In this document: positions 1 to 64,000 of the stretch, one piece after another | How the letters are laid out: every line of letters starts with the position of its first letter | Position numbering within the stretch: position 1 is the first letter of the stretch | Assembly (NCBI RefSeq): GCF_003121705.1 | Contig: NZ_PYHR01000002.1 | Coordinates: forward strand, 1,488,001-1,552,000 | Length of the DNA: 64,000 nucleotides | Source of the DNA: Serinibacter arcticus | Lineage (GTDB): Bacteria; Actinomycetota; Actinomycetes; Actinomycetales; Beutenbergiaceae | Direction: 5' to 3' | The notes under the pieces: generated by a model | Database searches by the model: none | The model's input: the letters and a program-made list of their open reading frames with translations, nothing else | Told to the model about the DNA's origin: nothing | Position numbers and translations under genes: made by a program

Positions 1-146
1 AGGCTGACGGCGGTGGCGACCGCCACGGCGACCGGCGCGTAGCCCGGCGAGGCGTCGGCCTCGGTGACGGCGATCCAGAGGAGCGCGAGCAGCACCGCGC
101 GCACCGCCACGGACCTCAGCCACACCGTCACGCCCGGTCGTCCCAC
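1..146 (-). CDS. mnhE: Mrp-type antiporter subunit E (partial)
   Basis: Only the first 48 or so codons are in the window; the gene runs off the left edge. The visible protein has a basic N-terminus followed by a hydrophobic stretch (RAVLLALLWIAVTEAD) typical of the first membrane segment of MnhE/MrpE. I chose the GTG at 146 because a GGGGAGGAG ribosome binding site lies 5 bases upstream; it begins 23 bases after the stop of the preceding D-type subunit. MnhE is a small membrane subunit of the multisubunit cation/proton antiporter. The assignment rests on position in the operon and hydropathy, because the conserved C-terminal half is missing here. Confidence 0.7.
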   Translation of the reverse strand, partial: MGRPGVTVWLRSVAVRAVLLALLWIAVTEADASPGYAPVAVAVATAVS

Positions 147-169
147 GCCTGCTCCTCCCCTGTCCGCGC

Positions 170-1966
170 TCACGACGCGCCCCGTCCGACGGCCCACACC
201 AGCGCCACCGCGGCGGCGACCAGGAGGAGCAGCCCCGAGCCGATCCACGTGCCGACCGCGCCCTGCGCCCGCTCGAGCAGCGCCGAGGGTCGCGGTCCCG
301 CCGCGATCCGCTCCCCCGCGCGGGCCCGGGCCCGGCCCAGCCCTCGGAAGGCCGACTCCGTCGCCCGCACCGCGGCGCGGACCGCGCGCTCCTCGACGGC
401 CACGACGTCGCCCGGCGGCACGAGGTCGCCGCGCGGGTGCGCGAGCCGCGAGTCGGCGAAGCGGGGACGCGCCGCCAGCACGACGGCCGCGGCGCCGAGC
501 GCGAGCCCGGCGACCACCGGCCACGTCTGCGCGCCCAGCGCCGCGGGATCCAGCAGACCGGGCACCGACAGCACGTCGGCGTGACGCTGCGCGAGCACCG
601 TGACCGGCACCACTGCCCCCACGCACAGGGCGACCCACGCGACGTCGCGCGTGAGGGGCGTCGGGCGCACGTCGCGCTCGCGCCGTCGCATCACGACGGC
701 GAGGCGCACCAGCAGCAGCGTCGACCCGAGCCCGATGAGCGGGAGCACGTCCGCGAGCGGCAGCGCGGTGAACGGGACGACGGCGTCGCCCACCGCCTCC
801 TTGGCCACGTACTTGGCCACGAAACCGCTGGTGAGGGGCAGCCCGGCCAGCGAGGCGCCCGCGACCGCCATCGCGGTCGCCACCACGCGGCGCGGCAGCC
901 GCTCCGCGTCCCACGCCTGGACCCCGAGGAACAGCGCCCCCTTCACCAGCCCGTGGTGCACGGCGTAGACGACCGCGGCCAGCGCGCACGCGGCCGCGAG
1001 GTCGGGCTCGATCAGGGCCGCCCCCACGAGCGCCGTGATGAACCCCATCTGGCTGATGCTGCTGTACGCGAGCACCACCTTCGGGTCGTCCTGCAGCAGC
1101 CCCACCGGCACCGCCAGGAAGCCGCCGACCAGCGCCAGCAGCAGGAGCAGGGAGCCCCAGCCGGGCTCGCCGTCGCCCTCGCCCAGCGGGAGGAACCGGA
1201 GCCAGCCGATCAGGCCGGCCTTGAGCATGACGCCGGAGAGCACGGCGCTCGCGGGCGTGGGCGCCGCGGGGTGGGCCAGCGGCAGCCACACGTGCAGCGG
1301 CACGGTACCCGCCTTCACGCCGAACCCGGCGATCAGGAGCCCCACGATCAGCCCGCCCGACGGCGAGTCCGCCACCGCTCCCGGCACGTCGGCCACCGTC
1401 GTCGCCCCGGCGGCGGCCACCAGGAGCAGCGCGCCGAGCACGGCGGCCTCGCCGAGCACGGTCAGGACGAGGTAGATGCTCCCGGCCCGACGCGAGAGGG
1501 AGGTGCCGGTGTGGATGACGGCCGCGTACCCGACGAAGCTCACGAGCGTGAAGCACAGGTAGAACGTCACGACGTCGTCGGCCACGAAGACGCCGACGTT
1601 GCCGACCAGGCACAGCAGCAGGAACGCGCTCAGCACCTCGGGCCGCCGGGTCTTCGCGCGGGGCACGAACGCGAGGGCGAGGGCGTAGAGCGCCGCCGCG
1701 AGCCCCACGAGGGGGCGCCCCAGATCGTCCAGCCGCGCGCTCGATCCGAGCAGGAACCAGTCGGCGCGGTGCACGGCGTCGTCGCCCAGGAGCGCGAGCA
1801 GCCCGGCGGGGACGGCGGCGAGCCAGGCCCAGCGACCGAGCCCGGCGTGCACCGACGCCGTCCGCGGCGTCCGTGCCCGGCCGGTGACGCCGATGAGGGC
1901 GGCGACGAGCAGCGGGACGCCGACGACGGCGACCCACAGGACGTCCTGCGAGGCGGCGGCCGTCAC
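170..1966 (-). CDS. mnhD: Mrp/complex I-type antiporter subunit D (third copy)
   Basis: A 598-residue polytopic membrane protein of the MnhD/NuoL/M/N antiporter family. The proton-channel lysines are visible: FGVKAGTVPLHVWLP (Lys218, with the following His-Pro pair in LAHPAAPTP) and GVMLKAGLIG (Lys249), followed by the DPKVVLAYSSISQMGF element and VHHGLVKGALFL. The C-terminal ~120 residues form a polar, arginine-rich loop and one last membrane helix, making it longer than the two sister copies. The GTG start overlaps the TGA of the upstream gene (GTGA), so translation is probably coupled. It should sit in the cytoplasmic membrane and move protons or cations as part of the Mrp complex. Confidence 0.88.
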   Translation of the reverse strand: MTAAASQDVLWVAVVGVPLLVAALIGVTGRARTPRTASVHAGLGRWAWLAAVPAGLLALLGDDAVHRADWFLLGSSARLDDLGRPLVGLAAALYALALAFVPRAKTRRPEVLSAFLLLCLVGNVGVFVADDVVTFYLCFTLVSFVGYAAVIHTGTSLSRRAGSIYLVLTVLGEAAVLGALLLVAAAGATTVADVPGAVADSPSGGLIVGLLIAGFGVKAGTVPLHVWLPLAHPAAPTPASAVLSGVMLKAGLIGWLRFLPLGEGDGEPGWGSLLLLLALVGGFLAVPVGLLQDDPKVVLAYSSISQMGFITALVGAALIEPDLAAACALAAVVYAVHHGLVKGALFLGVQAWDAERLPRRVVATAMAVAGASLAGLPLTSGFVAKYVAKEAVGDAVVPFTALPLADVLPLIGLGSTLLLVRLAVVMRRRERDVRPTPLTRDVAWVALCVGAVVPVTVLAQRHADVLSVPGLLDPAALGAQTWPVVAGLALGAAAVVLAARPRFADSRLAHPRGDLVPPGDVVAVEERAVRAAVRATESAFRGLGRARARAGERIAAGPRPSALLERAQGAVGTWIGSGLLLLVAAAVALVWAVGRGAS

Positions 1967-3477
1967 GGGAACGCCTGCCCGGCGATGATCTGGGCCAGCG
2001 ACCAGGGCGAGTACGACAGCCCCGCGGTGACGCCGAGGACGACGGTGAGCACCGCCGTCACGACGGGCGGCGCGAGGAGCGCCAGGGGTGCCCCGCGACG
2101 CGGACGCTCGTCGGCCCAGGCCGCGTCCGCGTCCGGCGGCAGCGCCCACAGCCGGTAGACGACGGGCAGGAAGTAGCCGGCGTTCAGGACGGTGCTGGTC
2201 AGCAGGACGGGCACGACCCAGGCGTCGCCGGCGTCGAGCGCGCCCGTGCCGAGCGCCCACTTCGAGACGAAGCCGGCCAACGGCGGGAGACCCATCATCC
2301 CGAGCGCCGCGACGGTGAAGGCGGCGCCCGCGAGGGGCAGGCGGCGGCCGACGCCCGCGAGCTCGCTGACCCGGCTGACCTTGAGCTCCTCGGCGAACAG
2401 CCCGGCGCAGAAGAACAGCGTGATCTTCATGACTCCCTGGTTGACGATGTGGACGAGCGCCCCGGCGAGCGCGAGCGGGCTGAGCAGCGCCGCGCCGAGG
2501 GCGACGTAGGAGAGCTGGGAGACCGTGGAGTAGGCGAGCCGTTTCTTCAGGTCGTCCTGCGCCAGGGCCCGCACGGACCCGTAGACGATCGTGAACGCCG
2601 CCATCACCGCGAGGACCGTCAGCACCCCGAGCTGCGCCAGCAGGGCGGCGCCGAAGACGTCGTGCACCACCCGCACGATCCCGAAGGCCCCGGCCTTGAC
2701 GACGGCGACGGCGTGCAGCAGCGCGCTCACCGGGGCCGGCGCGACCATGGCCGCGGGCAGCCAGCCGTGCAGCGGAAAGATCGCGGCCTTCACGGCGACG
2801 CCGATCAGCATCATCGTGGCGATCGCCGTCGCCGTGACCGGCTCGTCGCGGGCGAGCTGCGCGACGGCCTCGACGCCGCCGGAGGTGAACTCGACCGGGC
2901 CGACCTCGGCCGTCAGCCAGACGATCCCCGCCAGCAGGACCACGCCGCCGGTGAGCGTGTAGGTCAGGTACGTGCGGGCCCCCGCGAACGCCCCGCTGGT
3001 GCCGCGGTGCGCGACCAGCGGGTAGGTCACGAGCGTGAGCATCTCGAAGAAGATCAGGAACGTCAGCAGGTTGCCCGCCAGACCGATGCCGGCGGTGGCG
3101 GTGACGCAGAGGCTGAAGAAGCCGAAGAACCGGCTGCGGTTGGGCGACCCCTCGAGGTAGCCGATCGCGTAGATCGTGGTGACGAGCCAGAGCGCCGCCG
3201 AGAGCGCCCCGAAGAACAGGCCGAAGGAGTCGGTCACGAGCACGATGTCGAGCCCGGGCACCCACTCGAAGGCCGCCCGCTGCTTCTCGCCGGCGACCAC
3301 GGGCGGGATCAGGCTGATGACGAGCGCGAGCTTCACCAGCGCGGCGCCCAGGTTGATCGCGGTCCGGGTGCGCACCTGGGACTCGCGGAGAGAGAAGATC
3401 ACGAGGGCGGGGAGCAGCGACGCCAGCAGCACGAGGTAGGGGATCGCGCTGGTGGTGACGGTCGCGTCGGGGTTCAT
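1963..3477 (-). CDS. mnhD: Mrp/complex I-type antiporter subunit D (second copy)
   Basis: A 504-residue membrane protein of the MnhD/NuoM family. Family landmarks are visible: a membrane glutamate in FFEMLTLV (Glu145), the channel lysine in VKAAIFPLHGWLP (Lys230), a second lysine in VVKAGAFGIV (Lys261), and the DDLKKRLAYSTVSQLSY loop. It overlaps the upstream D copy by ATGA and the downstream copy by GTGA. The reading frame is the same as that of mnhC, with no stop codon between them, which I attribute to a one-base deletion at the end of mnhC rather than to a true fusion. Confidence 0.88.
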   Translation of the reverse strand: MNPDATVTTSAIPYLVLLASLLPALVIFSLRESQVRTRTAINLGAALVKLALVISLIPPVVAGEKQRAAFEWVPGLDIVLVTDSFGLFFGALSAALWLVTTIYAIGYLEGSPNRSRFFGFFSLCVTATAGIGLAGNLLTFLIFFEMLTLVTYPLVAHRGTSGAFAGARTYLTYTLTGGVVLLAGIVWLTAEVGPVEFTSGGVEAVAQLARDEPVTATAIATMMLIGVAVKAAIFPLHGWLPAAMVAPAPVSALLHAVAVVKAGAFGIVRVVHDVFGAALLAQLGVLTVLAVMAAFTIVYGSVRALAQDDLKKRLAYSTVSQLSYVALGAALLSPLALAGALVHIVNQGVMKITLFFCAGLFAEELKVSRVSELAGVGRRLPLAGAAFTVAALGMMGLPPLAGFVSKWALGTGALDAGDAWVVPVLLTSTVLNAGYFLPVVYRLWALPPDADAAWADERPRRGAPLALLAPPVVTAVLTVVLGVTAGLSYSPWSLAQIIAGQAFP

Positions 3478-4961
3478 CGCGCACCTGCCGCGGGGTCGAG
3501 GACGGAGCCGGGGTAGCCCGAGCCGATCAGCTCCGCCAGCGGGGCGGCGGCCAGGCCGAGCACGACGGCGAGGACCGCGAGCACGAACGGCGTCACGCTG
3601 AGCACGGCGCTCACGCGCTGCGGCGTCGGCACGTCGTCGTCGCCGGGGACGTTGAACGTCGCCCGCACCATCACCGCCGTGTAGGCGAACGCGAGCAGCC
3701 CGCCGACGAGCAGCGGCACGAACCACCACCACTCGTCCGAGGCGATCGAGGAGCTCAGGAGCTGCCACTTGGGGACGAAGCCGAAGGTCGGGGGCAGCCC
3801 CGCCAGGCTGACGCCGGCGACGCCGAGCGCCGCCACCGTCATCGGCATCCGCGTCACCGCGCCCCGCAGCCCCGCGAGGCGGTCGCTCCCGTAGGCGAGG
3901 GCGAGGGTCCCGGCGGCGAGGAACATCGCGGCCTTCGCCAGGCCGTGCGCGAGCGCGATCAGCACGCCTCCGGTCCAGCCGGCGACCGCGGCGTCGTCGA
4001 TCACGCCGTCGAGCGGGGAGGCCAGCGCCAGCACGAGCACGAGGTAGCCCACCTGCGAGACCGTGGAGTAGGCGACGATCTGCTTCAGGCGCCGCCGTCG
4101 CAGCGCCATCACCGCGCCCCACACGACGGCGAGCGCGCCGAACGCCGCCACGACCGTGCCGACGCGGGCCGCGGCCGGGGTGCCTGGAGCGAGCGTGAAC
4201 CACACGCGCAGCAGCACCACGAGCGAGGCCTTGATCACGAGCGCCGAGAGCACGGCGCTGACCGCCGCCGGGGCTGCGGGGTGGGCCACGGGCAGCCACG
4301 AGTGCAGCGGGACGAGCGCGAGCTTGGCCCCGAGGCCGACGGCGCACAGCACCAGCACCACCGGGAGCAGCGGGCTGTCGGCCATGCCCTCGCCCGCGCG
4401 GACCATGTCGAGCGTGCCGGTCTCGCCGTAGACGAGGGCGACGGCGAGCAGGAACAGAAGCGAGCCGACGACGGCGACGAACAGGTACCGCAGCGCCGCT
4501 CCCGCCGCCCCGCTTCCGCCGAGCGCGACGAGCGAGACGGCGGCGACCGTCACCAGCTCGAGCGTCACGTAGGCGTTGAACAGGTCGCCCGCGATCCAGA
4601 CGCCGTTGAGGGCGCCGAGCAGGAACAGCCACAGCGGCCAGAACGCCGGCCCGCCGCGGACCTTCTCGTGGCCGGTGGCGTAGATCGTCACCGCGGGCCC
4701 CACCACGGCGGTCAGTCCGAGGAAGGCCGCGGCGAGCGCGTCGGCCCGCAGCGCGATGCCGAGCGGGAGGTCCCACCCGGCCAGCACGAGCTCCACGGGG
4801 CCGTTCCGGGCGACGTCGAGGACGACGGCGACAGCGACGGCGGAGGTCGCGAGCACCCCCGCGATCGCGACGGCGGGGCGCGCGCGCTCGGGCAGGACGG
4901 CGAGGACGGCGGCGACGGCGATCGGCGCCAGCACGAGGAGCGGCAGGAGGGCGGCGGTCAC
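3474..4961 (-). CDS. mnhD: Mrp/complex I-type antiporter subunit D (first copy)
   Basis: A 495-residue membrane protein of the MnhD family. It carries TLELVTVA (Glu135), AKLALVPLHSWLPVAHP (Lys213), VIKASLVVLL (Lys244) and LKQIVAYSTVSQVGYL, the conserved ion-path elements. The start is a GTG at 4961 that would overlap the natural TGA of mnhC (GTGA) if mnhC were in frame. Three consecutive D-type subunits and no MnhA-type ND5-like N-terminal half distinguish this operon from the classical seven-gene Mrp set. Confidence 0.88.
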   Translation of the reverse strand: MTAALLPLLVLAPIAVAAVLAVLPERARPAVAIAGVLATSAVAVAVVLDVARNGPVELVLAGWDLPLGIALRADALAAAFLGLTAVVGPAVTIYATGHEKVRGGPAFWPLWLFLLGALNGVWIAGDLFNAYVTLELVTVAAVSLVALGGSGAAGAALRYLFVAVVGSLLFLLAVALVYGETGTLDMVRAGEGMADSPLLPVVLVLCAVGLGAKLALVPLHSWLPVAHPAAPAAVSAVLSALVIKASLVVLLRVWFTLAPGTPAAARVGTVVAAFGALAVVWGAVMALRRRRLKQIVAYSTVSQVGYLVLVLALASPLDGVIDDAAVAGWTGGVLIALAHGLAKAAMFLAAGTLALAYGSDRLAGLRGAVTRMPMTVAALGVAGVSLAGLPPTFGFVPKWQLLSSSIASDEWWWFVPLLVGGLLAFAYTAVMVRATFNVPGDDDVPTPQRVSAVLSVTPFVLAVLAVVLGLAAAPLAELIGSGYPGSVLDPAAGAR

Positions 4962-5376
4962 GAGGAACTCCCCCGGGCTCGGCGGCGGCGTCGGTCCCGT
5001 CGGCCTCGCCGTCCCCGTCCGTGTCGCCGGCCTCGCCGTCGTCGTCGAGGTCCTCGTCCTCCTCGCCCGCCGCGCGGACCCGGCGCGCGAGCGTGAGGGC
5101 GAGCGCCGTCACCGCGGCCATGATGACGATGCCGGTGAGCACGAGCGCCTGCGGCACGGGGTCCGGTCCTGCCTCCGCGACGGCGCCCGCGTCCGAGCCC
5201 GCCTCCGAGCCCCCGGTTCCCCGCAGCGCCAGCGCGAGGAGCACCATCATCACGCCGCCGGAGGCGACGTTGAGGGCGACGATCCGGCGGACGTGGTCGC
5301 GCACCAGGAGGTGCCCGAGCAGCCCGACGACGAGCACGGCGACCCCCGTGAGCAGGGTGAGCTGGACGAGGGTCAC
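4958..5376 (-). CDS. mnhC: Mrp-type antiporter subunit C, with apparent frameshift near its end
   Basis: The protein begins at a GTG overlapping the stop of the MbhD-MnhB gene and reads as MnhC: a NuoK-like three-helix subunit with RRIVALNVASGGVMMVL and PQALVLTGIVIMAAV (the conserved PQALxLTxIVI element). After residue ~105 there is an acidic tail rich in Asp, Glu and Gly. The frame then has no stop and would run through all of mnhD1 into mnhD2. Adding one G to the G5 run at 4970-4974 restores an ending Gly-Gly-Ser-Ser-Ser followed by a TGA at 4958-4960 overlapping the mnhD1 GTG, exactly the coupling seen at every other junction. The core is certain; the frameshift may be a sequencing error. 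Confidence 0.8.
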
Positions 5377-6323
5377 GAGGCGCCCCCCGGTGTGGCGACC
5401 TCGAGGTCGGTGTCGGCCCCGGCGGCCAGGAACATGGCCGCGAGCCCGGCGGCGATGCTGAGGGCGAGCAGGGTCTCCACGGCCAGGATGAGCGCGCCGG
5501 CGACGGACGCCTCGAGCACGAGCCACCCGCCCGCGGTGACCGCCGTCGCGCCGGCGAGGACGAGGAAGGCGAGCAGCCCGGCCACCACCGCGACCGCCCC
5601 GATCCGGCCGCGCGGTCCGGCGATCCGCACCCCTGCGAGGTGGGCCACGACGAGCGCGGCGCCCAGCAGCGCGCCCGCCTGGAACGCACCGCCGGGGCGC
5701 GTGGTGCCCGCCACCAGCAGCCACGTGCTCAGCAGGGCGAGCACGGGCAGCAGCACGACGGCGAGCACGCGCACGGCGGGCGAGGGCGCCGCGGGGGCGG
5801 GCACGCGCCGTCGGGCGAGACCGGTCACCCCGACCGCCGCGGCGACCAGCACGGCGATCTCGAGCAGCGTGTCGTAGGAGCGGAAGTTGAGCAGCACGGC
5901 CGTGACGGGGTGCTCCACCCCGGAGTCGGGCATCGCGGCGGCGACGTCGTCGGCGAGCGGGCTGCGCTCGGCCGGCAGCGCGCTGACGGCGACGCCGAGC
6001 GCCACCGCCGTCGCGGCGCCCGCGAGCGCGCCGACCACCAGGACGCGACGGCGAGCTCCGGTCCCCGCCGCGGGCACCGGTGGTCGGCGGTCGGCGATCG
6101 CGTCGACGAGCAGCGCGCCCGCGACCCCGCCGCCGAGGGCCGCCTCGGCGAGCGCGACGTCGGGCGCCCCGAGCCGGGCCCACAGCACGGCCGCGACGAT
6201 GCCGAACACGAGGAACGCCGAGGTCGCGGCCGTGCGCCGCGGTGCGACGACCGCCACCACGGCCACGACGAGCACGGCGAGCAGCAGGGCGAGGTCGAGC
6301 ACGCCGACGTCCGCGGCGATCAC
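5373..6323 (-). CDS. mnhB: MbhD-MnhB fusion subunit of the Mrp-type antiporter
   Basis: A 316-residue membrane protein with two recognisable parts. Residues ~10-75 match the MbhD/DUF4040 module, including FGIVAAVLWARLGAPDVALAE, which in classical Mrp systems is the C-terminal part of MnhA. Residues ~160-310 match MnhB, with TTRPGGAFQAGALLGAALVV. So the accessory C-terminal part of MnhA has been retained and joined to MnhB while the large ND5-like MnhA portion is absent. Start GTG at 6323 overlaps the mnhG stop, and the stop overlaps the mnhC start. The protein acts in the cytoplasmic membrane. Confidence 0.82.
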   Translation of the reverse strand: MIAADVGVLDLALLLAVLVVAVVAVVAPRRTAATSAFLVFGIVAAVLWARLGAPDVALAEAALGGGVAGALLVDAIADRRPPVPAAGTGARRRVLVVGALAGAATAVALGVAVSALPAERSPLADDVAAAMPDSGVEHPVTAVLLNFRSYDTLLEIAVLVAAAVGVTGLARRRVPAPAAPSPAVRVLAVVLLPVLALLSTWLLVAGTTRPGGAFQAGALLGAALVVAHLAGVRIAGPRGRIGAVAVVAGLLAFLVLAGATAVTAGGWLVLEASVAGALILAVETLLALSIAAGLAAMFLAAGADTDLEVATPGGAS

Positions 6324-6676
6324 GAGGAGCCGCCGTCGGATTCTCCGGCGCCGTCGTGCCCGGCGGGCTCGTCGCTCTCCTCGCGGCGCGCGAGCAGGTG
6401 GCTGTTCGCCGCCGTCGCCAGCAGGGCGAGCAGCCAGATCAGCACGAGCTTCGCGGCCACGCCCCAGCCGTCGCCGCCTCCCGCGACGGCGTGCAGCGTG
6501 AGCGCCGCGACGATGAGCCCGAGCCCGAGGTTGTCGGCCTTCGCCACGGCGTGCAGGCGGGTCGCGAGGTCGGGGAAGCGCAGCAGGCCGACCGTGCCGA
6601 CGACCACGAACAGGGTGCCGACGGCGAGGAGCGTCACCACGAGCACGTCCGCCGCGACGGTCAGGGCGGCGGTCAC
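6320..6676 (-). CDS. mnhG: Mrp-type antiporter subunit G
   Basis: A 118-residue protein with the MnhG/MrpG pattern: a first hydrophobic helix (LLAVGTLFVVVGTVGLLRFPDLATRLHA is split here as a family hallmark centred on GLLRFPD), then a second and third helix and a charged C-terminal tail. The GTG start at 6676 is the codon that overlaps the frame-restored stop of mnhF. It is a small membrane subunit needed for assembly and activity of the antiporter complex. Confidence 0.85.
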   Translation of the reverse strand: MTAALTVAADVLVVTLLAVGTLFVVVGTVGLLRFPDLATRLHAVAKADNLGLGLIVAALTLHAVAGGGDGWGVAAKLVLIWLLALLATAANSHLLARREESDEPAGHDGAGESDGGSS

Positions 6677-6932
6677 GGGCGACGCCGAGCGAGGAGGACG
6701 AGCACGACCACGGTGGCGAGGGCGACGACGGTCAGGGCGGTGTCGCGCAGCGCGGGGCCCCGGTGGCGGAGGCGAGAACGATCAGCAGCGCGGTGCCGGT
6801 GGTGCCCAGCAGGACGAAGGCGGTGAGGCGGTCGCGCGTGGTGGGCCCCCGGGCCGCCCGCCAGAGTCCGGCGAGCACGCAGAGCAGGAGCACGACGGCG
6901 GCAGCCGTCATGGCCACGTCCACGGCGTCCAC
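6673..6932 (-). pseudogene. mnhF: Mrp-type antiporter subunit F, frameshifted
   Basis: Reading from the GTG at 6932 (GGAGG upstream), the first ~55 residues are a good MnhF: an N-terminal helix, the RGPTTRDRLTAFVLLG element and a second helix. The frame then ends early at 6732. Inserting one base into the GGGGCCCC tract at 6754-6761 restores Ala-Leu-Arg-Asp-Thr-Ala-Leu and a third helix, ending in TGA at 6673-6675 that overlaps the mnhG GTG. The restored length, 86 residues, is normal for MnhF. It is either a recent one-base deletion or a base-calling error; I mark it as broken because the sequence as given does not encode the full subunit. Confidence 0.72.
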
Positions 6933-7296
6933 GTGTCTGCCACCTCCTCGGGCCGGCCCATCGGCGCGCTGCATCGTCGATGAGGCCGTCGCGAGAAGCG
7001 TGTCGAGCGGGCCCCAGGTCCAGCTCCTATCGTACCGAGACGAACAGTTCAACAGTGCAACGGTCGGGCGTCACCCGTGCGCGCGAGCCGCGATCAGCGT
7101 TCGCTGGGGACTCGTACGGGCCGCGCACGACGGCGCCGGACCACGGGGTCGAGCGCGTTCAGCCCGCCGACCTCACCGGTCCCGTCCGCCGACCGGATGC
7201 CCGGGTATGACGGTCCGTAGGCGTTGGGCCCGGGTACCGACATCGGGTGTCCGGGCGTCTGGGTGTCGGCCCGTCAGGCCGTAAGGCGCAAGGCCG
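6933..7296. other. Intergenic region upstream of the Mrp operon and downstream of SURF1
   Basis: About 360 bases without a convincing gene; both flanking genes are on the minus strand. It is less GC-rich than the coding DNA around 7020-7070. On the minus strand TACGAT (7029-7034) could be a -10 element for the Mrp operon, but no good -35 is spaced correctly. The stretch 7041-7061 has overlapping GTTGAAC/GAACAGTTC repeats that could bind a regulator. Near 7273-7307 there are short direct repeats of GTCAGGCC that can fold and may end SURF1 transcription. Confidence 0.4.
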
Positions 7297-8154
7297 TCAG
7301 GCCTCGGGGCGCTCCGGCGTCCCGCCGCCACCCGCGGCCGCGGGGGCCGCGAGCGCCGCCTGCGCGTCCTCGCGCCGCGCGAGCACGTCGTCGCGCACCA
7401 GCCGGTACCAGACGAACAGCGCGAACCCGCCGAACACGTACCACTGGACCGCGTAGGCGAGGTTGCGCAGGTCGACCCCCGTCCCGCCGTCGAGCGACGG
7501 GGCGGGGACGACAGCGAGCCCGCCGAGGGCGGCGGTGCTCTCGGCGTCGGGCACGAGGTAGGCGTTGTAGATCGGCAGTCCCCAGGTCCCGGCGAAGTAG
7601 GCGGGGCTGATCGAGTCGACCTGACCGGCGGGGAGCGCGAGGTTCTCGAAGGCCTCGCCCGCCGTGATCGCGCCGGTGAGCGTGACCGGCTCCGGCGGCG
7701 CCGGCGGGAGGCCCTCGGCCGATGCGCTCCACCCGCGCACGACGGCGAGCCAGGCGTCGGTGCCGTCGACCCGCAGCGGGGTGACGACCAGGTAGCCGGA
7801 CTCGCCGTCCACGAGGCGGTCCGGCACGAGCACCTCGCCGGCGGGGTCGAAGGTGCCGGTGACCTCGTAGGGGTGACCGACCATCGCCCCCATCACGTGC
7901 GCGCCGGGCTCGAGGACCTCGGTCAGCGCGTCCGGCGCGGCGTCGGAGAGCGCGGCGGCCTCGGCCGCCCGCGCGGCGTCGGCCCGCTCGAAGGCGCGGT
8001 CGATCTGCCAGGCGCCGAGGTTGGCGCACACGATCGCGGCGGCGACGATGAGCGCGAGGATGCCCAGCATCCGGGGGGTCAGCGCCGCCTCGCGCAGCTC
8101 CCGCAGGCCGGGGCGCCCCGACGCGAGGGGCGCGATCGGGGCGTCGTGGGTCAC
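7297..8154 (-). CDS. SURF1 family cytochrome oxidase assembly protein
   Basis: A 285-residue protein with the SURF1 layout: an N-terminal transmembrane helix near residues 25-45 followed by [12 protein letters not shown] (the SURF1 LGxWQxxR hallmark), a ~180-residue outward-facing domain containing VTGTFDP and VVTPLRVDG, and a second helix near the C-terminus ([20 protein letters not shown], the family NHLxYAxQWxxFA-like ending). SURF1 proteins assist heme a insertion or maturation of cytochrome c oxidase in the membrane. I chose GTG 8154; an ATG at 8187 is an alternative giving 11 more residues. No oxidase genes are in the window. Confidence 0.85.
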
Positions 8155-8483
8155 GATCCCAGGGTACGTCGCGAGCCGCGACCGCATCGCCCGCGAGCGG
8201 CGCGGTGCCCGGGGCGTCGAGGCCCGGGCGGGCGGCACGACCGGGTCCGGGACAGGCGCCGTCGCCCCGTCCGCAGGGAGCGAGGGCGGCGACGGCCCTG
8301 GCGACCCGACCGCCGTCGCCGTCGCACGCCCGGCCGCCGAGCCACCCGCCCGCCCGACGCGCAGCCCGGGACCGCGGTGCCACCGTGAGAACCCTCACAG
8401 CTGCGGAGCCGTGCCGCAGATCCACCGACCACGAGGGACGTAGGGCCCTCGCCCCATCGGGGAAACAGGGCACTCTAGAGAGC
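8155..8483. other. Divergent regulatory region, SURF1 / xfp operon
   Basis: About 330 bases between two diverging genes with no coding potential of its own. The right half holds a CRP/GlxR-like site (8384-8399), a second inverted repeat CTGCGG-N7-CCGCAG (8401-8419) and CTCTAGAG (8473-8480) just before the xfp start. I could not find a -35/-10 pair I trust for xfp. Confidence 0.5.
8384..8399. promoter_or_regulatory. CRP/GlxR-like binding site upstream of xfp
   Basis: The sequence CGTGA-GAACCC-TCACA matches the CRP-family consensus TGTGA-N6-TCACA at nine of ten defined positions. It lies about 85 bases upstream of the xfp ATG, a reasonable position for an activator or repressor of the phosphoketolase-pta-ackA operon. 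GlxR, the cAMP-binding CRP homologue of actinobacteria, uses this consensus. Binding here is inference. Confidence 0.5.
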
Positions 8484-10985
8484 ATGGCCACGGCTCCTGA
8501 CACCACCCACGCGACACCGACCGCACCGGGGTGGCAGCCCCGCCCCGACTCCGCCCCGCTCGCGACAGCGACCCTCGAACGCATCGACAAGTGGTGGCGC
8601 GCCGCCAACTACCTCTCCGTGGGACAGATCTACCTCCTGGCCAACCCCCTGCTGGCCACCCCGCTCGACCGCGACGACGTGAAGCCTCGTCTGCTCGGCC
8701 ACTGGGGCACCACGCCCGGCCTCAACTTCCTCTACGCGCACATGAACCGCGCGATCACCGAGCGCGACGTCGACGCGATCTACATCACCGGCCCCGGCCA
8801 CGGCGGTCCGGGCCTCGTCGCGAACTCCTACCTCGAGGGCACGTACACCGAGACGTACTCCGACATCACCCAGGACACCGAGGGTCTGCGCCGGCTGTTC
8901 CGTCAGTTCTCCTTCCCCGGCGGCATCCCGAGCCACGTGGCCCCGGAGACCCCTGGCTCGATCCACGAGGGAGGCGAGCTGGGCTACGCGCTCAGCCACG
9001 CCTACGGCGCTGCGTTCGACAACCCGGACCTGCTGGTGCTGGCCGTCGTCGGCGACGGCGAGGCCGAGACCGGCCCGCTGGCCACGTCCTGGCACTCCAA
9101 CAAGTTCGTCAACCCGGCCACCGACGGTGTCGTGCTGCCGGTCCTTCACCTCAACGGGTACAAGATCGCCAACCCGACCGTGCTCGCGCGCATCGGTGAC
9201 GACGAGCTGCACGACCTCATGCGCGGCTACGGCCACACGCCGTACGAGTTCGTCGCCGGGTTCGACGACGAGGACCACGTCTCCATCCACGGCCGCTACG
9301 CCGCGCTGCTGGACGAGGTCCTCGACGAGATCGTCGCCATCAAGGCCCGTGCCGCCGCGGGCGACACCACCCGCCCGATGTGGCCGATGATCATCTTCCG
9401 CACGCCGAAGGGCTGGACCTGCCCCGAGATCATCGACGGCAAGAAGGCCGAGGACTCCTGGCGCGCCCACCAGGTGCCGCTCGCGAGCGCCCGCGACACC
9501 CCGGAGCACCTCCAGGTGCTCGCCGACTGGCTGGCCTCCTACGGCGCGCAGGAGCTGTTCGACGACGAGGGTCGGCTGGACGCCGACGTCGCCGCGCTCG
9601 CACCGTCCGGGAAGAAGCGGATGAGCGCGAGCCCGCACGCGAACGGCGGCGCGCTGCTGCGCGACCTGCGCCTGCCCGACTTCCGCGACTTCGCCGTCGA
9701 CGTCCCCGCCCCCGGCGGGTCGATCGCCGAGAGCACCAAGGTGCTCGGCCAGTGGCTGACGGAGGTCATCCGCCTCAACCCGGAGAACTTCCGCATCTTC
9801 GGGCCGGACGAGACGGCCTCCAACCGCCTCCAGGCCGTGTTCGCCGAGACCGACAAGGTCTGGAACGCCTCGCTGATCGAGGGCGCGGACACCGACGAGC
9901 ACCTCTCCCCCAGCGGCCGCGTCGTCGAGATGCTGTCGGAGCACCAGTGCCAGGGCTGGCTCGAGGGCTACCTGCTCACCGGGCGCCACGGCCTGTTCAA
10001 CTGCTACGAGGCGTTCATCCACATCATCGACTCGATGCTCAACCAGCACGCCAAGTGGCTCAAGGTGACGCGCGAGATCCCGTGGCGCCAGCCGATCGGC
10101 TCGCTGAACTACCTGCTCTCCAGCCACGTCTGGCGCCAGGACCACAACGGCTTCAGCCACCAGGACCCCGGCTTCATCGACCACGTGGTCAACAAGAAGC
10201 CCGAGGTCGTGCGGGTCTACCTGCCGCCGGACGCCAACACGCTGCTGTCGACCTACGACCACTGCCTGCGCAGCCGCGACTACGTCAACGTCGTCGTCGC
10301 CGGCAAGCAGCCCGCCCCGCAGTTCCTCACGATGGACCAGGCCGTCGCGCACTGCACGCGCGGCCTCGGCATCTGGGAGTGGGCAGGCACGGAGACCGAC
10401 GGCGAGGAGCCCGACGTCGTCCTGGCGTGCGCCGGCGACGTGCCGACGGTGGAGACCCTGGCCGCCGCCGACCTGCTGCGCCGGCACGTCCCGGACCTGG
10501 CCGTGCGCGTGGTCAACGTCGTCGACCTGATGCGACTCATGGACTCCACCGAGCACCCGCACGGGCTGTCGAGCCGCGACTTCGACGGCATCTTCACCAC
10601 CGACAAGCCGGTGATCTTCGCCTACCACGGCTACCCGTGGCTGATCCACCGCCTCACCTACCGCCGCACCAACCACGGCAACCTGCACGTGCGCGGCTAC
10701 AAGGAGGAGGGCACCACGACGACGCCCTTCGACATGGTGATGCTCAACGACCTCGACCGCTACAAGCTGGTCATCGACACGATCGACCGCGTCCCCGGTC
10801 TGGCCGCCCGCTACGCCGGTCTGCGCCAGCGCATGGAGGACAAGCGGATCGAGGCGCGCGAGTACACGCGCACCCACGGCGAGGACCTGCCGGAGGTGGC
10901 CGACTGGGTCTGGCCCGACGCGGGTGATCTCGCGGACGCGGGCTCCGTGCGGGCGACGGCCGCGACCGGTGGGGACAACGAGTGA
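8484..10985 (+). CDS. xfp: Xylulose-5-phosphate/fructose-6-phosphate phosphoketolase
   Basis: An 833-residue thiamine-diphosphate enzyme, the usual length for phosphoketolases. It splits xylulose 5-phosphate (or fructose 6-phosphate) with inorganic phosphate into acetyl phosphate and glyceraldehyde 3-phosphate (or erythrose 4-phosphate). Family motifs are plain: [11 protein letters not shown] around residue 95, [20 protein letters not shown], the ThDP motif [20 protein letters not shown] near residue 190, and [12 protein letters not shown] in the second domain. I chose the ATG at 8484 because upstream in-frame sequence is non-conserved. The stop overlaps the pta ATG (TGATG), so acetyl phosphate made here is passed to products of the next two genes. 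Expected to be cytoplasmic. Confidence 0.96.
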
Positions 10986-13060
10986 TGCGCTCGGTCTACC
11001 TGGCCTCCCCCGAGGGGAACGTCGGCAAGTCGACGATCGCGCTCGGCCTGCTGGACCTGTTCACGGCCCGCGTGCAGCGCGTCGGGGTGTTCCGCCCCGT
11101 CGTCGCCGCGCACGGTGAGGACCGCGTGCTCGAGCTGCTGCTGAAGCACGACGGCGTGGAGCTCGACTACGACGCGTGCATCGGCGTCACCTACGACCAG
11201 GTCCACGCCGACCCGGACGCCGCGCTCGACACGATCCTCACCAAGGCCCGCGCGCTCGGCGAGCAGTGCGAGGTGCTCGTCGTCGTCGGCTCGGACTACA
11301 CCGACGTCGCCGGCCCGACCGAGCTGGCGTTCAACGCCCGCGTCGCGGCCAACCTCGGGTCGCCGGTCGTCCTCGTGCTCGGCGCCCAGGGCCGCACCCC
11401 GGCCCAGGTGAAGCAGATCAGCGAGGTCGCGGTGGGCGAGCTCGCCTCGCACCACGCGGCCGTCGCCGGCGTGGTGGTCAACATGGCCGACCCCGAGAAC
11501 CTCGACGCCTACCGGACCGAGGTCTCCGGCGATGCGCCCGTGTGGGTGTTCCCCGAGATCCCGCTGCTGGCGGCGCCCTCGGTGCGCGACCTCATGAAGG
11601 CGCTCGACGGCGAGCTCGTCGCCGGCGAGGAGGAGCTGCTCGACCGCGAGGCCGAGCACATGCTCGTCGGGGCGATGGGCATCGACCACCTCCTCGACCG
11701 GCTCAAGGAGGGCTCGTTCGTCATCACGCCGGCCGACCGCGGCGACGCGATCGTCGCGCTGCTCGCGGCGCACGCGGCCGGCGACTTCCCGACCCTCGCG
11801 GGCGTCGCGATCAACGGCGGGTTCGACCTCCAGCCCCAGATCGCCCGCCTGGTCGGCAGCCTCGGCCAGCGCCTGCCGATCCTGCGCACCGACCTGGGGA
11901 CCTTCACGGCCGCCAAGGCGGTCGCGGGGACCCGCGGCGTGCTGAGCAACGGCTCGCAGCGCAAGATCGAGCTCGCGCGCAGCTCCTTCGAGGCGAACGT
12001 GGACGGCGACGCGATCCTCGCGGCCCTGTCCGTCGAGCCGTCGAAGGTCGTCACGCCGCTGATGTTCGAGCACATGCTCTACGAGCGCGCCCGGGCCGAG
12101 CGGCGTCACATCGTGCTGCCGGAGGGCACGGACGACCGGGTGCTCCGCGCGGCCAGCACCGTGCTGTCGCGCGGCGTCGCGGACCTGACGATCCTGGGCG
12201 TCGAGGCGACGGTGCGCCAGCGCGCCGTCGAGCTCGGCCTGGACATCTCCGCGGCCACCGTGCTGGACCCGGCCACGTCCGAGCTGCTCGAGACGTTCGC
12301 GCAGGAGTACGCCACGCTGCGCGAGCACAAGGGCATGACGGTCGAGCGGGCGCGGGAGATCGTCGTCGACGTCTCCTACTTCGGCACGCTCATGGTGCAC
12401 CTGGGGCTCGCCGACGGCATGGTCTCCGGCGCCCAGCACACGACCGCGCACACGATCAAGCCGTCGTTCGAGACGATCAAGACCTCTCCGGGCGTCTCGA
12501 TCGTGTCGTCGTGCTTCTTCATGTGCCTCGCGGACAAGGTGCTCGTCTACGCCGACTGCGCGGTCAACCCCGACCCCGACGCCGAGCAGCTCGCCGACAT
12601 CGCGATCTCCTCGGCCCGCTCCGCGGTCCAGTTCGGCGTCGAGCCGCGGATCGCGATGCTCTCCTACTCCACCGGGGAGTCGGGCAGCGGCGCGGACGTG
12701 GAGAAGGTGCGAACCGCCACGGAGCTCGTGCGCCAGCGCGCCCCCGAGCTGGTCGTCGAGGGTCCGATCCAGTACGACGCCGCGGTCGACCCGGGCGTCG
12801 CCGCCTCCAAGATGCCGGGCTCGCCCGTGGCGGGCCAGGCGACGGTGCTGATCTTCCCCGACCTCAACACGGGCAACAACACCTACAAGGCGGTCCAGCG
12901 CTCGGCCGGCGCCGTCGCCGTCGGACCGGTGCTCCAGGGCCTGGCCAAGCCGGTCAACGACCTCTCGCGCGGAGCTACCGTGAAGGACATCATCACCACG
13001 GTCGCGATCACCGCGATCCAGGCACAGGACGCCGCGGCGTCCGCGGAAGGCGACGCATGA
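10985..13060 (+). CDS. pta: Phosphate acetyltransferase (long form)
   Basis: A 691-residue protein with the long Pta architecture: an N-terminal BioD-like P-loop domain ([16 protein letters not shown], residues ~7-22), a DRTGG-type middle region and a C-terminal phosphotransacetylase domain from about residue 370 ([52 protein letters not shown]). It interconverts acetyl phosphate and acetyl-CoA. Start ATG 10985 overlaps the xfp stop; a GTG one codon upstream is also possible. It overlaps ackA by ATGA. The operon gives a route from sugar phosphates to acetyl-CoA or acetate that bypasses pyruvate decarboxylation. Confidence 0.96.
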
Positions 13061-14271
13061 CCGGCGAGTCCACGCCCACGACCGGGACCCGTTCGGTCCT
13101 CGTCCTCAACTCCGGCAGCTCCTCGCTGAAGTACCAGCTCGTCGACGCCGCCTCGGGCGAGGCCCTGGCCTCCGGCATCGTCGACCGCGTCGGCGACGCC
13201 CTCTCCGGCGTCAAGCACGAGGTGGGCGGGGTGAAGACGGAGCGCCAGCTCCCGATCGCCGACCACGCGGCCGCCCTCGAGGTGGTGCTCGGGCTGTTCG
13301 CCGAGCTCGGCCCGCAGCTCTCCGGTGCCGGGATCGTCGCCGTCGGGCACCGCGTGGTGCACGGCGGGACGCGGTTCCTCGGGGCCGTCGTCGTGGACGA
13401 CGCCGTCGAGGCCGACATCGAGGAGCTGTCGCCGCTCGCGCCGCTGCACAACCCGGCCAACCTCACCGGCATCCGCGTGGCGCGGCGGCTGCTGCCCGAC
13501 GTGCCGCACGTCGCCGTCTGCGACACGGCCTTCTTCGCCACGCTCCCCGAGGCGGCCTCGACCTACGCCCTGAACGCGGAGGTCGCGCAGGCGCACCAGG
13601 TGCGCCGGTACGGCGCGCACGGCACGTCGCACAGGTACGTCTCGACGGAGGCGGCCGCGTTCCTCGGTCGCGACCTCGCCGACCTCCACCAGATCGTGCT
13701 GCACCTCGGCAACGGCGCCTCGGCCTCGGCCGTGCGCGGCGGTCGGGCGATTGACACCTCGATGGGGCTGACGCCGCTCGAGGGCCTGGTGATGGGGACC
13801 CGGACGGGCGACATCGACCCCGCCGTCGTGTTCCACCTGCACCGCAACGCCGGGATGTCGGTCGACGAGATCGACGACCTCTTCAACCGCCGCTCCGGCA
13901 TCAAGGGCCTGTCGGGCGTCGCCGACATGCGCGAGCTCCACGCGCTCGTCGAGGCGGGCGACGAGGCGGCCCGGCTCGCGCTGGACGTCTACCTGCTGCG
14001 CCTGAAGAAGTACGTCGGCGCCTACCACGCCGAGCTCGGCCGCCTCGACGTCATCACGTTCACCGCCGGCATCGGCGAGAACGACGACGTCGTGCGCGCC
14101 GGCGCCCTCGCCGGCCTGGAGGAGTGGGGCATCGTCGTCGACCCGGAGCGCAACGCCGGCCGGGTCAAGGAGCCGACGATCATCTCGCCCGACGGCGCAA
14201 AGGTCACCGTGCTCGTGCTCCCCACCAACGAGGAGCTCGAGATCACGCGGCAGGCGCTCGAGGTCATCTAG
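13057..14271 (+). CDS. ackA: Acetate kinase
   Basis: A 404-residue enzyme of the ASKHA fold that makes ATP and acetate from acetyl phosphate and ADP, and the reverse. Visible motifs: [15 protein letters not shown] at residues ~13-27, [45 protein letters not shown] and [10 protein letters not shown]. All active-site elements are present. The ATG overlaps the pta stop. It is the last gene of the xfp-pta-ackA operon; a hairpin follows at 14305-14352. Confidence 0.97.
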
Positions 14272-14304
14272 CCCGACCTGCTCCTGTCCCACCAGCTCCG
14301 CCGA

Positions 14305-14352
14305 CGGGCGGTCACCGGTCGATCCGCGAGGATCTCGACCGGCGGCCGCCCG
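14305..14352. terminator. Hairpin between convergent ackA and nitroreductase genes
   Basis: CGGGCGG (14305-14311) pairs with CCGCCCG (14346-14352), and ACCGGTCGA inside pairs imperfectly with TCGACCGGC, forming a long GC-rich stem. It lies in the 113-base gap between converging genes, so it probably ends transcription from either side. Confidence 0.6.
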
Positions 14353-14384
14353 TTCGTCGTCCCTGGTGCGCCGGCCGAACCAGC

Positions 14385-15419
14385 TCAGCCCAGCAGCAGC
14401 TCCGCGACCGGACGGCGCGGTGTCGGGACGTGCGTCGGGGCGCCGAGCGGGTGGCCCAGGCGCAGCACCTGGTGCACGACGACGGCGCCGCCCAGCGCGG
14501 TCGACGCGACGGCGTCGAACTCGGCCCGGGAGGCGGGCTCCTCGAGCGCCTGACCGAGCACCCCGACCCCGAGGCCGAGGACCGTGGCCTCGAGCATCGC
14601 TCGCTGCATCGCGTAGCCGGCCAGGAGCTGGTCGCGCGGGGTGTCCGAGCCCGAGTGCAGCACGAGCAGCGCCGGCGGGTCCTCGAAGACGACCACGTCG
14701 CCGTCGCCCGACGAGCCGAGCGGCGTCTGGGTGAAGTCCCGGACCGGCACCCGGCCGTCGGCGTCCGGCGTCCCGACAGCCCCGCGCGGGATGCCCGTGC
14801 CGGCGCGGGCCGCGCCCGCCATCCAGGCCTGGATCTCCTCGAGGTAGGCGCCGGAGTCCTGGCGCTCCGTCTCGGACCGTGCGGTCAGCGCGAGCAGCTG
14901 CGGCACGAGGGCCGACGGCGCCGGTGCTCCGAGGATCTCCCCCGAGAAGGCGACGGCGGCCCTGATCTCGGCCCACTCCTCGTCCGTCGGCGGGCCACCC
15001 AGGAGCGGACCGCGCGTGGTGCGGCGCTCCTCCATGGCGCCGGCGAGGCGGGCGGCGTGCATCGCGGCGGTGGTCGTGGCCACCTCCCCCAGGGTGACGA
15101 CGGCGAGCACGCGCCCGTCGTGGGCCGCCCCTCCCGCGCGGGTCTCGCCGGCGGGCGCCCCGCCGTCGGGCAGGTACGCGGTGGTGATGGCACGACCGGT
15201 GCGGGCCGTCAGCGCCAGCTCGAGGTTGGCCACCACCGCGCCGATCGAGGCGAGCGCCCAGCGCCCGACGGGGTCGACCGTGCGCGGGGTGACCGAGGCG
15301 TCGAGCACGACCTCCACCCCGGAGCCGACGAGCCGGAACCGCCACGGCTGGCTGTTGTGGATCGACGGCGCCGACGAGGCGTCCTCGAGGGCGGAAACGA
15401 TGCGGTCACGCTCGAGCAT
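14385..15419 (-). CDS. Acg-like nitroreductase family protein
   Basis: A 344-residue protein whose start region APSIHNSQPWRF (residues ~17-28) and C-terminal QRAMLEATVLGLGVGVLGQ are characteristic of the large actinobacterial nitroreductase-like proteins related to mycobacterial Acg (Rv2032). These proteins resemble two fused nitroreductase domains and bind flavin; their substrates are mostly unknown and some appear to sequester rather than turn over FMN. I chose the ATG at 15419 because GGAGGGG lies directly upstream. It is divergent from the ABC exporter pair; no shared function is evident. Confidence 0.75.
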   Translation of the reverse strand: MLERDRIVSALEDASSAPSIHNSQPWRFRLVGSGVEVVLDASVTPRTVDPVGRWALASIGAVVANLELALTARTGRAITTAYLPDGGAPAGETRAGGAAHDGRVLAVVTLGEVATTTAAMHAARLAGAMEERRTTRGPLLGGPPTDEEWAEIRAAVAFSGEILGAPAPSALVPQLLALTARSETERQDSGAYLEEIQAWMAGAARAGTGIPRGAVGTPDADGRVPVRDFTQTPLGSSGDGDVVVFEDPPALLVLHSGSDTPRDQLLAGYAMQRAMLEATVLGLGVGVLGQALEEPASRAEFDAVASTALGGAVVVHQVLRLGHPLGAPTHVPTPRRPVAELLLG

Positions 15420-15621
15420 GGACCCCTCCGATGTCAGGTGCGGGGCGCCGATCGCCCACCACTTCACGCTAGGACCGCCCCGGGCCGCGTCCCAGGGGCG
15501 AAGGTCCCGCTGCCGGACCGGTCGACGGCGACGACGGCCACGCGGTTAGGATCGCCTCACCACGAAAGAGGATGCTGGCAGCACGGCTCGCGGACCCTCG
15601 TCGCACCACGGAAGGGGTCTC

Positions 15622-17394
15622 GTGAGCACCACCACGCCCGCCGGACCGCTGGTCCGCGCGATGTTCCGCCGGCACTGGCGGCCCATCACCGTCGGCTACC
15701 TGCTGCGGATCCTGCACCAGGTCTGCGAGGCGCTCGTCCCCGTCGCGTTCGGTCTCGTCATCGGCCGGGCGGTCGCCACGGGCGAGGTGGCCGAGATCCT
15801 CCTCGGCGTCGCCGGGATCCTCGGGCTGTTCGCCGTGCTGGCCGTCGCCGGCGGCTACGGCTACTTCTTCACCGGCCGCACCGCGGTCACCGAGGCGCAC
15901 CGGCTCCGGGTCGCCGCCGTCCGTCGCGTGCTGAGCGACCCGTCGGCCGTGCGCGACCGGCAGGCCGGCGAGCTGCTCTCGATCACGAGCTCCGACACCC
16001 GGGCGAGCACCGACGTCGTGAGCGTGCTGGGCGCCCTCGTCGCCGCGATCGTCGGCCTCGGCGTGGCGGGAGGAGTGCTGCTGCGCATCGACGTCACGCT
16101 CGGCCTCGGGCTCCTCGGCGCCGTCGTGGTGCTCGTGGCCCTCACCCAGCTGCTCGGCCCGTACCTCGAGCGCCGCCTCAGCGCGCGCCAGCAGGCCGTC
16201 GGCCTCGCGGCCGCCGTCGCCGCCGACCTGTTCGCCGGGCTCCGGTCGCTGCGCGGCTTCGGCGGCGTCGCGGAGGGTGTGCGCCGGTACCGCGGCGCGA
16301 GCCGCACCTCGCTGTCGGCCGCGGTTGCCGCCACGAGCTCGACGGCGGTGGTCACGGGCGTCAGCGCGATCGCGACCGGCACGCTCGTCGTGCTCACCGC
16401 CGTCGTCGCCGCGCGGTACGCCGTGGCCGGGGTGATCAGCGTCGCCGACCTGGTGACCGTCATCGGGATGGCGTCCTTCCTCATGGACCCGCTGAGCCAC
16501 ATCACGATCTCGGTGCGCGATCTCGCGGTGACGCGCGCGAGCGGCCGCCGGGTGGCGGAGCTGCTGGGGCCGGACGGTCGGGAGGAGGGTCGGGCGGAGC
16601 GCCGGTCCGGGCGCGCGTCGCGCCGGGCCGGCCGCGGTGCGGGGCCCACCGGCGGCACCGTCGCGGCCGCCGCGGTCCCGCCCGGGGCCGCCGTGCTCGA
16701 GGTCGCCGGGGCGTGGGAGGACGGCGTCGACCCCGTCGCGCTGCGCCTGGTGGCGGGCGAGATGCTCGGCGTCGTCACGGTGGAGGTCGCGACGGCGGAC
16801 CGGTTCGCCGCCGTCGTCAGCGGCGAGGCCGCGCCCGTCCACGGCCGCGCGACGCTCGACGGCGCCGACCTCGCCACCCTTCCCGACGACGCCCGCCTGA
16901 CCGGCCTGCTCGGCGAGCCGCACGCGGTCCAGCTGCTCGGCGGCACGCTGGCCGCCGCCCTGGCCACCGGCGGTCCCGGACGGGGCGGGGTCGACGTCGA
17001 CGCCGCGCTCGCCGCCGCGGCCGTCCGGCTCGAGGACCTCGCCGGGCACGACGCCGACGCGGGTCCGGACGGCATCGCGCTGCTCGACCGCGGGGCCAAC
17101 CTCTCCGGCGGGCAGCGCCAGCGGGTCGCGCTCGCCCGCGCGCTGCACGCCGACCGCCAGGTGCTCGTGCTCCGCGACCCGACCTCCGCCGTCGACCCGG
17201 TGACGGAGGACGAGATCGCCGACGGCGTGAGCACGCTCCGCTCAGCCGGGCAGACGATCGTCGTGACCACCTCGCCGCTGTGGCTCAGCCGCTGCGACCG
17301 CGTCCTGTTCGTGGACGCCGACGGCGCCTCGACCGTCGGGACGCACGCCGCGCTCGTCGACGTGCCCGCCTACCGCGAGGCGGTGCTGCGATGA
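15622..17394 (+). CDS. ABC exporter half-transporter with degenerate Walker A
   Basis: A 590-residue type IV ABC exporter: six membrane helices in residues ~15-300 and a nucleotide-binding domain from ~350. The signature NLSGGQRQRVALARAL (~residue 492) is intact, but the Walker A loop is replaced by GEMLGVVTVEVATADR (~377-392) with no GxxGxGKS/T, and the Walker B end reads LVLRDPTSAVD, so the usual Asp-Glu is Arg-Asp. A low-complexity Arg/Gly linker (~320-350) joins the domains. It must work with the next gene, which overlaps by ATGA. Start GTG 15622 follows GAAGGGG. Substrate unknown; related pairs export drugs or peptides. Confidence 0.87.
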   Translation: MSTTTPAGPLVRAMFRRHWRPITVGYLLRILHQVCEALVPVAFGLVIGRAVATGEVAEILLGVAGILGLFAVLAVAGGYGYFFTGRTAVTEAHRLRVAAVRRVLSDPSAVRDRQAGELLSITSSDTRASTDVVSVLGALVAAIVGLGVAGGVLLRIDVTLGLGLLGAVVVLVALTQLLGPYLERRLSARQQAVGLAAAVAADLFAGLRSLRGFGGVAEGVRRYRGASRTSLSAAVAATSSTAVVTGVSAIATGTLVVLTAVVAARYAVAGVISVADLVTVIGMASFLMDPLSHITISVRDLAVTRASGRRVAELLGPDGREEGRAERRSGRASRRAGRGAGPTGGTVAAAAVPPGAAVLEVAGAWEDGVDPVALRLVAGEMLGVVTVEVATADRFAAVVSGEAAPVHGRATLDGADLATLPDDARLTGLLGEPHAVQLLGGTLAAALATGGPGRGGVDVDAALAAAAVRLEDLAGHDADAGPDGIALLDRGANLSGGQRQRVALARALHADRQVLVLRDPTSAVDPVTEDEIADGVSTLRSAGQTIVVTTSPLWLSRCDRVLFVDADGASTVGTHAALVDVPAYREAVLR

Positions 17395-19235
17395 GCGCCA
17401 CCCCGCGCCCGACGGCGGCCGCCGAACCGGCCGGGGCCGCGCTGCCCGTCGCCCCCGGCGGTGCGACGGCGCGCGCCGCCTGGCGCGCCGCCCGCGCCCA
17501 CCGCGGTCTCCTGGTGACGAGCCTGCTCACCGCCGTCGTCGCGAGCATCGGCACGACGGCGACCCCCGTGCTGCTGGGGCGGGTCGTGGACGCGGTGGCC
17601 GCGCTCCGCGAGGACGGCGGAGCGTTCGGCTCCACCGGCCTCGTCGCGCTGTTCTCGGCGATCGGCGCCGCGGTGCTCGTCACCGCCGTCTTCACCGGGC
17701 TGTCCCTGCGGCAGGTGGAGCGGCTCGGGGCCGTCGTCGCCGCCGACCTGCGCGAGGGATGCGTCGAGCGCGCCGTGCGGATGGAGGCCGGCCGCTTCGA
17801 GCGCGCCGGTGCCGGCGACGTGACCACGCGCGTGACGGAGGACATCGAGCTGTTCACGCTCTCGGTCCCGCTGCTGGCCCACGTCGTCACCTCGCTCATC
17901 ACGGTGGTCGTGGCGCTGGCGGGCTTCGTCACGCTCGACTGGCGACTGGGCCTCGCCTTCCTCGTGGTCGGGCCCGTCTACGCCCTCGGGCTGCGCTACT
18001 ACCTGCCCAAGGCCGGTCCGCTCTACGGCGCGGAGCGGGCCCGGTCCTCAGAGCGCTCGCGCGTGCTGCTGGAGTCGATCCACGGCCGCCGCACCGTGCA
18101 CGCCTACCGGATGGCGCCCGTGCAGTCCGCGCGGGTCGAGGAGACCTCGGCCGCGGCCCTCCTGGCCGGCATCCGGGCCCAGCGGCTCGCGATGCGGTTC
18201 GGGCTGACGATGAACATCGCCGAGGGCGTCGGGCTCTCGGGCGTGCTCGCGTGCGGCTTCCTGCTGGTGCGCGGCGACCTCGCCTCGGTGGGCGACGTCA
18301 CGGCCGCGGCACTGCTGTTCCACCGCCTCTTCGGCCCGCTGGGCATGCTGCTGATGTCCATCGACCAGGTGCAGCGTGCGGCGGCCGCGCTGGCCCGGAT
18401 CGTCGGTATCGCGACGCTCCCGGTGCCGCCCGTCCGCGCGGGCGGGGCGACGCCGGACGCCGTCGCCGTCCGCGTGCGCGGCCTGCGCCACGCCTACTCC
18501 CCCGGGCACGACGTGCTGCACGACGTCGACCTGGACATCCCGGCCGGGACCTCGCTCGCGGTCGTCGGCGAGAGCGGCGCCGGCAAGACGACGCTCGCGG
18601 CGATCGTCGCCGGCGTGCTGCCGCCCGTGGCGGGGACGGTCGAGCTGGTGCCGGTCGCGGGTGCCGCAGGAGGTGACGGAGCGCCGATCGCCGTCGTCGG
18701 CCTGGACCCCGACCACCTGCGCGACGTCGTCACGATGGTGTCGCAGGAGAGCCACGTGTTCGCGGGCACGCTGCGTGCCGACCTCCTGCTCGCCCGGCCC
18801 GCCGCGCAAGACGCGCAGCTGGTCGAGGTGCTGGAGCGGATCGGGGCGGCGGGCTGGGTGCGCGCGCTCCCGAGCGGGCTCGACACCGTCGTGGGGGCGA
18901 GCGGGCACCCGCTCACCGCCGCCCAGGAGCAGCACCTCGCCCTGGTGCGCGTCGCGCTGCGGGACGCGCCGCTCGTGGTGCTCGACGAGGCGACCGCCGA
19001 GGCCAACAGCTCCGGCTCGCGCGAGCTCGAGCGCGCCGCGGCGCGGCTGCTCCGGGGCCGGACGGCGCTCGTCGTCGCGCACCGCCTCACCCAGGCGCGC
19101 GCGTGCGACCGGATCGCCGTGATGCACGAGGGCGTCGTCGTCGAGCTGGGCGACCACGACACGCTGGTGACCGCGGGCGGGCTGTACAGCCGGTTGTGGG
19201 CGGCGTGGTCCGCCGACGGCGCCGGCGCGCGCTGA
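17391..19235 (+). CDS. ABC exporter half-transporter with degenerate signature motif
   Basis: A 614-residue partner of the preceding protein, with six membrane helices and a nucleotide-binding domain. Walker A (VVGESGAGKTTLA, ~residue 390) and Walker B (LVVLDEATAE, ~526) are intact, while the ABC signature is LTAAQEQHLALVRVAL (~507) instead of LSGGQ. In the heterodimer, the intact Walker A/B of this subunit would face the intact signature of the other, leaving one competent and one dead ATP site, as known for TmrAB- and BmrCD-type exporters. Start ATG 17391 overlaps the previous stop. A tandem repeat and a terminator follow. Confidence 0.87.
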   Translation: MSATPRPTAAAEPAGAALPVAPGGATARAAWRAARAHRGLLVTSLLTAVVASIGTTATPVLLGRVVDAVAALREDGGAFGSTGLVALFSAIGAAVLVTAVFTGLSLRQVERLGAVVAADLREGCVERAVRMEAGRFERAGAGDVTTRVTEDIELFTLSVPLLAHVVTSLITVVVALAGFVTLDWRLGLAFLVVGPVYALGLRYYLPKAGPLYGAERARSSERSRVLLESIHGRRTVHAYRMAPVQSARVEETSAAALLAGIRAQRLAMRFGLTMNIAEGVGLSGVLACGFLLVRGDLASVGDVTAAALLFHRLFGPLGMLLMSIDQVQRAAAALARIVGIATLPVPPVRAGGATPDAVAVRVRGLRHAYSPGHDVLHDVDLDIPAGTSLAVVGESGAGKTTLAAIVAGVLPPVAGTVELVPVAGAAGGDGAPIAVVGLDPDHLRDVVTMVSQESHVFAGTLRADLLLARPAAQDAQLVEVLERIGAAGWVRALPSGLDTVVGASGHPLTAAQEQHLALVRVALRDAPLVVLDEATAEANSSGSRELERAAARLLRGRTALVVAHRLTQARACDRIAVMHEGVVVELGDHDTLVTAGGLYSRLWAAWSADGAGAR

Positions 19236-19252
19236 CCGCGAGCCACGAGCGC

Positions 19253-19331
19253 CGCGAGGCCCTTCTGGTCCACTCGCGAGGCCCTTCCGGTCCACCCGCG
19301 AGGCCCTTCCGGTCCACCTGCGAGGCCCTTC
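19253..19331. repeat. Tandem array, 22-bp period (array A)
   Basis: Three consecutive 22-base units start at 19253, 19275 and 19297, each beginning CGCGAGGCCCTTC and ending GGTCCAC plus one base; a shortened fourth follows. Unit 2 and unit 3 are identical; unit 1 differs by two bases. The array lies between the ABC exporter stop and the bidirectional terminator. The period is not a multiple of three and there is no ORF. Confidence 0.85.
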
Positions 19332-19337
19332 GTGCGC

Positions 19338-19375
19338 GACGGCGGGGCCCACCCCGAGAGGTGGGCCCCGCCGTC
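19338..19375. terminator. Bidirectional terminator, ABC exporter / fructose PTS
   Basis: A perfect 16-base stem: 19338-19353 pairs with 19360-19375 across a 6-base loop (CCGAGA). It lies between two converging operons and can serve both. Confidence 0.88.
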
Positions 19376-19387
19376 GTCACTCGATGC

Positions 19388-20902
19388 TCAGGCGCCGACC
19401 GGCACCGCCGCCGCCTGCGTGGCCTCGACCTCGGCCCGGTTGGACCGCGTGTGCTTCAGCAGGACGACCAGCGCCGTCGTCACGAGCACGCCGGCGACGA
19501 GCGCGAGGAGGAAACCCAGCGCGTTGCCGACCAGCGGCAGCACCCAGATCCCGCCGTGCGGCGCGACGAGCGTGACGCCGAACGCCATCGAGAGCGCCCC
19601 CGTGACGGCCGAGCCGATGGTGGAGGAGACGATGACGCGCCACGGGTCGGCGGCCGCGAACGGGATCGCGCCCTCCGAGATGAACGAGGCGCCGAGGAGC
19701 CAGGCGGCCTTGCCGTTCTCGCGCTCGATGTCCGTGAAGAGCTTCTTGCGCACGGTCGTGGCGAGCGCGAGGGCGAGCGGCGCAACCATCCCGGAGATCA
19801 TGACGGCGGCCATGATCTTGTACTGCGTGGCGTCGCTCGCGAGCCCCTCCGTCGCGAGCCCGGTGACCGCGAAGGTGTAGGCGACCTTGTTGATCGGACC
19901 GCCGAGGTCGAAGCCCATCATCGCGCCGAGCAGGAGCCCGAGCAGGACGATCTGCGAGGCCGGCAGGCCGTTCAGCCAGGTCGTCAGGCCCTCCATGAGC
20001 GCGGCGATCGGGCGTCCGAGGACCACCAGCATGAGGATGCCGACCAGCGCGCTCGACAGCAGCGGGATCACCACGACCGGCATGATGCCGCGCAGGCCCT
20101 TGGGCACCTTCCAGCGGCTGATCCACAGCGCGATGAAACCGGCGGCGAAGCCGGTGACGAGACCACCGAGGAAGCCGGCTCCGATGAAGACGGACGCGGC
20201 ACCGCCGAGGAAGCCGGGCACGAGGCCGGGTCGGTCGGCGATGCCGAACGCGATGTAGCCCGACAGGACGGGGACGAGGAAGGAGAACGTCAGCTGGCCG
20301 GTCTTGAGGAGCACCACCGACCAGTCCTGCAGCGAGGTCGGGTCGAAGCTCGCCAGGACGGCCGCGGCGTCGACCCCGGTCACCTCGATGGCGCCCTCGG
20401 CGCCTCCCCACGCGACCTGGGCGAGCATGAAGCTCAGGGCGATGAGGATGCCGCCGGCGGCGACGAACGGGATCATGTGCGAGACACCCGTCATCAGCCA
20501 CTGCCGCACGCGCGTGGCGGTCGAGACGGTCCGCGGGTCCACCCGCGCCGGGGCGGGGGCCTTGTCGGCGACGCCCGGGGCGGCGACGACGGGGCCGGCC
20601 TCGACGGCGGCGATCGCCTCGTCCAGGACCTTCTGCGGCTCGTGCACGGCGCGCTTCACGCCGACGTCGATCGTCGGCTTGCCGGCGAACCGCTCACGGC
20701 CCTTGACCTCGAGGTCGGCGGCGAAGATGACGCCGTCGGCGGCGTCGATGACCGAGTGCTCGACCTCCTCGGTCCCGATCGAGCCCTGCGTCTCGACGGA
20801 GACCTCGTGCCCGGCGGCCTTGCCGACCTGCTCGAGCGCCTCGGCGGCCATGTAGGTGTGCGCGATCCCCGTGGGGCACGAGGTGACGGCGACGAACTTC
20901 AT
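19388..20902 (-). CDS. fruA: Fructose-type PTS permease, IIB and IIC domains
   Basis: A 504-residue PTS protein. Residues ~1-100 are a IIB-fructose domain with the phosphorylated cysteine in TSCPTGIAHTYMAAEAL (Cys9). After a Pro/Ala linker, residues ~130-490 are the IIC membrane domain, with GVSHMIPFVAAGGI, the MMGFDLGGPINKVAY loop and SFISEGAIPFAAADP typical of fructose permeases. It imports and phosphorylates fructose (or a related sugar) at the membrane using phosphate from the IIA protein encoded just upstream. Its ATG is at 20902, overlapping the IIA stop. No 1-phosphofructokinase gene is present in the operon. Confidence 0.94.
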   Translation of the reverse strand: MKFVAVTSCPTGIAHTYMAAEALEQVGKAAGHEVSVETQGSIGTEEVEHSVIDAADGVIFAADLEVKGRERFAGKPTIDVGVKRAVHEPQKVLDEAIAAVEAGPVVAAPGVADKAPAPARVDPRTVSTATRVRQWLMTGVSHMIPFVAAGGILIALSFMLAQVAWGGAEGAIEVTGVDAAAVLASFDPTSLQDWSVVLLKTGQLTFSFLVPVLSGYIAFGIADRPGLVPGFLGGAASVFIGAGFLGGLVTGFAAGFIALWISRWKVPKGLRGIMPVVVIPLLSSALVGILMLVVLGRPIAALMEGLTTWLNGLPASQIVLLGLLLGAMMGFDLGGPINKVAYTFAVTGLATEGLASDATQYKIMAAVMISGMVAPLALALATTVRKKLFTDIERENGKAAWLLGASFISEGAIPFAAADPWRVIVSSTIGSAVTGALSMAFGVTLVAPHGGIWVLPLVGNALGFLLALVAGVLVTTALVVLLKHTRSNRAEVEATQAAAVPVGA

Positions 20903-21351
20903 CAGGACACCGCCTCGGTCACGACCGCCGCGACCTGCTCGGCGTCGGCGGCGTCGCGCACGGCGCCCGTGAACGTGGGGCTGACGAGCTTGCGGGCGAG
21001 CTTCGCCAGGATCTTGAGGTGCTCGTCGGCACCCTCGGCCGGGGCGGCGATGAGGAACACCAGGGTGGCGGGGCCGTCGGGGCCCTCGAAGTCGACCCCG
21101 GCCGGAACCGTGGCGACGGCGAGCGAGGGGGTCAGGACGGCAGCGGACTTGGCGTGCGGCAGGCCGATCGCGCCGGGCATCCCGGTCGCCGTCACCGCCT
21201 CGCGGGCCCGCACGTCGGCGGCGAAGGCGGCGGCATCGGTGACGCGGCCCGCGGCGGCGAGTCGCTGGGCCAGGAGGTCGATGACCTCGCCCTTGTCGGC
21301 GACGGCGGCGTTGACGGCGACGAGGTCGGCGGTGATGAGCTGGTCGGACAT
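20902..21351 (-). CDS. PTS fructose-type IIA protein
   Basis: A 149-residue PTS_EIIA_2-type domain. The phosphorylated histidine is in GMPGAIGLPHAKS (about residue 66), and VFLIAAPAEGADEHLKIL is a conserved strand-helix of this family. It accepts phosphate from HPr and passes it to the IIB domain of the next gene. Start ATG 21351 has AGGAG upstream. The preceding 166-base gap to the DeoR gene has only a 9-bp tandem repeat (TGCTGAGGG, about 21440-21463). Confidence 0.92.
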   Translation of the reverse strand: MSDQLITADLVAVNAAVADKGEVIDLLAQRLAAAGRVTDAAAFAADVRAREAVTATGMPGAIGLPHAKSAAVLTPSLAVATVPAGVDFEGPDGPATLVFLIAAPAEGADEHLKILAKLARKLVSPTFTGAVRDAADAEQVAAVVTEAVS

Positions 21352-21517
21352 GAGGGCTCCTTCGGGAGGTGGCTCGATCTCGTGCGTCGCACGTGATCTG
21401 GGTGACGGTCGGACCCGGGCGAGGGACCTGGTGGGGCGGGTGCTGAGGGTGCTGAGGGTGCTGGTCGTGCGGGCGTGGCTTGCTGTGCCGGTGCGGGTGC
21501 CGCTGCCGGCGCTGCGG

Positions 21518-22312
21518 TCAGCGGCCGGGTGGCGCGTGGGTGCCGGTGGGGGGCGCGCGCACGACGTCGACGCCGGCGGCCTCGATCTCGCTGATCAGCT
21601 CGGCGTCCGCCTCGGTGTCGGTGATCAGGGTGTCGATCTCCTCGCACGGCAGGACCGTGATGAGCTCGTCCCGCCCGATCTTGGAGTGGTCGGCCAGGAC
21701 GACGACGCGGCGGGCCGCCGCCGCCAGCGCGGCCTTCACCTCGGCCTCGGCGACGTCGGGCGTGGTCACCCCCTGCTCTCGGCTGATGCCGTTGGCCCCG
21801 AGGATCACGACGTCCGCCTTGATCCGGCTGAGGGCCTGGGTGGCCCACGGCCCGACCGCCACCAGGGTGCGCCCGCGGACGTGGCCGCCGGCGAGGTGGA
21901 GCCTGACGTTCGGGCGGACGGCCACGATGCTGGCGATCGGCAGGGCGTGGGTCACCACGGTGATCTCACGGTCGGTGGGGAGCATCGCGGCCAGCCGGGC
22001 CGTGGTGGTGCCGCCGTCCAGGACGATCGTGGCGACGTCGCCGATGGCAGCCAGCGCGGCCGCCGCGATCGCGTCCTTCGCCGCGGTGTTGACCACCTCG
22101 CGCTCCCGCACGGAGGGTTCGAGCCCCAGTCTCTCGACCGGCACCGCCCCGCCGTGGACGCGGCGCAGGTTGCCGCGCCGCTCGAGGATCGTGAGGTCGC
22201 GGCGGATGGTCTCGGTGGCGACGTCGAGGTCACGGGCGAGGCCGGCGACCTCCACACGCCCCTCGGCACGGGCGCGAGCGACGATCGACGCGTGGCGTTC
22301 GGACGGGTACAT
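21518..22312 (-). CDS. DeoR-family transcriptional regulator, likely of the fructose PTS
   Basis: A 264-residue DeoR-type repressor. The N-terminal helix-turn-helix contains ERHASIVARARAEGR and LDVATETIRRDLTILERRG (residues ~5-40) and LRRVHGGAV. The C-terminal sugar-phosphate-sensing domain has LDGGTTT and GANGIS. Start ATG 22312 follows GAGGAGGT. It is the first gene ahead of the IIA and IIBC genes on the same strand, so it very likely controls them in response to a sugar phosphate, as FruR/DeoR proteins do. Confidence 0.9.
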   Translation of the reverse strand: MYPSERHASIVARARAEGRVEVAGLARDLDVATETIRRDLTILERRGNLRRVHGGAVPVERLGLEPSVREREVVNTAAKDAIAAAALAAIGDVATIVLDGGTTTARLAAMLPTDREITVVTHALPIASIVAVRPNVRLHLAGGHVRGRTLVAVGPWATQALSRIKADVVILGANGISREQGVTTPDVAEAEVKAALAAAARRVVVLADHSKIGRDELITVLPCEEIDTLITDTEADAELISEIEAAGVDVVRAPPTGTHAPPGR

Positions 22313-22366
22313 CGGGGACCTCCTCGGTGAGGTTGCGCTACGTGCGGCGTCCCTGCCGCATGCCCG

Positions 22367-22396
22367 AGTCTGCCCGAGTGGTCGCCGATCCGTCAA
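22367..22396 (-). promoter_or_regulatory. Candidate promoter of the DeoR-PTS operon
   Basis: On the minus strand TTGACG (22391-22396) and CAGACT (22367-22372) are separated by 18 bases. The start codon of the DeoR gene is 54 bases downstream of the -10. The -35 is strong and the -10 is fair. Confidence 0.5.
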
Positions 22397-22498
22397 GCAT
22401 TTCCCTCACACTCCCACACGAGTGGGGCGAAACGGGCGGCGCCGTCGTGGAGACCCACACCGTCCGGCTCGCGACGGACGGTCTGCCCCACGACGCAG

Positions 22499-22530
22499 GA
22501 CGGGCCCCGACCGCGTGGTCGGGGCCCGTC
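22499..22530 (-). terminator. Terminator after fumC
   Basis: A perfect 14-base stem: 22499-22512 pairs with 22517-22530 across the loop GCGT. It lies about 60 bases beyond the fumC stop on the minus strand and upstream of the DeoR promoter, so it separates the two units. Confidence 0.82.
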
Positions 22531-22592
22531 GGGCTGCGCAGGTCGCTGCGCGTGGTGCGTCGTGCGTGGTGCGTCGTGGGAGCGGTCGTGCC

Positions 22593-23993
22593 TCAGTTGC
22601 GCGGCGTCGTCATGGCCGCGACGTCGAGCGCGACGTCGAGCTGCTCCGACGTCACCTCGCCACGCTCCACGTAGCCGAGCTGCTCGACGGCCTCGCGGAT
22701 CGTCACGCCGTTCTTGACCGAGTGCTTGGCGATCGCGGCCGCCGCCTCGTAGCCGATGATCCGGTTGAGCGGCGTCACGATCGACGGCGAGGACTCCGCC
22801 AGCTCGCGGCAGCGGTCGACGTTCGCGGTGATCCCGTCCACGCAGCGCTCGGCGAGCACGCGGGTGACGTTGCCGAGCAGCGTCGTGGACTCGAGCAGGT
22901 TGCGCGCCATCACGGGCAGCATCACGTTGAGCTCGAACAGGCCGGTCGAACCGGAGAACGCGATCGCCTGGTCGTTGCCGATGACCTGCGCGCACACCTG
23001 CAGCGCGGCCTCCGGCAGGACCGGGTTGACCTTGCCGGGCATGATCGAGGAGCCGGGCTGGAGGTCGGGCAGCGCGATCTCGCCGAGGCCCGTACGGGGG
23101 CCGGAACCCATCCAGCGCAGGTCGTTGCAGATCTTCACGAGCGAGACGGCCACCGTGCGGAGCGCGCCCGAGGTCTCCACGAAGGAGTCCATCGCGCCCT
23201 GTGCCTCGAAGTGGTCGTGCGCCTCGACGACCGGCAGCCCGGTCTGCTCGGCGACGTAGCCGATGACCTTCTGCGGGAAGCCCGCGGGGGTGTTGATCCC
23301 GGTCCCGACGGCGGTGCCGCCCTGCGGGAGCTCGGCGAGCCGGCCGAGGGTCGACTCGACGCGCGCGATCCCGTAGCGGATCTGCGTGGCGTAGCCGCGG
23401 AACTCCTGCCCGAGCATGACCGGCGTCGCGTCCATGAGGTGCGTGCGGCCGGACTTCACGACGTCGGCGAACTCCACCGCCTTCGCCTCGAGCGACTCGG
23501 CGAGGGTCGTCAGCCCCGGCAGGAGGACGGTCGTGACGGCCTCGAGGGCGGCCACGTGGATGGAGGAGGGGAAGACGTCGTTGCTCGACTGCGAGGCGTT
23601 GACGTGGTCGTTGGGGTGCACCGTGCGCCCGAGCGCGCGCGTGGCGAGCGTGGCGATGACCTCGTTGGTGTTCATGTTCGAGGACGTTCCGGAGCCGGTC
23701 TGGAACACGTCGATCGGGAAGTCGTGGTCGAGCTCGCCCTCGATGACGCGGTCGGCGGCCACCGCGATGGCGTCGGCGACGTCGCGCTCGAGCACCCCGA
23801 GGTCGGCGTTCGCGCGGGCCGCGGCCTTCTTGATCTGCGCGAGCGCCGCGATGTGGTGCCGCGAGAGGGTGGTGCCGGAGATCGGGAAGTTCTCGACGGC
23901 GCGCTGGGTCTGCGCCGCGTACGTCGCGTCCTTGGGGACCCGGACCTCCCCCATCGTGTCGTGCTCGATGCGGTACTCGGTCTCCGCGGCCAT
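22593..23993 (-). CDS. fumC: Class II fumarate hydratase
   Basis: A 466-residue member of the fumarase/aspartase superfamily catalysing fumarate to L-malate in the TCA cycle. Visible signatures: [14 protein letters not shown] (~residues 100-113), [28 protein letters not shown] and the superfamily signature [12 protein letters not shown] (~320). Length and motifs fit FumC; aspartase is unlikely because of [10 protein letters not shown] and the overall length. Start ATG 23993 has GAGGAG upstream. It appears to be last in the minus-strand unit that begins with the GuaB3 region, or separately transcribed. Confidence 0.95.
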
Positions 23994-24016
23994 TGCGGTA
24001 CTCCTCGGTGTCGGTG

Positions 24017-24304
24017 TCAGCGCCGGGACAACTCTGCCACGTCGGCGGTCGCGCGTCGGGCCGCCCGGTCGCGCAGGCCGCGAACCGTGCCGGGGAGGAC
24101 ACCCCCGAGCAGCACGGCCACGACGACCAGGCTCGCGGCGGCCGGCGCCAGGAGGAGGAGCACGCCCACACCCTCCGTGCCCTGTCCGGGGGGAAGCGCC
24201 TGGTGGGCCAGCACCCACGCCCTCGTGAACCAGAACCCCAGACCGAGGACGACCACGGAGACCACGACGGCGATGGCGGTCAGTCTGCGCTCGACGCGGT
24301 TCAC
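24017..24304 (-). CDS. Small two-helix membrane protein of unknown function
   Basis: A 95-residue protein with two hydrophobic helices (residues ~8-32 and ~48-72) and a basic C-terminal tail ([21 protein letters not shown] region). I do not recognise a family. The GTG start overlaps the stop of the dimethylargininase gene (GTGA), which supports it as a real, coupled gene. Codon use is like its neighbours. Confidence 0.65.
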
Positions 24305-25059
24305 CGCACGCGCACCGAGAGGCACGTGACACAGCCCTCGAGCTTCTCGAACTCGGTGATGTCCGCCGTCACGACCTCCAGGCCCGCGTCCCGCCACTGC
24401 TGCGCCGTCTCGGGGGCGCTGGCCGACATCAGCACGGTGGTCTCGTCCAGGACGACGACGGCGGTGCCGGTCACCTCCGGCACGGCGCGGAACGCGGGGA
24501 ACTGCTCGGGCGCCTCGACCAGGGAGTCGTGGCCGATCACGGTGCCGTCGGGCAGCGCGGTGATCGCGGACTTCAGGTGCAGCGCCGTCGTGACGGGGAC
24601 GACGACGACCTCGCGGCCGGTCGGCTCGAGGATCGCGCGCAGCTGGGCGATACCGGCCTCGTTGGTGCGCGAGGTGTCACCGACGTAGACGCGCATCCCG
24701 ATCTTGAGGATGTCGCCCCCGTCGAGCGTGCCGGGCTCCTCGATGGCGTGGACCGTCAGGCCGAGCGCGCGAGCGGCCGCCTCGGCGCCGGGCTTCTCGC
24801 CGCGGCGGGACTCGGCTCCGGAGCGCGCCAGCACGGCCAGGTCCCCGAAGACGATCACCGCGTCCTCGATGAAGACGCCGTCGGGCTGGGCGTCGGCCGC
24901 CTCGACCTCGACGACCTCCCACCCGCGCGAGGCGAACTGGGCGACGTAGCCCTCCCACTGGCGCAGCGCCAGCGCTGGATTGATCGGCTGCCGCTCGATG
25001 TGGGTGATCTCGCCGTCGGCGAGACGGGGCGAGGGACGGCGCACGAGGAGACGGCTCAT
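24301..25059 (-). CDS. ddaH: Dimethylargininase / arginine-deiminase-fold amidinotransferase
   Basis: A 252-residue protein of the guanidine-group-modifying fold. It would hydrolyse N-omega-methylated arginines to citrulline and methylamines. The active-site residues are visible: the Asp in [20 protein letters not shown], the catalytic His in [16 protein letters not shown] and the nucleophilic Cys in [12 protein letters not shown] at the C-terminus. Length and ending fit bacterial DDAH better than arginine deiminase, which is about 400 residues. Start ATG 25059 has AGGA upstream. It is coupled to the small membrane gene downstream. Confidence 0.88.
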
Positions 25060-25082
25060 GCGCTCATCCTGGCAGGCGAACC

Positions 25083-25508
25083 TCAGCCGTCGAGGCGGCG
25101 GCCGTAGACCGCGACGTCCTGGGCCTCGTAGCCCAGCGCGGGATAGACGGCCTCGGCGGGGTTGCCGCGTCGGACCATGAGCTGCACCTTGCGCGCGCCC
25201 TGGCGCGCGAGCCAGCCCTCCGCCGTCGTGATCAGCGTGCGGGCGAGGCCCGCCCCGCGACGGTCGGGGGCGACGGCGAGGTAGTAGAGCCAGCCGCGGT
25301 GGCCGTCGTAGCCCGCGAGCACCGAGCCGAGGACGAGGCCGTCCTCGACGGCGACGAGCACCGTCGAGGTCGGACCGGCCAGCGCGTCGTCGAGATCGCG
25401 GTGCGGCGGGTTCCACGGACGCGTCAGCCCGCAGGCCTCCCAGAGGCTGACGACGGCGGCGCGCAGGTCAGGTGTGGCCTCGTCCGTGAGCAGCAGGACG
25501 TCGGGCAC
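25083..25508 (-). CDS. GNAT family N-acetyltransferase (YpeA-like)
   Basis: A 141-residue single GNAT domain. The acetyl-CoA binding motif A is seen as LYYLAVAPDRRGAGLARTLI (~residues 72-91), and the C-terminal RRGNPAEAVYPALGYE motif B is typical of YpeA-type proteins. The acceptor substrate is unknown. The start is taken as GTG 25508; the gene follows GuaB3 by 20 bases on the same strand and may be co-transcribed. Confidence 0.85.
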   Translation of the reverse strand: MPDVLLLTDEATPDLRAAVVSLWEACGLTRPWNPPHRDLDDALAGPTSTVLVAVEDGLVLGSVLAGYDGHRGWLYYLAVAPDRRGAGLARTLITTAEGWLARQGARKVQLMVRRGNPAEAVYPALGYEAQDVAVYGRRLDG

Positions 25509-25528
25509 GGCGCTCGTCCGCCGCGCGG

Positions 25529-26653
25529 TCAGCGCGGCGAGTAGGGCGAGACGACGACCTCGACGCGCTGGAACTCCTTCGCGTCGGAGAAGCCGGTCGT
25601 GGCCATGGCCTTGCGCAGCGCGCCGATCATGTTGAGCGTGCCGTCCGCGCGGCCGCCCGGACCGTGCAGGATCTCGCGCAGCGTGCCGACCGTTCCGACG
25701 CGCACGCGCTCGCCGCGCGGGAGGTCGGGGTGGTGCGCCTCGGAGCCCCAGTGCCAGCCGCGGCCCGGGGCCTCTGTGGCGCGGGCGAGCGCGGCGCCGA
25801 GCATCACGGCATCCGCGCCGCAGGCGATCGCCTTCACGATGTCGCCGCTGCGGCCGACGCTGCCGTCCGCGATGACGTGGACGTAGCGGCCGCCCGACTC
25901 GTCGAGGTAGTCGCGACGGGCAGCGGCGACGTCGGCGACGGCGGTGGCCATCGGCGCGTGGATGCCGAGGCTGGTGCGGGTGGTGTTCGCCGCTCCCCCG
26001 CCGAAGCCGACCAGGACGCCGGCGGCGCCGGTGCGCATGAGGTGCAGCGCGGCCGTGTAGGTCGCGGCGCCGCCCACGATGACCGGCACGTCGAGCTCGT
26101 AGATGAAGCGCTTGAGGTTGAGCGGCTCCGCCTCCGAGGAGACGTGCTCGGCCGAGACCGTGGTGCCGCGGATGACGAACAGGTCGACGCCGGCCGCGAC
26201 GACGGTGCGCCAGTGCTCCTGCGTGCGCTGCGGGGAGAGCGCCCCGGCGACCGTCACGCCGGCGGCGCGGATCTCCTTGATGCGCTCGTGGATGAGCTCG
26301 GGTTGGATGGGCGCGGAGTACAGCTCCTGCATCCGGCGCGTCACGTCGCCGGCGGGGATGGTGGCGATCTCCTCGAGCAGCGGCTCGGGGTCGGCGTAGC
26401 GCGTCCACAGGCCCTCGAGGTCGAGGACGCCGATGCCGCCGAGGCGGCCGAGCTCGATCGCGGTGGCCGGGCTCATCACGGAGTCCATCGGGGCGGCGAC
26501 GACGGGGATGTCGACCTGGTAGGCGTCGATCTGCCACGTCACCGAGACGTCGTCCGGCGTGCGGGTCCGTCGGCTCGGGACGACGGCGATGTCGTCGAAG
26601 GAGTAGGCGCGACGCCCACGCTTGCCGCGGCCGATCTCGATCTCGTTGCTCAC
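25529..26653 (-). CDS. guaB3: GuaB3 family IMP dehydrogenase-related protein
   Basis: A 374-residue TIM-barrel protein of the GuaB3 family, typical of actinobacteria, which lacks the CBS domains of GuaB. It starts with GRGKRGRRAYSFDDIAVVPSRRTR, a hallmark of this family, and has PVVAAPMDSVMSP, VIVGGAATYTAALHLM, and GFGGGAANTTRTSLGI where GuaB carries the catalytic Cys loop. Because the GuaB active-site Cys loop is altered, its reaction should not be assumed to be IMP dehydrogenation. Start GTG 26653. In related genomes it lies close to guaB; here guaB is 14.4 kb away, with the ergothioneine operon in between. Confidence 0.9.
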   Translation of the reverse strand: MSNEIEIGRGKRGRRAYSFDDIAVVPSRRTRTPDDVSVTWQIDAYQVDIPVVAAPMDSVMSPATAIELGRLGGIGVLDLEGLWTRYADPEPLLEEIATIPAGDVTRRMQELYSAPIQPELIHERIKEIRAAGVTVAGALSPQRTQEHWRTVVAAGVDLFVIRGTTVSAEHVSSEAEPLNLKRFIYELDVPVIVGGAATYTAALHLMRTGAAGVLVGFGGGAANTTRTSLGIHAPMATAVADVAAARRDYLDESGGRYVHVIADGSVGRSGDIVKAIACGADAVMLGAALARATEAPGRGWHWGSEAHHPDLPRGERVRVGTVGTLREILHGPGGRADGTLNMIGALRKAMATTGFSDAKEFQRVEVVVSPYSPR

Positions 26654-26809
26654 GGTCACCCAGGCTACCGGCCAGGCCGCTCGCCCGTGCCCGATGTCCA
26701 CGTCGCGGTGGCCGGATCCTCTGCCGCGAGGGCCCCTGCGGCCTCGGATCCACCGGCCCACGGCGTGGACTCCCGGGCGGATGTCGGTGGCCGATGGCAG
26801 GGTGAAGGC

Positions 26810-27646
26810 ATGGCAGGCAGCAGCTGGACGCAGAGCAGGGTGCTCGGCTTCGACACGGAGACCACCGGTGTCGACGTCACGAGCGACCGCATCGTCACCG
26901 CTGCCCTCGTGATGCGCGAGGGCCTGGGCGGGCTGTCCCGCGTCCGCACCTGGATCATCGACCCCGGCGTCGAGATCCCCGAGGCCGCCTCGGAGATCCA
27001 CGGCATCACGACGGCGTACGCGCGGGAGCACGGACGTCCTCCCGCCGAGGTTCTCGAGGAGGTCGCCCAGGCGCTCGCCGGGGCGATGGCCGACGGCGTG
27101 CCCGTCGTCGCGTTCAACGCCTCCTACGACCTGACGATCCTCGAGTACGAGCTAGCCCGGCACGGTCTCCCGACGCTGACCGACCGCCTCGGCCGCGCGC
27201 CCGGCCCGGCGATCGACCCGCTCGTCCTCGACCGCGCGCTGGACCGCTACCGCCCCGGCAAGCGCCGCCTGGGCAACCTCGCCGAGTACTACGGCGTCGT
27301 CGCCACGGGTGAGCTGCACGCGGCCGACGTCGACGTCGACGCCACGCTCGACGTCCTCCGCGCCCTCGTGGGCCGGTTCCCCGAGCTGGCCGAGGTGCCG
27401 CTCAGCGCCATGCACGAGCGCCAGATCCGGGCGCACCACATGTGGGCGCGCGGCTTCAACGCCTGGCTGGTCCAGAACGGCTACGACCGGCCACCGGCCG
27501 ACGGCAGCTGGCCCCTCCAGGGCGACTACGCGCTGGGCGAGGAGATCATCGCCGACATCGTCGCCCGCGCCCGGGCCGCCGCAGCGGCGCAGCGGGTCGA
27601 CCACCCGGTGCCCGTCGCGAGCGCCGCGGTCGCGCACGCGGGCTGA
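26810..27646 (+). CDS. DnaQ-like (DEDDh) 3'-5' exonuclease
   Basis: A 278-residue protein with an exonuclease fold. Exo I is LGFDTETTGVD (residues ~11-21), Exo II is VAFNASYDLTILEYEL (~98-113) and Exo III is the HAADVDVDATLDVL region (~170-183), giving the four acidic residues and a His of the DEDDh type. The C-terminal 80 residues are not recognised. It may act as a proofreading-like or nucleic-acid-processing exonuclease; there is no polymerase domain. Start ATG 26810 has GGTGAAGG upstream. It is divergent from GuaB3. Confidence 0.86.
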   Translation: MAGSSWTQSRVLGFDTETTGVDVTSDRIVTAALVMREGLGGLSRVRTWIIDPGVEIPEAASEIHGITTAYAREHGRPPAEVLEEVAQALAGAMADGVPVVAFNASYDLTILEYELARHGLPTLTDRLGRAPGPAIDPLVLDRALDRYRPGKRRLGNLAEYYGVVATGELHAADVDVDATLDVLRALVGRFPELAEVPLSAMHERQIRAHHMWARGFNAWLVQNGYDRPPADGSWPLQGDYALGEEIIADIVARARAAAAAQRVDHPVPVASAAVAHAG

Positions 27647-27663
27647 CCCGCCACCGCCGGGCG

Positions 27664-27799
27664 CCCGCCCACCCTGCACTTCCGGCTCACCGAGCCAGCA
27701 ACCCGCGCCCCAACCGCGGGCTCACCGCGCCTCGCACCCGCCCACCCCGCACTTCCGGCGCACCGAACCAGCAACCAGCGCCCCAACCGCAGGCTCACC
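27664..27799. repeat. Two 63-bp direct repeats, 73-bp period
   Basis: The stretch 27664-27726 recurs at 27737-27799 with five mismatches in 63 positions, separated by 10 bases. Each copy contains GCACTTCCGG and GCGCCCCAACCGC. It fills the gap between the converging exonuclease and hydrolase genes and has no ORF. Confidence 0.85.
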
Positions 27800-27809
27800 A
27801 CCCGGGCAG

Positions 27810-29105
27810 TCAGGCCGCCCCGACCGGCTCCGCCCGCGCGTCCATCTGCGCCAGCGTGGCGGCGAGCACGTGGATGCCGTCGGCGATGTCCGCCGTCTCG
27901 GACAGCTCCTCGGGGCAGTGGCTCCGCCCGCCGATCGACGGCACGAAGATCATGCCCATCGGACCGAGGTGAGCCAGGTGCGCGGCGTCGTGGCCGGCCC
28001 CCGACGGGATCGCCTGCCAGGTGAGCCCGAGCGAGTCGGCGGCGGTGCCGATGACGTCCTGCACGAGCGGGTCGGCGCGCACCGGCTCCTGGTCGTTGAG
28101 CCACTCGACCACGAGGTCGACGCCGCGTCGGGACGCCTCCGCCCCGATCGCGTCGACGACGCGACGGCGGGCGCCCGTCAGCCACTCCCCCTCGGTCGAG
28201 CGCATCTCGGCCCACACGCGCGCCTCGTCGGGCACCACGTTGAAGGCGCCGGGACCCGACTCGAACCGGCCGACGGTGGAGACCCCGTGCACCGGCGCGC
28301 CGCAGCCCTCGCGCTCGATCGCGACGACGGAGGCGGCCGCCGCGGCGAGCGCGTCGTGCCGCATCGTCATCGGCATCGTGCCGGCGTGGTCGGCCCGCCC
28401 GGTGAACCGGGCGAACAGCCGCTCGATCCCGGCGATCGCCGTCACCACGCCGATCGAGGTGCCGGTCGACTGCAGCACCGGGCCCTGCTCGACGTGGAGC
28501 TCGACGTAACCGTGCAAAGAGCCCGGCTGCCAGGCCTGTCCGAGCGCGGCGGCCGGGTCCAGCCCGAAGGATCGCATGACGTCGCCGAGTCGGTGACCGT
28601 CCTCGTCCACGCGCTCGAGGTGCCCCGCGTCCAGCAGACCGGCGATCGACCGCGACCCGACGCACGAGACGCCGAAGGGGTTCGCCTCCTCGCCGAGGAA
28701 GTCGACCACCACCAGGTCGCGCTCGAGCTGCTGCCCGCTCTCGCGCAGGCGACGGGCGACCTCGACCGCCCCGATCACCCCGACGATGCCGTCGAACCGG
28801 CCCCCGCCGTGCACCGTGTCGGTGTGCGACCCCGTCATCAGCGGCTTCGCGGAGCGGTTCCGCCCGGGCAGCACGCCGACGACGTTGCCCGCCGGATCGA
28901 TCCGCGCCTCGAGGCCGGCCTCGCGCATGAGCGCCAGCGTCCACTCGCGCGAGGCCCGGTAGGCGTCCGAGAACACCCGCCGCGTCCAGCCCGGCTCCGC
29001 CGACTCGGTGAAAGCCCCGGCGAGCGAGGCGATCGTCGTCGCCACCCGGTCCGCGTCAGGCGCCAGCAGATCCAGGTCGAGCGGGCCCCCCGGCCGGTCG
29101 CTCAC
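27810..29105 (-). CDS. M20 family N-carbamoyl-amino-acid hydrolase (predicted N-carbamoyl-L-glutamate hydrolase)
   Basis: A 431-residue metal-dependent hydrolase of the allantoate amidohydrolase / beta-ureidopropionase / N-carbamoyl-L-amino-acid hydrolase group. Metal-site elements are visible: GSHTDTVHGGGRFDG (~residues 85-99), LGEEANPFGVSCVGSRS (~125-141), HVEQGPVLQ and SGAGHDAAHLA near the C-terminus. Start GTG 29105 overlaps the permease stop. In the ergothioneine pathway it would carry out the last step, N-carbamoyl-L-glutamate to L-glutamate, CO2 and ammonia. Allantoate or another carbamoyl amino acid is possible from sequence alone; the operon context favours carbamoyl-glutamate. Confidence 0.88.
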   Translation of the reverse strand: MSDRPGGPLDLDLLAPDADRVATTIASLAGAFTESAEPGWTRRVFSDAYRASREWTLALMREAGLEARIDPAGNVVGVLPGRNRSAKPLMTGSHTDTVHGGGRFDGIVGVIGAVEVARRLRESGQQLERDLVVVDFLGEEANPFGVSCVGSRSIAGLLDAGHLERVDEDGHRLGDVMRSFGLDPAAALGQAWQPGSLHGYVELHVEQGPVLQSTGTSIGVVTAIAGIERLFARFTGRADHAGTMPMTMRHDALAAAAASVVAIEREGCGAPVHGVSTVGRFESGPGAFNVVPDEARVWAEMRSTEGEWLTGARRRVVDAIGAEASRRGVDLVVEWLNDQEPVRADPLVQDVIGTAADSLGLTWQAIPSGAGHDAAHLAHLGPMGMIFVPSIGGRSHCPEELSETADIADGIHVLAATLAQMDARAEPVGAA

Positions 29106-29821
29106 GGCTGCGCCTCGACCGGCGCGCGCTCGTCGATCGCGGCGAGCAGCGCGGGATCGCGCAGCGCGAGCCGGCCGGTGCCCGGCTGCACGAGCCGCAC
29201 CACGAGGGCCAGCAGCCCGTCGAGCACGAGGGCCAGCGCCGTCACGAGGACGGCGCCGACGAACACGCGCGTGTAGTCGTACAGCGCGAGGCCGTCGAAG
29301 ATGTAGCGGCCGAGGCCGCCGAGGTTGACGAACGCGGCGATGGTCGCCGTCGCGACGACCTGGAGCGTGGCGCCCCGCAGACCACCGACGATCAGCGGCA
29401 GCGCGTTCGGCACCTCCACGCGCCACAGGACCTGCCACTCCGTCATCCCCATCGCTCGCGCCGCGTCGACGGCGCTGCGGTCGACGTTCGCGATGCCCGC
29501 GTAGACGCCCGCCAGCAGCGGCGGCACCGCGAGCAGCACGAGGGCCGTGATCGGCGGGATCAGGGTCGAGCTCATGAGCAGCACGAGCAGCGTCATCAGA
29601 CCCAGGCTCGGCAGGGCGCGCATCGTGTTGGCGAGGCCGACGATGATGCCCTCGCCCTTGCCCGTGTGGCCGATGACCAGGCCCAGCGGCACCGCGATGA
29701 CGGCGCCGATCCCGAGCGCGAGGCCCGAGTAGTACAGGTGCTGGACGAGCCGGTTGAGGATGCCGGTCGTACCGGCCCAGTTCGTCCCGTCCGCCAGATA
29801 GGCGATGAAGTCAGCGAACAC
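29102..29821 (-). CDS. ABC transporter permease, quaternary-amine type (second)
   Basis: A 239-residue inner-membrane permease of the OpuC/ProW type with about six helices. The loop contacting the ATPase is MGMTEWQVLWRVEVPNALPLIVGGLR (centre WQVLWRVEVPNALP, ~residues 135-150). It overlaps the first permease by 11 bases and the hydrolase by GTGA. Together the two permeases form the channel for a betaine-like solute. Ergothioneine, a trimethylammonium betaine, is imported by related EgtUV-type systems; substrate assignment is inference from the operon. Confidence 0.88.
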   Translation of the reverse strand: MFADFIAYLADGTNWAGTTGILNRLVQHLYYSGLALGIGAVIAVPLGLVIGHTGKGEGIIVGLANTMRALPSLGLMTLLVLLMSSTLIPPITALVLLAVPPLLAGVYAGIANVDRSAVDAARAMGMTEWQVLWRVEVPNALPLIVGGLRGATLQVVATATIAAFVNLGGLGRYIFDGLALYDYTRVFVGAVLVTALALVLDGLLALVVRLVQPGTGRLALRDPALLAAIDERAPVEAQP

Positions 29822-30539
29822 GTCCGACCACCTCCCGAAGACGCCCGACCTCGGGCAGGGCCTGCGCGAGCGCGCGGAGCCGTCGTTCCGAGGCCTTGAG
29901 GCTGGCGCCCCGGATCCACGGCGTGAACGCCCTCCCGATGAGGGCGATGATGCGGTCGAAGACGATCGCGAGCAGCAGGATCAGCACGAGCCCGGTGAGG
30001 ATCTGCTCCGGGAAGTCGCGCTGGTAGCCGGTGGTGAACAGCTGGCCGAGGCCACCGATGCCGATCACGGCGCCGACGGAGACCATCGAGACGTTCGTGA
30101 CGGCGACGACGCGCGTCCCGGCCGTCAGCACCGGGATCGCGAGCGGGAGGTCGACGGCGAGCGCCCGCTTCCACGAGGAGTAGCCGATCGCGGTGGCTGC
30201 CTCGCGGGTGGCGGCCGGCACGGCGTCGAGCGCCTCGAACGTGGTGCGCACCGACAGCGCCACGGTGTAGAGCGTCAGGGCGATGACCACGTTGATCGGG
30301 TCGAGCACCCGGGTGCCGAGGATCACCGGCAGCACGACGAACAGCGCGAGCGACGGGATCGTGAACACCATGCTCGAGAGCACGACGGCGATCGAGCGCG
30401 CCCGCCGGCGGTCGCGCAGCAGGAGTCCGATCGGGAGCGCCACCGCGACACCGACGACGGTCGGCACGACGGCGAGGTAGAGGTGCTCCAGCAGGAGCTC
30501 CTGGACGGCCGGCCAGTTCCGGATCCCCCAGAGGTTCAC
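29811..30539 (-). CDS. ABC transporter permease, quaternary-amine type (first)
   Basis: A 242-residue OpuC/ProW-type permease with about six helices, including LLEHLYLAVVPTVVGVAVALPIG split over the first helix (centre VVPTVVGVAVALP). The ATPase-contact loop is around IGYSSWKRALAVDLPLAIPVL (~residues 148-168; note SSWKRALAVDLPLAIP), followed by IGIGGLGQLFTTGYQ, a conserved ending of this family. The GTG start overlaps the ATPase stop. It acts with the next permease, the CBS-domain ATPase and the lipoprotein of the same operon. Confidence 0.88.
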   Translation of the reverse strand: MNLWGIRNWPAVQELLLEHLYLAVVPTVVGVAVALPIGLLLRDRRRARSIAVVLSSMVFTIPSLALFVVLPVILGTRVLDPINVVIALTLYTVALSVRTTFEALDAVPAATREAATAIGYSSWKRALAVDLPLAIPVLTAGTRVVAVTNVSMVSVGAVIGIGGLGQLFTTGYQRDFPEQILTGLVLILLLAIVFDRIIALIGRAFTPWIRGASLKASERRLRALAQALPEVGRLREVVGRVR

Positions 30540-31672
30540 GAGACCGCGTCCGCTGCGTCGACGGGCGCGTCCGTCACGCCGTCACGGCGCTGCGCCGCCA
30601 GGGCGGCGAGCACCTCGGGGGCGTCCACGACGCCGAGGAGGGCGCCGTCGTCGTCGATCACGACGCCACGCTCCGACGGCGACGAGAGCACCGCGTCGAG
30701 CAGCTGGCGCAGCGTGCGCGACGGCGTCGTCAGCGTCCCGAGACCGGCGAGGGCCTCGGGGCCGCGGCTCGCGACGAGCTGCTGCCGCGTGCCGTTGAGC
30801 CAGCCGACCGGCCGGCGCGCCTCGTCCACGACGAGCACCCAGGTCGACGGCGAGAGCTGCGGGAGGGAGGCGAGCGCGTCGACGCCGACCGTCTCGACCT
30901 CGCGCACGGGCACGGTCGAGGCGGCGTGGAAGGACAGCGAGCGGTAGCCGCGGTCCCGTCCGACGAGGTTGGTGACGAACGAGTTCACCGGCTGCGTCAG
31001 CACGTTCTCGGCCGAGTCGACCTGCTGGAGCACGCCGCCGGTGCCGAACACCGCAACCTGGTCCCCCAGCCGGACGGCCTCGTCGATGTCGTGCGTGACG
31101 AACACGATGGTCTTCGCGAGCTCGGCCTGCAGGCGCAGCATCTCGCGCTGGAGGTCGTCGCGGACCACCGGGTCGACGGCGGAGAACGGCTCGTCCATGA
31201 GGAGGATCGGCGGATCGGCGGCCAGCGCCCTGGCGACGCCGACGCGCTGCTGCTGGCCGCCGGAGAGCTGCGCCGGGTAGCGCGTGGCCATCCGGAGGTC
31301 GAGGCCGACGCGCTCCATCGCCTCCAGCGCGTCGATGCGCGCCTTGCGGCGGCCGACGCCCCGCAGCACCTGGACCGTGGCGACGTTGTCGACCACGGTG
31401 CGGTGCGGCATCAGGCCCGCGTTCTGGATGACGTAGCCGATGCCCAGCCGCAGCTCTGTCGGCTTGACGGTGGAGATGTCCCGGCCGCCGACCGTGATCG
31501 TGCCCTCGGTCGGGTCGATCATGCGGTTGATCATCCGCATCGAGGTGGTCTTGCCGCAGCCGGACGGCCCGACGAAGACGGTGAACGACCCCTCGGCGAT
31601 CTCGAGGCTCAGGTCGTCCACCCCGATCGTGCCGTCGGGGAAGCGCTTGGTGACGCCGTCGAACGTGATCAT
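30536..31672 (-). CDS. ABC transporter ATPase with CBS domains, betaine/ergothioneine type
   Basis: A 378-residue ATPase of the ProV/OpuCA type. Walker A is VGPSGCGKTTSMRMINRM (~residues 36-53), the Q-loop is GYVIQNAGLMPH, the signature is LSGGQQQRVGVARAL (~135) and Walker B is PPILLMDEPFSAVDP (~155-169). Residues ~255-360 form a CBS pair, which in this family senses ionic strength or nucleotides. It energises the two permeases downstream. Start ATG 31672 overlaps the ergothionase stop. Placement between the lyase and the permeases shows that uptake and first catabolic step are encoded together. Confidence 0.93.
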   Translation of the reverse strand: MITFDGVTKRFPDGTIGVDDLSLEIAEGSFTVFVGPSGCGKTTSMRMINRMIDPTEGTITVGGRDISTVKPTELRLGIGYVIQNAGLMPHRTVVDNVATVQVLRGVGRRKARIDALEAMERVGLDLRMATRYPAQLSGGQQQRVGVARALAADPPILLMDEPFSAVDPVVRDDLQREMLRLQAELAKTIVFVTHDIDEAVRLGDQVAVFGTGGVLQQVDSAENVLTQPVNSFVTNLVGRDRGYRSLSFHAASTVPVREVETVGVDALASLPQLSPSTWVLVVDEARRPVGWLNGTRQQLVASRGPEALAGLGTLTTPSRTLRQLLDAVLSSPSERGVVIDDDGALLGVVDAPEVLAALAAQRRDGVTDAPVDAADAVS

Positions 31673-33425
31673 TGGGGTCCTCTCAGACTCCGGCGCAGGG
31701 CCCCGGGGTCGTCTGCCAGGTCGGCCGGCAGGGTGTCGGGCAGGTTCTCGTGCTGGGCGTGCCACGTCGCGTCCCGGAGGGCGCGACCGGACATGGCGGT
31801 CGCCGCGATCGCGACCAGGGGACGCACCTTCTCGACGACGTCGTGCGCCGAGTCGGCCGAACCGAGCGAGGCGGTGAGGTCGCTCACCGCGCCGTGCAGC
31901 CCCGCCACCCCGACGCCGAGCCGTCGCGCGCCGCGCATCGCGATGTCCGCGGTGAGGGCGTCGCTGGCCAGCAGCGTCTCGATGGCGAGCAGGATCTCCA
32001 CGGCCTCGATCGCGTCGACCGTGGCGAGCACGGCGGCGAAGGCCTGGGAGCTGTGGTCCTCGACGCCGTCGCCCACCGTGGTGCCCGCCGTCGACAGCGG
32101 GTTGGCCAGGTGCTTGAGGCGCACGACGATCTGGGAGGCGGTGTTCGCGAGGATCACCGGGGTGAGGAAGCGGGCGGAGGAGGAGGCCGAGGCGATCTGC
32201 TCCACCAGGGGCCGGTCGGAGCGCACGCGGTGCACGAGCGAGGCGATGCGACGCTCGGCGAGCATGCCGACGTGGGCGAGCACGAGCCGCGTGGACTCGA
32301 CCGAGATGGCGAGCTCCAGGACCGAGAAGTTCCCGGTCGGGCGGACGATGCCGGCCTCGACGTCCACGAGCGGGTTGTCGGTCGGCGAGTTCAGCTCGAC
32401 CGTGAGGATCTCGCGCAGGTCCGACGCCGTCTGGTGCAGCACGCCGTGCACCTGCGGGACCGTGCGGATCGAGAGGGCGTCCTGCAGGGAGATCGTCGCA
32501 ATCAGCCCGTCGGACAGGTCTCCGCCCGAGACCGCCTCCCGCACGGCCGCGGCGGAGGCGACCTGCCCCGGGAGCGGTCGGGCCTCGGCCACGATCTCGT
32601 TGAAGGGGGCGAGGCTCGCCCCGAGGGCCTCGACCGTCATCGCGGCGACGAGGTCCGTGGCCAGGACGAGCGTGTCCAGCGACGTGGAGGCCAGGCACGC
32701 CAGCCCGATGGAGCCGGAGTTGTGCCCGACGAGCGCGAGCGCGTCCTTCGGGCCGAGGCGGGTCGGGGACAGTCCCGCGGCCGCGAGCGCCCGCTCGCCG
32801 GACACCTTCGTGCCGTCCGGCCCGTAGGTCGTCCCCCGACCGAGCAGCACCGCGCCGACGGCGGCCAGCGGGGCCAGGTCGGCGGCGCCCACCGAGCCGA
32901 AGCGCGTCACCACCGGGGTGATGTCGGCGTCGATCAGGGCGATGAGCGCCTCGAACGTCTCCACGGAGATGCCCGAGCCGCCCTGCGCCAGACCGGCCAG
33001 GCGCGCGGCCACGATGGCCCGCGACTGCGCCGGGCTCAGCGGGTCGCCGACGCCCGCGGCGTGGGAGGCGATGACGAACTGCTGGAAGTCGGCCTGGAGC
33101 TCGGGCGGGATCTCCTGGTCGCGCATCGGGCCGAGGCCACGGTTGACGCCGTAGCTCGGGATCCCGCTGGCCAGCACGGAGTCGATGACGCCGCGCGCCC
33201 GGCGGAGCAGGTCGATCGTCACGCGCGGGGCGCGCACGGTGGCGCCCCCGACGGCGACGAGGGCGACCTCGCTCGGCGTGATCCGCTCGGTGCCGAGGTT
33301 GATGACGGTGCGGCCGGGATTCCCGGCCGCACCGGAGCCGCCGGTCCCCCGCCGCCCGCGGGCGTGACGGACCGAGCCGGCACGTCGGGGGTGTCGGCGG
33401 GGGGAACGCGGTGGTCGAGGCTCAT
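31669..33425 (-). CDS. MIO-less histidine ammonia-lyase homologue, predicted ergothionase (apparent frameshift near N-terminus)
   Basis: An aromatic-amino-acid-lyase-fold protein of ~585 residues when restored. It keeps SYGVNRGLGPM, GHNSGSIGLA, LQDALSIRTVPQVHG, ELNSPTDNPLV and LAERRIASLVH of histidine ammonia-lyase. But the MIO-forming loop, GSVGASGDLAPL in true lyases, reads GSVGAADLAPL (codons 32878-32898): the Ala-Ser-Gly triad is gone and the loop is one residue short. Ergothionase, which eliminates trimethylamine from ergothioneine to give thiourocanate, is known to lack MIO. The N-terminus GRTVINLGTERITPSEVALV joins the ATG at 33425 only if one base is added to the five-base run 33346-33350; as given, the frame could start only at GTG 33237. 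Confidence 0.82.
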
Positions 33426-33426
33426 G

Positions 33427-34385
33427 TCAGCCGATGAGGCCCTTCTCCTCGAGCCACGCGCGCGCGGCCTCGGCCGGCTCGAGCTTCTCGTCGCCCGAGA
33501 CCTGACCGTTGAGGGCCAGCAGGTCCTCGGTGGTCAGCTCGGCGGAGATCGCGTCGAGGACCTCGGTGATCTGGTCGGTCACCTTGTCGGAGTTGAGCAC
33601 CGGCACGACGTTCTGCGCGGCGAAGTTCGCGTCCGGGTCCTCCAGGACCACGAAGTCGTTGTCGGCGATCGCCGGCGTCGTGGTGTAGATGTTCGCGGCC
33701 TGGACCTGGCCGTCGAGCAGCGCGGACACGGTGGCGGGGCCGCCGCCGTCGGCGATCGCGACGAACTCGACCGGCTCGAAGCCGTAGAGCGCCTTGAGGC
33801 CCGGGAGGCCCGAGGCACGCTCCGCGAACTCCGCGTTCGAGGCGAACTTGACCTCGCTGTTGTAGGCGGCGAGGTCCTCGATGGTGGTGAGGTCCCACTC
33901 CTGCGCCGTCTCCGACGTCACGACGACGGCGTCCTTGTCCTCGGCCGGGGCCGGCTCGAGCATGGTCAGGCCCTCGGGCTCGAGCACCGCGGGCAGCGCC
34001 GCGGTGACGTCGTCGCCCGAGGTCGCCGTCGCCTCGCCGTCCAGGAACAGCAGCAGGTTGCCGGTGTAGTCCGGGATGAGGTCGATGGACCCGTCCTTGA
34101 GCGCCGGCACGTAGGCCTCGCGCGAACCGATCTGGAACTTGGTCTCGACGTCCAGACCGGCGTCCTCGAGCGCGATGGCGTAGAGGTTGGCGATGATCTC
34201 GGACTCGGTGAAGTTGGCGGAGCCGATGATGATGCTGCCCCCTCCTCCGCGCTGCTCGAGCCGCCGTCGCTGCTGCTGGTGTCGCTGTCGCCCGCGAGCG
34301 GGTCGCCGCCGCCGGAGCAGGCGCCGAGCACCAGTGCCGACGCGGCCGCGATGGTCGCGAGAGTCGTGATTCTCCTGATGGACAT
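33427..34385 (-). CDS. Quaternary-amine/ergothioneine-type substrate-binding lipoprotein (apparent frameshift)
   Basis: The ATG at 34385 (AAGGAG upstream) starts a lipoprotein signal peptide, RITTLATIAAASALVLGACS, with lipobox LGAC, then a Ser/Gly/Asp-rich linker. The mature ProX/OpuAC-type domain (GSIIIGSANFTESEII; SIDLIPDYTGNLL; ASNAEFAERASGLPGLKALY; AANIYTTTPAI; LNSDKVTDQ) lies in another frame. One extra base in the C5 run 34238-34242 joins them into a ~319-residue protein of normal length. It would be anchored outside the membrane and deliver a trimethylammonium solute, probably ergothioneine, to the ABC permeases. The stop is one base before the ergothionase ATG. Confidence 0.83.
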
Positions 34386-34453
34386 GTGGTGCTCCTTGGT
34401 TGTGGTGCGGTTCGTGAGCCCGGGGCGTGGGTGCATCGCGCCGGGAGAGGGGG

Positions 34454-35566
34454 TCAGCCGTCGGCGGGCCTGGGAGGGACGTCGGGCAGGTAGCGGAGGA
34501 ACTCGATACCCATGATGTCCTCACACTCGGCCAGAGAGACAGGATCGGTTGCGGAGCTCGCCAGCGGCAGCGCGGTCGCGTCGACCACGATCACCACCAC
34601 CTCGAACCCGCCGTCGGCCGCATCCTTGACCGCCAGCGGCAGCCCGGTGTCGGTGCGCAGGATCGCGATCGTGTCGGGATAGGTGGCCACTCGCTCGCCG
34701 CCCGAGGTCACGGCCATGTACTCGTTGAGGTAGGGCACCTCGACGTCGCCGACCCGGAACGTGCCGTGGTCCCAGCCGCCCGTGGTGACGGTCGGGGTGG
34801 CGTGTCCGAGCTCACCGCGCGCGACGACGCGTCCCCCGGTCTGGCGCAGCACCGCCTCGATCACGGCCTCGCCCTTGTTCCGACGACGGGAGTCCAGCTC
34901 CCTCGCCATCGCGGCACCCAGGTCCAGCGCGATGCTGATCGCGCCGATCGCCGCGTGCTCCTTCACCCAGTCGAGCTCGACGACGTTGCGCGCCGAGGCG
35001 ATGAAGCCGCCCGTGCGCACCGAGATGTCGCGCAGCACGTCGTCGCAGGTGGTGACGAGGCCCGTGTTGACCGAGAGGAAGTGGCCGTGCAGGGCACGGT
35101 TGCCGCCCGAGACGACCTGCGTCGTCGTGTAGCCGGGGCGCGTGGTGAGCCCCAGCGAGCCCAGCTTGCCGGTGGGGTGCGCGCGGACGTCGCCGGCGGC
35201 GTCGAGCACCTTCACCCCCAGCAGCGACGACTGGATCCAGCCGTTGACGGTCGTGGAGTAGCCGTTCTGGCCCGTCATGACGGCGGAGATCGGGTGCTCG
35301 CTGATCCGCATCAGCTCGCGCAGCGCGTCGATGTAGTCGACGGGGCGGATCTCCCAGTTCGCGGCCGCCGGGGCGCCGATGGCCGCGACCGTGGCGACCC
35401 ACGCGTCGTCGGGCAGCTCGTCGACCGTCGCCAGGACGGGGGTGTTCACGCTGGTCGCGAGTCCGCCCATGAGCACGCCGTGGTGCTCCCAGCCGCCGCC
35501 GCCGCAGGCGAACACGCCGCCGCCGAGAACGGCGTTGCGGGCGTCGGTCGCCGTCAGGTCACGCAT
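34454..35566 (-). CDS. DUF917 family protein, predicted thiohydantoin desulfurase
   Basis: A 370-residue protein of the DUF917 family, which Pfam now links to (S-methyl) thiohydantoin desulfurase activity. Visible family features: NAVLGGGVFACGGGGWEHHG at residues ~11-30, TVDELPDDAWVATVAAIGAPAA, and TRPGYTTTQVVSGGN. In the reconstituted five-step ergothioneine pathway a new type of metal-dependent enzyme desulfurises the thiohydantoin formed from thiourocanate, giving hydantoin-5-propionate and sulfide; this gene fits that slot. It overlaps the hydratase gene by 8 bases. The exact substrate (thiohydantoin or its S-methyl form) cannot be read from sequence. A 68-base gap with a ribosome binding site separates it from the lipoprotein. 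Confidence 0.82.
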   Translation of the reverse strand: MRDLTATDARNAVLGGGVFACGGGGWEHHGVLMGGLATSVNTPVLATVDELPDDAWVATVAAIGAPAAANWEIRPVDYIDALRELMRISEHPISAVMTGQNGYSTTVNGWIQSSLLGVKVLDAAGDVRAHPTGKLGSLGLTTRPGYTTTQVVSGGNRALHGHFLSVNTGLVTTCDDVLRDISVRTGGFIASARNVVELDWVKEHAAIGAISIALDLGAAMARELDSRRRNKGEAVIEAVLRQTGGRVVARGELGHATPTVTTGGWDHGTFRVGDVEVPYLNEYMAVTSGGERVATYPDTIAILRTDTGLPLAVKDAADGGFEVVVIVVDATALPLASSATDPVSLAECEDIMGIEFLRYLPDVPPRPADG

Positions 35567-37373
35567 TCTCGTTCCTCACGTCTGCTCCTTCGATCCGTCC
35601 GAACCACGTCACGGGGGCGAGGCCGGTCTCGCCGCCGGCGGCTGCCGAGGTGTGGGCCTGGGGGTAGCCGGCCTGGGCGTGCCGCAGCACGCCGAGCCCG
35701 CTGTCGCCGTCGAGCGACCGCACGAGCCTGCCGGCGGTGGCCGGGTCGCCGTCGGCCACGATCGAGACGCCCGCCGACTGCATCCAGCCGGCGTAGCCGC
35801 CACCTCCGGAGTGGATCGCGACGAGGTCGGCGCCGGTGGCGGCCAGCACCATCGCGTCCAGCAGCGGCCAGTCGGTCACGCCGTCGGAACCGTCGCGCAT
35901 GCCCTCGGTGCCGATCCGCGGGTGCGTCATCGAGGCGGCGTCGAGGTGGTCGCGCGAGAACAGCACCGGGGCGCTGAGCTCGCCGGCGGCCACGAGCTCG
36001 TTGACCCGGACCGCGATCGCCGACCGCTCCCCGAGCCCGAGCCAGCACGAGCGGGCCGGCAGGCCCTGCTCGGGCACGTGCTCGCGGGCGAGGGCGATCC
36101 ACTCGGCGATCTCCGGTCGCGCGGGGAACATCGCCGCGACCTCGGCGTCGATCCGGTCGAGGTCGCGCGCGTCCCCCGACAGGGCCACCCAGCGGAACGG
36201 CCCGATCCCGCGCGCGAACAGCGGTCGGAGGTAGCCCTCCATGAAGCCGGGCACGGTGAGGATGCGGGCCTCGGCGGCTGCCCGTGCCTCGGCGGTGAGG
36301 TGGACGCCGTCGTCGAGCGCGTCGATCGCCTGGACGCGAAGGTTGTTGCCGTTCTCGAACACGATGCTGCCGCGTTCGGCGAAGGTCAGCATCGCCTCCA
36401 CCTGGCGTGCGATCGACGCCCGGGCGTCCCGCTCCACGCGCTGCGGGTCGGCCTCGCGCGCGGCCGCCCACCCCTCGAGGGCGTAGCCGGCGGGGAGGTA
36501 GCCGAAGCGGACGTCGTGCGCGGCCGTCTGGTCGGTCACGACGTCGGGCACCAGCCCCCGCTCGAGCACCGCCTCGAACACCTCCACGGCGTTGCCGAGC
36601 AGCCCGACGGCGATGACGTCGCCGGCCTCGAGCGCCGTCGTCAGGGCCGCGAGCGCCTCGTCGAGGTCGGCGCCGACGACGTCGAGCCCGCCCGCTGCCA
36701 CCAGGCGGTCGATCTTCGCCCCGTCGACCTCGACCGTGAGCGAGGAGAGGCCCAGCATCGCGGCGCTGATCGGCTGCGAGGACCCCATCCCGCCCATGCC
36801 GGCCGTGAGCACGAACCGGCCGCGCAGGTGCTCGCGCTCGCGGCCGCCGAAGTGGCGGGCGGCGACGGCGCCGAGCAGCTCGTAGGTACCGGCGAGCACG
36901 CCCTGGCGACCGATGTACTGCCAGGCCGCGGCGGTCAGGCCGCCCCAGATCGTCTGGCCGCTGGCGTAGCGCTCGTAGAAGCGGTCCGCGGTCGCCCAGT
37001 TGCCGACCGTGTTGTTGACGGCCGAGAGGACGAGGGGGGCGCCGTCGCCGGTCGGCAGGGTGCCGACGGGGAGGCCTGACTGCAGGATCAGGGTGTCGTT
37101 CGTGTCGAGCTCGAGCAGCGCCGTCGCGATCCGGGAGGCGGCGTCCCAGTCGCGCGCGGCCTTGCCGAGCGAGGCGTAGACGACGAGCGCGGCGGGGTTC
37201 TCCCCCACCTCGAGGACGTTCTCGAACATCCGCAGCAGCCCCTCGGCGCGCCAGGACCGCGCCCGCAGAGCGGTGCCGCGGTGGGCGCGCAGGGGCTCGG
37301 CGCCGCGGGCGAGCAGAGGGCTCGAGGGCGCGGGTGACCCGGCCGACCCGGCCGACCCGATCGACTCAGACAT
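35559..37373 (-). CDS. Urocanase-family protein, predicted thiourocanate hydratase
   Basis: A 604-residue member of the urocanase family, about 50 residues longer than usual HutU because of an N-terminal extension. NAD-binding and core elements are present: SGQTIWGGLTAAAW (~138-151), VLTAGMGGMGSSQPIS (~188-203), VTDQTAAHD, VALSGDARDLDRID, ARSCWLGLGER with a Cys at 443 where urocanases have a conserved Cys. Two segments depart from urocanase: RDHLDAASMTHP instead of RDHLDxGSVASP, and HSGGGGYAGWMQSAG instead of HHGGGVGMGFSQHxG. These differences and the neighbours favour thiourocanate as substrate. Start ATG 37373 follows GGAGGGGGG and overlaps the regulator's stop by 3-8 bases. Confidence 0.85.
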   Translation of the reverse strand: MSESIGSAGSAGSPAPSSPLLARGAEPLRAHRGTALRARSWRAEGLLRMFENVLEVGENPAALVVYASLGKAARDWDAASRIATALLELDTNDTLILQSGLPVGTLPTGDGAPLVLSAVNNTVGNWATADRFYERYASGQTIWGGLTAAAWQYIGRQGVLAGTYELLGAVAARHFGGREREHLRGRFVLTAGMGGMGSSQPISAAMLGLSSLTVEVDGAKIDRLVAAGGLDVVGADLDEALAALTTALEAGDVIAVGLLGNAVEVFEAVLERGLVPDVVTDQTAAHDVRFGYLPAGYALEGWAAAREADPQRVERDARASIARQVEAMLTFAERGSIVFENGNNLRVQAIDALDDGVHLTAEARAAAEARILTVPGFMEGYLRPLFARGIGPFRWVALSGDARDLDRIDAEVAAMFPARPEIAEWIALAREHVPEQGLPARSCWLGLGERSAIAVRVNELVAAGELSAPVLFSRDHLDAASMTHPRIGTEGMRDGSDGVTDWPLLDAMVLAATGADLVAIHSGGGGYAGWMQSAGVSIVADGDPATAGRLVRSLDGDSGLGVLRHAQAGYPQAHTSAAAGGETGLAPVTWFGRIEGADVRNENA

Positions 37374-38163
37374 AGATCCCCCCTCCGGATCCCCAGGCGT
37401 TCTCGGCCTCCGGCCGCGCCAGGAGACCCTCCATCTCCTCCCGCGCCGACCGGAGCCGGGGCAGGAGGCGCTCGAGGTCCGTCACCGAGACCGCGTCGCC
37501 GACCAGGGAGAGCGCGCACACGCAATCGCCGCCGGCGAGGACGCCGATCCCGAGTGCGCCCATGCCCGGCGTGATCTCCCCATGGGACAAGGCATAGCCC
37601 CGGCTCCGGATGAGCGGCAAGTCGCGCCGGATCGTCTCAGCATCTGGCGTGGCGGCCGTGAACCGGCGCATCGGGCCGACCAGGACGGCCTGCAGCACCT
37701 CGGCCGGCGCGTGCGCGAGCAGCGGACCCACGGACGCCCCGGCGTAGAGCGGGTGGACGCGGCCGCGGCTGAGGTGGATGCGGTGGGCGGGGTGGGCGAT
37801 CGCGCTCTCCAGGCAGACCGCGACGGTGTGCACCCGTACGGTCACGAGCGCGGTGAGCCCGGTGTCGCGCCGGAGCGAGCGCAGGACGCCGGCGGCGAGG
37901 TCGACCAGGTGCGCCGAGGCTCCGGTCCGCGCCGCCAGCAGCTCGCTCGGCATCACCCGACCGTCGACCCGGATGACGTAGCCCGAGTCCACCAGCGTCG
38001 TGACGTAGCGGTAGACGGTTGACGTGGGCACGTCGAGGGCGCGCGCGACGTCGCTCACGGGCACCGAGCCCACGGACTGGATGTGGGCGAGGATCCGCAG
38101 CCCCTGCTGCAACGAGGACAGCTGCCCCACGACGGCGGCGGGCCGGCTCCCGAGGACGGTCAC
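37366..38163 (-). CDS. IclR-family regulator of the ergothioneine operon
   Basis: A 265-residue IclR-type regulator. The N-terminal winged helix-turn-helix spans residues ~15-75, with GLRILAHIQSVG and ALDVPTSTVYRYVTTLVDSGYV. The C-terminal effector domain has RIHLSRGRVHPLYAGASVGPLL and GYALSHGEITPGMGALGIGV, the usual IclR ligand-pocket region. The GTG start overlaps the hydantoinase stop. Being the second gene of the operon, it is likely autoregulated and controls the whole set, probably through the palindrome at 39581-39601, with a pathway intermediate as ligand. The ligand is inference. Confidence 0.88.
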   Translation of the reverse strand: MTVLGSRPAAVVGQLSSLQQGLRILAHIQSVGSVPVSDVARALDVPTSTVYRYVTTLVDSGYVIRVDGRVMPSELLAARTGASAHLVDLAAGVLRSLRRDTGLTALVTVRVHTVAVCLESAIAHPAHRIHLSRGRVHPLYAGASVGPLLAHAPAEVLQAVLVGPMRRFTAATPDAETIRRDLPLIRSRGYALSHGEITPGMGALGIGVLAGGDCVCALSLVGDAVSVTDLERLLPRLRSAREEMEGLLARPEAENAWGSGGGIYV

Positions 38164-39562
38164 AGGACCGTCCCCCGCCCGGCCGCGGCGGTGACGCCCG
38201 CCGTCGTGCTCCAGACGAGCTCGCCGCGCGCGAGCGTGTGCGTGATGCGGCCTCCCGGGCGCAGGCCGTCGTAGGGCGACCAGCCGGCGTTGGAGTGCAG
38301 GCGCGTCTCGTCGATGGCCACGTCGGGGTCCGGGGTGAAGACGGCGATGTCGGCGTCCTTGCCCACCTCCAGCGAGCCCTTGCGCCTCTCGAGGCCGTAG
38401 CGGCGGGCGGGGGCGACCGTCAGGGCCTCGAGCGCGCGGGTGAAGACGTCGAGGCCCCGGGCCAGCGCCTGGCCGAGCGTGACGGCGGCGATCGTCTCGA
38501 CCCCGGGGGCGCCGGAGTGGTTGTCGAAGATCCGCCTCTGGTCCTTGAGAGCGGCGGGCCACGGGGCGTGGTCGCTGGAGATGACGGGCACGTCGCCGGC
38601 GGCGATGCGGGCCCACAGCCCCTCGCGGTCGGCGCCCTCGCGCAGCGGCGGGTTGATCTTCAGCCGGCCGCGCCGCGTCTCGAGGTCGGCGCTGGTGAAG
38701 GTGAGGTAGTGCGGGCAGGTCTCGAACGTGAGGTCGGCGCCCTGACCGCGGTACCAGAGCGCGAGGTCGACGCTGCGCGGGAGCGAGAGGTGGCACAGGT
38801 GCAGCGCGGCGCCCGTGGTGGCGGCGATCTCCATCGCCGTCAGCACGCCCAGCGTCTCGGCGACCGGCGGGCGCGAGCGGGTGTGGGCCTGGACGTCGGT
38901 GGCGTCGGCCTCCTCCGCCAGGAGGGCCTTGACGACCTCGTTGTTCTCCACGTGCGCGCACAGCGTGCGGCCGGTGTCGCCGACGGCGGCCATCACGTTG
39001 ATGAGGTCGCGGTCGTCGATGCGCGGGAAGCGGAACGGGTCGGTGTCGAACAGGCTCACCTTGAAGCCGCACACCCCGGCCTGCGCCAGCTCCGCCGCCC
39101 GCCGCCAACCGCCGCGGGGCTCGATCGTGCCGAGCAGCGCGACATCGACGTGCGCCTCGTCGTTCGCGAGCTCCTGCTTGGCGCGCAGCCGACCGACGTC
39201 GTTGATGGGACCCGTGGCGTCGAACGGCATCTCCACGATGGTGGTGACCCCGCCGGCGGCGGCGCTGCGCGTCGCGGCGGCAATGCCCTCGTGGCCGTGG
39301 CTGAGCGAGTGGACGTGGGCGTCCACGATGCCGGGGAGGACGTAGGCCGGCCCGACGTCGAGGCGGCTGGCCCCCGAGCGGTCCTCGCCCGAGGTGGTGG
39401 TCACGCGGGCGATCCGCTCGCCGTCGACCCAGACCTCACCGCGCTGCCAGGTGCCGTCGATCAGCAGCGTGCCCGCGACGACGAGGGTCGGGGTGGCGGT
39501 GGCGCTCTCGTCCGGGCGCGCCGGTGGGGTGCGTGCGTCATGTCGCTAGTAGGTCCGACCAT
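38160..39562 (-). CDS. Hydantoinase/dihydropyrimidinase-family hydrolase, predicted hydantoin-5-propionate hydrolase (apparent frameshift at N-terminus)
   Basis: A cyclic amidohydrolase with the binuclear metal site visible: LPGIVDAHVHSLSHG (HxH), GFKVSLFDTD (lysine likely carboxylated), CAHVENNEV, LHLCHLSLP and SSDHAPWP. The first gene of the operon. It would open hydantoin-5-propionate to N-carbamoyl-L-glutamate. The upstream sequence TLVVAGTLLIDGTWQRGEVW continues the fold but its frame meets a TAG with no start codon. One extra base in the four-base run 39526-39529 joins it to the ATG at 39562, which has an excellent GGAGGGGG site. Without that, the only start is an internal GTG at 39404. 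Allantoinase or dihydropyrimidinase activity cannot be excluded. Confidence 0.8.
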
Positions 39563-39580
39563 GCCGACCCCCTCCAAGGC

Positions 39581-39601
39581 GATTCCCGTGGATCGGGAAT
39601 C
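39581..39601. promoter_or_regulatory. Candidate IclR operator of the ergothioneine operon
   Basis: A perfect palindrome GATTCCCG-N5-CGGGAATC. It lies 19 bases upstream of the hydantoinase ATG and begins just after the predicted -10 box (39603-39608), so it covers the expected transcription start. A bound repressor here would block initiation. The IclR gene is the second gene of the operon. The pairing of protein and site is inference. Confidence 0.6.
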
Positions 39602-39602
39602 G

Positions 39603-39631
39603 AGACTACGGGAGGTTTCGCCGCCGTCACA
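39603..39631 (-). promoter_or_regulatory. Candidate promoter of the ergothioneine operon
   Basis: On the minus strand TGTGAC (39626-39631) and TAGTCT (39603-39608) are separated by 17 bases. The -10 fits TANNNT; the -35 is moderate. The only intergenic space of the ten-gene operon large enough for its promoter is here. Confidence 0.5.
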
Positions 39632-39663
39632 GGGTGGCGTCGGCGGCGATTCCGACGGCCGCG

Positions 39664-39703
39664 TTTGTCGCACGTGTAGTGTTGCTACAACGCCTACGAC
39701 AAA
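39664..39703. promoter_or_regulatory. Candidate GntR operator upstream of the membrane protein-GntR pair
   Basis: Two nested inverted repeats: an outer TTTGTCG (39664-39670) / CGACAAA (39697-39703), and an inner near-palindrome GTGTAG-TGTTG-CTACAAC (39674-39691). The inner site resembles the GTGTA/TACAC-type operators used by YtrA-like GntR regulators. It lies 22 bases before the start of the two-gene operon encoding such a regulator, so autoregulation is likely. Confidence 0.5.
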
Positions 39704-39713
39704 GGAGTGACCG

Positions 39714-40592
39714 ATGGAGTGGTGGTTCTGGACGCTGTACGGGCTCGGGCTGTGCCTGATCCGCCTGACGCGGCTGCGGGAGAACGCCCTGCGGACCGAC
39801 ACCCTGCTGCTGTCCCACGCCTGGCGACTGCCACTGAGCTGGACGGCCCACCGCGACGCGACGAGCCACCTCCGCAACCGCGTGGTGGGTGAGGTCGTGG
39901 GCGCCGCCGCGGGTCTGGCCGTGGGAACCGCGGTCGCGGTCGGCGCGGACGGCCTCCTCCAGGCCGCACCCGTCTTCGGATTCGGGATCGGCGGCACCGC
40001 GGGCAGCGCCGTGACCGGCGTCTCCAGGCTGCCCCGGCGGGACGCCGGTGTCCGGTCGACCCATGCCCGCCACGTCGTTCTGCGCGACTACGTGCCGCCG
40101 TGGCTGATCGCCGGGGTGTGGTTCTCCGCCGCCGCCGCCATCGTCGCCAGCCTCCTCGCGCTGCCCGACGGGGACGGAGCGGGCGGGGCGGGCAGGGTCG
40201 GGGTCCTCGTCCTGGTCGCCCTGACCGCGCTGTCGTCGGTCGGGTTCCAGCTCGTCGGGCGGCGGGCCGTGCGAGCCCCGAGCGCGGCGCGCACCGATCT
40301 GGAGCTCGCGTGGCAGGACGGCCTGCGGTCCCGCGCCGCCATCGACTCGGCCACGCTGTCACTGGGTATCTCGCTCACGACCCTCCTGGTCGCCTTCGCA
40401 CCCCTCTTCCCCTGGCACCGGGACCTCGTCCTCTACCTGGCGGTGTTCGTCGCCCTCGGGGCCGCCTGCCTCGCGTACTGGGCGGCACGTCCCGCCCGCA
40501 CCTTCCGCAGGCGTCTGTGGGACGACCGGGTCTTCGAGCTCGAGCCCGCGGACCTGGTCGAGACCCCCGTCCGCACCGGCGACCGCGCGTGA
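39714..40592 (+). CDS. Membrane protein paired with a GntR regulator
   Basis: A 292-residue protein with hydrophobic stretches near residues 5-18, 62-80, 125-150, 160-175, 215-235 and 240-258. I do not recognise a named family. The start ATG 39714 follows AAAGGAG. It overlaps the GntR gene by GTGA, and small GntR regulators of the YtrA type are usually encoded with membrane or ABC transport proteins they control. Its function is probably envelope related; nothing in the sequence says more. Confidence 0.72.
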   Translation: MEWWFWTLYGLGLCLIRLTRLRENALRTDTLLLSHAWRLPLSWTAHRDATSHLRNRVVGEVVGAAAGLAVGTAVAVGADGLLQAAPVFGFGIGGTAGSAVTGVSRLPRRDAGVRSTHARHVVLRDYVPPWLIAGVWFSAAAAIVASLLALPDGDGAGGAGRVGVLVLVALTALSSVGFQLVGRRAVRAPSAARTDLELAWQDGLRSRAAIDSATLSLGISLTTLLVAFAPLFPWHRDLVLYLAVFVALGAACLAYWAARPARTFRRRLWDDRVFELEPADLVETPVRTGDRA

Positions 40593-40954
40593 CCGCCTCG
40601 ATTCGGCTCGACCCGGGTTCCGCCGTCGCCCCTTACGAGCAGATCCGGAGCCAGTACGCCGCGGCGATCGACGTCGGTGCGCTCACCCCCGGCACCCGGC
40701 TGCCGACGGTCCGCCGCCTGGCCGAGGACCTGGGCCTCGCCGTCAACACCGTCGCCCGCGCCTACCGCGAGCTCGAGGCCGAGGGGCTGGTGGAGACGCG
40801 GGGGCGCGCCGGGACCGTCGTCGCGTCGCCGTCGACCGACGCCGCGCGGGCGGAGATCGCCGCCCACGCCGCCACCTACCTCGCGCACGCCCGTCGACTC
40901 GGCGTCACGCTCGACGAGGCGGTCACCGCGCTCCGCGAGGCCACCCGTCCCTGA
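40589..40954 (+). CDS. GntR-family regulator, YtrA subfamily
   Basis: A 121-residue regulator: a winged helix-turn-helix of the GntR type (PYEQIRSQYAAAIDVGALTPGTRLPTVRRL is the region; core LPTVRRLAEDLGLAVNTVAR, residues ~38-57) followed by only ~40 residues, LAHARRLGVTLDEAVTALRE, the short C-terminus typical of the YtrA subgroup. It lacks a ligand domain. GTG start overlaps the membrane protein stop. It probably represses its own operon at the palindromes in 39664-39703. Confidence 0.9.
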   Translation: MTASIRLDPGSAVAPYEQIRSQYAAAIDVGALTPGTRLPTVRRLAEDLGLAVNTVARAYRELEAEGLVETRGRAGTVVASPSTDAARAEIAAHAATYLAHARRLGVTLDEAVTALREATRP

Positions 40955-40980
40955 GAGCGCCCGACCCCACGCACACGCGA

Positions 40981-41026
40981 GAACGCCCCGCGCGGCTCCC
41001 TGCTCAGGGAGCCGCGCGGGGCGTTC
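40981..41026. terminator. Bidirectional terminator, gntR / guaB
   Basis: A 22-base perfect inverted repeat: 40981-41002 with 41005-41026; in practice a stem of about 21 pairs with a 4-base loop. It lies between converging gntR and guaB genes. Confidence 0.9.
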
Positions 41027-41035
41027 CGGCTGTGG

Positions 41036-42643
<1,608 letters not shown>

Positions 42644-42670
42644 TCAGGACGCTTGGCACCGCGTGGCACG

Positions 42671-43555
42671 TCAGGCCTCCGCGAGTCGCTCCGCGACCAT
42701 GTCGGCGGCCTCGGGCAACGCCGCCGCGAGCGTGCGCACGCGGTGCGCCAGCGGCACCTCGGGCGCGTGCGGGCCGACGAGCAGCAGCCCGTGGAACGTG
42801 GTGCCGTGGCGCGGGACGGGCTCGAGCCGGTCCTGGTCGAGGTGCAGCTCGATGACGAGGGCGACGCCGTCGCGGCAGCGCCCGTGCCGCTCCGCCTCCT
42901 CGGGGTCGTCGCGCACGACGCGGGCGCGGAGCCCGAGCTCGTGGAGCGACCCGGCGAGGACGTGCGCGGCGACGACGCTCTCCCGCGGGGCGGCGACCAG
43001 GACGAGGTCGGGGCGAGTCGACGGGGCGAGGGGCGCGGCGGTCCGCTCGCGGACCACGCCGAGGAACGCCGCCGCGAGCGCCGCCTCCGGGTCGTGACCG
43101 GGGACGTCGGAGCGCGGTGTCTCGGCGAGCAGCGCGAGCGCCGGGACGAGCCGACCGCTGTAGGTCTCGATGAGGCCGACCTTGACCACCGACGCCCGCA
43201 GGGCGCGCACGAGGCGCTCGTGCCCGGAGTCGACGGCGGCCGCAGCCAGGGTGAGCGGGTCGAGGTCCTCACCGACGGCGTCGGCGGCCGGGGCCGAACG
43301 GATCGCCATCCGGGCGGCGTCGGCCAGGGCAACACCGCGCTGCGTCAGCGCCCTCATGGTCTCCAGCCGCGCGAGGTCGTCGGGCGAGTAGCGCCGATGG
43401 CTTCCCGCCTGGCGCTGCGTGGGGCCGAGTCCGTAGCGGCGGTCCCAGGTGCGTAGGGTCGACGCGGCCACCCCCAACCTGGCAGCGACGGCCGCAACGG
43501 TCAGGTGGCCGTCCGTCTCCTGGACCGGTGTCGTGGCATCGTCCGAACTGCTCAA
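42671..43555 (-). CDS. MerR-type regulator with degenerate B12-binding-like C-terminus
   Basis: A ~294-residue regulator. The MerR helix-turn-helix is VAAVAARLGVAASTLRTWDRRYGLGP followed by SHRRYSPDDLARLETM (core LGVAASTLRTWDRRYGLGP, ~residues 25-43). The C-terminal ~100 residues, PDLVLVAAPRESVVAAHVL and HELGLRARVV, resemble the B12-binding fold of LitR/CarH proteins, but the cobalamin-coordinating DxHxxG motif is absent. The start is uncertain: codon use becomes untypical upstream of ~43530, so I give the TTG at 43555; an ATG at 43624 is also in frame. Target genes are unknown. Confidence 0.75.
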   Translation of the reverse strand: MSSSDDATTPVQETDGHLTVAAVAARLGVAASTLRTWDRRYGLGPTQRQAGSHRRYSPDDLARLETMRALTQRGVALADAARMAIRSAPAADAVGEDLDPLTLAAAAVDSGHERLVRALRASVVKVGLIETYSGRLVPALALLAETPRSDVPGHDPEAALAAAFLGVVRERTAAPLAPSTRPDLVLVAAPRESVVAAHVLAGSLHELGLRARVVRDDPEEAERHGRCRDGVALVIELHLDQDRLEPVPRHGTTFHGLLLVGPHAPEVPLAHRVRTLAAALPEAADMVAERLAEA

Positions 43556-43887
43556 AGCTCCCCCAAGCTGAACCGAGTGATCACGCTGCGCCCGAGTGTG
43601 ACACCCCGATCCCCCGACGTGCATGTTGGGATCGTTCCCACCCGCGGCGTGTCAACGATTCGACGACGCGCCGTCGGGGGCGACACGCCGCGATTCCACT
43701 ACCCCCGACCCGCTTCCCCCACGCCACGCACTGGCGTCAAACCGCCCCCGGACGACAACAACCGGCGTCCACGCCCCCCGCGAGACTCCAAGGAACCGCG
43801 CCAGGGGACGAACGTGTCTTGAATCGGTTGTGAATCGCTTGTACTGTGACCGGCGTTACCACGGAGCAGCAGCAGAGGGGGCCCACG
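43556..43887. other. Divergent regulatory region, merR-type gene / whiB
   Basis: About 330 bases of lower-GC DNA without a convincing gene. It holds a short inverted repeat TTGGGATCGTTCCCA-like (TGGGA-TCG-TTCCCA, about 43625-43638) next to the merR-type start, and the whiB promoter (43819-43847) with its 5' leader. Confidence 0.5.
43819..43847 (+). promoter_or_regulatory. Candidate promoter of whiB
   Basis: TTGAAT (43819-43824) and TACTGT (43842-43847) with a 17-base spacer form a good SigA-type promoter. The predicted start near 43854 gives a leader of about 34 bases before the whiB ATG. The motif GAATCG occurs twice in the spacer region, 12 bases apart. Confidence 0.6.
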
Positions 43888-44178
43888 ATGGCCGAGCTTT
43901 CACGACTTCCCGGGCCGGTCATGGATCACTGGGAGTGGCAGTACAAGGGCGCGTGCCGCGAGGTCGAGCCCGCCACGTTCTTCCACCCCGAGGGCGAGCG
44001 CGGTTCCGCCCGCCGTCGTCGCGACGAGGCCGCCAAGGCCGTCTGCGGCGCCTGCCCCGTGCTGCAGCAGTGCCGCGACCACGCGCTCGCGGTGAAGGAG
44101 CCCTACGGCGTCTGGGGCGGCCTCTCCGAGGACGAGCGCAGCGCCATCCTCAACCCCGCGCTGCGCCGCGCCGGCTGA
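43888..44178 (+). CDS. WhiB3/WhiD-type transcription factor
   Basis: A 96-residue Wbl protein with an iron-sulfur cluster site: Cys in YKGACREVEP (~26), then AVCGACPVLQQC giving the CxxC and a fourth Cys (~56-65), followed by the turn YGVWGGLSEDER. The spacing and the LPGPVMDHWEWQ and [17 protein letters not shown] segments match WhiB3/WhiD rather than WhiB1 or WhiB2. Wbl proteins sense redox or NO and control development or redox metabolism, usually with the primary sigma factor. I chose ATG 43888 because AGAGGGGG lies upstream; a GTG at 43846 is less likely. Confidence 0.92.
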   Translation: MAELSRLPGPVMDHWEWQYKGACREVEPATFFHPEGERGSARRRRDEAAKAVCGACPVLQQCRDHALAVKEPYGVWGGLSEDERSAILNPALRRAG

Positions 44179-44286
44179 CCCCTCCCGCCGCCACCGCTCC
44201 GCACCACCGCGTCGCGCCCCGCGCCGCGCCCACGATCTGGTCGGCATCGCCCCCTTCGACTCCGACCGGGACACCTCCGGGTGTCG

Positions 44287-44329
44287 ACGACGAGGCCCCA
44301 GGCGGATCATCCGCCTGGGGCCTCGTCGT
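44287..44329. terminator. Bidirectional terminator, whiB / groES
   Basis: A perfect 19-base stem: 44287-44305 with 44311-44329, loop ATCAT. It lies between the converging whiB and groES genes, about 110 bases after whiB and 28 after groES. Confidence 0.9.
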
Positions 44330-44357
44330 TCCCGGCGAACCGGGGTACTGCTGGCTG

Positions 44358-44654
44358 CTACTTGGTGACGATCGCGAGCACGTCGCGGGCCGACAGGATC
44401 AGGTAGTCCTGGCCGGCGTACTTCACCTCGGTGCCGCCGTACTTGCTGTAGATGACGACGTCGCCCTCGGCGACGTCGACCGGGATCCGGTTGCCCGAGT
44501 CGTCGACCCGGCCGGGGCCGACGGAGACGACCTTGCCCTCCTGGGGCTTCTCCTTGGCGCTGTCCGGGAGAACCAGGCCGAAGGACGTGGTCTGCTCGGC
44601 CTCGAGCGTCTGAATGACGATCCGGTCCTCGAGCGGCTTGATGGAGACCGACAC
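44358..44654 (-). CDS. groES: Co-chaperonin GroES
   Basis: A 98-residue GroES (Cpn10). It begins with [20 protein letters not shown], the mobile loop region follows ([22 protein letters not shown] is the area; core [14 protein letters not shown]), and it ends in [11 protein letters not shown]. It caps the GroEL chamber during protein folding in the cytoplasm. No groEL gene is adjacent, so groES is monocistronic here. A CIRCE operator overlaps its promoter, indicating HrcA control and heat induction. Confidence 0.97.
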
Positions 44655-44784
44655 GTCGGACCTCCCCTTCCGTGAGTGAAAAGAACAGTGGTCTGGTCGT
44701 CCCGGGCTCGTCCGCCCGCCGTCGCGGGGGTCGGGCGGTCAGGTCCGGTACGACCGGTGCCGGGTCCAGCCCGGCTCCGCCACC

Positions 44785-44813
44785 ACTCTAGGAAGCCATT
44801 AGCACTCGGTCAA
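44785..44813 (-). promoter_or_regulatory. groES promoter
   Basis: On the minus strand TTGACC (44808-44813) and TAGAGT (44785-44790) are 17 bases apart, close to consensus. The -35 hexamer lies inside the CIRCE element, so HrcA binding would block RNA polymerase. Confidence 0.75.
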
Positions 44814-44825
44814 GGCGAGTGCCAG
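44799..44825. promoter_or_regulatory. CIRCE operator (HrcA binding site)
   Basis: TTAGCACTC-N9-GAGTGCCAG matches the CIRCE consensus TTAGCACTC-N9-GAGTGCTAA at 16 of 18 arm positions. It overlaps the groES promoter and lies about 100 bases from the divergent methyltransferase start. HrcA itself is not encoded in the window. Confidence 0.92.
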
Positions 44826-44926
44826 CGCCGTCGCCCCTCGGACGCGATGCGGACGTGACGTGGACGCGATGCGGACGTCCCCGGGCCGACGACCTGACCA
44901 CGGCGGGTGTCTGCAAGGATCGAGCC

Positions 44927-46180
44927 GTGGAACCCGCCAGCATCGAGCCCCTCGTCGACCCCGCCGGGTGGGCGCTGCTGGCCCAGCTCCCCCCGTACGA
45001 CCCCGCGCAGGCCCTCGCCCTCGGCACCGCGCTGCGCGACACCGGGCTCGACGCGGACCTCGTCGCGGCCGCCCTGACCCAGTCGCGGCTCCGGGCGAGG
45101 GCGGTCGCCAAGTTCGGGGACCTCGCCCAGGACATGCTGTTCACGCCCGAGGGGCTCGAGCAGGCGACCCGCCTCACGGTCGCGGCCCGGCACGCCCACC
45201 GCTTCCGCACCGCCGGCGCCACGCACGTCGCCGACCTCGGCTGCGGCATCGGCGCCGACTCGATGGCGCTGGCCGGGCTCGGGATGCGGGTGCTCGCCGT
45301 CGAACGCGATCCCGCGACGGCGATGGTCGCCTCGATCAACCTCCGCCAGCTCCCCGAGGCGCGCGTCGTGACCGGGGACGCGTTCGACGCCGACCTCACC
45401 GGGATCGACGGCGTCTGGGCCGACCCCGCCCGCCGCACCACCTCCGGGCGCCGCCTGCACGAGCTCGCGGACTACTCCCCCGCCGTCGACCGGCTCCTGG
45501 AGCTGCGCACCCGGATCCCGCGCGTCGGGCTCAAGCTCGGCCCGGGCCTGGCCCACCGCGACATCCCGTCCGACGCGCACGCCCAGTGGCTCAGCGTCGG
45601 CGGCGACGTGGTCGAGGCGAACCTCTGGTTCGGGGACCTCGCCCCCGAGGGCGCGGGGCGGTCGGCGCTCGTGATCGACGGCGCGGGCACCGGCACGACG
45701 CTCGCCGAGGCCGGGAACCCGGCCGACGCCGTCGAGCAGGCCGACGCGGGACCGCTCGGGTCCTACCTGTACGAGCCCGACGGCGCCGTCATCCGCGCCG
45801 GCCTGGTGGCCCGGGTGGCACGCGACCTCGGCGGCCACCTGATCGACCCGACGATCGCCTACGTCACGACGCCGACGCTCGCCGCGACGCCGTTCGCCAC
45901 GGCGTTCCGGGTGCTCGACCACATGCCCTTCTCCCTCAAGCGCCTCAAGACCTACCTGCGCGAGCGCGGGGTCGGCGTCCTGGAGATCAAGAAGCGCGGC
46001 TCGGCGCTCGACCCGGCGCGTCTGCGCACCCAGCTGGCCCTGCGGGGCGACGCCTCTGCCACGATCGTGCTCACGAGGATCGCGGGCGCCCCGCGCGTGC
46101 TCGTCGTCGAGCGCCCGGCACCGACCGGGCCGACGACGCCCGATCCCCCCAGCCCCGCCGTCCCGTCCGAGGAGTCCTGA
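44927..46180 (+). CDS. THUMP-like class I SAM-dependent methyltransferase
   Basis: A 417-residue protein. A Rossmann methyltransferase core begins with motif I VADLGCGIGADSMALAGLG (~residues 100-118) and continues with VLAVERDP and VWADPARRT, a DPAR motif typical of this actinobacterial family. The C-terminal ~80 residues (FSLKRLKTYLRERGVGVLEIKKRG) match a THUMP-like domain, so an RNA substrate is plausible. Start GTG 44927 has AAGGA upstream. It overlaps the next gene by one base (TGATG). Its exact target is unknown. Confidence 0.85.
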   Translation: MEPASIEPLVDPAGWALLAQLPPYDPAQALALGTALRDTGLDADLVAAALTQSRLRARAVAKFGDLAQDMLFTPEGLEQATRLTVAARHAHRFRTAGATHVADLGCGIGADSMALAGLGMRVLAVERDPATAMVASINLRQLPEARVVTGDAFDADLTGIDGVWADPARRTTSGRRLHELADYSPAVDRLLELRTRIPRVGLKLGPGLAHRDIPSDAHAQWLSVGGDVVEANLWFGDLAPEGAGRSALVIDGAGTGTTLAEAGNPADAVEQADAGPLGSYLYEPDGAVIRAGLVARVARDLGGHLIDPTIAYVTTPTLAATPFATAFRVLDHMPFSLKRLKTYLRERGVGVLEIKKRGSALDPARLRTQLALRGDASATIVLTRIAGAPRVLVVERPAPTGPTTPDPPSPAVPSEES

Positions 46181-47328
46181 TGGCAGCACCGCGCGAGATC
46201 CCGTTCGCCACCTCCCGCCGCGGCACGATCGGGCTGGAGTGGGAGCTGGCGCTCGTCGACGTCGACTCCGGCGACCTGCGCCAGGTCGCGGAGGTCGTGC
46301 TCGACGCCGTCCGGCCCGAGGGCGCCGCCGAGCACCCGCACATCAAGCAGGAGCTGCTGCTCAACACGATCGAGGTCATCTCCGGCATCAACGAGACGGT
46401 CGGCGGCGCGGCCGACGACCTCGCGCGGGCGATCGCCGAGGTCCGCGCCGTGACCGATCCGCTGCGCGTCGAGCTGATGTGCGCCGGGACGCACCCGTTC
46501 GCGCGGTGGAACCAGCAGAAGGTCACCAACAAGCAGCGCTACGCGACCCTCATCGACCGCACCCAGTGGTGGGGCCGGCAGATGCTCATCTACGGCGTCC
46601 ACGTCCACGTCGGCATCGAGGACCGGGACAAGGTGCTGCCGATCATGCGCGCCATGATGACGCTGCTGCCGCACCTGCAGTCGTTCTCGGCCTCCTCGCC
46701 GTTCTGGGGCGGGGAGGACACCGGCTACGCGTCCAACCGCGCGCTGATGTTCCAACAGCTCCCGACGGCGGGGCTCCCGTTCGACCTCGCGACCTGGCCC
46801 GAGCTGGAGCAGTACGCGGGCGACATGCTCCACACGGGCGTCATCGACGCGTTCGACGAGGTCCGGTGGGACATCCGCCCGGCGCCGCACCTGGGCACCA
46901 TCGAGGTGCGGGTGAGCGACGGCACGCCGTCGATCCTCGAGCTGCGGGCGCTGGCCGCGTTCGTGCACAGCGCGATCGAGCACTTCTCCACGATGCTCGA
47001 CGACGGCCTCGAGCTGCCGCACATGCCGGCGTGGTTCGTGCAGGAGAACAAGTGGCGCTCGGCCCGCTACGGCATGGACGCGATCATCATCCTCAACGCC
47101 GAGGGCGACGAGGAGCTGGTCAGCGACGCCGTCTCGCGCTGGATCGAGACGCTCGCGCCCGTCGCGGAGCGCCTGGGGTGCGCGCAGGACCTCGAGAACC
47201 TCCGCGTCATCATGCGTCGCGGGGCGTCCTACCAGCGCCAGCGCGCGGTGGCGCGCCGGTCCTCGGGGGCGCTGGACGCCGTCGTGAGCTCGCTGGTGCG
47301 GGAGATGCGGGCGGGCACGCCCCTCTGA
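46180..47328 (+). CDS. YbdK-type carboxylate-amine ligase (glutamate-cysteine ligase 2 family)
   Basis: A 382-residue member of the GCS2/YbdK family of ATP-dependent carboxylate-amine ligases. It has GTIGLEWELALVDVDSGDL at the start (E-x-E metal-binding area), ELLLNTIEVISGIN, THPFARWNQQKVT, YGVHVHVGIEDRDKVLPI and WDIRPAPHLGTIEVRVSD. YbdK has weak gamma-glutamyl-cysteine ligase activity; the natural role in actinobacteria, which use mycothiol, is not established. Start ATG 46180 follows GAGGAG and overlaps the methyltransferase stop. A 22-bp-period repeat array follows. Confidence 0.88.
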   Translation: MAAPREIPFATSRRGTIGLEWELALVDVDSGDLRQVAEVVLDAVRPEGAAEHPHIKQELLLNTIEVISGINETVGGAADDLARAIAEVRAVTDPLRVELMCAGTHPFARWNQQKVTNKQRYATLIDRTQWWGRQMLIYGVHVHVGIEDRDKVLPIMRAMMTLLPHLQSFSASSPFWGGEDTGYASNRALMFQQLPTAGLPFDLATWPELEQYAGDMLHTGVIDAFDEVRWDIRPAPHLGTIEVRVSDGTPSILELRALAAFVHSAIEHFSTMLDDGLELPHMPAWFVQENKWRSARYGMDAIIILNAEGDEELVSDAVSRWIETLAPVAERLGCAQDLENLRVIMRRGASYQRQRAVARRSSGALDAVVSSLVREMRAGTPL

Positions 47329-47333
47329 CGGGC

Positions 47334-47399
47334 CGCCCCACGAGGGGGTACTTCCCGCCCCTCCAGGGGGCACTTCCCGCCCCTCCAGGGGGCACTTCC
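47334..47399. repeat. Tandem array, 22-bp period (array B)
   Basis: Three 22-base units (47334, 47356, 47378). Units 2 and 3 are identical and read CGCCCCTCCAGGGGG then CACTTCC; unit 1 has ACGAG in place of TCCAG and TAC in place of CAC. On the minus strand each unit contains GGAAGTGCCCCCTGGAG, a self-complementary CCCC/GGGG mini-hairpin. It lies between converging genes. Confidence 0.9.
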
Positions 47400-47425
47400 C
47401 GTCGATCGCCCGGCGACCGGGGCGC

Positions 47426-48103
47426 TCAGCCCTCCCCGAGCGCGAGCTGCGCCCTCACCCCGTCGACGCCGTGCCGCTCGACGTCCGCGCCCAGCAGCCT
47501 CCGGTGCTCCTCGACCGACGCGGCCCAGCGCTCGCGCGTGATCCGGTACCGCCGCAGCACCGCCGCCTCGCCCTCGCGCACGGTGAGCTCCTCGCCGTTG
47601 AGCTCGTAGCCGACCCGTTCCGAGACGGCGCACGACGCCGGGTTGTCAGCGAACGCCGTCGACGTCACCTCCCGCGCCCCCAGCCCGGCGAACATCAGGT
47701 GCAGCATCAGCACCCGCATGCGTCGGCCGCGGCCGCGGCCCTGGTGCTCGCCGCCGAGCCACGACCCGGTCTCGACGCTGCGCCGCACCCCGTAGGCCGA
47801 GCCGCTCGCCGCCTGGATCCCGACCGGCTCCCCGTCCAGGAGGACGGCGAGCTCCAGCGTGAGCCGCTCCGGCCCGACGGCGCCGCGCACGCCCCACTGG
47901 TAGGTCACGACGCTGCGGGCCACCTGCTCCGGTCCACCCCGCGTCCACGGGAACGTGAACGGCATAGCGTCGTCGGCGTGGATCCCGCGGGAGGCGAGAT
48001 CGGCGAGCCGCACCAGCAGGTCGTCGTCGATCCAGCGCAGCTCGAGGTCGCCGGCCGTCGCGCGCAGCGCCGAGGCGGGCCAGAGGGCGGCGAGGCTCGA
48101 CAT
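47426..48103 (-). CDS. GNAT family N-acetyltransferase (RimJ/RimL-like)
   Basis: A 225-residue acetyltransferase. The core motif A is seen as SWLGGEHQGRGRGRRMRVLML (centre GGEHQGRGRGRRMR, ~residues 118-131), preceded by GEPVGIQAASG and followed by TSTAFADNPASCAVSERVGYE, the motif B asparagine-rich segment of RimJ/RimL-type enzymes. Substrate unknown. Start ATG 48103; an in-frame ATG nine bases upstream is equally possible. It follows tsaD on the minus strand with a 149-base gap that carries repeat array C. Confidence 0.85.
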   Translation of the reverse strand: MSSLAALWPASALRATAGDLELRWIDDDLLVRLADLASRGIHADDAMPFTFPWTRGGPEQVARSVVTYQWGVRGAVGPERLTLELAVLLDGEPVGIQAASGSAYGVRRSVETGSWLGGEHQGRGRGRRMRVLMLHLMFAGLGAREVTSTAFADNPASCAVSERVGYELNGEELTVREGEAAVLRRYRITRERWAASVEEHRRLLGADVERHGVDGVRAQLALGEG

Positions 48104-48170
48104 GGTCCCCATCCTGTCAACGACGGCGACCGGGCGGCGTCGTCGGCGCGATCGCTCGCGTGAACGTCGC

Positions 48171-48235
48171 GAACCACCCCCGCGTACGTCTGGAACCACC
48201 CCCGCGTACGGCGGAAAGGACCCCCTCGAGGCTTG
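48171..48235. repeat. Tandem array, 22-bp period (array C)
   Basis: GAACCACCCCCGCGTACG occurs at 48171-48188 and, identically, at 48193-48210, a 22-base period. A third, diverged unit follows at about 48214 (GAAAGGACCCCCTCGAGG) whose right half matches the units of array D. It is non-coding, between tsaD and the GNAT gene. Confidence 0.8.
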
Positions 48236-48252
48236 CGCGGCGGGGCGAGGCG

Positions 48253-49314
48253 TCAGGCGTGCGCCGGCACGGCGACCAGCGACAGCGACATCGAGGAGTC
48301 GACCGCGAGGTCGAGGGGCGACGGCGCGACGCCGGCCCGCACCAGCGCCGACCCGAGCGCGGCGATCATGGCACCGTTGTCCGTGCAGTACCGGATCGGC
48401 GGTATCCGCACCTCGACGCCCGCCTCCTCGCACCGCTGCGCCGCCAGCTCCCGCAGCCGTGAGTTCGCCGAGAAGCCGCCACCGATCACGAGCGTGGAGA
48501 CGTCGTGCTCGGCGCACGCCCGGAGGGTCTTGGTGACCAGCACGTCGGCGACAGCCTCCGAGAACGACGCCGCGACATCGGCCTTCGACCACTCCTCGCC
48601 CGCGTCCGTCCGGCCCTCGATGTAGCGCGCGACGGCGGTCTTGAGCCCCGAGAAGGAGAAGTCGTACGGGTGCCGCGCGAGCTCGCGCCCCTTCGACAGG
48701 CCGCGCGGGAACGCGATGGCGCGGGGGTCGCCCTCCTTGGCCAGCCGGTCGACGTGCGGACCGCCCGGATAGGGCAGCCCGAGCAGCCGGCCCACCTTGT
48801 CGAACGCCTCACCGGCAGCGTCGTCGAGCGTCTGCCCGAGCTCGACGACATCGGTCGCGATGTCGTTCACGAGCAGCAGCGAGGAGTGCCCGCCCGAGAC
48901 GACCAGGGCGAGGAACCGCTCGGGGAACGCGCCGTGCACGAGCTCGTCGACGGCCGCGTGCCCCACGACGTGGTTCACCCCGTAGAGCGGCAGGCCGAGG
49001 CCGAGCGCGAGCGCCTTCGCCCCCGCCGTCCCCACGGTCAACGAGCCGACGAGACCCGGTCCGGAGGCGACGGCGATCGCGTCGACGTCGGCCAGCGTCA
49101 CCTCCGCAGCGGCGAGCGCCTGCGTGATCGTGGGGCGGAGCGCCTCGAGGTGGGCGCGGGAGGCGACCTCCGGCACGATGCCGCCGTAGCGCGCGTGCTC
49201 GTCCATCGAGGACGCCGTCACGTCCGCCAGCAGGGTGCGCCCACGCACGAGCGCGACCCCGGTCTCGTCACAGGTCGACTCGATGCCCAGCACCAGCGGT
49301 TCAGTCACGGCCAC
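48253..49314 (-). CDS. tsaD: tRNA N6-threonylcarbamoyladenosine transferase TsaD
   Basis: A 353-residue ASKHA-fold protein that, with TsaB and TsaE, transfers the threonylcarbamoyl group to A37 of ANN-decoding tRNAs. Visible: [15 protein letters not shown] (~residues 9-23), the metal-binding NHVVGHA (~113-119), [31 protein letters not shown] and [11 protein letters not shown]. Start is one of two GTGs (49314 or 49308). In this window tsaE and tsaB are in the next minus-strand unit, separated only by the plus-strand nitroreductase. Confidence 0.96.
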
Positions 49315-49330
49315 CGAGCCTACTCGGCGT

Positions 49331-49358
49331 CCGCCGTGTGAGGGCCGTCACACGGCGG
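49331..49358. promoter_or_regulatory. Perfect CRP/GlxR consensus site in a divergent promoter region
   Basis: An 11-base perfect inverted repeat, CCGCCGTGTGA-N6-TCACACGGCGG, whose core TGTGA-N6-TCACA is the exact CRP-family consensus. It lies in the 78-base gap between the tsaD start (minus) and the RutE-like nitroreductase (plus), 35 bases before the latter's ATG. A cAMP-responsive CRP/GlxR protein is the obvious candidate; it is not encoded here. Confidence 0.72.
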
Positions 49359-49392
49359 AATCCTCGCCGCGCGGGTGGTTGTTGTTTCAAGC

Positions 49393-50004
49393 ATGACGAC
49401 TCTCGCGTCCCCCCTCGCCCTCGACGACGCCGCGCTCGACCTGCTCTTCCGCGACGCCCGCTCCGTCAACGCCTTCGCCGAGCGTGAGGTCGACCCCGCC
49501 GAGATCCAGGCGGCCTACGACCTCCTGCGCTGGGCCCCGACGGCGATGAACACCTCCCCGCTCCGGCTCGCCGTCGTCCCCCGCGGCCGGCAGCGCGAGC
49601 GCCTGGCCTCCCACATGAGCGAGGGCAACCGCGCCAAGACGCTGGCCGCGCCGCTCACCGTCGTCGCCGCGTCCGACCCGGCGTTCCACACACACCTCGA
49701 CGTCCTCGCGCCGCACCGCACCGGACTGGCCGAGTCGCTGGAGCCGCAGGCCGAACGCCGCGAGGGCATGGCGCGGACCAACGCCCTGATCCAGGTGGGT
49801 TACCTCGTCCTCGCGCTGCGCTCGCGCGGGCTGCACGTCGGACCGATGGGCGGCTTCGACACCGCCGGCGTCGACGCCGACCTGCTGGCGGACCAGGGCT
49901 GGCGCAGCCAGCTCGTGCTGAACGTCGGGTGGGAGGCAGCCGAGGGCGGCATCCACCCCCGCGCGGCTCGCCTCGAGGCGAGCGACGCCGTCGCCGTCCT
50001 CTGA
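49393..50004 (+). CDS. RutE-like nitroreductase family protein (malonic semialdehyde reductase type)
   Basis: A 203-residue flavin-dependent nitroreductase of the RutE/HadB subgroup. Typical features: LFRDARSVNAF (~residues 15-25), LRWAPTAMNTSPLRLAVV (~46-63), a central PHRTGLAESLEPQAERREGMARTNA segment and HVGPMGGFD (~151-159). RutE reduces malonic semialdehyde to 3-hydroxypropionate in pyrimidine degradation, but no other rut genes are here, so the substrate is open. I chose ATG 49393. A perfect CRP-type palindrome lies just upstream, so regulation by a CRP/GlxR protein is likely. Confidence 0.85.
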   Translation: MTTLASPLALDDAALDLLFRDARSVNAFAEREVDPAEIQAAYDLLRWAPTAMNTSPLRLAVVPRGRQRERLASHMSEGNRAKTLAAPLTVVAASDPAFHTHLDVLAPHRTGLAESLEPQAERREGMARTNALIQVGYLVLALRSRGLHVGPMGGFDTAGVDADLLADQGWRSQLVLNVGWEAAEGGIHPRAARLEASDAVAVL

Positions 50005-50037
50005 CGACGCCCGGACGCGCTGGGATCGATCCCGCGC

Positions 50038-50103
50038 GGGGCAGTAAGTGCCCCCTGGTGGGGCAGTAAGCACCCCCTCGAGGGGCGCTAAGTACCCCCT
50101 CGT
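50038..50103. repeat. Tandem array, 22-bp period (array D)
   Basis: Three 22-base units at 50038, 50060 and 50082, each starting GGGGC, then three variable bases, then AAG and CCCCCT with a four-base end (GGT, CGA or CGT). A partial fourth unit follows. Each unit can fold as CCCC-NNN-GGGG with its neighbour. It lies between the converging nitroreductase and RimI-rhodanese genes. Its sequence is the same family as array B. Confidence 0.9.
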
Positions 50104-50117
50104 GGGGGTGGGCGGGC

Positions 50118-51530
50118 TCAGTCCCCCGTTGCGACCTCGCGCTCCGGGTCGTTGGCCCACTGCGAGAACGAGCCCGGGTACAGCGCCGCCTCCACCCCGA
50201 TCGAGGCCAGCACCGCCACCTGGTGCGCCGCGGTGACGCCCGAGCCGCAGTAGACGGCGACGTCGACACCGGGCCGGACCTCGAGCCCGGCGAACCGCGC
50301 CACCAGGTCCTCGGGCTCCAGCAGCCAGCCGTCGAGCGTGAGGTTGCCGCGTGTCGGGGCGCTGCGCGCCCCCGGCACGTGTCCGGCGCGCGGGTCGACC
50401 GGCTCGACGGCGCCCGTGAACCGCTCGTGGTCGCGGGCGTCGAGGAGGACGCCCGGGTAGTCGGCCACCTCGTCGGCCGTGACCGTCGCCAGCCCGCCCG
50501 GACGGACGACGACGGCGCCCGGCCGGGGCCGCACGAAGCCGTCCTCGAGGTGGTGGCCGGCGCCGACCCAGGCGCGCAGCCCGCCGTCGACGATGCGCAC
50601 GTCGGCGACCCCCGCCCAGCGCAGCAGCCACCACGCGCGCGCGGCCGACGTCCCACCGGTGTCGTCGTAGACCAGGACGGTCGAGCCGTCGTCGATGCCC
50701 CACCGGCGGGCGGTCGCCTGCAGGTCCTCCGCGGTGGGCAGCGGGTGGCGCCCCTCCTCCGGCGAGGGCGTCGAAGCCAGCTCGGCGTCGAGGTCAACGT
50801 AGACGGCGCCCGGCAGGTGGCCGCGCACGTAGACGGCCGAGCCGTCGGTCTGCCCCAGCGCCCAGCGCACGTCGAGCACCACCGGCGGATGCTCGCTCCA
50901 GATCAGGTCGTGCGCGGCGTCGACGTCGATGAAGACGCGCTCGCGCGCGGACACCGGCGCGTGCGCGCCGCCGTCCCGCCGGCCGCCCGCCCCGTCGGCC
51001 GGGCGCTCGTCCGCGATCCCGGCGTGGTCGCCCAGGGCGCCCTCGCCGTCGGACCCCGCGGTCGTCTCGGCGCCGACCACACCGACGCGGCGCACGAGGT
51101 CGAGCCGCATCACGACGGCGTCCGCCCCCTCGGGCTGGTAGTACCGCTTGCGCAGCCCCACCCGCACGAACCCGGCGTTGCGGTAGAGCTGCTGCGCACC
51201 GCCGTCGTGGGCCCGCACCTCGAGGAAGAGCTCGCGCGCGCCGGCCTCGCGGGCCGCGGCGAGCAGGGCGTCCAGCAGGGCCGTCGCCACGCCCCGCCGC
51301 CGCGCCTGCGGGGCGACGCCGACGGTCATGATCGTCCACTCGGGGTCGAGCGCGACTCCGCCGTAGCCCAGCAGCGCGCCGTCGTCGTCGACCGCCGCGA
51401 GGTAGGTGCGGTCGTCGCGGGCGAGCTCGTCGACGTAGGTCTGCCGCGACCAGGCGCCGACGCCGAACAGCTCGGGCTCCAGCTCCTCGACACGGTCGAG
51501 GTCGCGCGGCTCCAGCGCTCGCATCTGCAT
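50118..51530 (-). CDS. Fusion of RimI-type N-acetyltransferase and tandem-rhodanese sulfurtransferase
   Basis: A 470-residue two-part protein in one frame. Residues ~1-147 are a RimI GNAT domain (MQMRALEPRDLDRVEELE; TVGVAPQARRRGVATALLDA; GAQQLYRNAGFVRVGLRKRYY), which in other bacteria acetylates the N-terminus of ribosomal protein S18. After a ~45-residue Gly/Asp-rich linker, residues ~195-470 are an SseA-type sulfurtransferase: an inactive rhodanese repeat (PPVVLDVRW; GHLPGAVYVDLD) and an active one with CGSGVTAAH (~431). A GTG at the domain boundary has no ribosome binding site, so one long protein is favoured. It follows tsaB by 4 bases. Confidence 0.84.
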   Translation of the reverse strand: MQMRALEPRDLDRVEELEPELFGVGAWSRQTYVDELARDDRTYLAAVDDDGALLGYGGVALDPEWTIMTVGVAPQARRRGVATALLDALLAAAREAGARELFLEVRAHDGGAQQLYRNAGFVRVGLRKRYYQPEGADAVVMRLDLVRRVGVVGAETTAGSDGEGALGDHAGIADERPADGAGGRRDGGAHAPVSARERVFIDVDAAHDLIWSEHPPVVLDVRWALGQTDGSAVYVRGHLPGAVYVDLDAELASTPSPEEGRHPLPTAEDLQATARRWGIDDGSTVLVYDDTGGTSAARAWWLLRWAGVADVRIVDGGLRAWVGAGHHLEDGFVRPRPGAVVVRPGGLATVTADEVADYPGVLLDARDHERFTGAVEPVDPRAGHVPGARSAPTRGNLTLDGWLLEPEDLVARFAGLEVRPGVDVAVYCGSGVTAAHQVAVLASIGVEAALYPGSFSQWANDPEREVATGD

Positions 51531-51534
51531 CGGG

Positions 51535-52251
51535 TCAGTCCTTCGGGGTGGTGACGGTCGGGGCGGGGGGAAGGTCGGGCGGGGACGTCTCGAGTGCCCC
51601 CGGCACGCCGTGGACGTCGGGGCGTCGCAGGTACAGCGGCGTGAGCGGCACGGGCTCGCCGGCGGCGACGCGGGCCGCCGCGAGGTGGGCGAGGTGCTCG
51701 GGCTGCAGCTGCGTGCCGCCGGGGACGGCCTCGCCGTAGGCGTCGGGGTAGAGCGCCGCGGCGGTCCCGACGCTCGGCACCGGGGCGCCGTCGACGACGG
51801 GACGGTGGACCGCGAGGTCGCCCTCGCGGCGCAGCCCGCCGGGGGCGGTCTCGTCGCGCGCGTACGCGGCCGTGTAGACCTCGCGACGGCGGGCGTCGGT
51901 CGCCACGAACACCCGGGTGAGCGCGGGGTCGGCCGCGAGGGCGCCCGCCGCCCAGGCGTCGAGGCTCGGCACGCCCCAGACGGGGACGCCGGTCGCGAGC
52001 GCCAGCATCTCCGCCGTCGCGAGACCGACCCGCAGCCCCGTGAACGGGGCGGGTCCGGTGCCGACGGCGATCGCGTCCAGGTCCTCCGGCGTCAGGCCGG
52101 CCTCGGCCAGGACCTCGGCGACGAGGGGGGCGATGTGCTCGGCGTGCGCGCGGGGATCCTCGGTGGAACGGGCGGCGACCACGTCTCCGTCGGAGACGAG
52201 GGCCACGCGGGTTCCGCTCGAGGTGTCGAGCGCGAGGATGACGTCACTCAC
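51535..52251 (-). CDS. tsaB: tRNA threonylcarbamoyladenosine biosynthesis protein TsaB
   Basis: A 238-residue TsaB. It starts with VILALDTSSGTRVALV (residues ~4-19), then GTGPAPFTGLRVGLATAEMLAL (~65-86), the conserved TsaB signature, and VPVWGVPSLDAWAAG. It is the inactive paralogue of TsaD and scaffolds the t6A complex. Start GTG 52251 follows TGGAGGG. There is a 79-base gap after tsaE and a 4-base gap before the RimI fusion, matching the usual tsaE-tsaB-rimI order. Confidence 0.94.
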   Translation of the reverse strand: MSDVILALDTSSGTRVALVSDGDVVAARSTEDPRAHAEHIAPLVAEVLAEAGLTPEDLDAIAVGTGPAPFTGLRVGLATAEMLALATGVPVWGVPSLDAWAAGALAADPALTRVFVATDARRREVYTAAYARDETAPGGLRREGDLAVHRPVVDGAPVPSVGTAAALYPDAYGEAVPGGTQLQPEHLAHLAAARVAAGEPVPLTPLYLRRPDVHGVPGALETSPPDLPPAPTVTTPKD

Positions 52252-52330
52252 GCCCTCCAGACTAGGCGCTGGCGGGCGGGGGCCGGTCGATCGCCCGACC
52301 GCCGTCCGCCTGCCGTCCGACGGCGAGGGC

Positions 52331-52831
52331 TCAGCCGGCCAGGGCCGCGGCGAGGTCGACGCCCGCCCACCGGGCGCCGACGCCCCGCACCGTGACCTGC
52401 CGCCCGGCGTCGACGGCGTCGCCGCGGGCACGGTCGATCGCGATCTCGAGGCGGTCGTCGCTGAGCGTCTCCGTCAGCCCCGCACCCCACTCGACGACGG
52501 TGACGGAGTCCTCGAGGGAGGCGTCCAGGTCGAGCGCGTCGAGCTCGGTGAGACCGCCGAGCCGGTAGGCGTCCACGTGCACCAGGGCGGGGCCGTCCGC
52601 GAGCGAGGGGTGCTCGCGGGCGATGACGAAGGTCGGGGAGGCGACCTGGCCGCGGACGCCGAGCGCACGGCCGAGGCCCTGCGTGAGCGTGGTCTTCCCG
52701 GCGCCGAGGTCACCGGTGAGGATCACGAGGTCGCCCGCGCGCAGCACCGCGGCGAGCCGCTCCCCCAGCGCCGTCGTGGCCTCGTGGTCGACCAGGTGGA
52801 CGCGGACCAGGCCCTCGTCCGCCGTCACCAC
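52331..52831 (-). CDS. tsaE: tRNA threonylcarbamoyladenosine biosynthesis ATPase TsaE
   Basis: A 166-residue P-loop ATPase with Walker A LTGDLGAGKTTLTQGLGRAL (~residues 38-57), followed by SPTFVIAREH and the Walker B-like VHVDAYRLGG and VVEWGAGL (the conserved EW). It drives turnover of the TsaB-TsaD complex. Start is GTG 52831 or 52828; the latter overlaps the alr stop as GTGA. Confidence 0.94.
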   Translation of the reverse strand: MVTADEGLVRVHLVDHEATTALGERLAAVLRAGDLVILTGDLGAGKTTLTQGLGRALGVRGQVASPTFVIAREHPSLADGPALVHVDAYRLGGLTELDALDLDASLEDSVTVVEWGAGLTETLSDDRLEIAIDRARGDAVDAGRQVTVRGVGARWAGVDLAAALAG

Positions 52832-54000
52832 GCCGACTCCTGCGCGCGCTGCTCCGAGGCCGGCCGGCCGGCCGACCCGACGAACACCCGGGGCACCCGG
52901 GCGCCGAGCCGCGTGACGATCTCGTAGGGGATGGTGCCGGTGGCCTCGGCCCAGTCCCCGACGGTGGGCTCGCCGTCGTCACCCGGTCCGAACAGGACGG
53001 CGACGTCACCCGCCCGGGCGTCGCTGTCGGGCCCGAGGTCGAGCACGAACTGGTCCATGCAGACGCGGCCGGCGACCGTCAGCCGACGACCGTCGACGTC
53101 GACCGGGCCGACCCCGCTCGCCGCGCGCGGGATGCCGTCGGCGTAGCCGAGCGGGATGTCGGCCAGCAGCGTGGCGCGGTCGGTCGTGTACGTGTGGCCG
53201 TAGCTGACGCCCTGACCCGCGACGGCCTCCTTGACGAGCATGATCTCCGCCTCGAGCCGCATCGCCGGGGTGAGACCGAGCTCGGCGGGGGTCCGACCCG
53301 GGATCGGGCTGAGCCCGAAGACGGCGAGCCCCGGGCGCACGAGGTCGAAGTGCATCGCGGGGTTCACCAGCGTCGCGGCGGAGTTGGCGAGGTGGCGCAC
53401 CTCGAGGTGCGCCCCGCCGGCCTCCGCGCGGGCGACCGCCTCGACGAAGACCGCGAGCTGGGCGTCGGTCACGGGGGACGTCACGTCCTCGGCCGAGGCG
53501 AGGTGGGACCAGACCCCGACGATCTCGACGGCGCCGTCGGCCTGGGCGCGCAACGCGTCCGCCAGCACGGCCGACCAGGAGTCCAGGAACATCCCGCCCC
53601 GGCCGAGCCCGGTGTCGACCTTGAGGTGCACGCGGGCGGTCCGGCCGGAGAACCGGGCGGCGGAGACGACCTCCTCGAGAGCCCAGGGCGCCCCGACCGA
53701 CACGTCCAGACCGGCCGCGAGCGCGCTCTCCAGCGGTGCGCCGGGCGCGAAGATCCAGGTGAGGATGCGGCCGGTGACGCCGTGCGCGCGCAGGGTCAGC
53801 GCCTCGGCGAGCTGGGCGACCCCGAGCCAGGTGGCGCCGCCCGCCTGGGCGGCGCGCGCGGACGCGACCAGGCCGTGCCCGTAGGCGTCGGCCTTGACCA
53901 CCGCCATCACCTCGCTGGTGGGGGCGAGCGACGCCAGGTGTCCCACGTTCCCGGCGATGGCGTCGAGGTCGACGACCGCTCGGGCGGGGAAGGTGCTCAC
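52825..54000 (-). CDS. alr: Alanine racemase
   Basis: A 391-residue PLP-dependent racemase making D-alanine for peptidoglycan. The PLP lysine is in AVVKADAYGHGL (~residue 34-38); the second catalytic residue, Tyr, is in GVSYGHTYTT (~270), and RVCMDQFVLDLG carries the conserved MDQ. Length is normal. Start GTG 54000 is 4 bases after the nnr stop, with GGAAG upstream. It is part of the nnr-alr-tsaE-tsaB run. Confidence 0.96.
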   Translation of the reverse strand: MSTFPARAVVDLDAIAGNVGHLASLAPTSEVMAVVKADAYGHGLVASARAAQAGGATWLGVAQLAEALTLRAHGVTGRILTWIFAPGAPLESALAAGLDVSVGAPWALEEVVSAARFSGRTARVHLKVDTGLGRGGMFLDSWSAVLADALRAQADGAVEIVGVWSHLASAEDVTSPVTDAQLAVFVEAVARAEAGGAHLEVRHLANSAATLVNPAMHFDLVRPGLAVFGLSPIPGRTPAELGLTPAMRLEAEIMLVKEAVAGQGVSYGHTYTTDRATLLADIPLGYADGIPRAASGVGPVDVDGRRLTVAGRVCMDQFVLDLGPDSDARAGDVAVLFGPGDDGEPTVGDWAEATGTIPYEIVTRLGARVPRVFVGSAGRPASEQRAQESAW

Positions 54001-54004
54001 GGGG

Positions 54005-55519
54005 TCAGTCTTCCAGAATCTCCGCGATGACCGCACCGACGGCGCGGGCGACGTCCCCGGCCACGATCGGGCCGCCGCCGCTCGCCCGGCGGGCGGCCCG
54101 CCCGTGCAGCAGCGCGGCAGCCGCCACCAGCGGGGCGACCGCCGCGGCATCGGTGCGGCACCGGTCCGACGCGCCCGCGAGCACCGCCCCGACGACGCCC
54201 GCGAGCACGTCGCCGGCCCCCGCCGTCGCGAGCCAGGACGTACCGTCGGCCTGCGCGTGCACCGGGGTCCCGGGGCCGGCGACGAGCGTGACCGCCCCCT
54301 TGAGCAGCACGGTCGCGCCCGTCGCGGCCACGGCGAGCCGGAGGTGCTCGACCGGGCGTTCCTCGATCTCCTCACGCGTCACGTCGTGCCCGCGCGCGGC
54401 GAGCAGTCGCGCCAGCTCGCCGGCGTGCGGGGTGAGGACCACCGTGGCCGGGACGCGTTCCGGCAGGACGTCGAGGCCGCCGGCGTCGACCACCACGGGG
54501 AGCCCGTCGGCGAGTCCCCGCTCGAGCGCGTCGCGCGCCTGCGCGAGCCGCGCGTCGTCGTCCGTGCCGATCCCGCTGCCGACCAGCCACGCCTGGACCC
54601 GGCCGTCGCCGTGCACGACCTCCGGGTGCCGGGCCAGCACGGCATCCGCCGCGCGGTCGGGGCCGAGGTAGCGCACCATCCCCACCAGCGGGGCGGCAGC
54701 GGAGGTCGCGAGCACGGCGGCGCCCGGGTATCCGGCCGAGCCGGCCACGACGCCGAGGACGCCGCGCGAGTACTTGTGGTCGCGGGGGCTCGGCACGGGC
54801 CAGAGGCGAGCCACGTCGCCACGCTCCAGACGGACGACGGCGGGGTCGGCCCCCGCGAGGTCGAGCCCGAGGTCGACGACGAGGACCTCCCCCGCGAGCA
54901 GGGCGGCGGGCGGGAGCAGCAGCCCGGGCTTGGCCGTGCCCATCGTCACGGTGAGGTCGGCGGCCAGCACGGGTCCGACGAGGCGGCCGTCGTCGACCCC
55001 CACCCCGCTGGGGACGTCGACGGCGACGACGAGCGGTCGCCGCCCCCCGTCCGCGCCGGCGAGCGCGTCGACGAGGCGGGCGACGAACGAGGCGGCCGGC
55101 TCCCGCAGCCCCGCCTCGGCGCCGATGCCGGTGATCCCGTCGACGACGGCGTCCCCGGCGGCCGCGCGTCCGGCCCCCTCGGGCAGGGCGTCTGCGGGCA
55201 CGAGCGCGACCCCGGCCGCCCGCGCCGCGGTCGCCGCCGCCTCGTGCGTGCGCGATCCCAGCAGGACGGCGGTGACGGCCGCGCCCCGCGCGGCCAGCTC
55301 GGCGGCCGCGTACAGAGCGTCGGCGCCGTTGTTGCCGCCGCCGACCAGGACGTGGACGACGGCGCCCGCCACCCGGCTGCGTCGCTCACGGAGCAGGCGG
55401 GCCACCGCCGTCGACACGGCGCGGGCGGCCAGGGCCATCAGTGGCTCGCCCCGGTCGAGCAGGGGCGTCTCGGCGGCGACGACGGTGCGGGCCTCGTGGG
55501 CGGTGAGCATGCCTGCCAT
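54005..55519 (-). CDS. nnr: Bifunctional NAD(P)HX epimerase / ADP-dependent dehydratase
   Basis: A 504-residue two-domain metabolite-repair protein. The N-terminal YjeF_N epimerase domain has LVGGGNNGADALYAAAELAARG (centre GGGNNGADAL, ~residues 60-69) and DVPSGVGVDDG. The C-terminal YjeF_C ribokinase-like dehydratase has HKYSRGVLGVVAGSAGYPGAA (~242-262), VVLTPHAGELARLL, LLKGAVTLV and WLATAGAGDVLAGVVGA. It restores hydrated NAD(P)H. Start ATG 55519, or the ATG three codons later. It lies between acpS and alr, a common actinobacterial order. Confidence 0.95.
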   Translation of the reverse strand: MAGMLTAHEARTVVAAETPLLDRGEPLMALAARAVSTAVARLLRERRSRVAGAVVHVLVGGGNNGADALYAAAELAARGAAVTAVLLGSRTHEAAATAARAAGVALVPADALPEGAGRAAAGDAVVDGITGIGAEAGLREPAASFVARLVDALAGADGGRRPLVVAVDVPSGVGVDDGRLVGPVLAADLTVTMGTAKPGLLLPPAALLAGEVLVVDLGLDLAGADPAVVRLERGDVARLWPVPSPRDHKYSRGVLGVVAGSAGYPGAAVLATSAAAPLVGMVRYLGPDRAADAVLARHPEVVHGDGRVQAWLVGSGIGTDDDARLAQARDALERGLADGLPVVVDAGGLDVLPERVPATVVLTPHAGELARLLAARGHDVTREEIEERPVEHLRLAVAATGATVLLKGAVTLVAGPGTPVHAQADGTSWLATAGAGDVLAGVVGAVLAGASDRCRTDAAAVAPLVAAAALLHGRAARRASGGGPIVAGDVARAVGAVIAEILED

Positions 55520-55579
55520 TGTGCTCCGGACCAGCCCGGAGCTGCCCGGACCAGCCCGGGAGAGGACCGATCCGACCGC

Positions 55580-55945
55580 TCAGGCCGTGGTGCCGAGCCG
55601 CTCCGCGACGGCGAACGCCGAGGCGATCCCGGCGTCGTGCGAGATCGACAGGTGCCAGCGGTCGACGCCGAGCTCGGTGGCCCGGGCCAGCACCGTCCCG
55701 GTGAGCTCGACGGTCGGCGCTCCCCCGGGGACGCGGGCGACGGTCGCGTCGTGCCACCGCATGCCGCCGGGCGCGCCGAGCGCCTTGGCGATCGCCTCCT
55801 TGGCCGCGAACCGCGCCGCCAGCGAGGCCGGCGGCAGGTCGCGCTCGACCGGGGTGAACAGGCGCTCGGCCAGCCGCGGGGACCGCTCGAGCGTCGCGAG
55901 GAAGCGCGCGACGTCGACGACGTCGATCCCGACGCCGACGATCAC
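55580..55945 (-). CDS. acpS: Holo-[acyl-carrier-protein] synthase
   Basis: A 121-residue AcpS phosphopantetheinyl transferase. Motifs: [13 protein letters not shown] (~residues 3-15, with the metal-binding Asp8) and [13 protein letters not shown] (~45-57, with the Glu). It transfers 4'-phosphopantetheine from CoA to acyl carrier protein. GTG start 55945 lies 34 bases downstream of the glmS stop. Confidence 0.95.
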
Positions 55946-55979
55946 CGGCTCTCCTCCGTCCGAGCGACCACGCCGGCGG

Positions 55980-57827
55980 CTACTCGACCGTGACGGACTT
56001 GGCGAGGTTGCGCGGCTGGTCGACGTCGAGGCCCTTGGCCTTGGCGAGTTCGCTGGCGAAGATCTGCAGCGGCACGACGGCGACGAGCGGCGACATCAGC
56101 GTGGCGGTCTGGGGCACGCGGAAGATGATGTCGGCGTACGGGACCACGGCCTCGTCGCCCTCCTCCGCGATCACCAGGGTGCGGGCACCGCGCGCCCGGA
56201 CCTCCTGGATGTTGGAGACGATCTTGGAGTGCAGCTGGTCGCGGCCTCGCGGCGAGGGCACCACGACGAACACGGGCTGCCCCTCCTCGATGAGCGCGAT
56301 CGGGCCGTGCTTGAGCTCGCCGGCGGCGAAGCCCTCGGCGTGGATGTAGGCGATCTCCTTGAGCTTCAGCGCGCCCTCGAGCGCGACCGGGTAGCCGACG
56401 TGGCGGCCGAGGAAGAGGAAGGACGGCTCGTCCTTCATCGCCTGCGCGACCTCGCGGACGTAGCCCTCGCCGTCGAGCACCTGCTGGATCTTGGGCGGCA
56501 GCTCCTGGAGCTCGCGGAGCGTCTCGCGCAGCTCGTCGGGGAACTTCGTGCCGCGCAGCTGCGCGAGGTAGAGGCCGAGCAGGTAGCACGCGGTGATCTG
56601 CGCGAGGAAGGCCTTCGTGGAGGCGACGGCGACCTCGGGGCCGGCGTGCGTGTAGAGCACGGCGTCGGACTCGCGCGGGATCGTCGACCCGTGGGTGTTG
56701 ACGATCGCCAGGACGTAGGCGCCCTGCTCGCGGGCGTGACGGACGGCCATCAGCGTGTCCATCGTCTCGCCGGACTGCGAGATGGCGACGACGAGCGTGC
56801 GCGGCGTGAGGATCGGGTCGCGGTAGCGGAACTCGTGCGCGAGCTCGACCTCCACGGGGATGCGGCACCAGTGCTCGATCGCGTACTTGGCGACGTGGCC
56901 GGAGTACGCGGCCGTGCCGCACGCGATCACGATGATCTTGTCGATGCTGCGCAGCACCGTCTCGGGGATGCGCAGCTCGTCCAGGACCAGCGCACCCTTC
57001 TCGTCCGTCCGACCGAGCAGCGTGTCGGCGACGGCCTTGGGCTGGTCGTGGATCTCCTTGTCCATGAAGGAGTCGAAGCCACCCTTGACGGCCGCGCTCG
57101 CGTCCCAGTCCACGGTGAACTCGCGGGCCTGCGCGGGCGCGCCCTCGAACGTGATGACGTCCACGTCCGTGGGGGTGATCGTGACGACCTGGTCCTGGCC
57201 GAGCTCCAGCGCGCGCTTGGTGGAGGAGATGAAGGCGGCGACGTCGCTGCCCATGAAGTTCTCCCCCTCGCCGAGCCCGACCACCAGGGGCGAGTTGCGG
57301 CGAGCGCCGACCACGACGTCGGGGATGTCCTCGTGGACGGCCAGCAGCGTGAAGGCGCCCTCGAGGCGGTTCACGACGGCGAGCATCGCGGCCGTGAGGT
57401 CGCCCTCGAACGCGCGCTCCAGGAGGTGGGCGACCACCTCGGTGTCGGTGTCCGAGGCGAACGTGGCGCCGTCGGCGAGCATCTCCGCCTTGAGCGGGGC
57501 GAAGTTCTCGATGATGCCGTTGTGGATCAGCGCGATCTTGCCGACGACGTGAGGGTGGGCGTTGGCGTCGGTGGGTCCGCCGTGCGTCGCCCACCGCGTG
57601 TGACCGATGGCGGCGGTGGCGTCGGCGACCGGGTGCGCCTCGAGCTCACCGAGCAGGTTCGTGAGCTTGCCGGCGCGCTTCGCGGTGACGAGGCCCTCCG
57701 GGGTGACCAGGGCGACCCCGGCGGAGTCGTAGCCCCGGTACTCGAGCCGACCGAGGCCGGCGAGCACCACCTCGAGGGGGCGGGGGGACGGGGCAGCAGG
57801 GCCGACGTAGCCGACGATTCCACACAT
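55980..57827 (-). CDS. glmS: Glutamine-fructose-6-phosphate aminotransferase
   Basis: A 615-residue GlmS. The N-terminal glutaminase begins MCGIVGYVG with the nucleophilic Cys2; then [24 protein letters not shown] and NGIIENF. Two SIS domains follow ([32 protein letters not shown]), ending in NLAKSVTVE, the conserved C-terminal tail. It makes glucosamine 6-phosphate for peptidoglycan and mycothiol precursors. GlmM, the next step, is encoded nearby at 59786-61174. No ribozyme is visible in its short leader. Confidence 0.97.
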
Positions 57828-57868
57828 GCGGGACACGATAGCCGCAGGCGTGGGCCAGACTGGACCGC

Positions 57869-58921
57869 GTGAGCAACCACCGCCACGGGGACGTCCCCGT
57901 CCTCGCCGCCGACCGGTCGAGCAGCCGGGCCGAGGCCGCCGGAACGGCACCCGCGGTCGACGACGGCGCCCCCCGGGTGGACGAGAGCAACACCACACCG
58001 TTCGTGGAGCTGGACCGCCGCGACTGGAGCCGGCTGTCCGCCTCCACCCCCCTCCCCCTGACCGCCGACGACGTCGCCCGCCTGCGCGGCATGAGCGACC
58101 CGATCGACCTGGCCGAGGTCGACACCGTCTACCGGCCGCTCTCCCGGCTGCTCGGGCTGTACGTCGCCGGGGTCGGCGGCGTGCACGCCGCGACCTCGAC
58201 CTTCCTCGGTGAGCGCGCCACGCGCACGCCGTTCGTCATCGGGGTCGCCGGCAGCGTCGCCGTCGGCAAGTCCACGGCGGCCCGCGTGCTGGTGGAGATG
58301 CTGCGCCGGTGGCCGGAGACCCCGCACGTCGAGCTCGTCACGACCGACGGCTTCCTGCTCCCCAACGCCGAGCTCGAGCGACGCGGCCTCATGCAGCGCA
58401 AGGGCTTCCCGGAGTCCTACGACCGGCGGGCCCTGCTGCGGTTCCTCACCCGGGTGAAGTCGGGCGCCCCCGAGGTGGACGCCCCGGTCTACGACCACCT
58501 GCGCTACGACGTCGTTCCTGACCGGACCGTCACCGTGCGACGACCGGACGTGCTCGTCGTCGAGGGCCTCAACGTGCTGCAGCCGGCCCGTCCGGGGCGT
58601 GACGGCGCCGCGAGCCTGGCGGTCTCGGACTTCTTCGACTTCTCCATCTACGTCGACGCCCGCGCGCGCGACATCGAGCGCTGGTACGTGGACCGGTTCC
58701 TGCGGCTGCGCCGGACGGCCTTCGCCCAGCCCGGCTCCTACTTCCGTCGTTACGCGGACCTCGACGACGCCGAGGCGACCGCCACCGCGCGCGACATCTG
58801 GCGGCGGATCAACGAACCGAACCTTCGTGCCAACATCGTGCCGACGCGGTCGCGCGCCAGCCTCGTGATGACGAAGGACGCCGAGCACCGCATCCAGCGC
58901 GTGCTGCTGCGCAAGCTCTGA
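57869..58921 (+). CDS. coaA: Type I pantothenate kinase
   Basis: A 350-residue CoaA with Walker [18 protein letters not shown] (~residues 125-141), [28 protein letters not shown] (core [13 protein letters not shown]), and [11 protein letters not shown]. It phosphorylates pantothenate, the first step of CoA synthesis. The first ~40 residues are a non-conserved, Ala/Asp-rich extension; the conserved part starts at [13 protein letters not shown] start 57869 is only 41 bases from the divergent glmS start. Confidence 0.94.
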
Positions 58922-58970
58922 ACCTCGACGGCGACCGGTTCCGGACGGGCGCTCCCGCAGCCAGGGACGC

Positions 58971-59660
58971 TCAGGCCTCGGAGGGTTCGGCCCGCTCGGC
59001 CGTCTCGGCCTGCTCGACCGCCGGCCCCCGGCCCTCGCGCGGCCGCAGCTCGACCTCGCCGTGGCCCAGCCGCGCCAGCACCTTGTCGAGCCCGAAGCCG
59101 ATGATGATGCCGCCCACGACGCCCACCACCACGGACAGGAGCGGTTGGTCGTGGAAGATCGCGCCGGCGACGACGCCGATCACGGTGCTGTAGATCGCCC
59201 ACATCACGGCGGCGACGAGGTCGTAGGCGACGAAGCGGCGGAGCGGGAAGCCCACAGCCCCCGCGGTCATGTTGACCGCCACCCGGCCGACCGGGATGTA
59301 GCGCGCCGACAGGATGAAGACGCCCCCGCGGCGCCGCAGCTGCGCCTCGGCCCAGGCGAGCGAGGCCTGCCCCCGCCCGGAGCGGAAGATGCGGAGCCGG
59401 TGGATCGGGATCCGGCGCCCGATCGCGAAGGCGATGAGGTCACCGGACATGGCGCCCGCGGCGGCGATGGGGATCACGAACCACAGCGAGACGGCGTCAC
59501 CGTGCATCGACAGCGACGCCAGCGCGATGACGATCGACTCGCTCGGGACGGGCGGGAAGAACCCGTCGATGGTGCAGAACGCGTAGAGCGCCAGCAGGAT
59601 CCAGGGTTGGTCGGCCGCGCCCAGGACGGCGTCCTGGATGCTGTCGAAGATCTCGGGCAT
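58971..59660 (-). CDS. DedA family membrane protein
   Basis: A 229-residue DedA/VTT-domain protein. It has CTIDGFFPPVPSESIVIALAS (core GFFPPVPSE, ~residues 33-41), GDLIAFAIGRR, the membrane re-entrant FILSARYIPVGRVAVNMTAG (core RYIPVGR) and FVAYDLVAAVMWA. DedA proteins are flippase-like membrane proteins involved in lipid carrier recycling or proton-dependent homeostasis. The last ~25 residues are charged and cytoplasmic. The stop converges on coaA. Confidence 0.9.
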   Translation of the reverse strand: MPEIFDSIQDAVLGAADQPWILLALYAFCTIDGFFPPVPSESIVIALASLSMHGDAVSLWFVIPIAAAGAMSGDLIAFAIGRRIPIHRLRIFRSGRGQASLAWAEAQLRRRGGVFILSARYIPVGRVAVNMTAGAVGFPLRRFVAYDLVAAVMWAIYSTVIGVVAGAIFHDQPLLSVVVGVVGGIIIGFGLDKVLARLGHGEVELRPREGRGPAVEQAETAERAEPSEA

Positions 59661-59785
59661 GACGTCCCATCGGTGAGCCGGCGTGTGCTGGCTTCACTCT
59701 CACACCGCCGGCGGGGCACCGCCTCCGCCCGGGGGTGGATTCCGCGGTCCCTCCCCCGTCGGGGACTCCCCCGAGGCGTGGCCCC

Positions 59786-61174
59786 TCAGAGGCTGAGGCG
59801 CTCCTTGACGACGTCGGCGAGGTCCTCCGCGACGCGCGTGGCGCGCTCGGTGGAGTCGGCCTCGACCATCACCCGCACGAGCGCCTCGGTGCCGGACGGC
59901 CGCAGGAGGACGCGTCCGGCGTCGCCGAGCTCGGCCTCCGCCGCAGCGACGGCCGCGAGCAGCGCCTCGTCGCGGGACGCACCCGCGCGGTCGACACCAC
60001 CCACGTTGATGAGGATCTGCGGCATCCGCCGCACGAAACCCGCCTGCTCGCCGAGCGGGCCACCCTTGACCACGAGCGCCGCGAGCTGGAGCGCCGACAG
60101 GACGCCGTCACCGGTGGTGGCGTGGTCGGACATGATGATGTGGCCCGACTGCTCGCCACCGAGGTTGAAGCCGCCCTCGCGCATCCGCTCGAGCACGTAG
60201 CGGTCGCCGACCGCCGTCTGCTCGACGGCGATCCCCGCGTCGCGCATCGCGTGCAGCAGCCCGAGGTTGCTCATCACCGTGACGACGAGCGTGTCGTGCG
60301 CGAGCAGCTGACGCTGCTGGAGCGAGCGGGCCACGAGGCCCATGATCTGGTCGCCGTCGACGAGGTTGCCGCCCGCGTCGACCGCGAGGCAGCGGTCGGC
60401 GTCGCCGTCGAACGCGACGCCCATCTGCGAACCGGAGGCGACGACCGTCGCCTGCAGCTGCTCGGGGTGCGTCGAGCCGCACTTCTCGTTGATGTTGCGC
60501 CCGTCGGGCGAGGCGTTGATGACGACGACGTCGGCGCCGGCCTCGCGCAGGGCGGCGGGACCGACCTCGCTGGCGGCGCCGTTCGCGCAGTCGACGGCGA
60601 TCCGCAGGCCCGTGAGGTCCGTGTCGATCGTCGTCAGGAGGTGGGCGACGTACTCCTCGCCCGCGTGACCCGTGTCGCGGCTCAGCCGGCCGACGTCGGG
60701 ACCCGTGGGGCGCTCCCACTCGGAGTGCAGCAGCGCCGCGATCTCGTCCTCGAGATCGTCGGGCAGCTTGTGACCGCCGCGGGAGAGGAACTTGATGCCG
60801 TTGTCGGCCATCGGGTTGTGCGAGGCCGAGACGACGACACCGATGTCGGCGCCGGTCGAGGCCGTCAGGTACGCGATCGCCGGGGTCGGGAGGACACCGA
60901 GGTCGACGACGTCGACGCCCGCCGAGGCCAGACCCGCCGCGAGCGCGGCGGTGAGGAACTCACCCGAGGCCCGGGGGTCGCGGCCCACGACGGCGCGCGG
61001 CCGTCCCTGCGGTCGGCCACCGACGCCGACGGCGGCAGCCGAGGCTGCCGCCGTCTCGTCGGAGTGTGCTGCCAGCACACGCGCCGCCGCGACGCCCAGC
61101 CCGAGCGAGAGCTCGGGCGTGACGTCGCGGTTGGCACGGCCTCGGACACCATCGGTCCCGAAGATCCTCGCCAT
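59786..61174 (-). CDS. glmM: Phosphoglucosamine mutase
   Basis: A 462-residue GlmM. It begins [15 protein letters not shown]; the catalytic phosphoserine is in [17 protein letters not shown] (~residues 112-128); the metal-binding DGDADR follows (~255), then [19 protein letters not shown] (substrate loop, ~335) and [13 protein letters not shown]. It converts glucosamine 6-phosphate to 1-phosphate, the step after GlmS. It starts 15 bases after rpsI on the same strand, the standard rplM-rpsI-glmM order. Confidence 0.97.
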
Positions 61175-61189
61175 GTGGTGCGGGATCGC

Positions 61190-61675
61190 TCAGCGCTTGG
61201 AGTACTGGGGCGCCTTGCGGGCCTTCTTGAGACCCGCCTTCTTGCGCTCCGTGACGCGGGCGTCACGGGTGAGGAAGCCGGCCTTCTTGAGCGTCGCGCG
61301 GTTGGCCTCGACGTCGATGCCGTTGAGCGAGCGCGCGATGCCGAGGCGCAGGGCGCCGGCCTGGCCGGAGATGCCGCCGCCGTCGATCCGCGCGACGACG
61401 TCGAAACGGTCCTCGAGCTCGAGCAGCGTGAACGGCGAGTTCACGAGCTGCTGGTGCAGCTTGTTCGGGAAGTAGTCCTCGAGCGTGCGCCCGTTGATGG
61501 TCCACTTGCCGGTGCCGGGGACGATGCGCACACGCGCGACCGCCTCCTTGCGGCGACCCACGGCAGCGCCGGGGGCGGTGATGCTCTGACCACGGTTGGC
61601 CACGGGGGCGGCCGTCTCGGTGGTGTAGCTGCTGGGCGCGTTCTCGTCCAGCTCGTCGGTCAGCGGCTGAGCCAC
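61190..61675 (-). CDS. rpsI: 30S ribosomal protein S9
   Basis: A 161-residue S9, with a ~30-residue acidic/polar N-terminal extension common in actinobacteria, then [19 protein letters not shown] (~residues 40-58), [19 protein letters not shown] and the basic C-terminus ending QYSKR that contacts P-site tRNA. It is co-transcribed with rplM. Confidence 0.97.
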
Positions 61676-61733
61676 GGTTCTCCTTGGGTGGTTTGGTCAC
61701 CTGACGCGGCCGGTTGCGGCCGCGGCGCGCGTG

Positions 61734-62177
61734 TTACTGCGCGACCTGCGTCAGCTCGAAGGCCTGGGGCTGCTGAGCGGCGTGCGGGTGCTCAGTGCCT
61801 CGGTACACCTTGAGCTTGCGCAGCTGCGCGCGCCCGAGGCTGGTCTTGGGGATCATGCCTGCCACGGCCTTCTCGATGGCACGCTCCGGCTTGGTGGCGA
61901 GCAGCTCGGTGTAGGAGGTGGCGCGGAGGCCGCCCGGGTAGCCCGAGTGGTGGTACGCCATCTTCTTCGCTGCCTTGCTGCCGGTGAGGGCGACCTTGTC
62001 AGCGTTCACGACGATGACGAAGTCGCCGCTGTCGACGTGGGCCGCGTAGGTCGCCTTGTGCTTGCCGCGCAGCAGGTTTGCCACGTGGCTCGCGAGGCGG
62101 CCGAGGACGACGTCGGACGCGTCCACGACGTACCAGGTGCGGTCGACGTCGGACGGCTTCGGGGTGAACGTACGCAC
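61734..62177 (-). CDS. rplM: 50S ribosomal protein L13
   Basis: A 147-residue L13, the standard length. It contains [16 protein letters not shown] (~residues 15-30), [25 protein letters not shown] (core [15 protein letters not shown]), the L13 signature region [21 protein letters not shown] (core [10 protein letters not shown]) and a C-terminal HPHAAQQPQ. Start GTG 62177. First gene of the rplM-rpsI-glmM unit. Confidence 0.97.
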
Positions 62178-62580
62178 AGTCGTAGCCTTCGTTTCGCTTG
62201 CTGGGGGACCCTGCGGCGTTCCCGGTCCGACGTGAGTCGTGACCCGATCCACCGGCAGTGCCCGGATGGTTGCGGCGTGTGCTTGGTGGCCTGGGGATTC
62301 TGCTCCCGTGACCGGCCCCCGCTGCTGACGCCCCGTCCGGGCCGCTGCACCGATCACCGCGTGGTGGTCGGGACCGAGGGCCCTGGAGCGTTGGCGCGCG
62401 AACGCACAACGACGATCAAGCGTACTGCGGGTGCGAGCTCCCGTCAAAACACGGGGTGAATCGACCTTCGACAGGGATCGCTGGACCCGTACGCCCCACC
62501 AGTATGGCCCGCGCCGGGCCGTGCTGGCGACCACGGTCGGGGTCCTGGCCATCCCCTGTGGCGAGTGCCACAGTAGGGAG
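62178..62580. other. Leader of rplM-rpsI and divergent region
   Basis: About 400 bases without a gene. From the promoter at 62419-62447 (minus) an approximately 235-base leader precedes the rplM GTG. It contains GC-rich inverted repeats and several GTGACTCACGTC-like elements. A leader of this length could host autoregulation by L13, but I see no structure that I can match to a known element. Confidence 0.45.
62419..62447 (-). promoter_or_regulatory. Candidate promoter of rplM-rpsI
   Basis: On the minus strand TTGACG (62442-62447) and TACGCT (62419-62424) are separated by 17 bases, a good housekeeping promoter. Transcription would start near 62412. Confidence 0.62.
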
Positions 62581-63012
62581 ATGACCGAACGCATCGATCC
62601 CGAACAGGCCGCGGAGCAGGACGGCGACCAGCTCAGCGCGGAGGAGACCCTCGACGACGCGCCCGTGGAGGACCCGCTGGACGAGAGCTACTCCCCTCCC
62701 GAGCGCGACACCCGCGACCACTGGGGCGAGACCGCCCTGGAGGAGCTGCAGGGCGAGCCCCTCGACCGCCGGCTGGCCCAGGAGGTCCCCGACGTGTGGG
62801 ACGGTCCCGGCGACGGACGCGAGTCCGACCGCGCCGGACGGCTGGAGGAGAGCAGCGACGGGCAGTGGCAGCAGGACAACTTCGCGCGGGACGCCGGTGT
62901 CGCCGGCGGCGCCGCGAGCGCGGAGGAGGCGGCGATGCACACGATGTCGCTGGACGAGCTCCGCGCGATCGAGGAGCGCGAGGCCCAGGGCCTCGAGCCC
63001 GAGACCGACTGA
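62581..63012 (+). CDS. DUF5709 family protein
   Basis: A 143-residue, very acidic soluble protein. DEDTLDD-like [23 protein letters not shown] (~residues 31-43), [20 protein letters not shown] (~52-71) and a C-terminal [12 protein letters not shown] match the actinobacterial DUF5709 family, whose function is unknown. There are no membrane segments or catalytic motifs. Start ATG 62581 has AGGGAG immediately upstream, closer than usual, so translation may be weak or start slightly differently. Confidence 0.8.
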
Positions 63013-63041
63013 GACCCGACCCGCACCACCCGCACGATCCC

Positions 63042-63076
63042 GACGGCGCCGCTCACCCCTGGTGGGCGGCGCCGTC
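63042..63076. terminator. Terminator between DUF5709 gene and truA
   Basis: GACGGCGCCGC (63042-63052) pairs with GCGGCGCCGTC (63066-63076), with extra pairing in the loop. It overlaps the 3' end of truA and can serve both converging genes. Confidence 0.65.
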
Positions 63077-63919
63077 GTCGTCCGTCCGCAGCACGCGGAC
63101 CGCCCGCGCCGTCCGCGCCCGGGCCGCGAGCTCGGCATCGGCGGGGTAGCCGACCTCCTCCAGCACGAGGCCGGTGGGCGGTGCGACGGCGACGCCGGAG
63201 TCCCGCCTCCCGGCGAGCAGCACCTCGCGGGGCCAGGCGACCGGGCGACGCCCCTCCCCCACGGCCAGCAGCGCGCCGACGAGCGACCGCACCATCGAGT
63301 GGCAGAACGCGTCGGCCCGCACGCCGACCTCGACCTGACCGTCGCGGCGTCCGACGGTCGCCGCCTGCAGGGTGCGGATCGTCGTCGCCCCGTCGCGAGG
63401 CTTGCAGTACGCGAGGAAGTCGTGCTCGCCGAGCAGTCCCCGGACCGCCTCGTGCATGGCGTCGGCGTCGAGCGGACGGCGGTGGCGCAGCACCCAGGCG
63501 CGGGTCAGCGGGTCGACGTCGGCGCCGTCGTCGATCCGGTACGAGTAGCGCCGCCACAGCGCCGAGAAGCGGGCGTCGAAGCCCGCGGCGGCCGGCGTCG
63601 CCCTCGACACGACGACGTCGGGCGGCAGGACCCCCGCGAGCCGGGTGACGAGCGCCTCCTCCGGCGCGCGATCGCTCCGGCCGGGGACCGCCTCCCACGT
63701 CGCGCGCGGGACGTCGAGGTGGACCACCTGGCCGCGGGCGTGGACGCCTGCGTCCGTCCGCCCGGCGACGGTCAGGGTGACGGGGGTGCGCAGCACGGTG
63801 GCGAGGGCGTCGGAGAGCTCGCCCTGGACGGTCCGGCGGCCGGGCTGGACGGCCCAGCCCGAGAAGCTCGTCCCGTCGTAGGCGACGTCGAGGCGCAGGC
63901 GCAGGTCGTCGTCACTCAC
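63053..63919 (-). CDS. truA: tRNA pseudouridine(38-40) synthase TruA
   Basis: A 288-residue TruA. Motifs: [20 protein letters not shown] (~residues 8-27), the catalytic aspartate in [20 protein letters not shown] (~48-67), RRYSYRI and [23 protein letters not shown] (core [11 protein letters not shown]). It isomerises uridines in the anticodon arm of tRNAs. Start GTG 63919. No rplQ is adjacent within the window because the edge is near. Confidence 0.95.
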
Positions 63920-63950
63920 CGGCCGAGGTTATCCCCTAGGTTCGATCGGT

Positions 63951-64000
63951 ATGGAGTCGACTCTGGCCGTGGACTGCGGCGGCGGCGGTCTCAAGGCCTC
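63951..64000 (+). CDS. ROK-family / polyphosphate-glucokinase-like protein (partial)
   Basis: Only 16 codons are in the window. The start MESTLAVDCGGGGLKAS shows the phosphate-1 loop of a sugar kinase/ROK ASKHA fold (LAVDCGGGGLKAS). ROK proteins related to polyphosphate glucokinase begin this way. The rest is outside the window, so the exact enzyme cannot be named. Confidence 0.55.
   Translation, partial: MESTLAVDCGGGGLKA

Follow-up and report, generated by a model that had tools for sequence, protein, structure and literature searches.

The window analyzed here is a stretch of 64,000 nucleotides from Serinibacter arcticus (contig NZ_PYHR01000002.1, positions 1,488,001 to 1,552,000). On its minus strand, alr, tsaE, tsaB, and a gene that joins rimI to a sulfurtransferase follow one another, and after these come a nitroreductase-family gene on the opposite strand and tsaD (Table 1). 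The alr gene was assigned by its position and by homology in relatives. An earlier note on this DNA, made from the sequence alone, had described a tsaE-tsaB-rimI order, and this is what we found, with TsaE and TsaB directly upstream and TsaD downstream past the opposite-strand gene.

Table 1. Features of the rimI-sulfurtransferase locus (positions within the window).
Feature	Position	Strand	Evidence or remark
Fused rimI-sulfurtransferase ORF	50118..51530	-	470 aa, ATG start; frame fused in 11/24 family genomes
RimI domain, residues 1-147	51090..51530	-	TIGR01575 95.1 bits, cut-off 86.4
GVVGAE, residues 150-155	51066..51083	-	Counterpart of the C-terminal tail of free RimI
Linker, residues 148-195	50946..51089	-	Disordered at 149-187; scan without Shine-Dalgarno word plus start
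Tandem rhodanese (3-mercaptopyruvate sulfurtransferase-like), residues 196-470	50121..50945	-	PF00581 x2; 1urh E 4.1e-32
Active-site loop CGSGVTAAH, residues 428-436, Cys428	50223..50249	-	CGSGVT invariant in 15/15 aligned fused proteins
tsaB (approximate start)	51535..52251	-	TIGR03725 170.3 bits; 4 nt from its stop to the fused ATG
tsaE	52331..52831	-	TIGR00150 94.7 bits
Nitroreductase-family gene (malonic semialdehyde reductase model), convergent with the fused gene	49375..50004	+	NF003768 213 bits, cut-off 152
tsaD	48253..49314	-	TIGR03723 406.1 bits

Both domains of the 470-aa product are intact. Pfam placed Acetyltransf_1 at residues 19-121 and matched Rhodanese twice in the second half, and the NCBIfam rimI model (TIGR01575) spanned residues 10-141 with a score above its cut-off (98.8 bits in the genome search). 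Together with the open frame in 11 of the 24 genomes of the family, these domains bear out the claim that RimI is fused in frame to a tandem rhodanese. The best PDB sequence matches were 9mto, a bS18-alanine N-acetyltransferase (E 9.2e-14), for the RimI half and 1urh, Escherichia coli SseA, for the rhodanese half. Residues E104, Y116, and C428GSGVT were invariant in every one of the 15 aligned fused proteins (that of the window, 10 others from its family, and 4 from the family f9 introduced below); we take Glu104 and Tyr116 to be the catalytic Glu and Tyr of RimI. The fused protein resembles stand-alone RimI (TIGR01575, ribosomal protein S18-alanine N-acetyltransferase) in its complete domain, key residues, and tsaE-tsaB-rimI context, but bears a second enzyme as a C-terminal extension. 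The AlphaFold model of the whole protein (mean pLDDT 89.7, pTM 0.79) has two confidently modelled parts that flank residues 149-187, where pLDDT is <50. The model comes with no inter-domain error estimates, so the two halves may pack on each other. All 50 listed Foldseek matches were rhodanese-family proteins and so inform on the second half alone. Of the 75 listed references, 66 entered the structure alignment and nine were left out.

The CG[S/T]GVT loop is the signature of 3-mercaptopyruvate sulfurtransferase (MST), an enzyme with two rhodanese domains, and the fused protein has two PF00581 stretches with CGSGVT at residues 428-433. The active-type loop CGSGVTAAH read by the first analysis is present at residues 428-436. 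With E. coli SseA (1urh), the rhodanese half shares the tandem architecture and the CGSGVT loop, but it is preceded by RimI at the N-terminus and scored 112.8 bits against PRK11493, the E. coli SseA-type equivalog model; since this is below the cut-off of 250, it is classed as MST-like and not as an SseA equivalog. It also shares the tandem rhodanese fold (3hzu) with SseA (Rv3283) of Mycobacterium tuberculosis, which is accompanied by the SufE-like Rv3284, but its CGSGVT loop differs from the thiosulfate sulfurtransferase motif CRXGX[R/T] given for that type in PMC12375888. The label "SseA-type" in the earlier note holds with respect to the E. coli enzyme (CGSGVT loop, 1urh as best PDB sequence match) but not with respect to the M. 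tuberculosis one, which is represented by a separate gene with the loop CRIGERSSH and SufE beside it.

Rhodanese matches in this genome comprise the two domains of the fused protein, one second tandem protein, and two single matches with the loops CKSGVR and CAAGIR; among them, CGSGVT is found in the fused protein only. The second tandem protein carries CRIGERSSH and has a divergently oriented SufE gene beside it, a pair that resembles SseA/Rv3284 as described in PMC12375888. As this protein is of the CRIGERSSH-plus-SufE type, the rhodanese half of the fusion is another, MST-like enzyme; its orthology with M. tuberculosis SseA and SufE was rejected, that type being a separate gene in the genome. 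A profile search for a second, stand-alone RimI in the genome found none above the cut-off beside the fused one (14 weaker matches). Ribosomal protein S18 of this genome starts with MAKP, which is compatible with an Ala N-terminus as the RimI target, and acetylation of S18 is predicted.

Between the conserved edges of the two domains lie about 48 codons, 39 residues of which have pLDDT <50, so the 45-residue linker proposed earlier was about right. The linker shows a codon periodicity in GC content of 0.90/0.67/0.98 at positions 1/2/3, which, together with the fused frame in relatives, speaks against a frame that is open by chance. Openness by itself was not counted as evidence of coding, because a GC content this high leaves few stop codons. 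Two word scans of the boundary (six and seven words, spacing of 4-10 nt) found no Shine-Dalgarno word followed by a start codon in frame with the sulfurtransferase, in agreement with the missing ribosome binding site of the earlier note. Both the length and the sequence of the linker vary among the 15 aligned fused proteins, a pattern that fits a tether rather than a conserved interface.

The fused frame is conserved in relatives, for which a search had been proposed. It is open in 11 of the 24 family genomes (G000, G001, G002, G006, G022, G023, G014, G016, G018, G019, and G020), including all three of the genus. The genes are unfused in the other 13: two genomes (G015 and G021) have the same frame as the fused ones but a TGA after rimI, eight have the two genes adjacent in another frame, and three (G011, G012, and G013) have them 5-7 kb apart. 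The outcome that the earlier note named as a refutation, a stop codon closing rimI in every relative, does not occur. On the tree described below, the clade of the window (SH-aLRT 99) holds six genomes from four genera (g1, g5, g9, and g10) and no unfused member. The distance from RimI to rhodanese in this clade, taken between alignment starts, is 585, 564, 513, 534, 519, and 555 nt; whole-codon offsets are true by definition in a fused frame, and the telling point is a clade without an unfused member. As a side observation, the distant genes of genus g7 (G012 = L268, G013 = L269) and of G011 lie on the same strand.

The junction differs in an orderly way among these genomes. A Shine-Dalgarno word of 5-6 nt plus a start was found in all 10 unfused adjacent genomes. 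In eight of them, rimI ends in Glu-Glu-TGA, and these Glu codons, GAGGAG, sit at the expected Shine-Dalgarno position of the next gene; in seven of the 10, the C-terminal tail of free RimI reads GPVG[AS]E. The five fused genomes of genus g8 have a sense codon at the position of the G015/G021 TGA, and all five retain AGGAG(G), followed at 8-9 nt by an in-frame ATG. These are G014, G016, G018, G019, and G020 (L039, L028, L043, L035, and L029). Judging from this signal, the fused g8 gene is a candidate for yielding two proteins, the fusion and the sulfurtransferase on its own. In the clade of the window, the tail persists as GxVG[AV]E and the Glu-Glu end is gone; the word scans found no Shine-Dalgarno word plus start in five of its six genomes (the window, two congeners, G006, and G023). 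The sixth, G022, has GGAGG-5-ATG, an internal start that was either kept or regained. Because the scan relies on simple words and picks up a start in just 58 of the 107 separate f9 pairs, it may overlook a weak internal start, and a missing start in the four fused f9 members says little.

This second family, f9, holds Cellulomonas and Oerskovia and was assigned by sequence identity with named loci (NCBI family Cellulomonadaceae). Among 150 genomes searched, 129 matched and the junction was examined in 128, with G462, at a contig end, left out. Four are fused (G184, G405, G406, and G463), 109 have separate genes, and 15 are without rimI, defined as a RimI match of <50 bits or none within about 1.4-1.5 kb upstream. 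The separate genes overlap by 4 nt in 88 of the 109 pairs (48 GTGA and 40 ATGA) and lie >1.1 kb apart in two. Among 80 named loci, rimI is upstream in 27, all unfused, and the full order alr-tsaE-tsaB-rimI-sse-(ntr)-tsaD was found in 25 of these. The remaining 53 have none of the other operon genes in the DNA covered (<1.5 kb upstream in two). The 27 loci were not added to the genome counts because 15 of them have the same sequence as an f9 locus. In 25 of the 27, the nitroreductase-family gene stands in reverse orientation between the sulfurtransferase gene and tsaD. The rimI-sseA pair is an operon neighbourhood (alr-tsaE-tsaB-rimI-sseA) common to f9 and the family of the window.

Other families of the order contributed 20 loci, 19 without rimI beside the sulfurtransferase gene and one with a separate rimI. 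No fusion outside the two families was seen among the matches listed in a class scan (rows at E 1e-85 or better, from 54 of 394 genomes) and an order scan (396 genomes). In one genome of the class scan (G583), the row spanned residues 64-469 and contained a stop. RimI-sulfurtransferase fusions may exist elsewhere, beyond the two families.

The tree was built from 23 of the 24 family genomes (without G011) and 30 of the 113 f9 pairs (all four fused and 26 separate), leaving out the two separate pairs with >1.1 kb between the genes. Parsimony gave five changes of state in total, two of them inside the family of the window; the tree is a quick one with several open forks on which gain and loss are not told apart, so repeated fusion is the likelier reading and not a proven count. 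With this qualification, the distribution strongly suggests that the RimI-sulfurtransferase fusion recurred. As a control, the tsaB-rimI boundary is fused in none of 23 family and 111 f9 genomes (0/134), compared with 11/23 and 4/113 at the rimI-sse boundary. Both boundaries are unfused in the 27 named loci, 15 of which repeat f9 loci. Five changes of state here against no fusion at tsaB-rimI are more than expected under purely neutral change. Either RimI is more tolerant of a partner at its C-terminus, or fusion benefits the pair.

Fusions of RimI with an operon neighbour are already known. Two reports mention a bifunctional TsaB/RimI in Mycolicibacter and tsaB-rimI in M. leprae and Neisseria (PMC5335608; PMC5819568), and the upstream boundary is therefore not generally closed to fusion. 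These proteins are like the one described here in that RimI is joined to an operon neighbour, but the partner there is the upstream TsaB and here the downstream sulfurtransferase at the C-terminus of RimI. The RimI-sulfurtransferase pairing was not found in print, as judged by titles and abstract openings in the openly licensed literature. In M. tuberculosis, the region from alr to groEL1, including rimI, is described as a single operon in which the genes from alr to tsaD overlap by 4 bp (PMC5335608).

The gene is a genuine, clade-conserved fusion, which probably joined coupled operon neighbours into two independent enzymes on a flexible tether. A sequencing or assembly error that deleted a stop or shifted the frame was thought of because the region is GC-rich, and re-sequencing of the boundary had been proposed; with the same fusion in G001, G002, and three further genera of the clade, and with differing linker lengths, such an artefact is ruled out for practical purposes. 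The joined frame could also be nominal, with most of the sulfurtransferase still made on its own from an internal start in the linker. The AGGAG(G) signals of all five fused g8 genomes and GGAGG-5-ATG in G022 would fit this, but no start signal was found in the window, its two congeners, G006, and G023, against 10 of 10 unfused adjacent genomes that have one, and for the window we regard a nominal frame as quite improbable.

It is improbable, though still a reading to be kept in mind, that the fusion was selected because RimI and the sulfurtransferase serve a common process. Examples would be control of N-acetylation by redox state or sulfur, or delivery of sulfur close to the t6A tRNA-modification machinery whose genes lie next to them. 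The five changes of state at one boundary, set against 0/134 at tsaB-rimI, and the neighbourhood of the two genes in both families would speak for such coupling. We know of no substrate shared by RimI and the sulfurtransferase. The linker is conserved neither in sequence nor in length, the pairs are separate in 109 of 113 f9 genomes and non-adjacent in 3 of 24 family genomes, and farther relatives mostly lack the neighbourhood (53 of the 80 named loci, and 19 of the 20 loci of other families without rimI). M. tuberculosis RimI is reported to interact with TsaD, a point in favour, and it acetylated N-terminal peptides of its neighbours and not the folded proteins (PMC4926160). The fuller form of this idea, a recurrently evolved bifunctional N-acetyltransferase/sulfurtransferase with activities that meet in one process, seems similarly doubtful; in it, the g8 gene might have two products because the terminal Glu codons of rimI also serve the next gene as its ribosome binding site. 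The link between acetylation and sulfur transfer raised in the earlier note goes too far, with pairs separate in 109/113 f9 and 13/24 family genomes and an interaction of the two reactions unsupported by tests.

Under the preferred reading of two tethered enzymes, rimI and an MST-type sulfurtransferase gene would have been consecutive, translationally coupled cistrons of an ancestral alr-tsaE-tsaB operon. The coupling may have run through a 4-nt overlap, as in most f9 relatives, an arrangement that implies coupled translation according to PMC10666635, or through the last Glu codons of rimI, with GAGGAG acting as the Shine-Dalgarno sequence for the sulfurtransferase gene. The two frames would then have been joined when the rimI stop was lost or the frame shifted by one base, and in the clade of the window the internal start would mostly have been lost and the linker left free to change. 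With the start mostly lost, the sulfurtransferase is probably made solely as a fusion here. We infer translation as one protein of ~50 kDa with both activities and with no coupling between them: the RimI half would acetylate protein N-termini, and the rhodanese half would pass sulfur from a predicted donor such as 3-mercaptopyruvate to Cys428. Any benefit would lie in fixed 1:1 production and not in substrate exchange, and the fusion would be translational coupling hardened into a single polypeptide.

These genomes form a natural series that runs from overlapping genes through in-frame neighbours separated by a stop to fusions with, and then without, an internal start. Such a well-resolved series shows how translationally coupled genes can turn into one protein. 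Changes at rimI-sse and none at tsaB-rimI hint that the pair profits from equal dosage or proximity; functional coupling, if true, would be the interesting case. For annotation, it is worth noting that RimI or an MST-like enzyme may reside in a two-domain protein.

Just downstream of the fused gene, at 50046-50107, lies a tandem repeat with a 22-nt period and the self-complementary core AAGTRCCCCCTNNNGGGG. The repeat recurs on the opposite strand at 47333-47398, about 2.6 kb from there. The AAGTRCCCCCTNNNGGGG core pattern has 35 exact matches genome-wide, compared with none for the backwards control, and nine repeat units stand in a row at C2:146473-146666.
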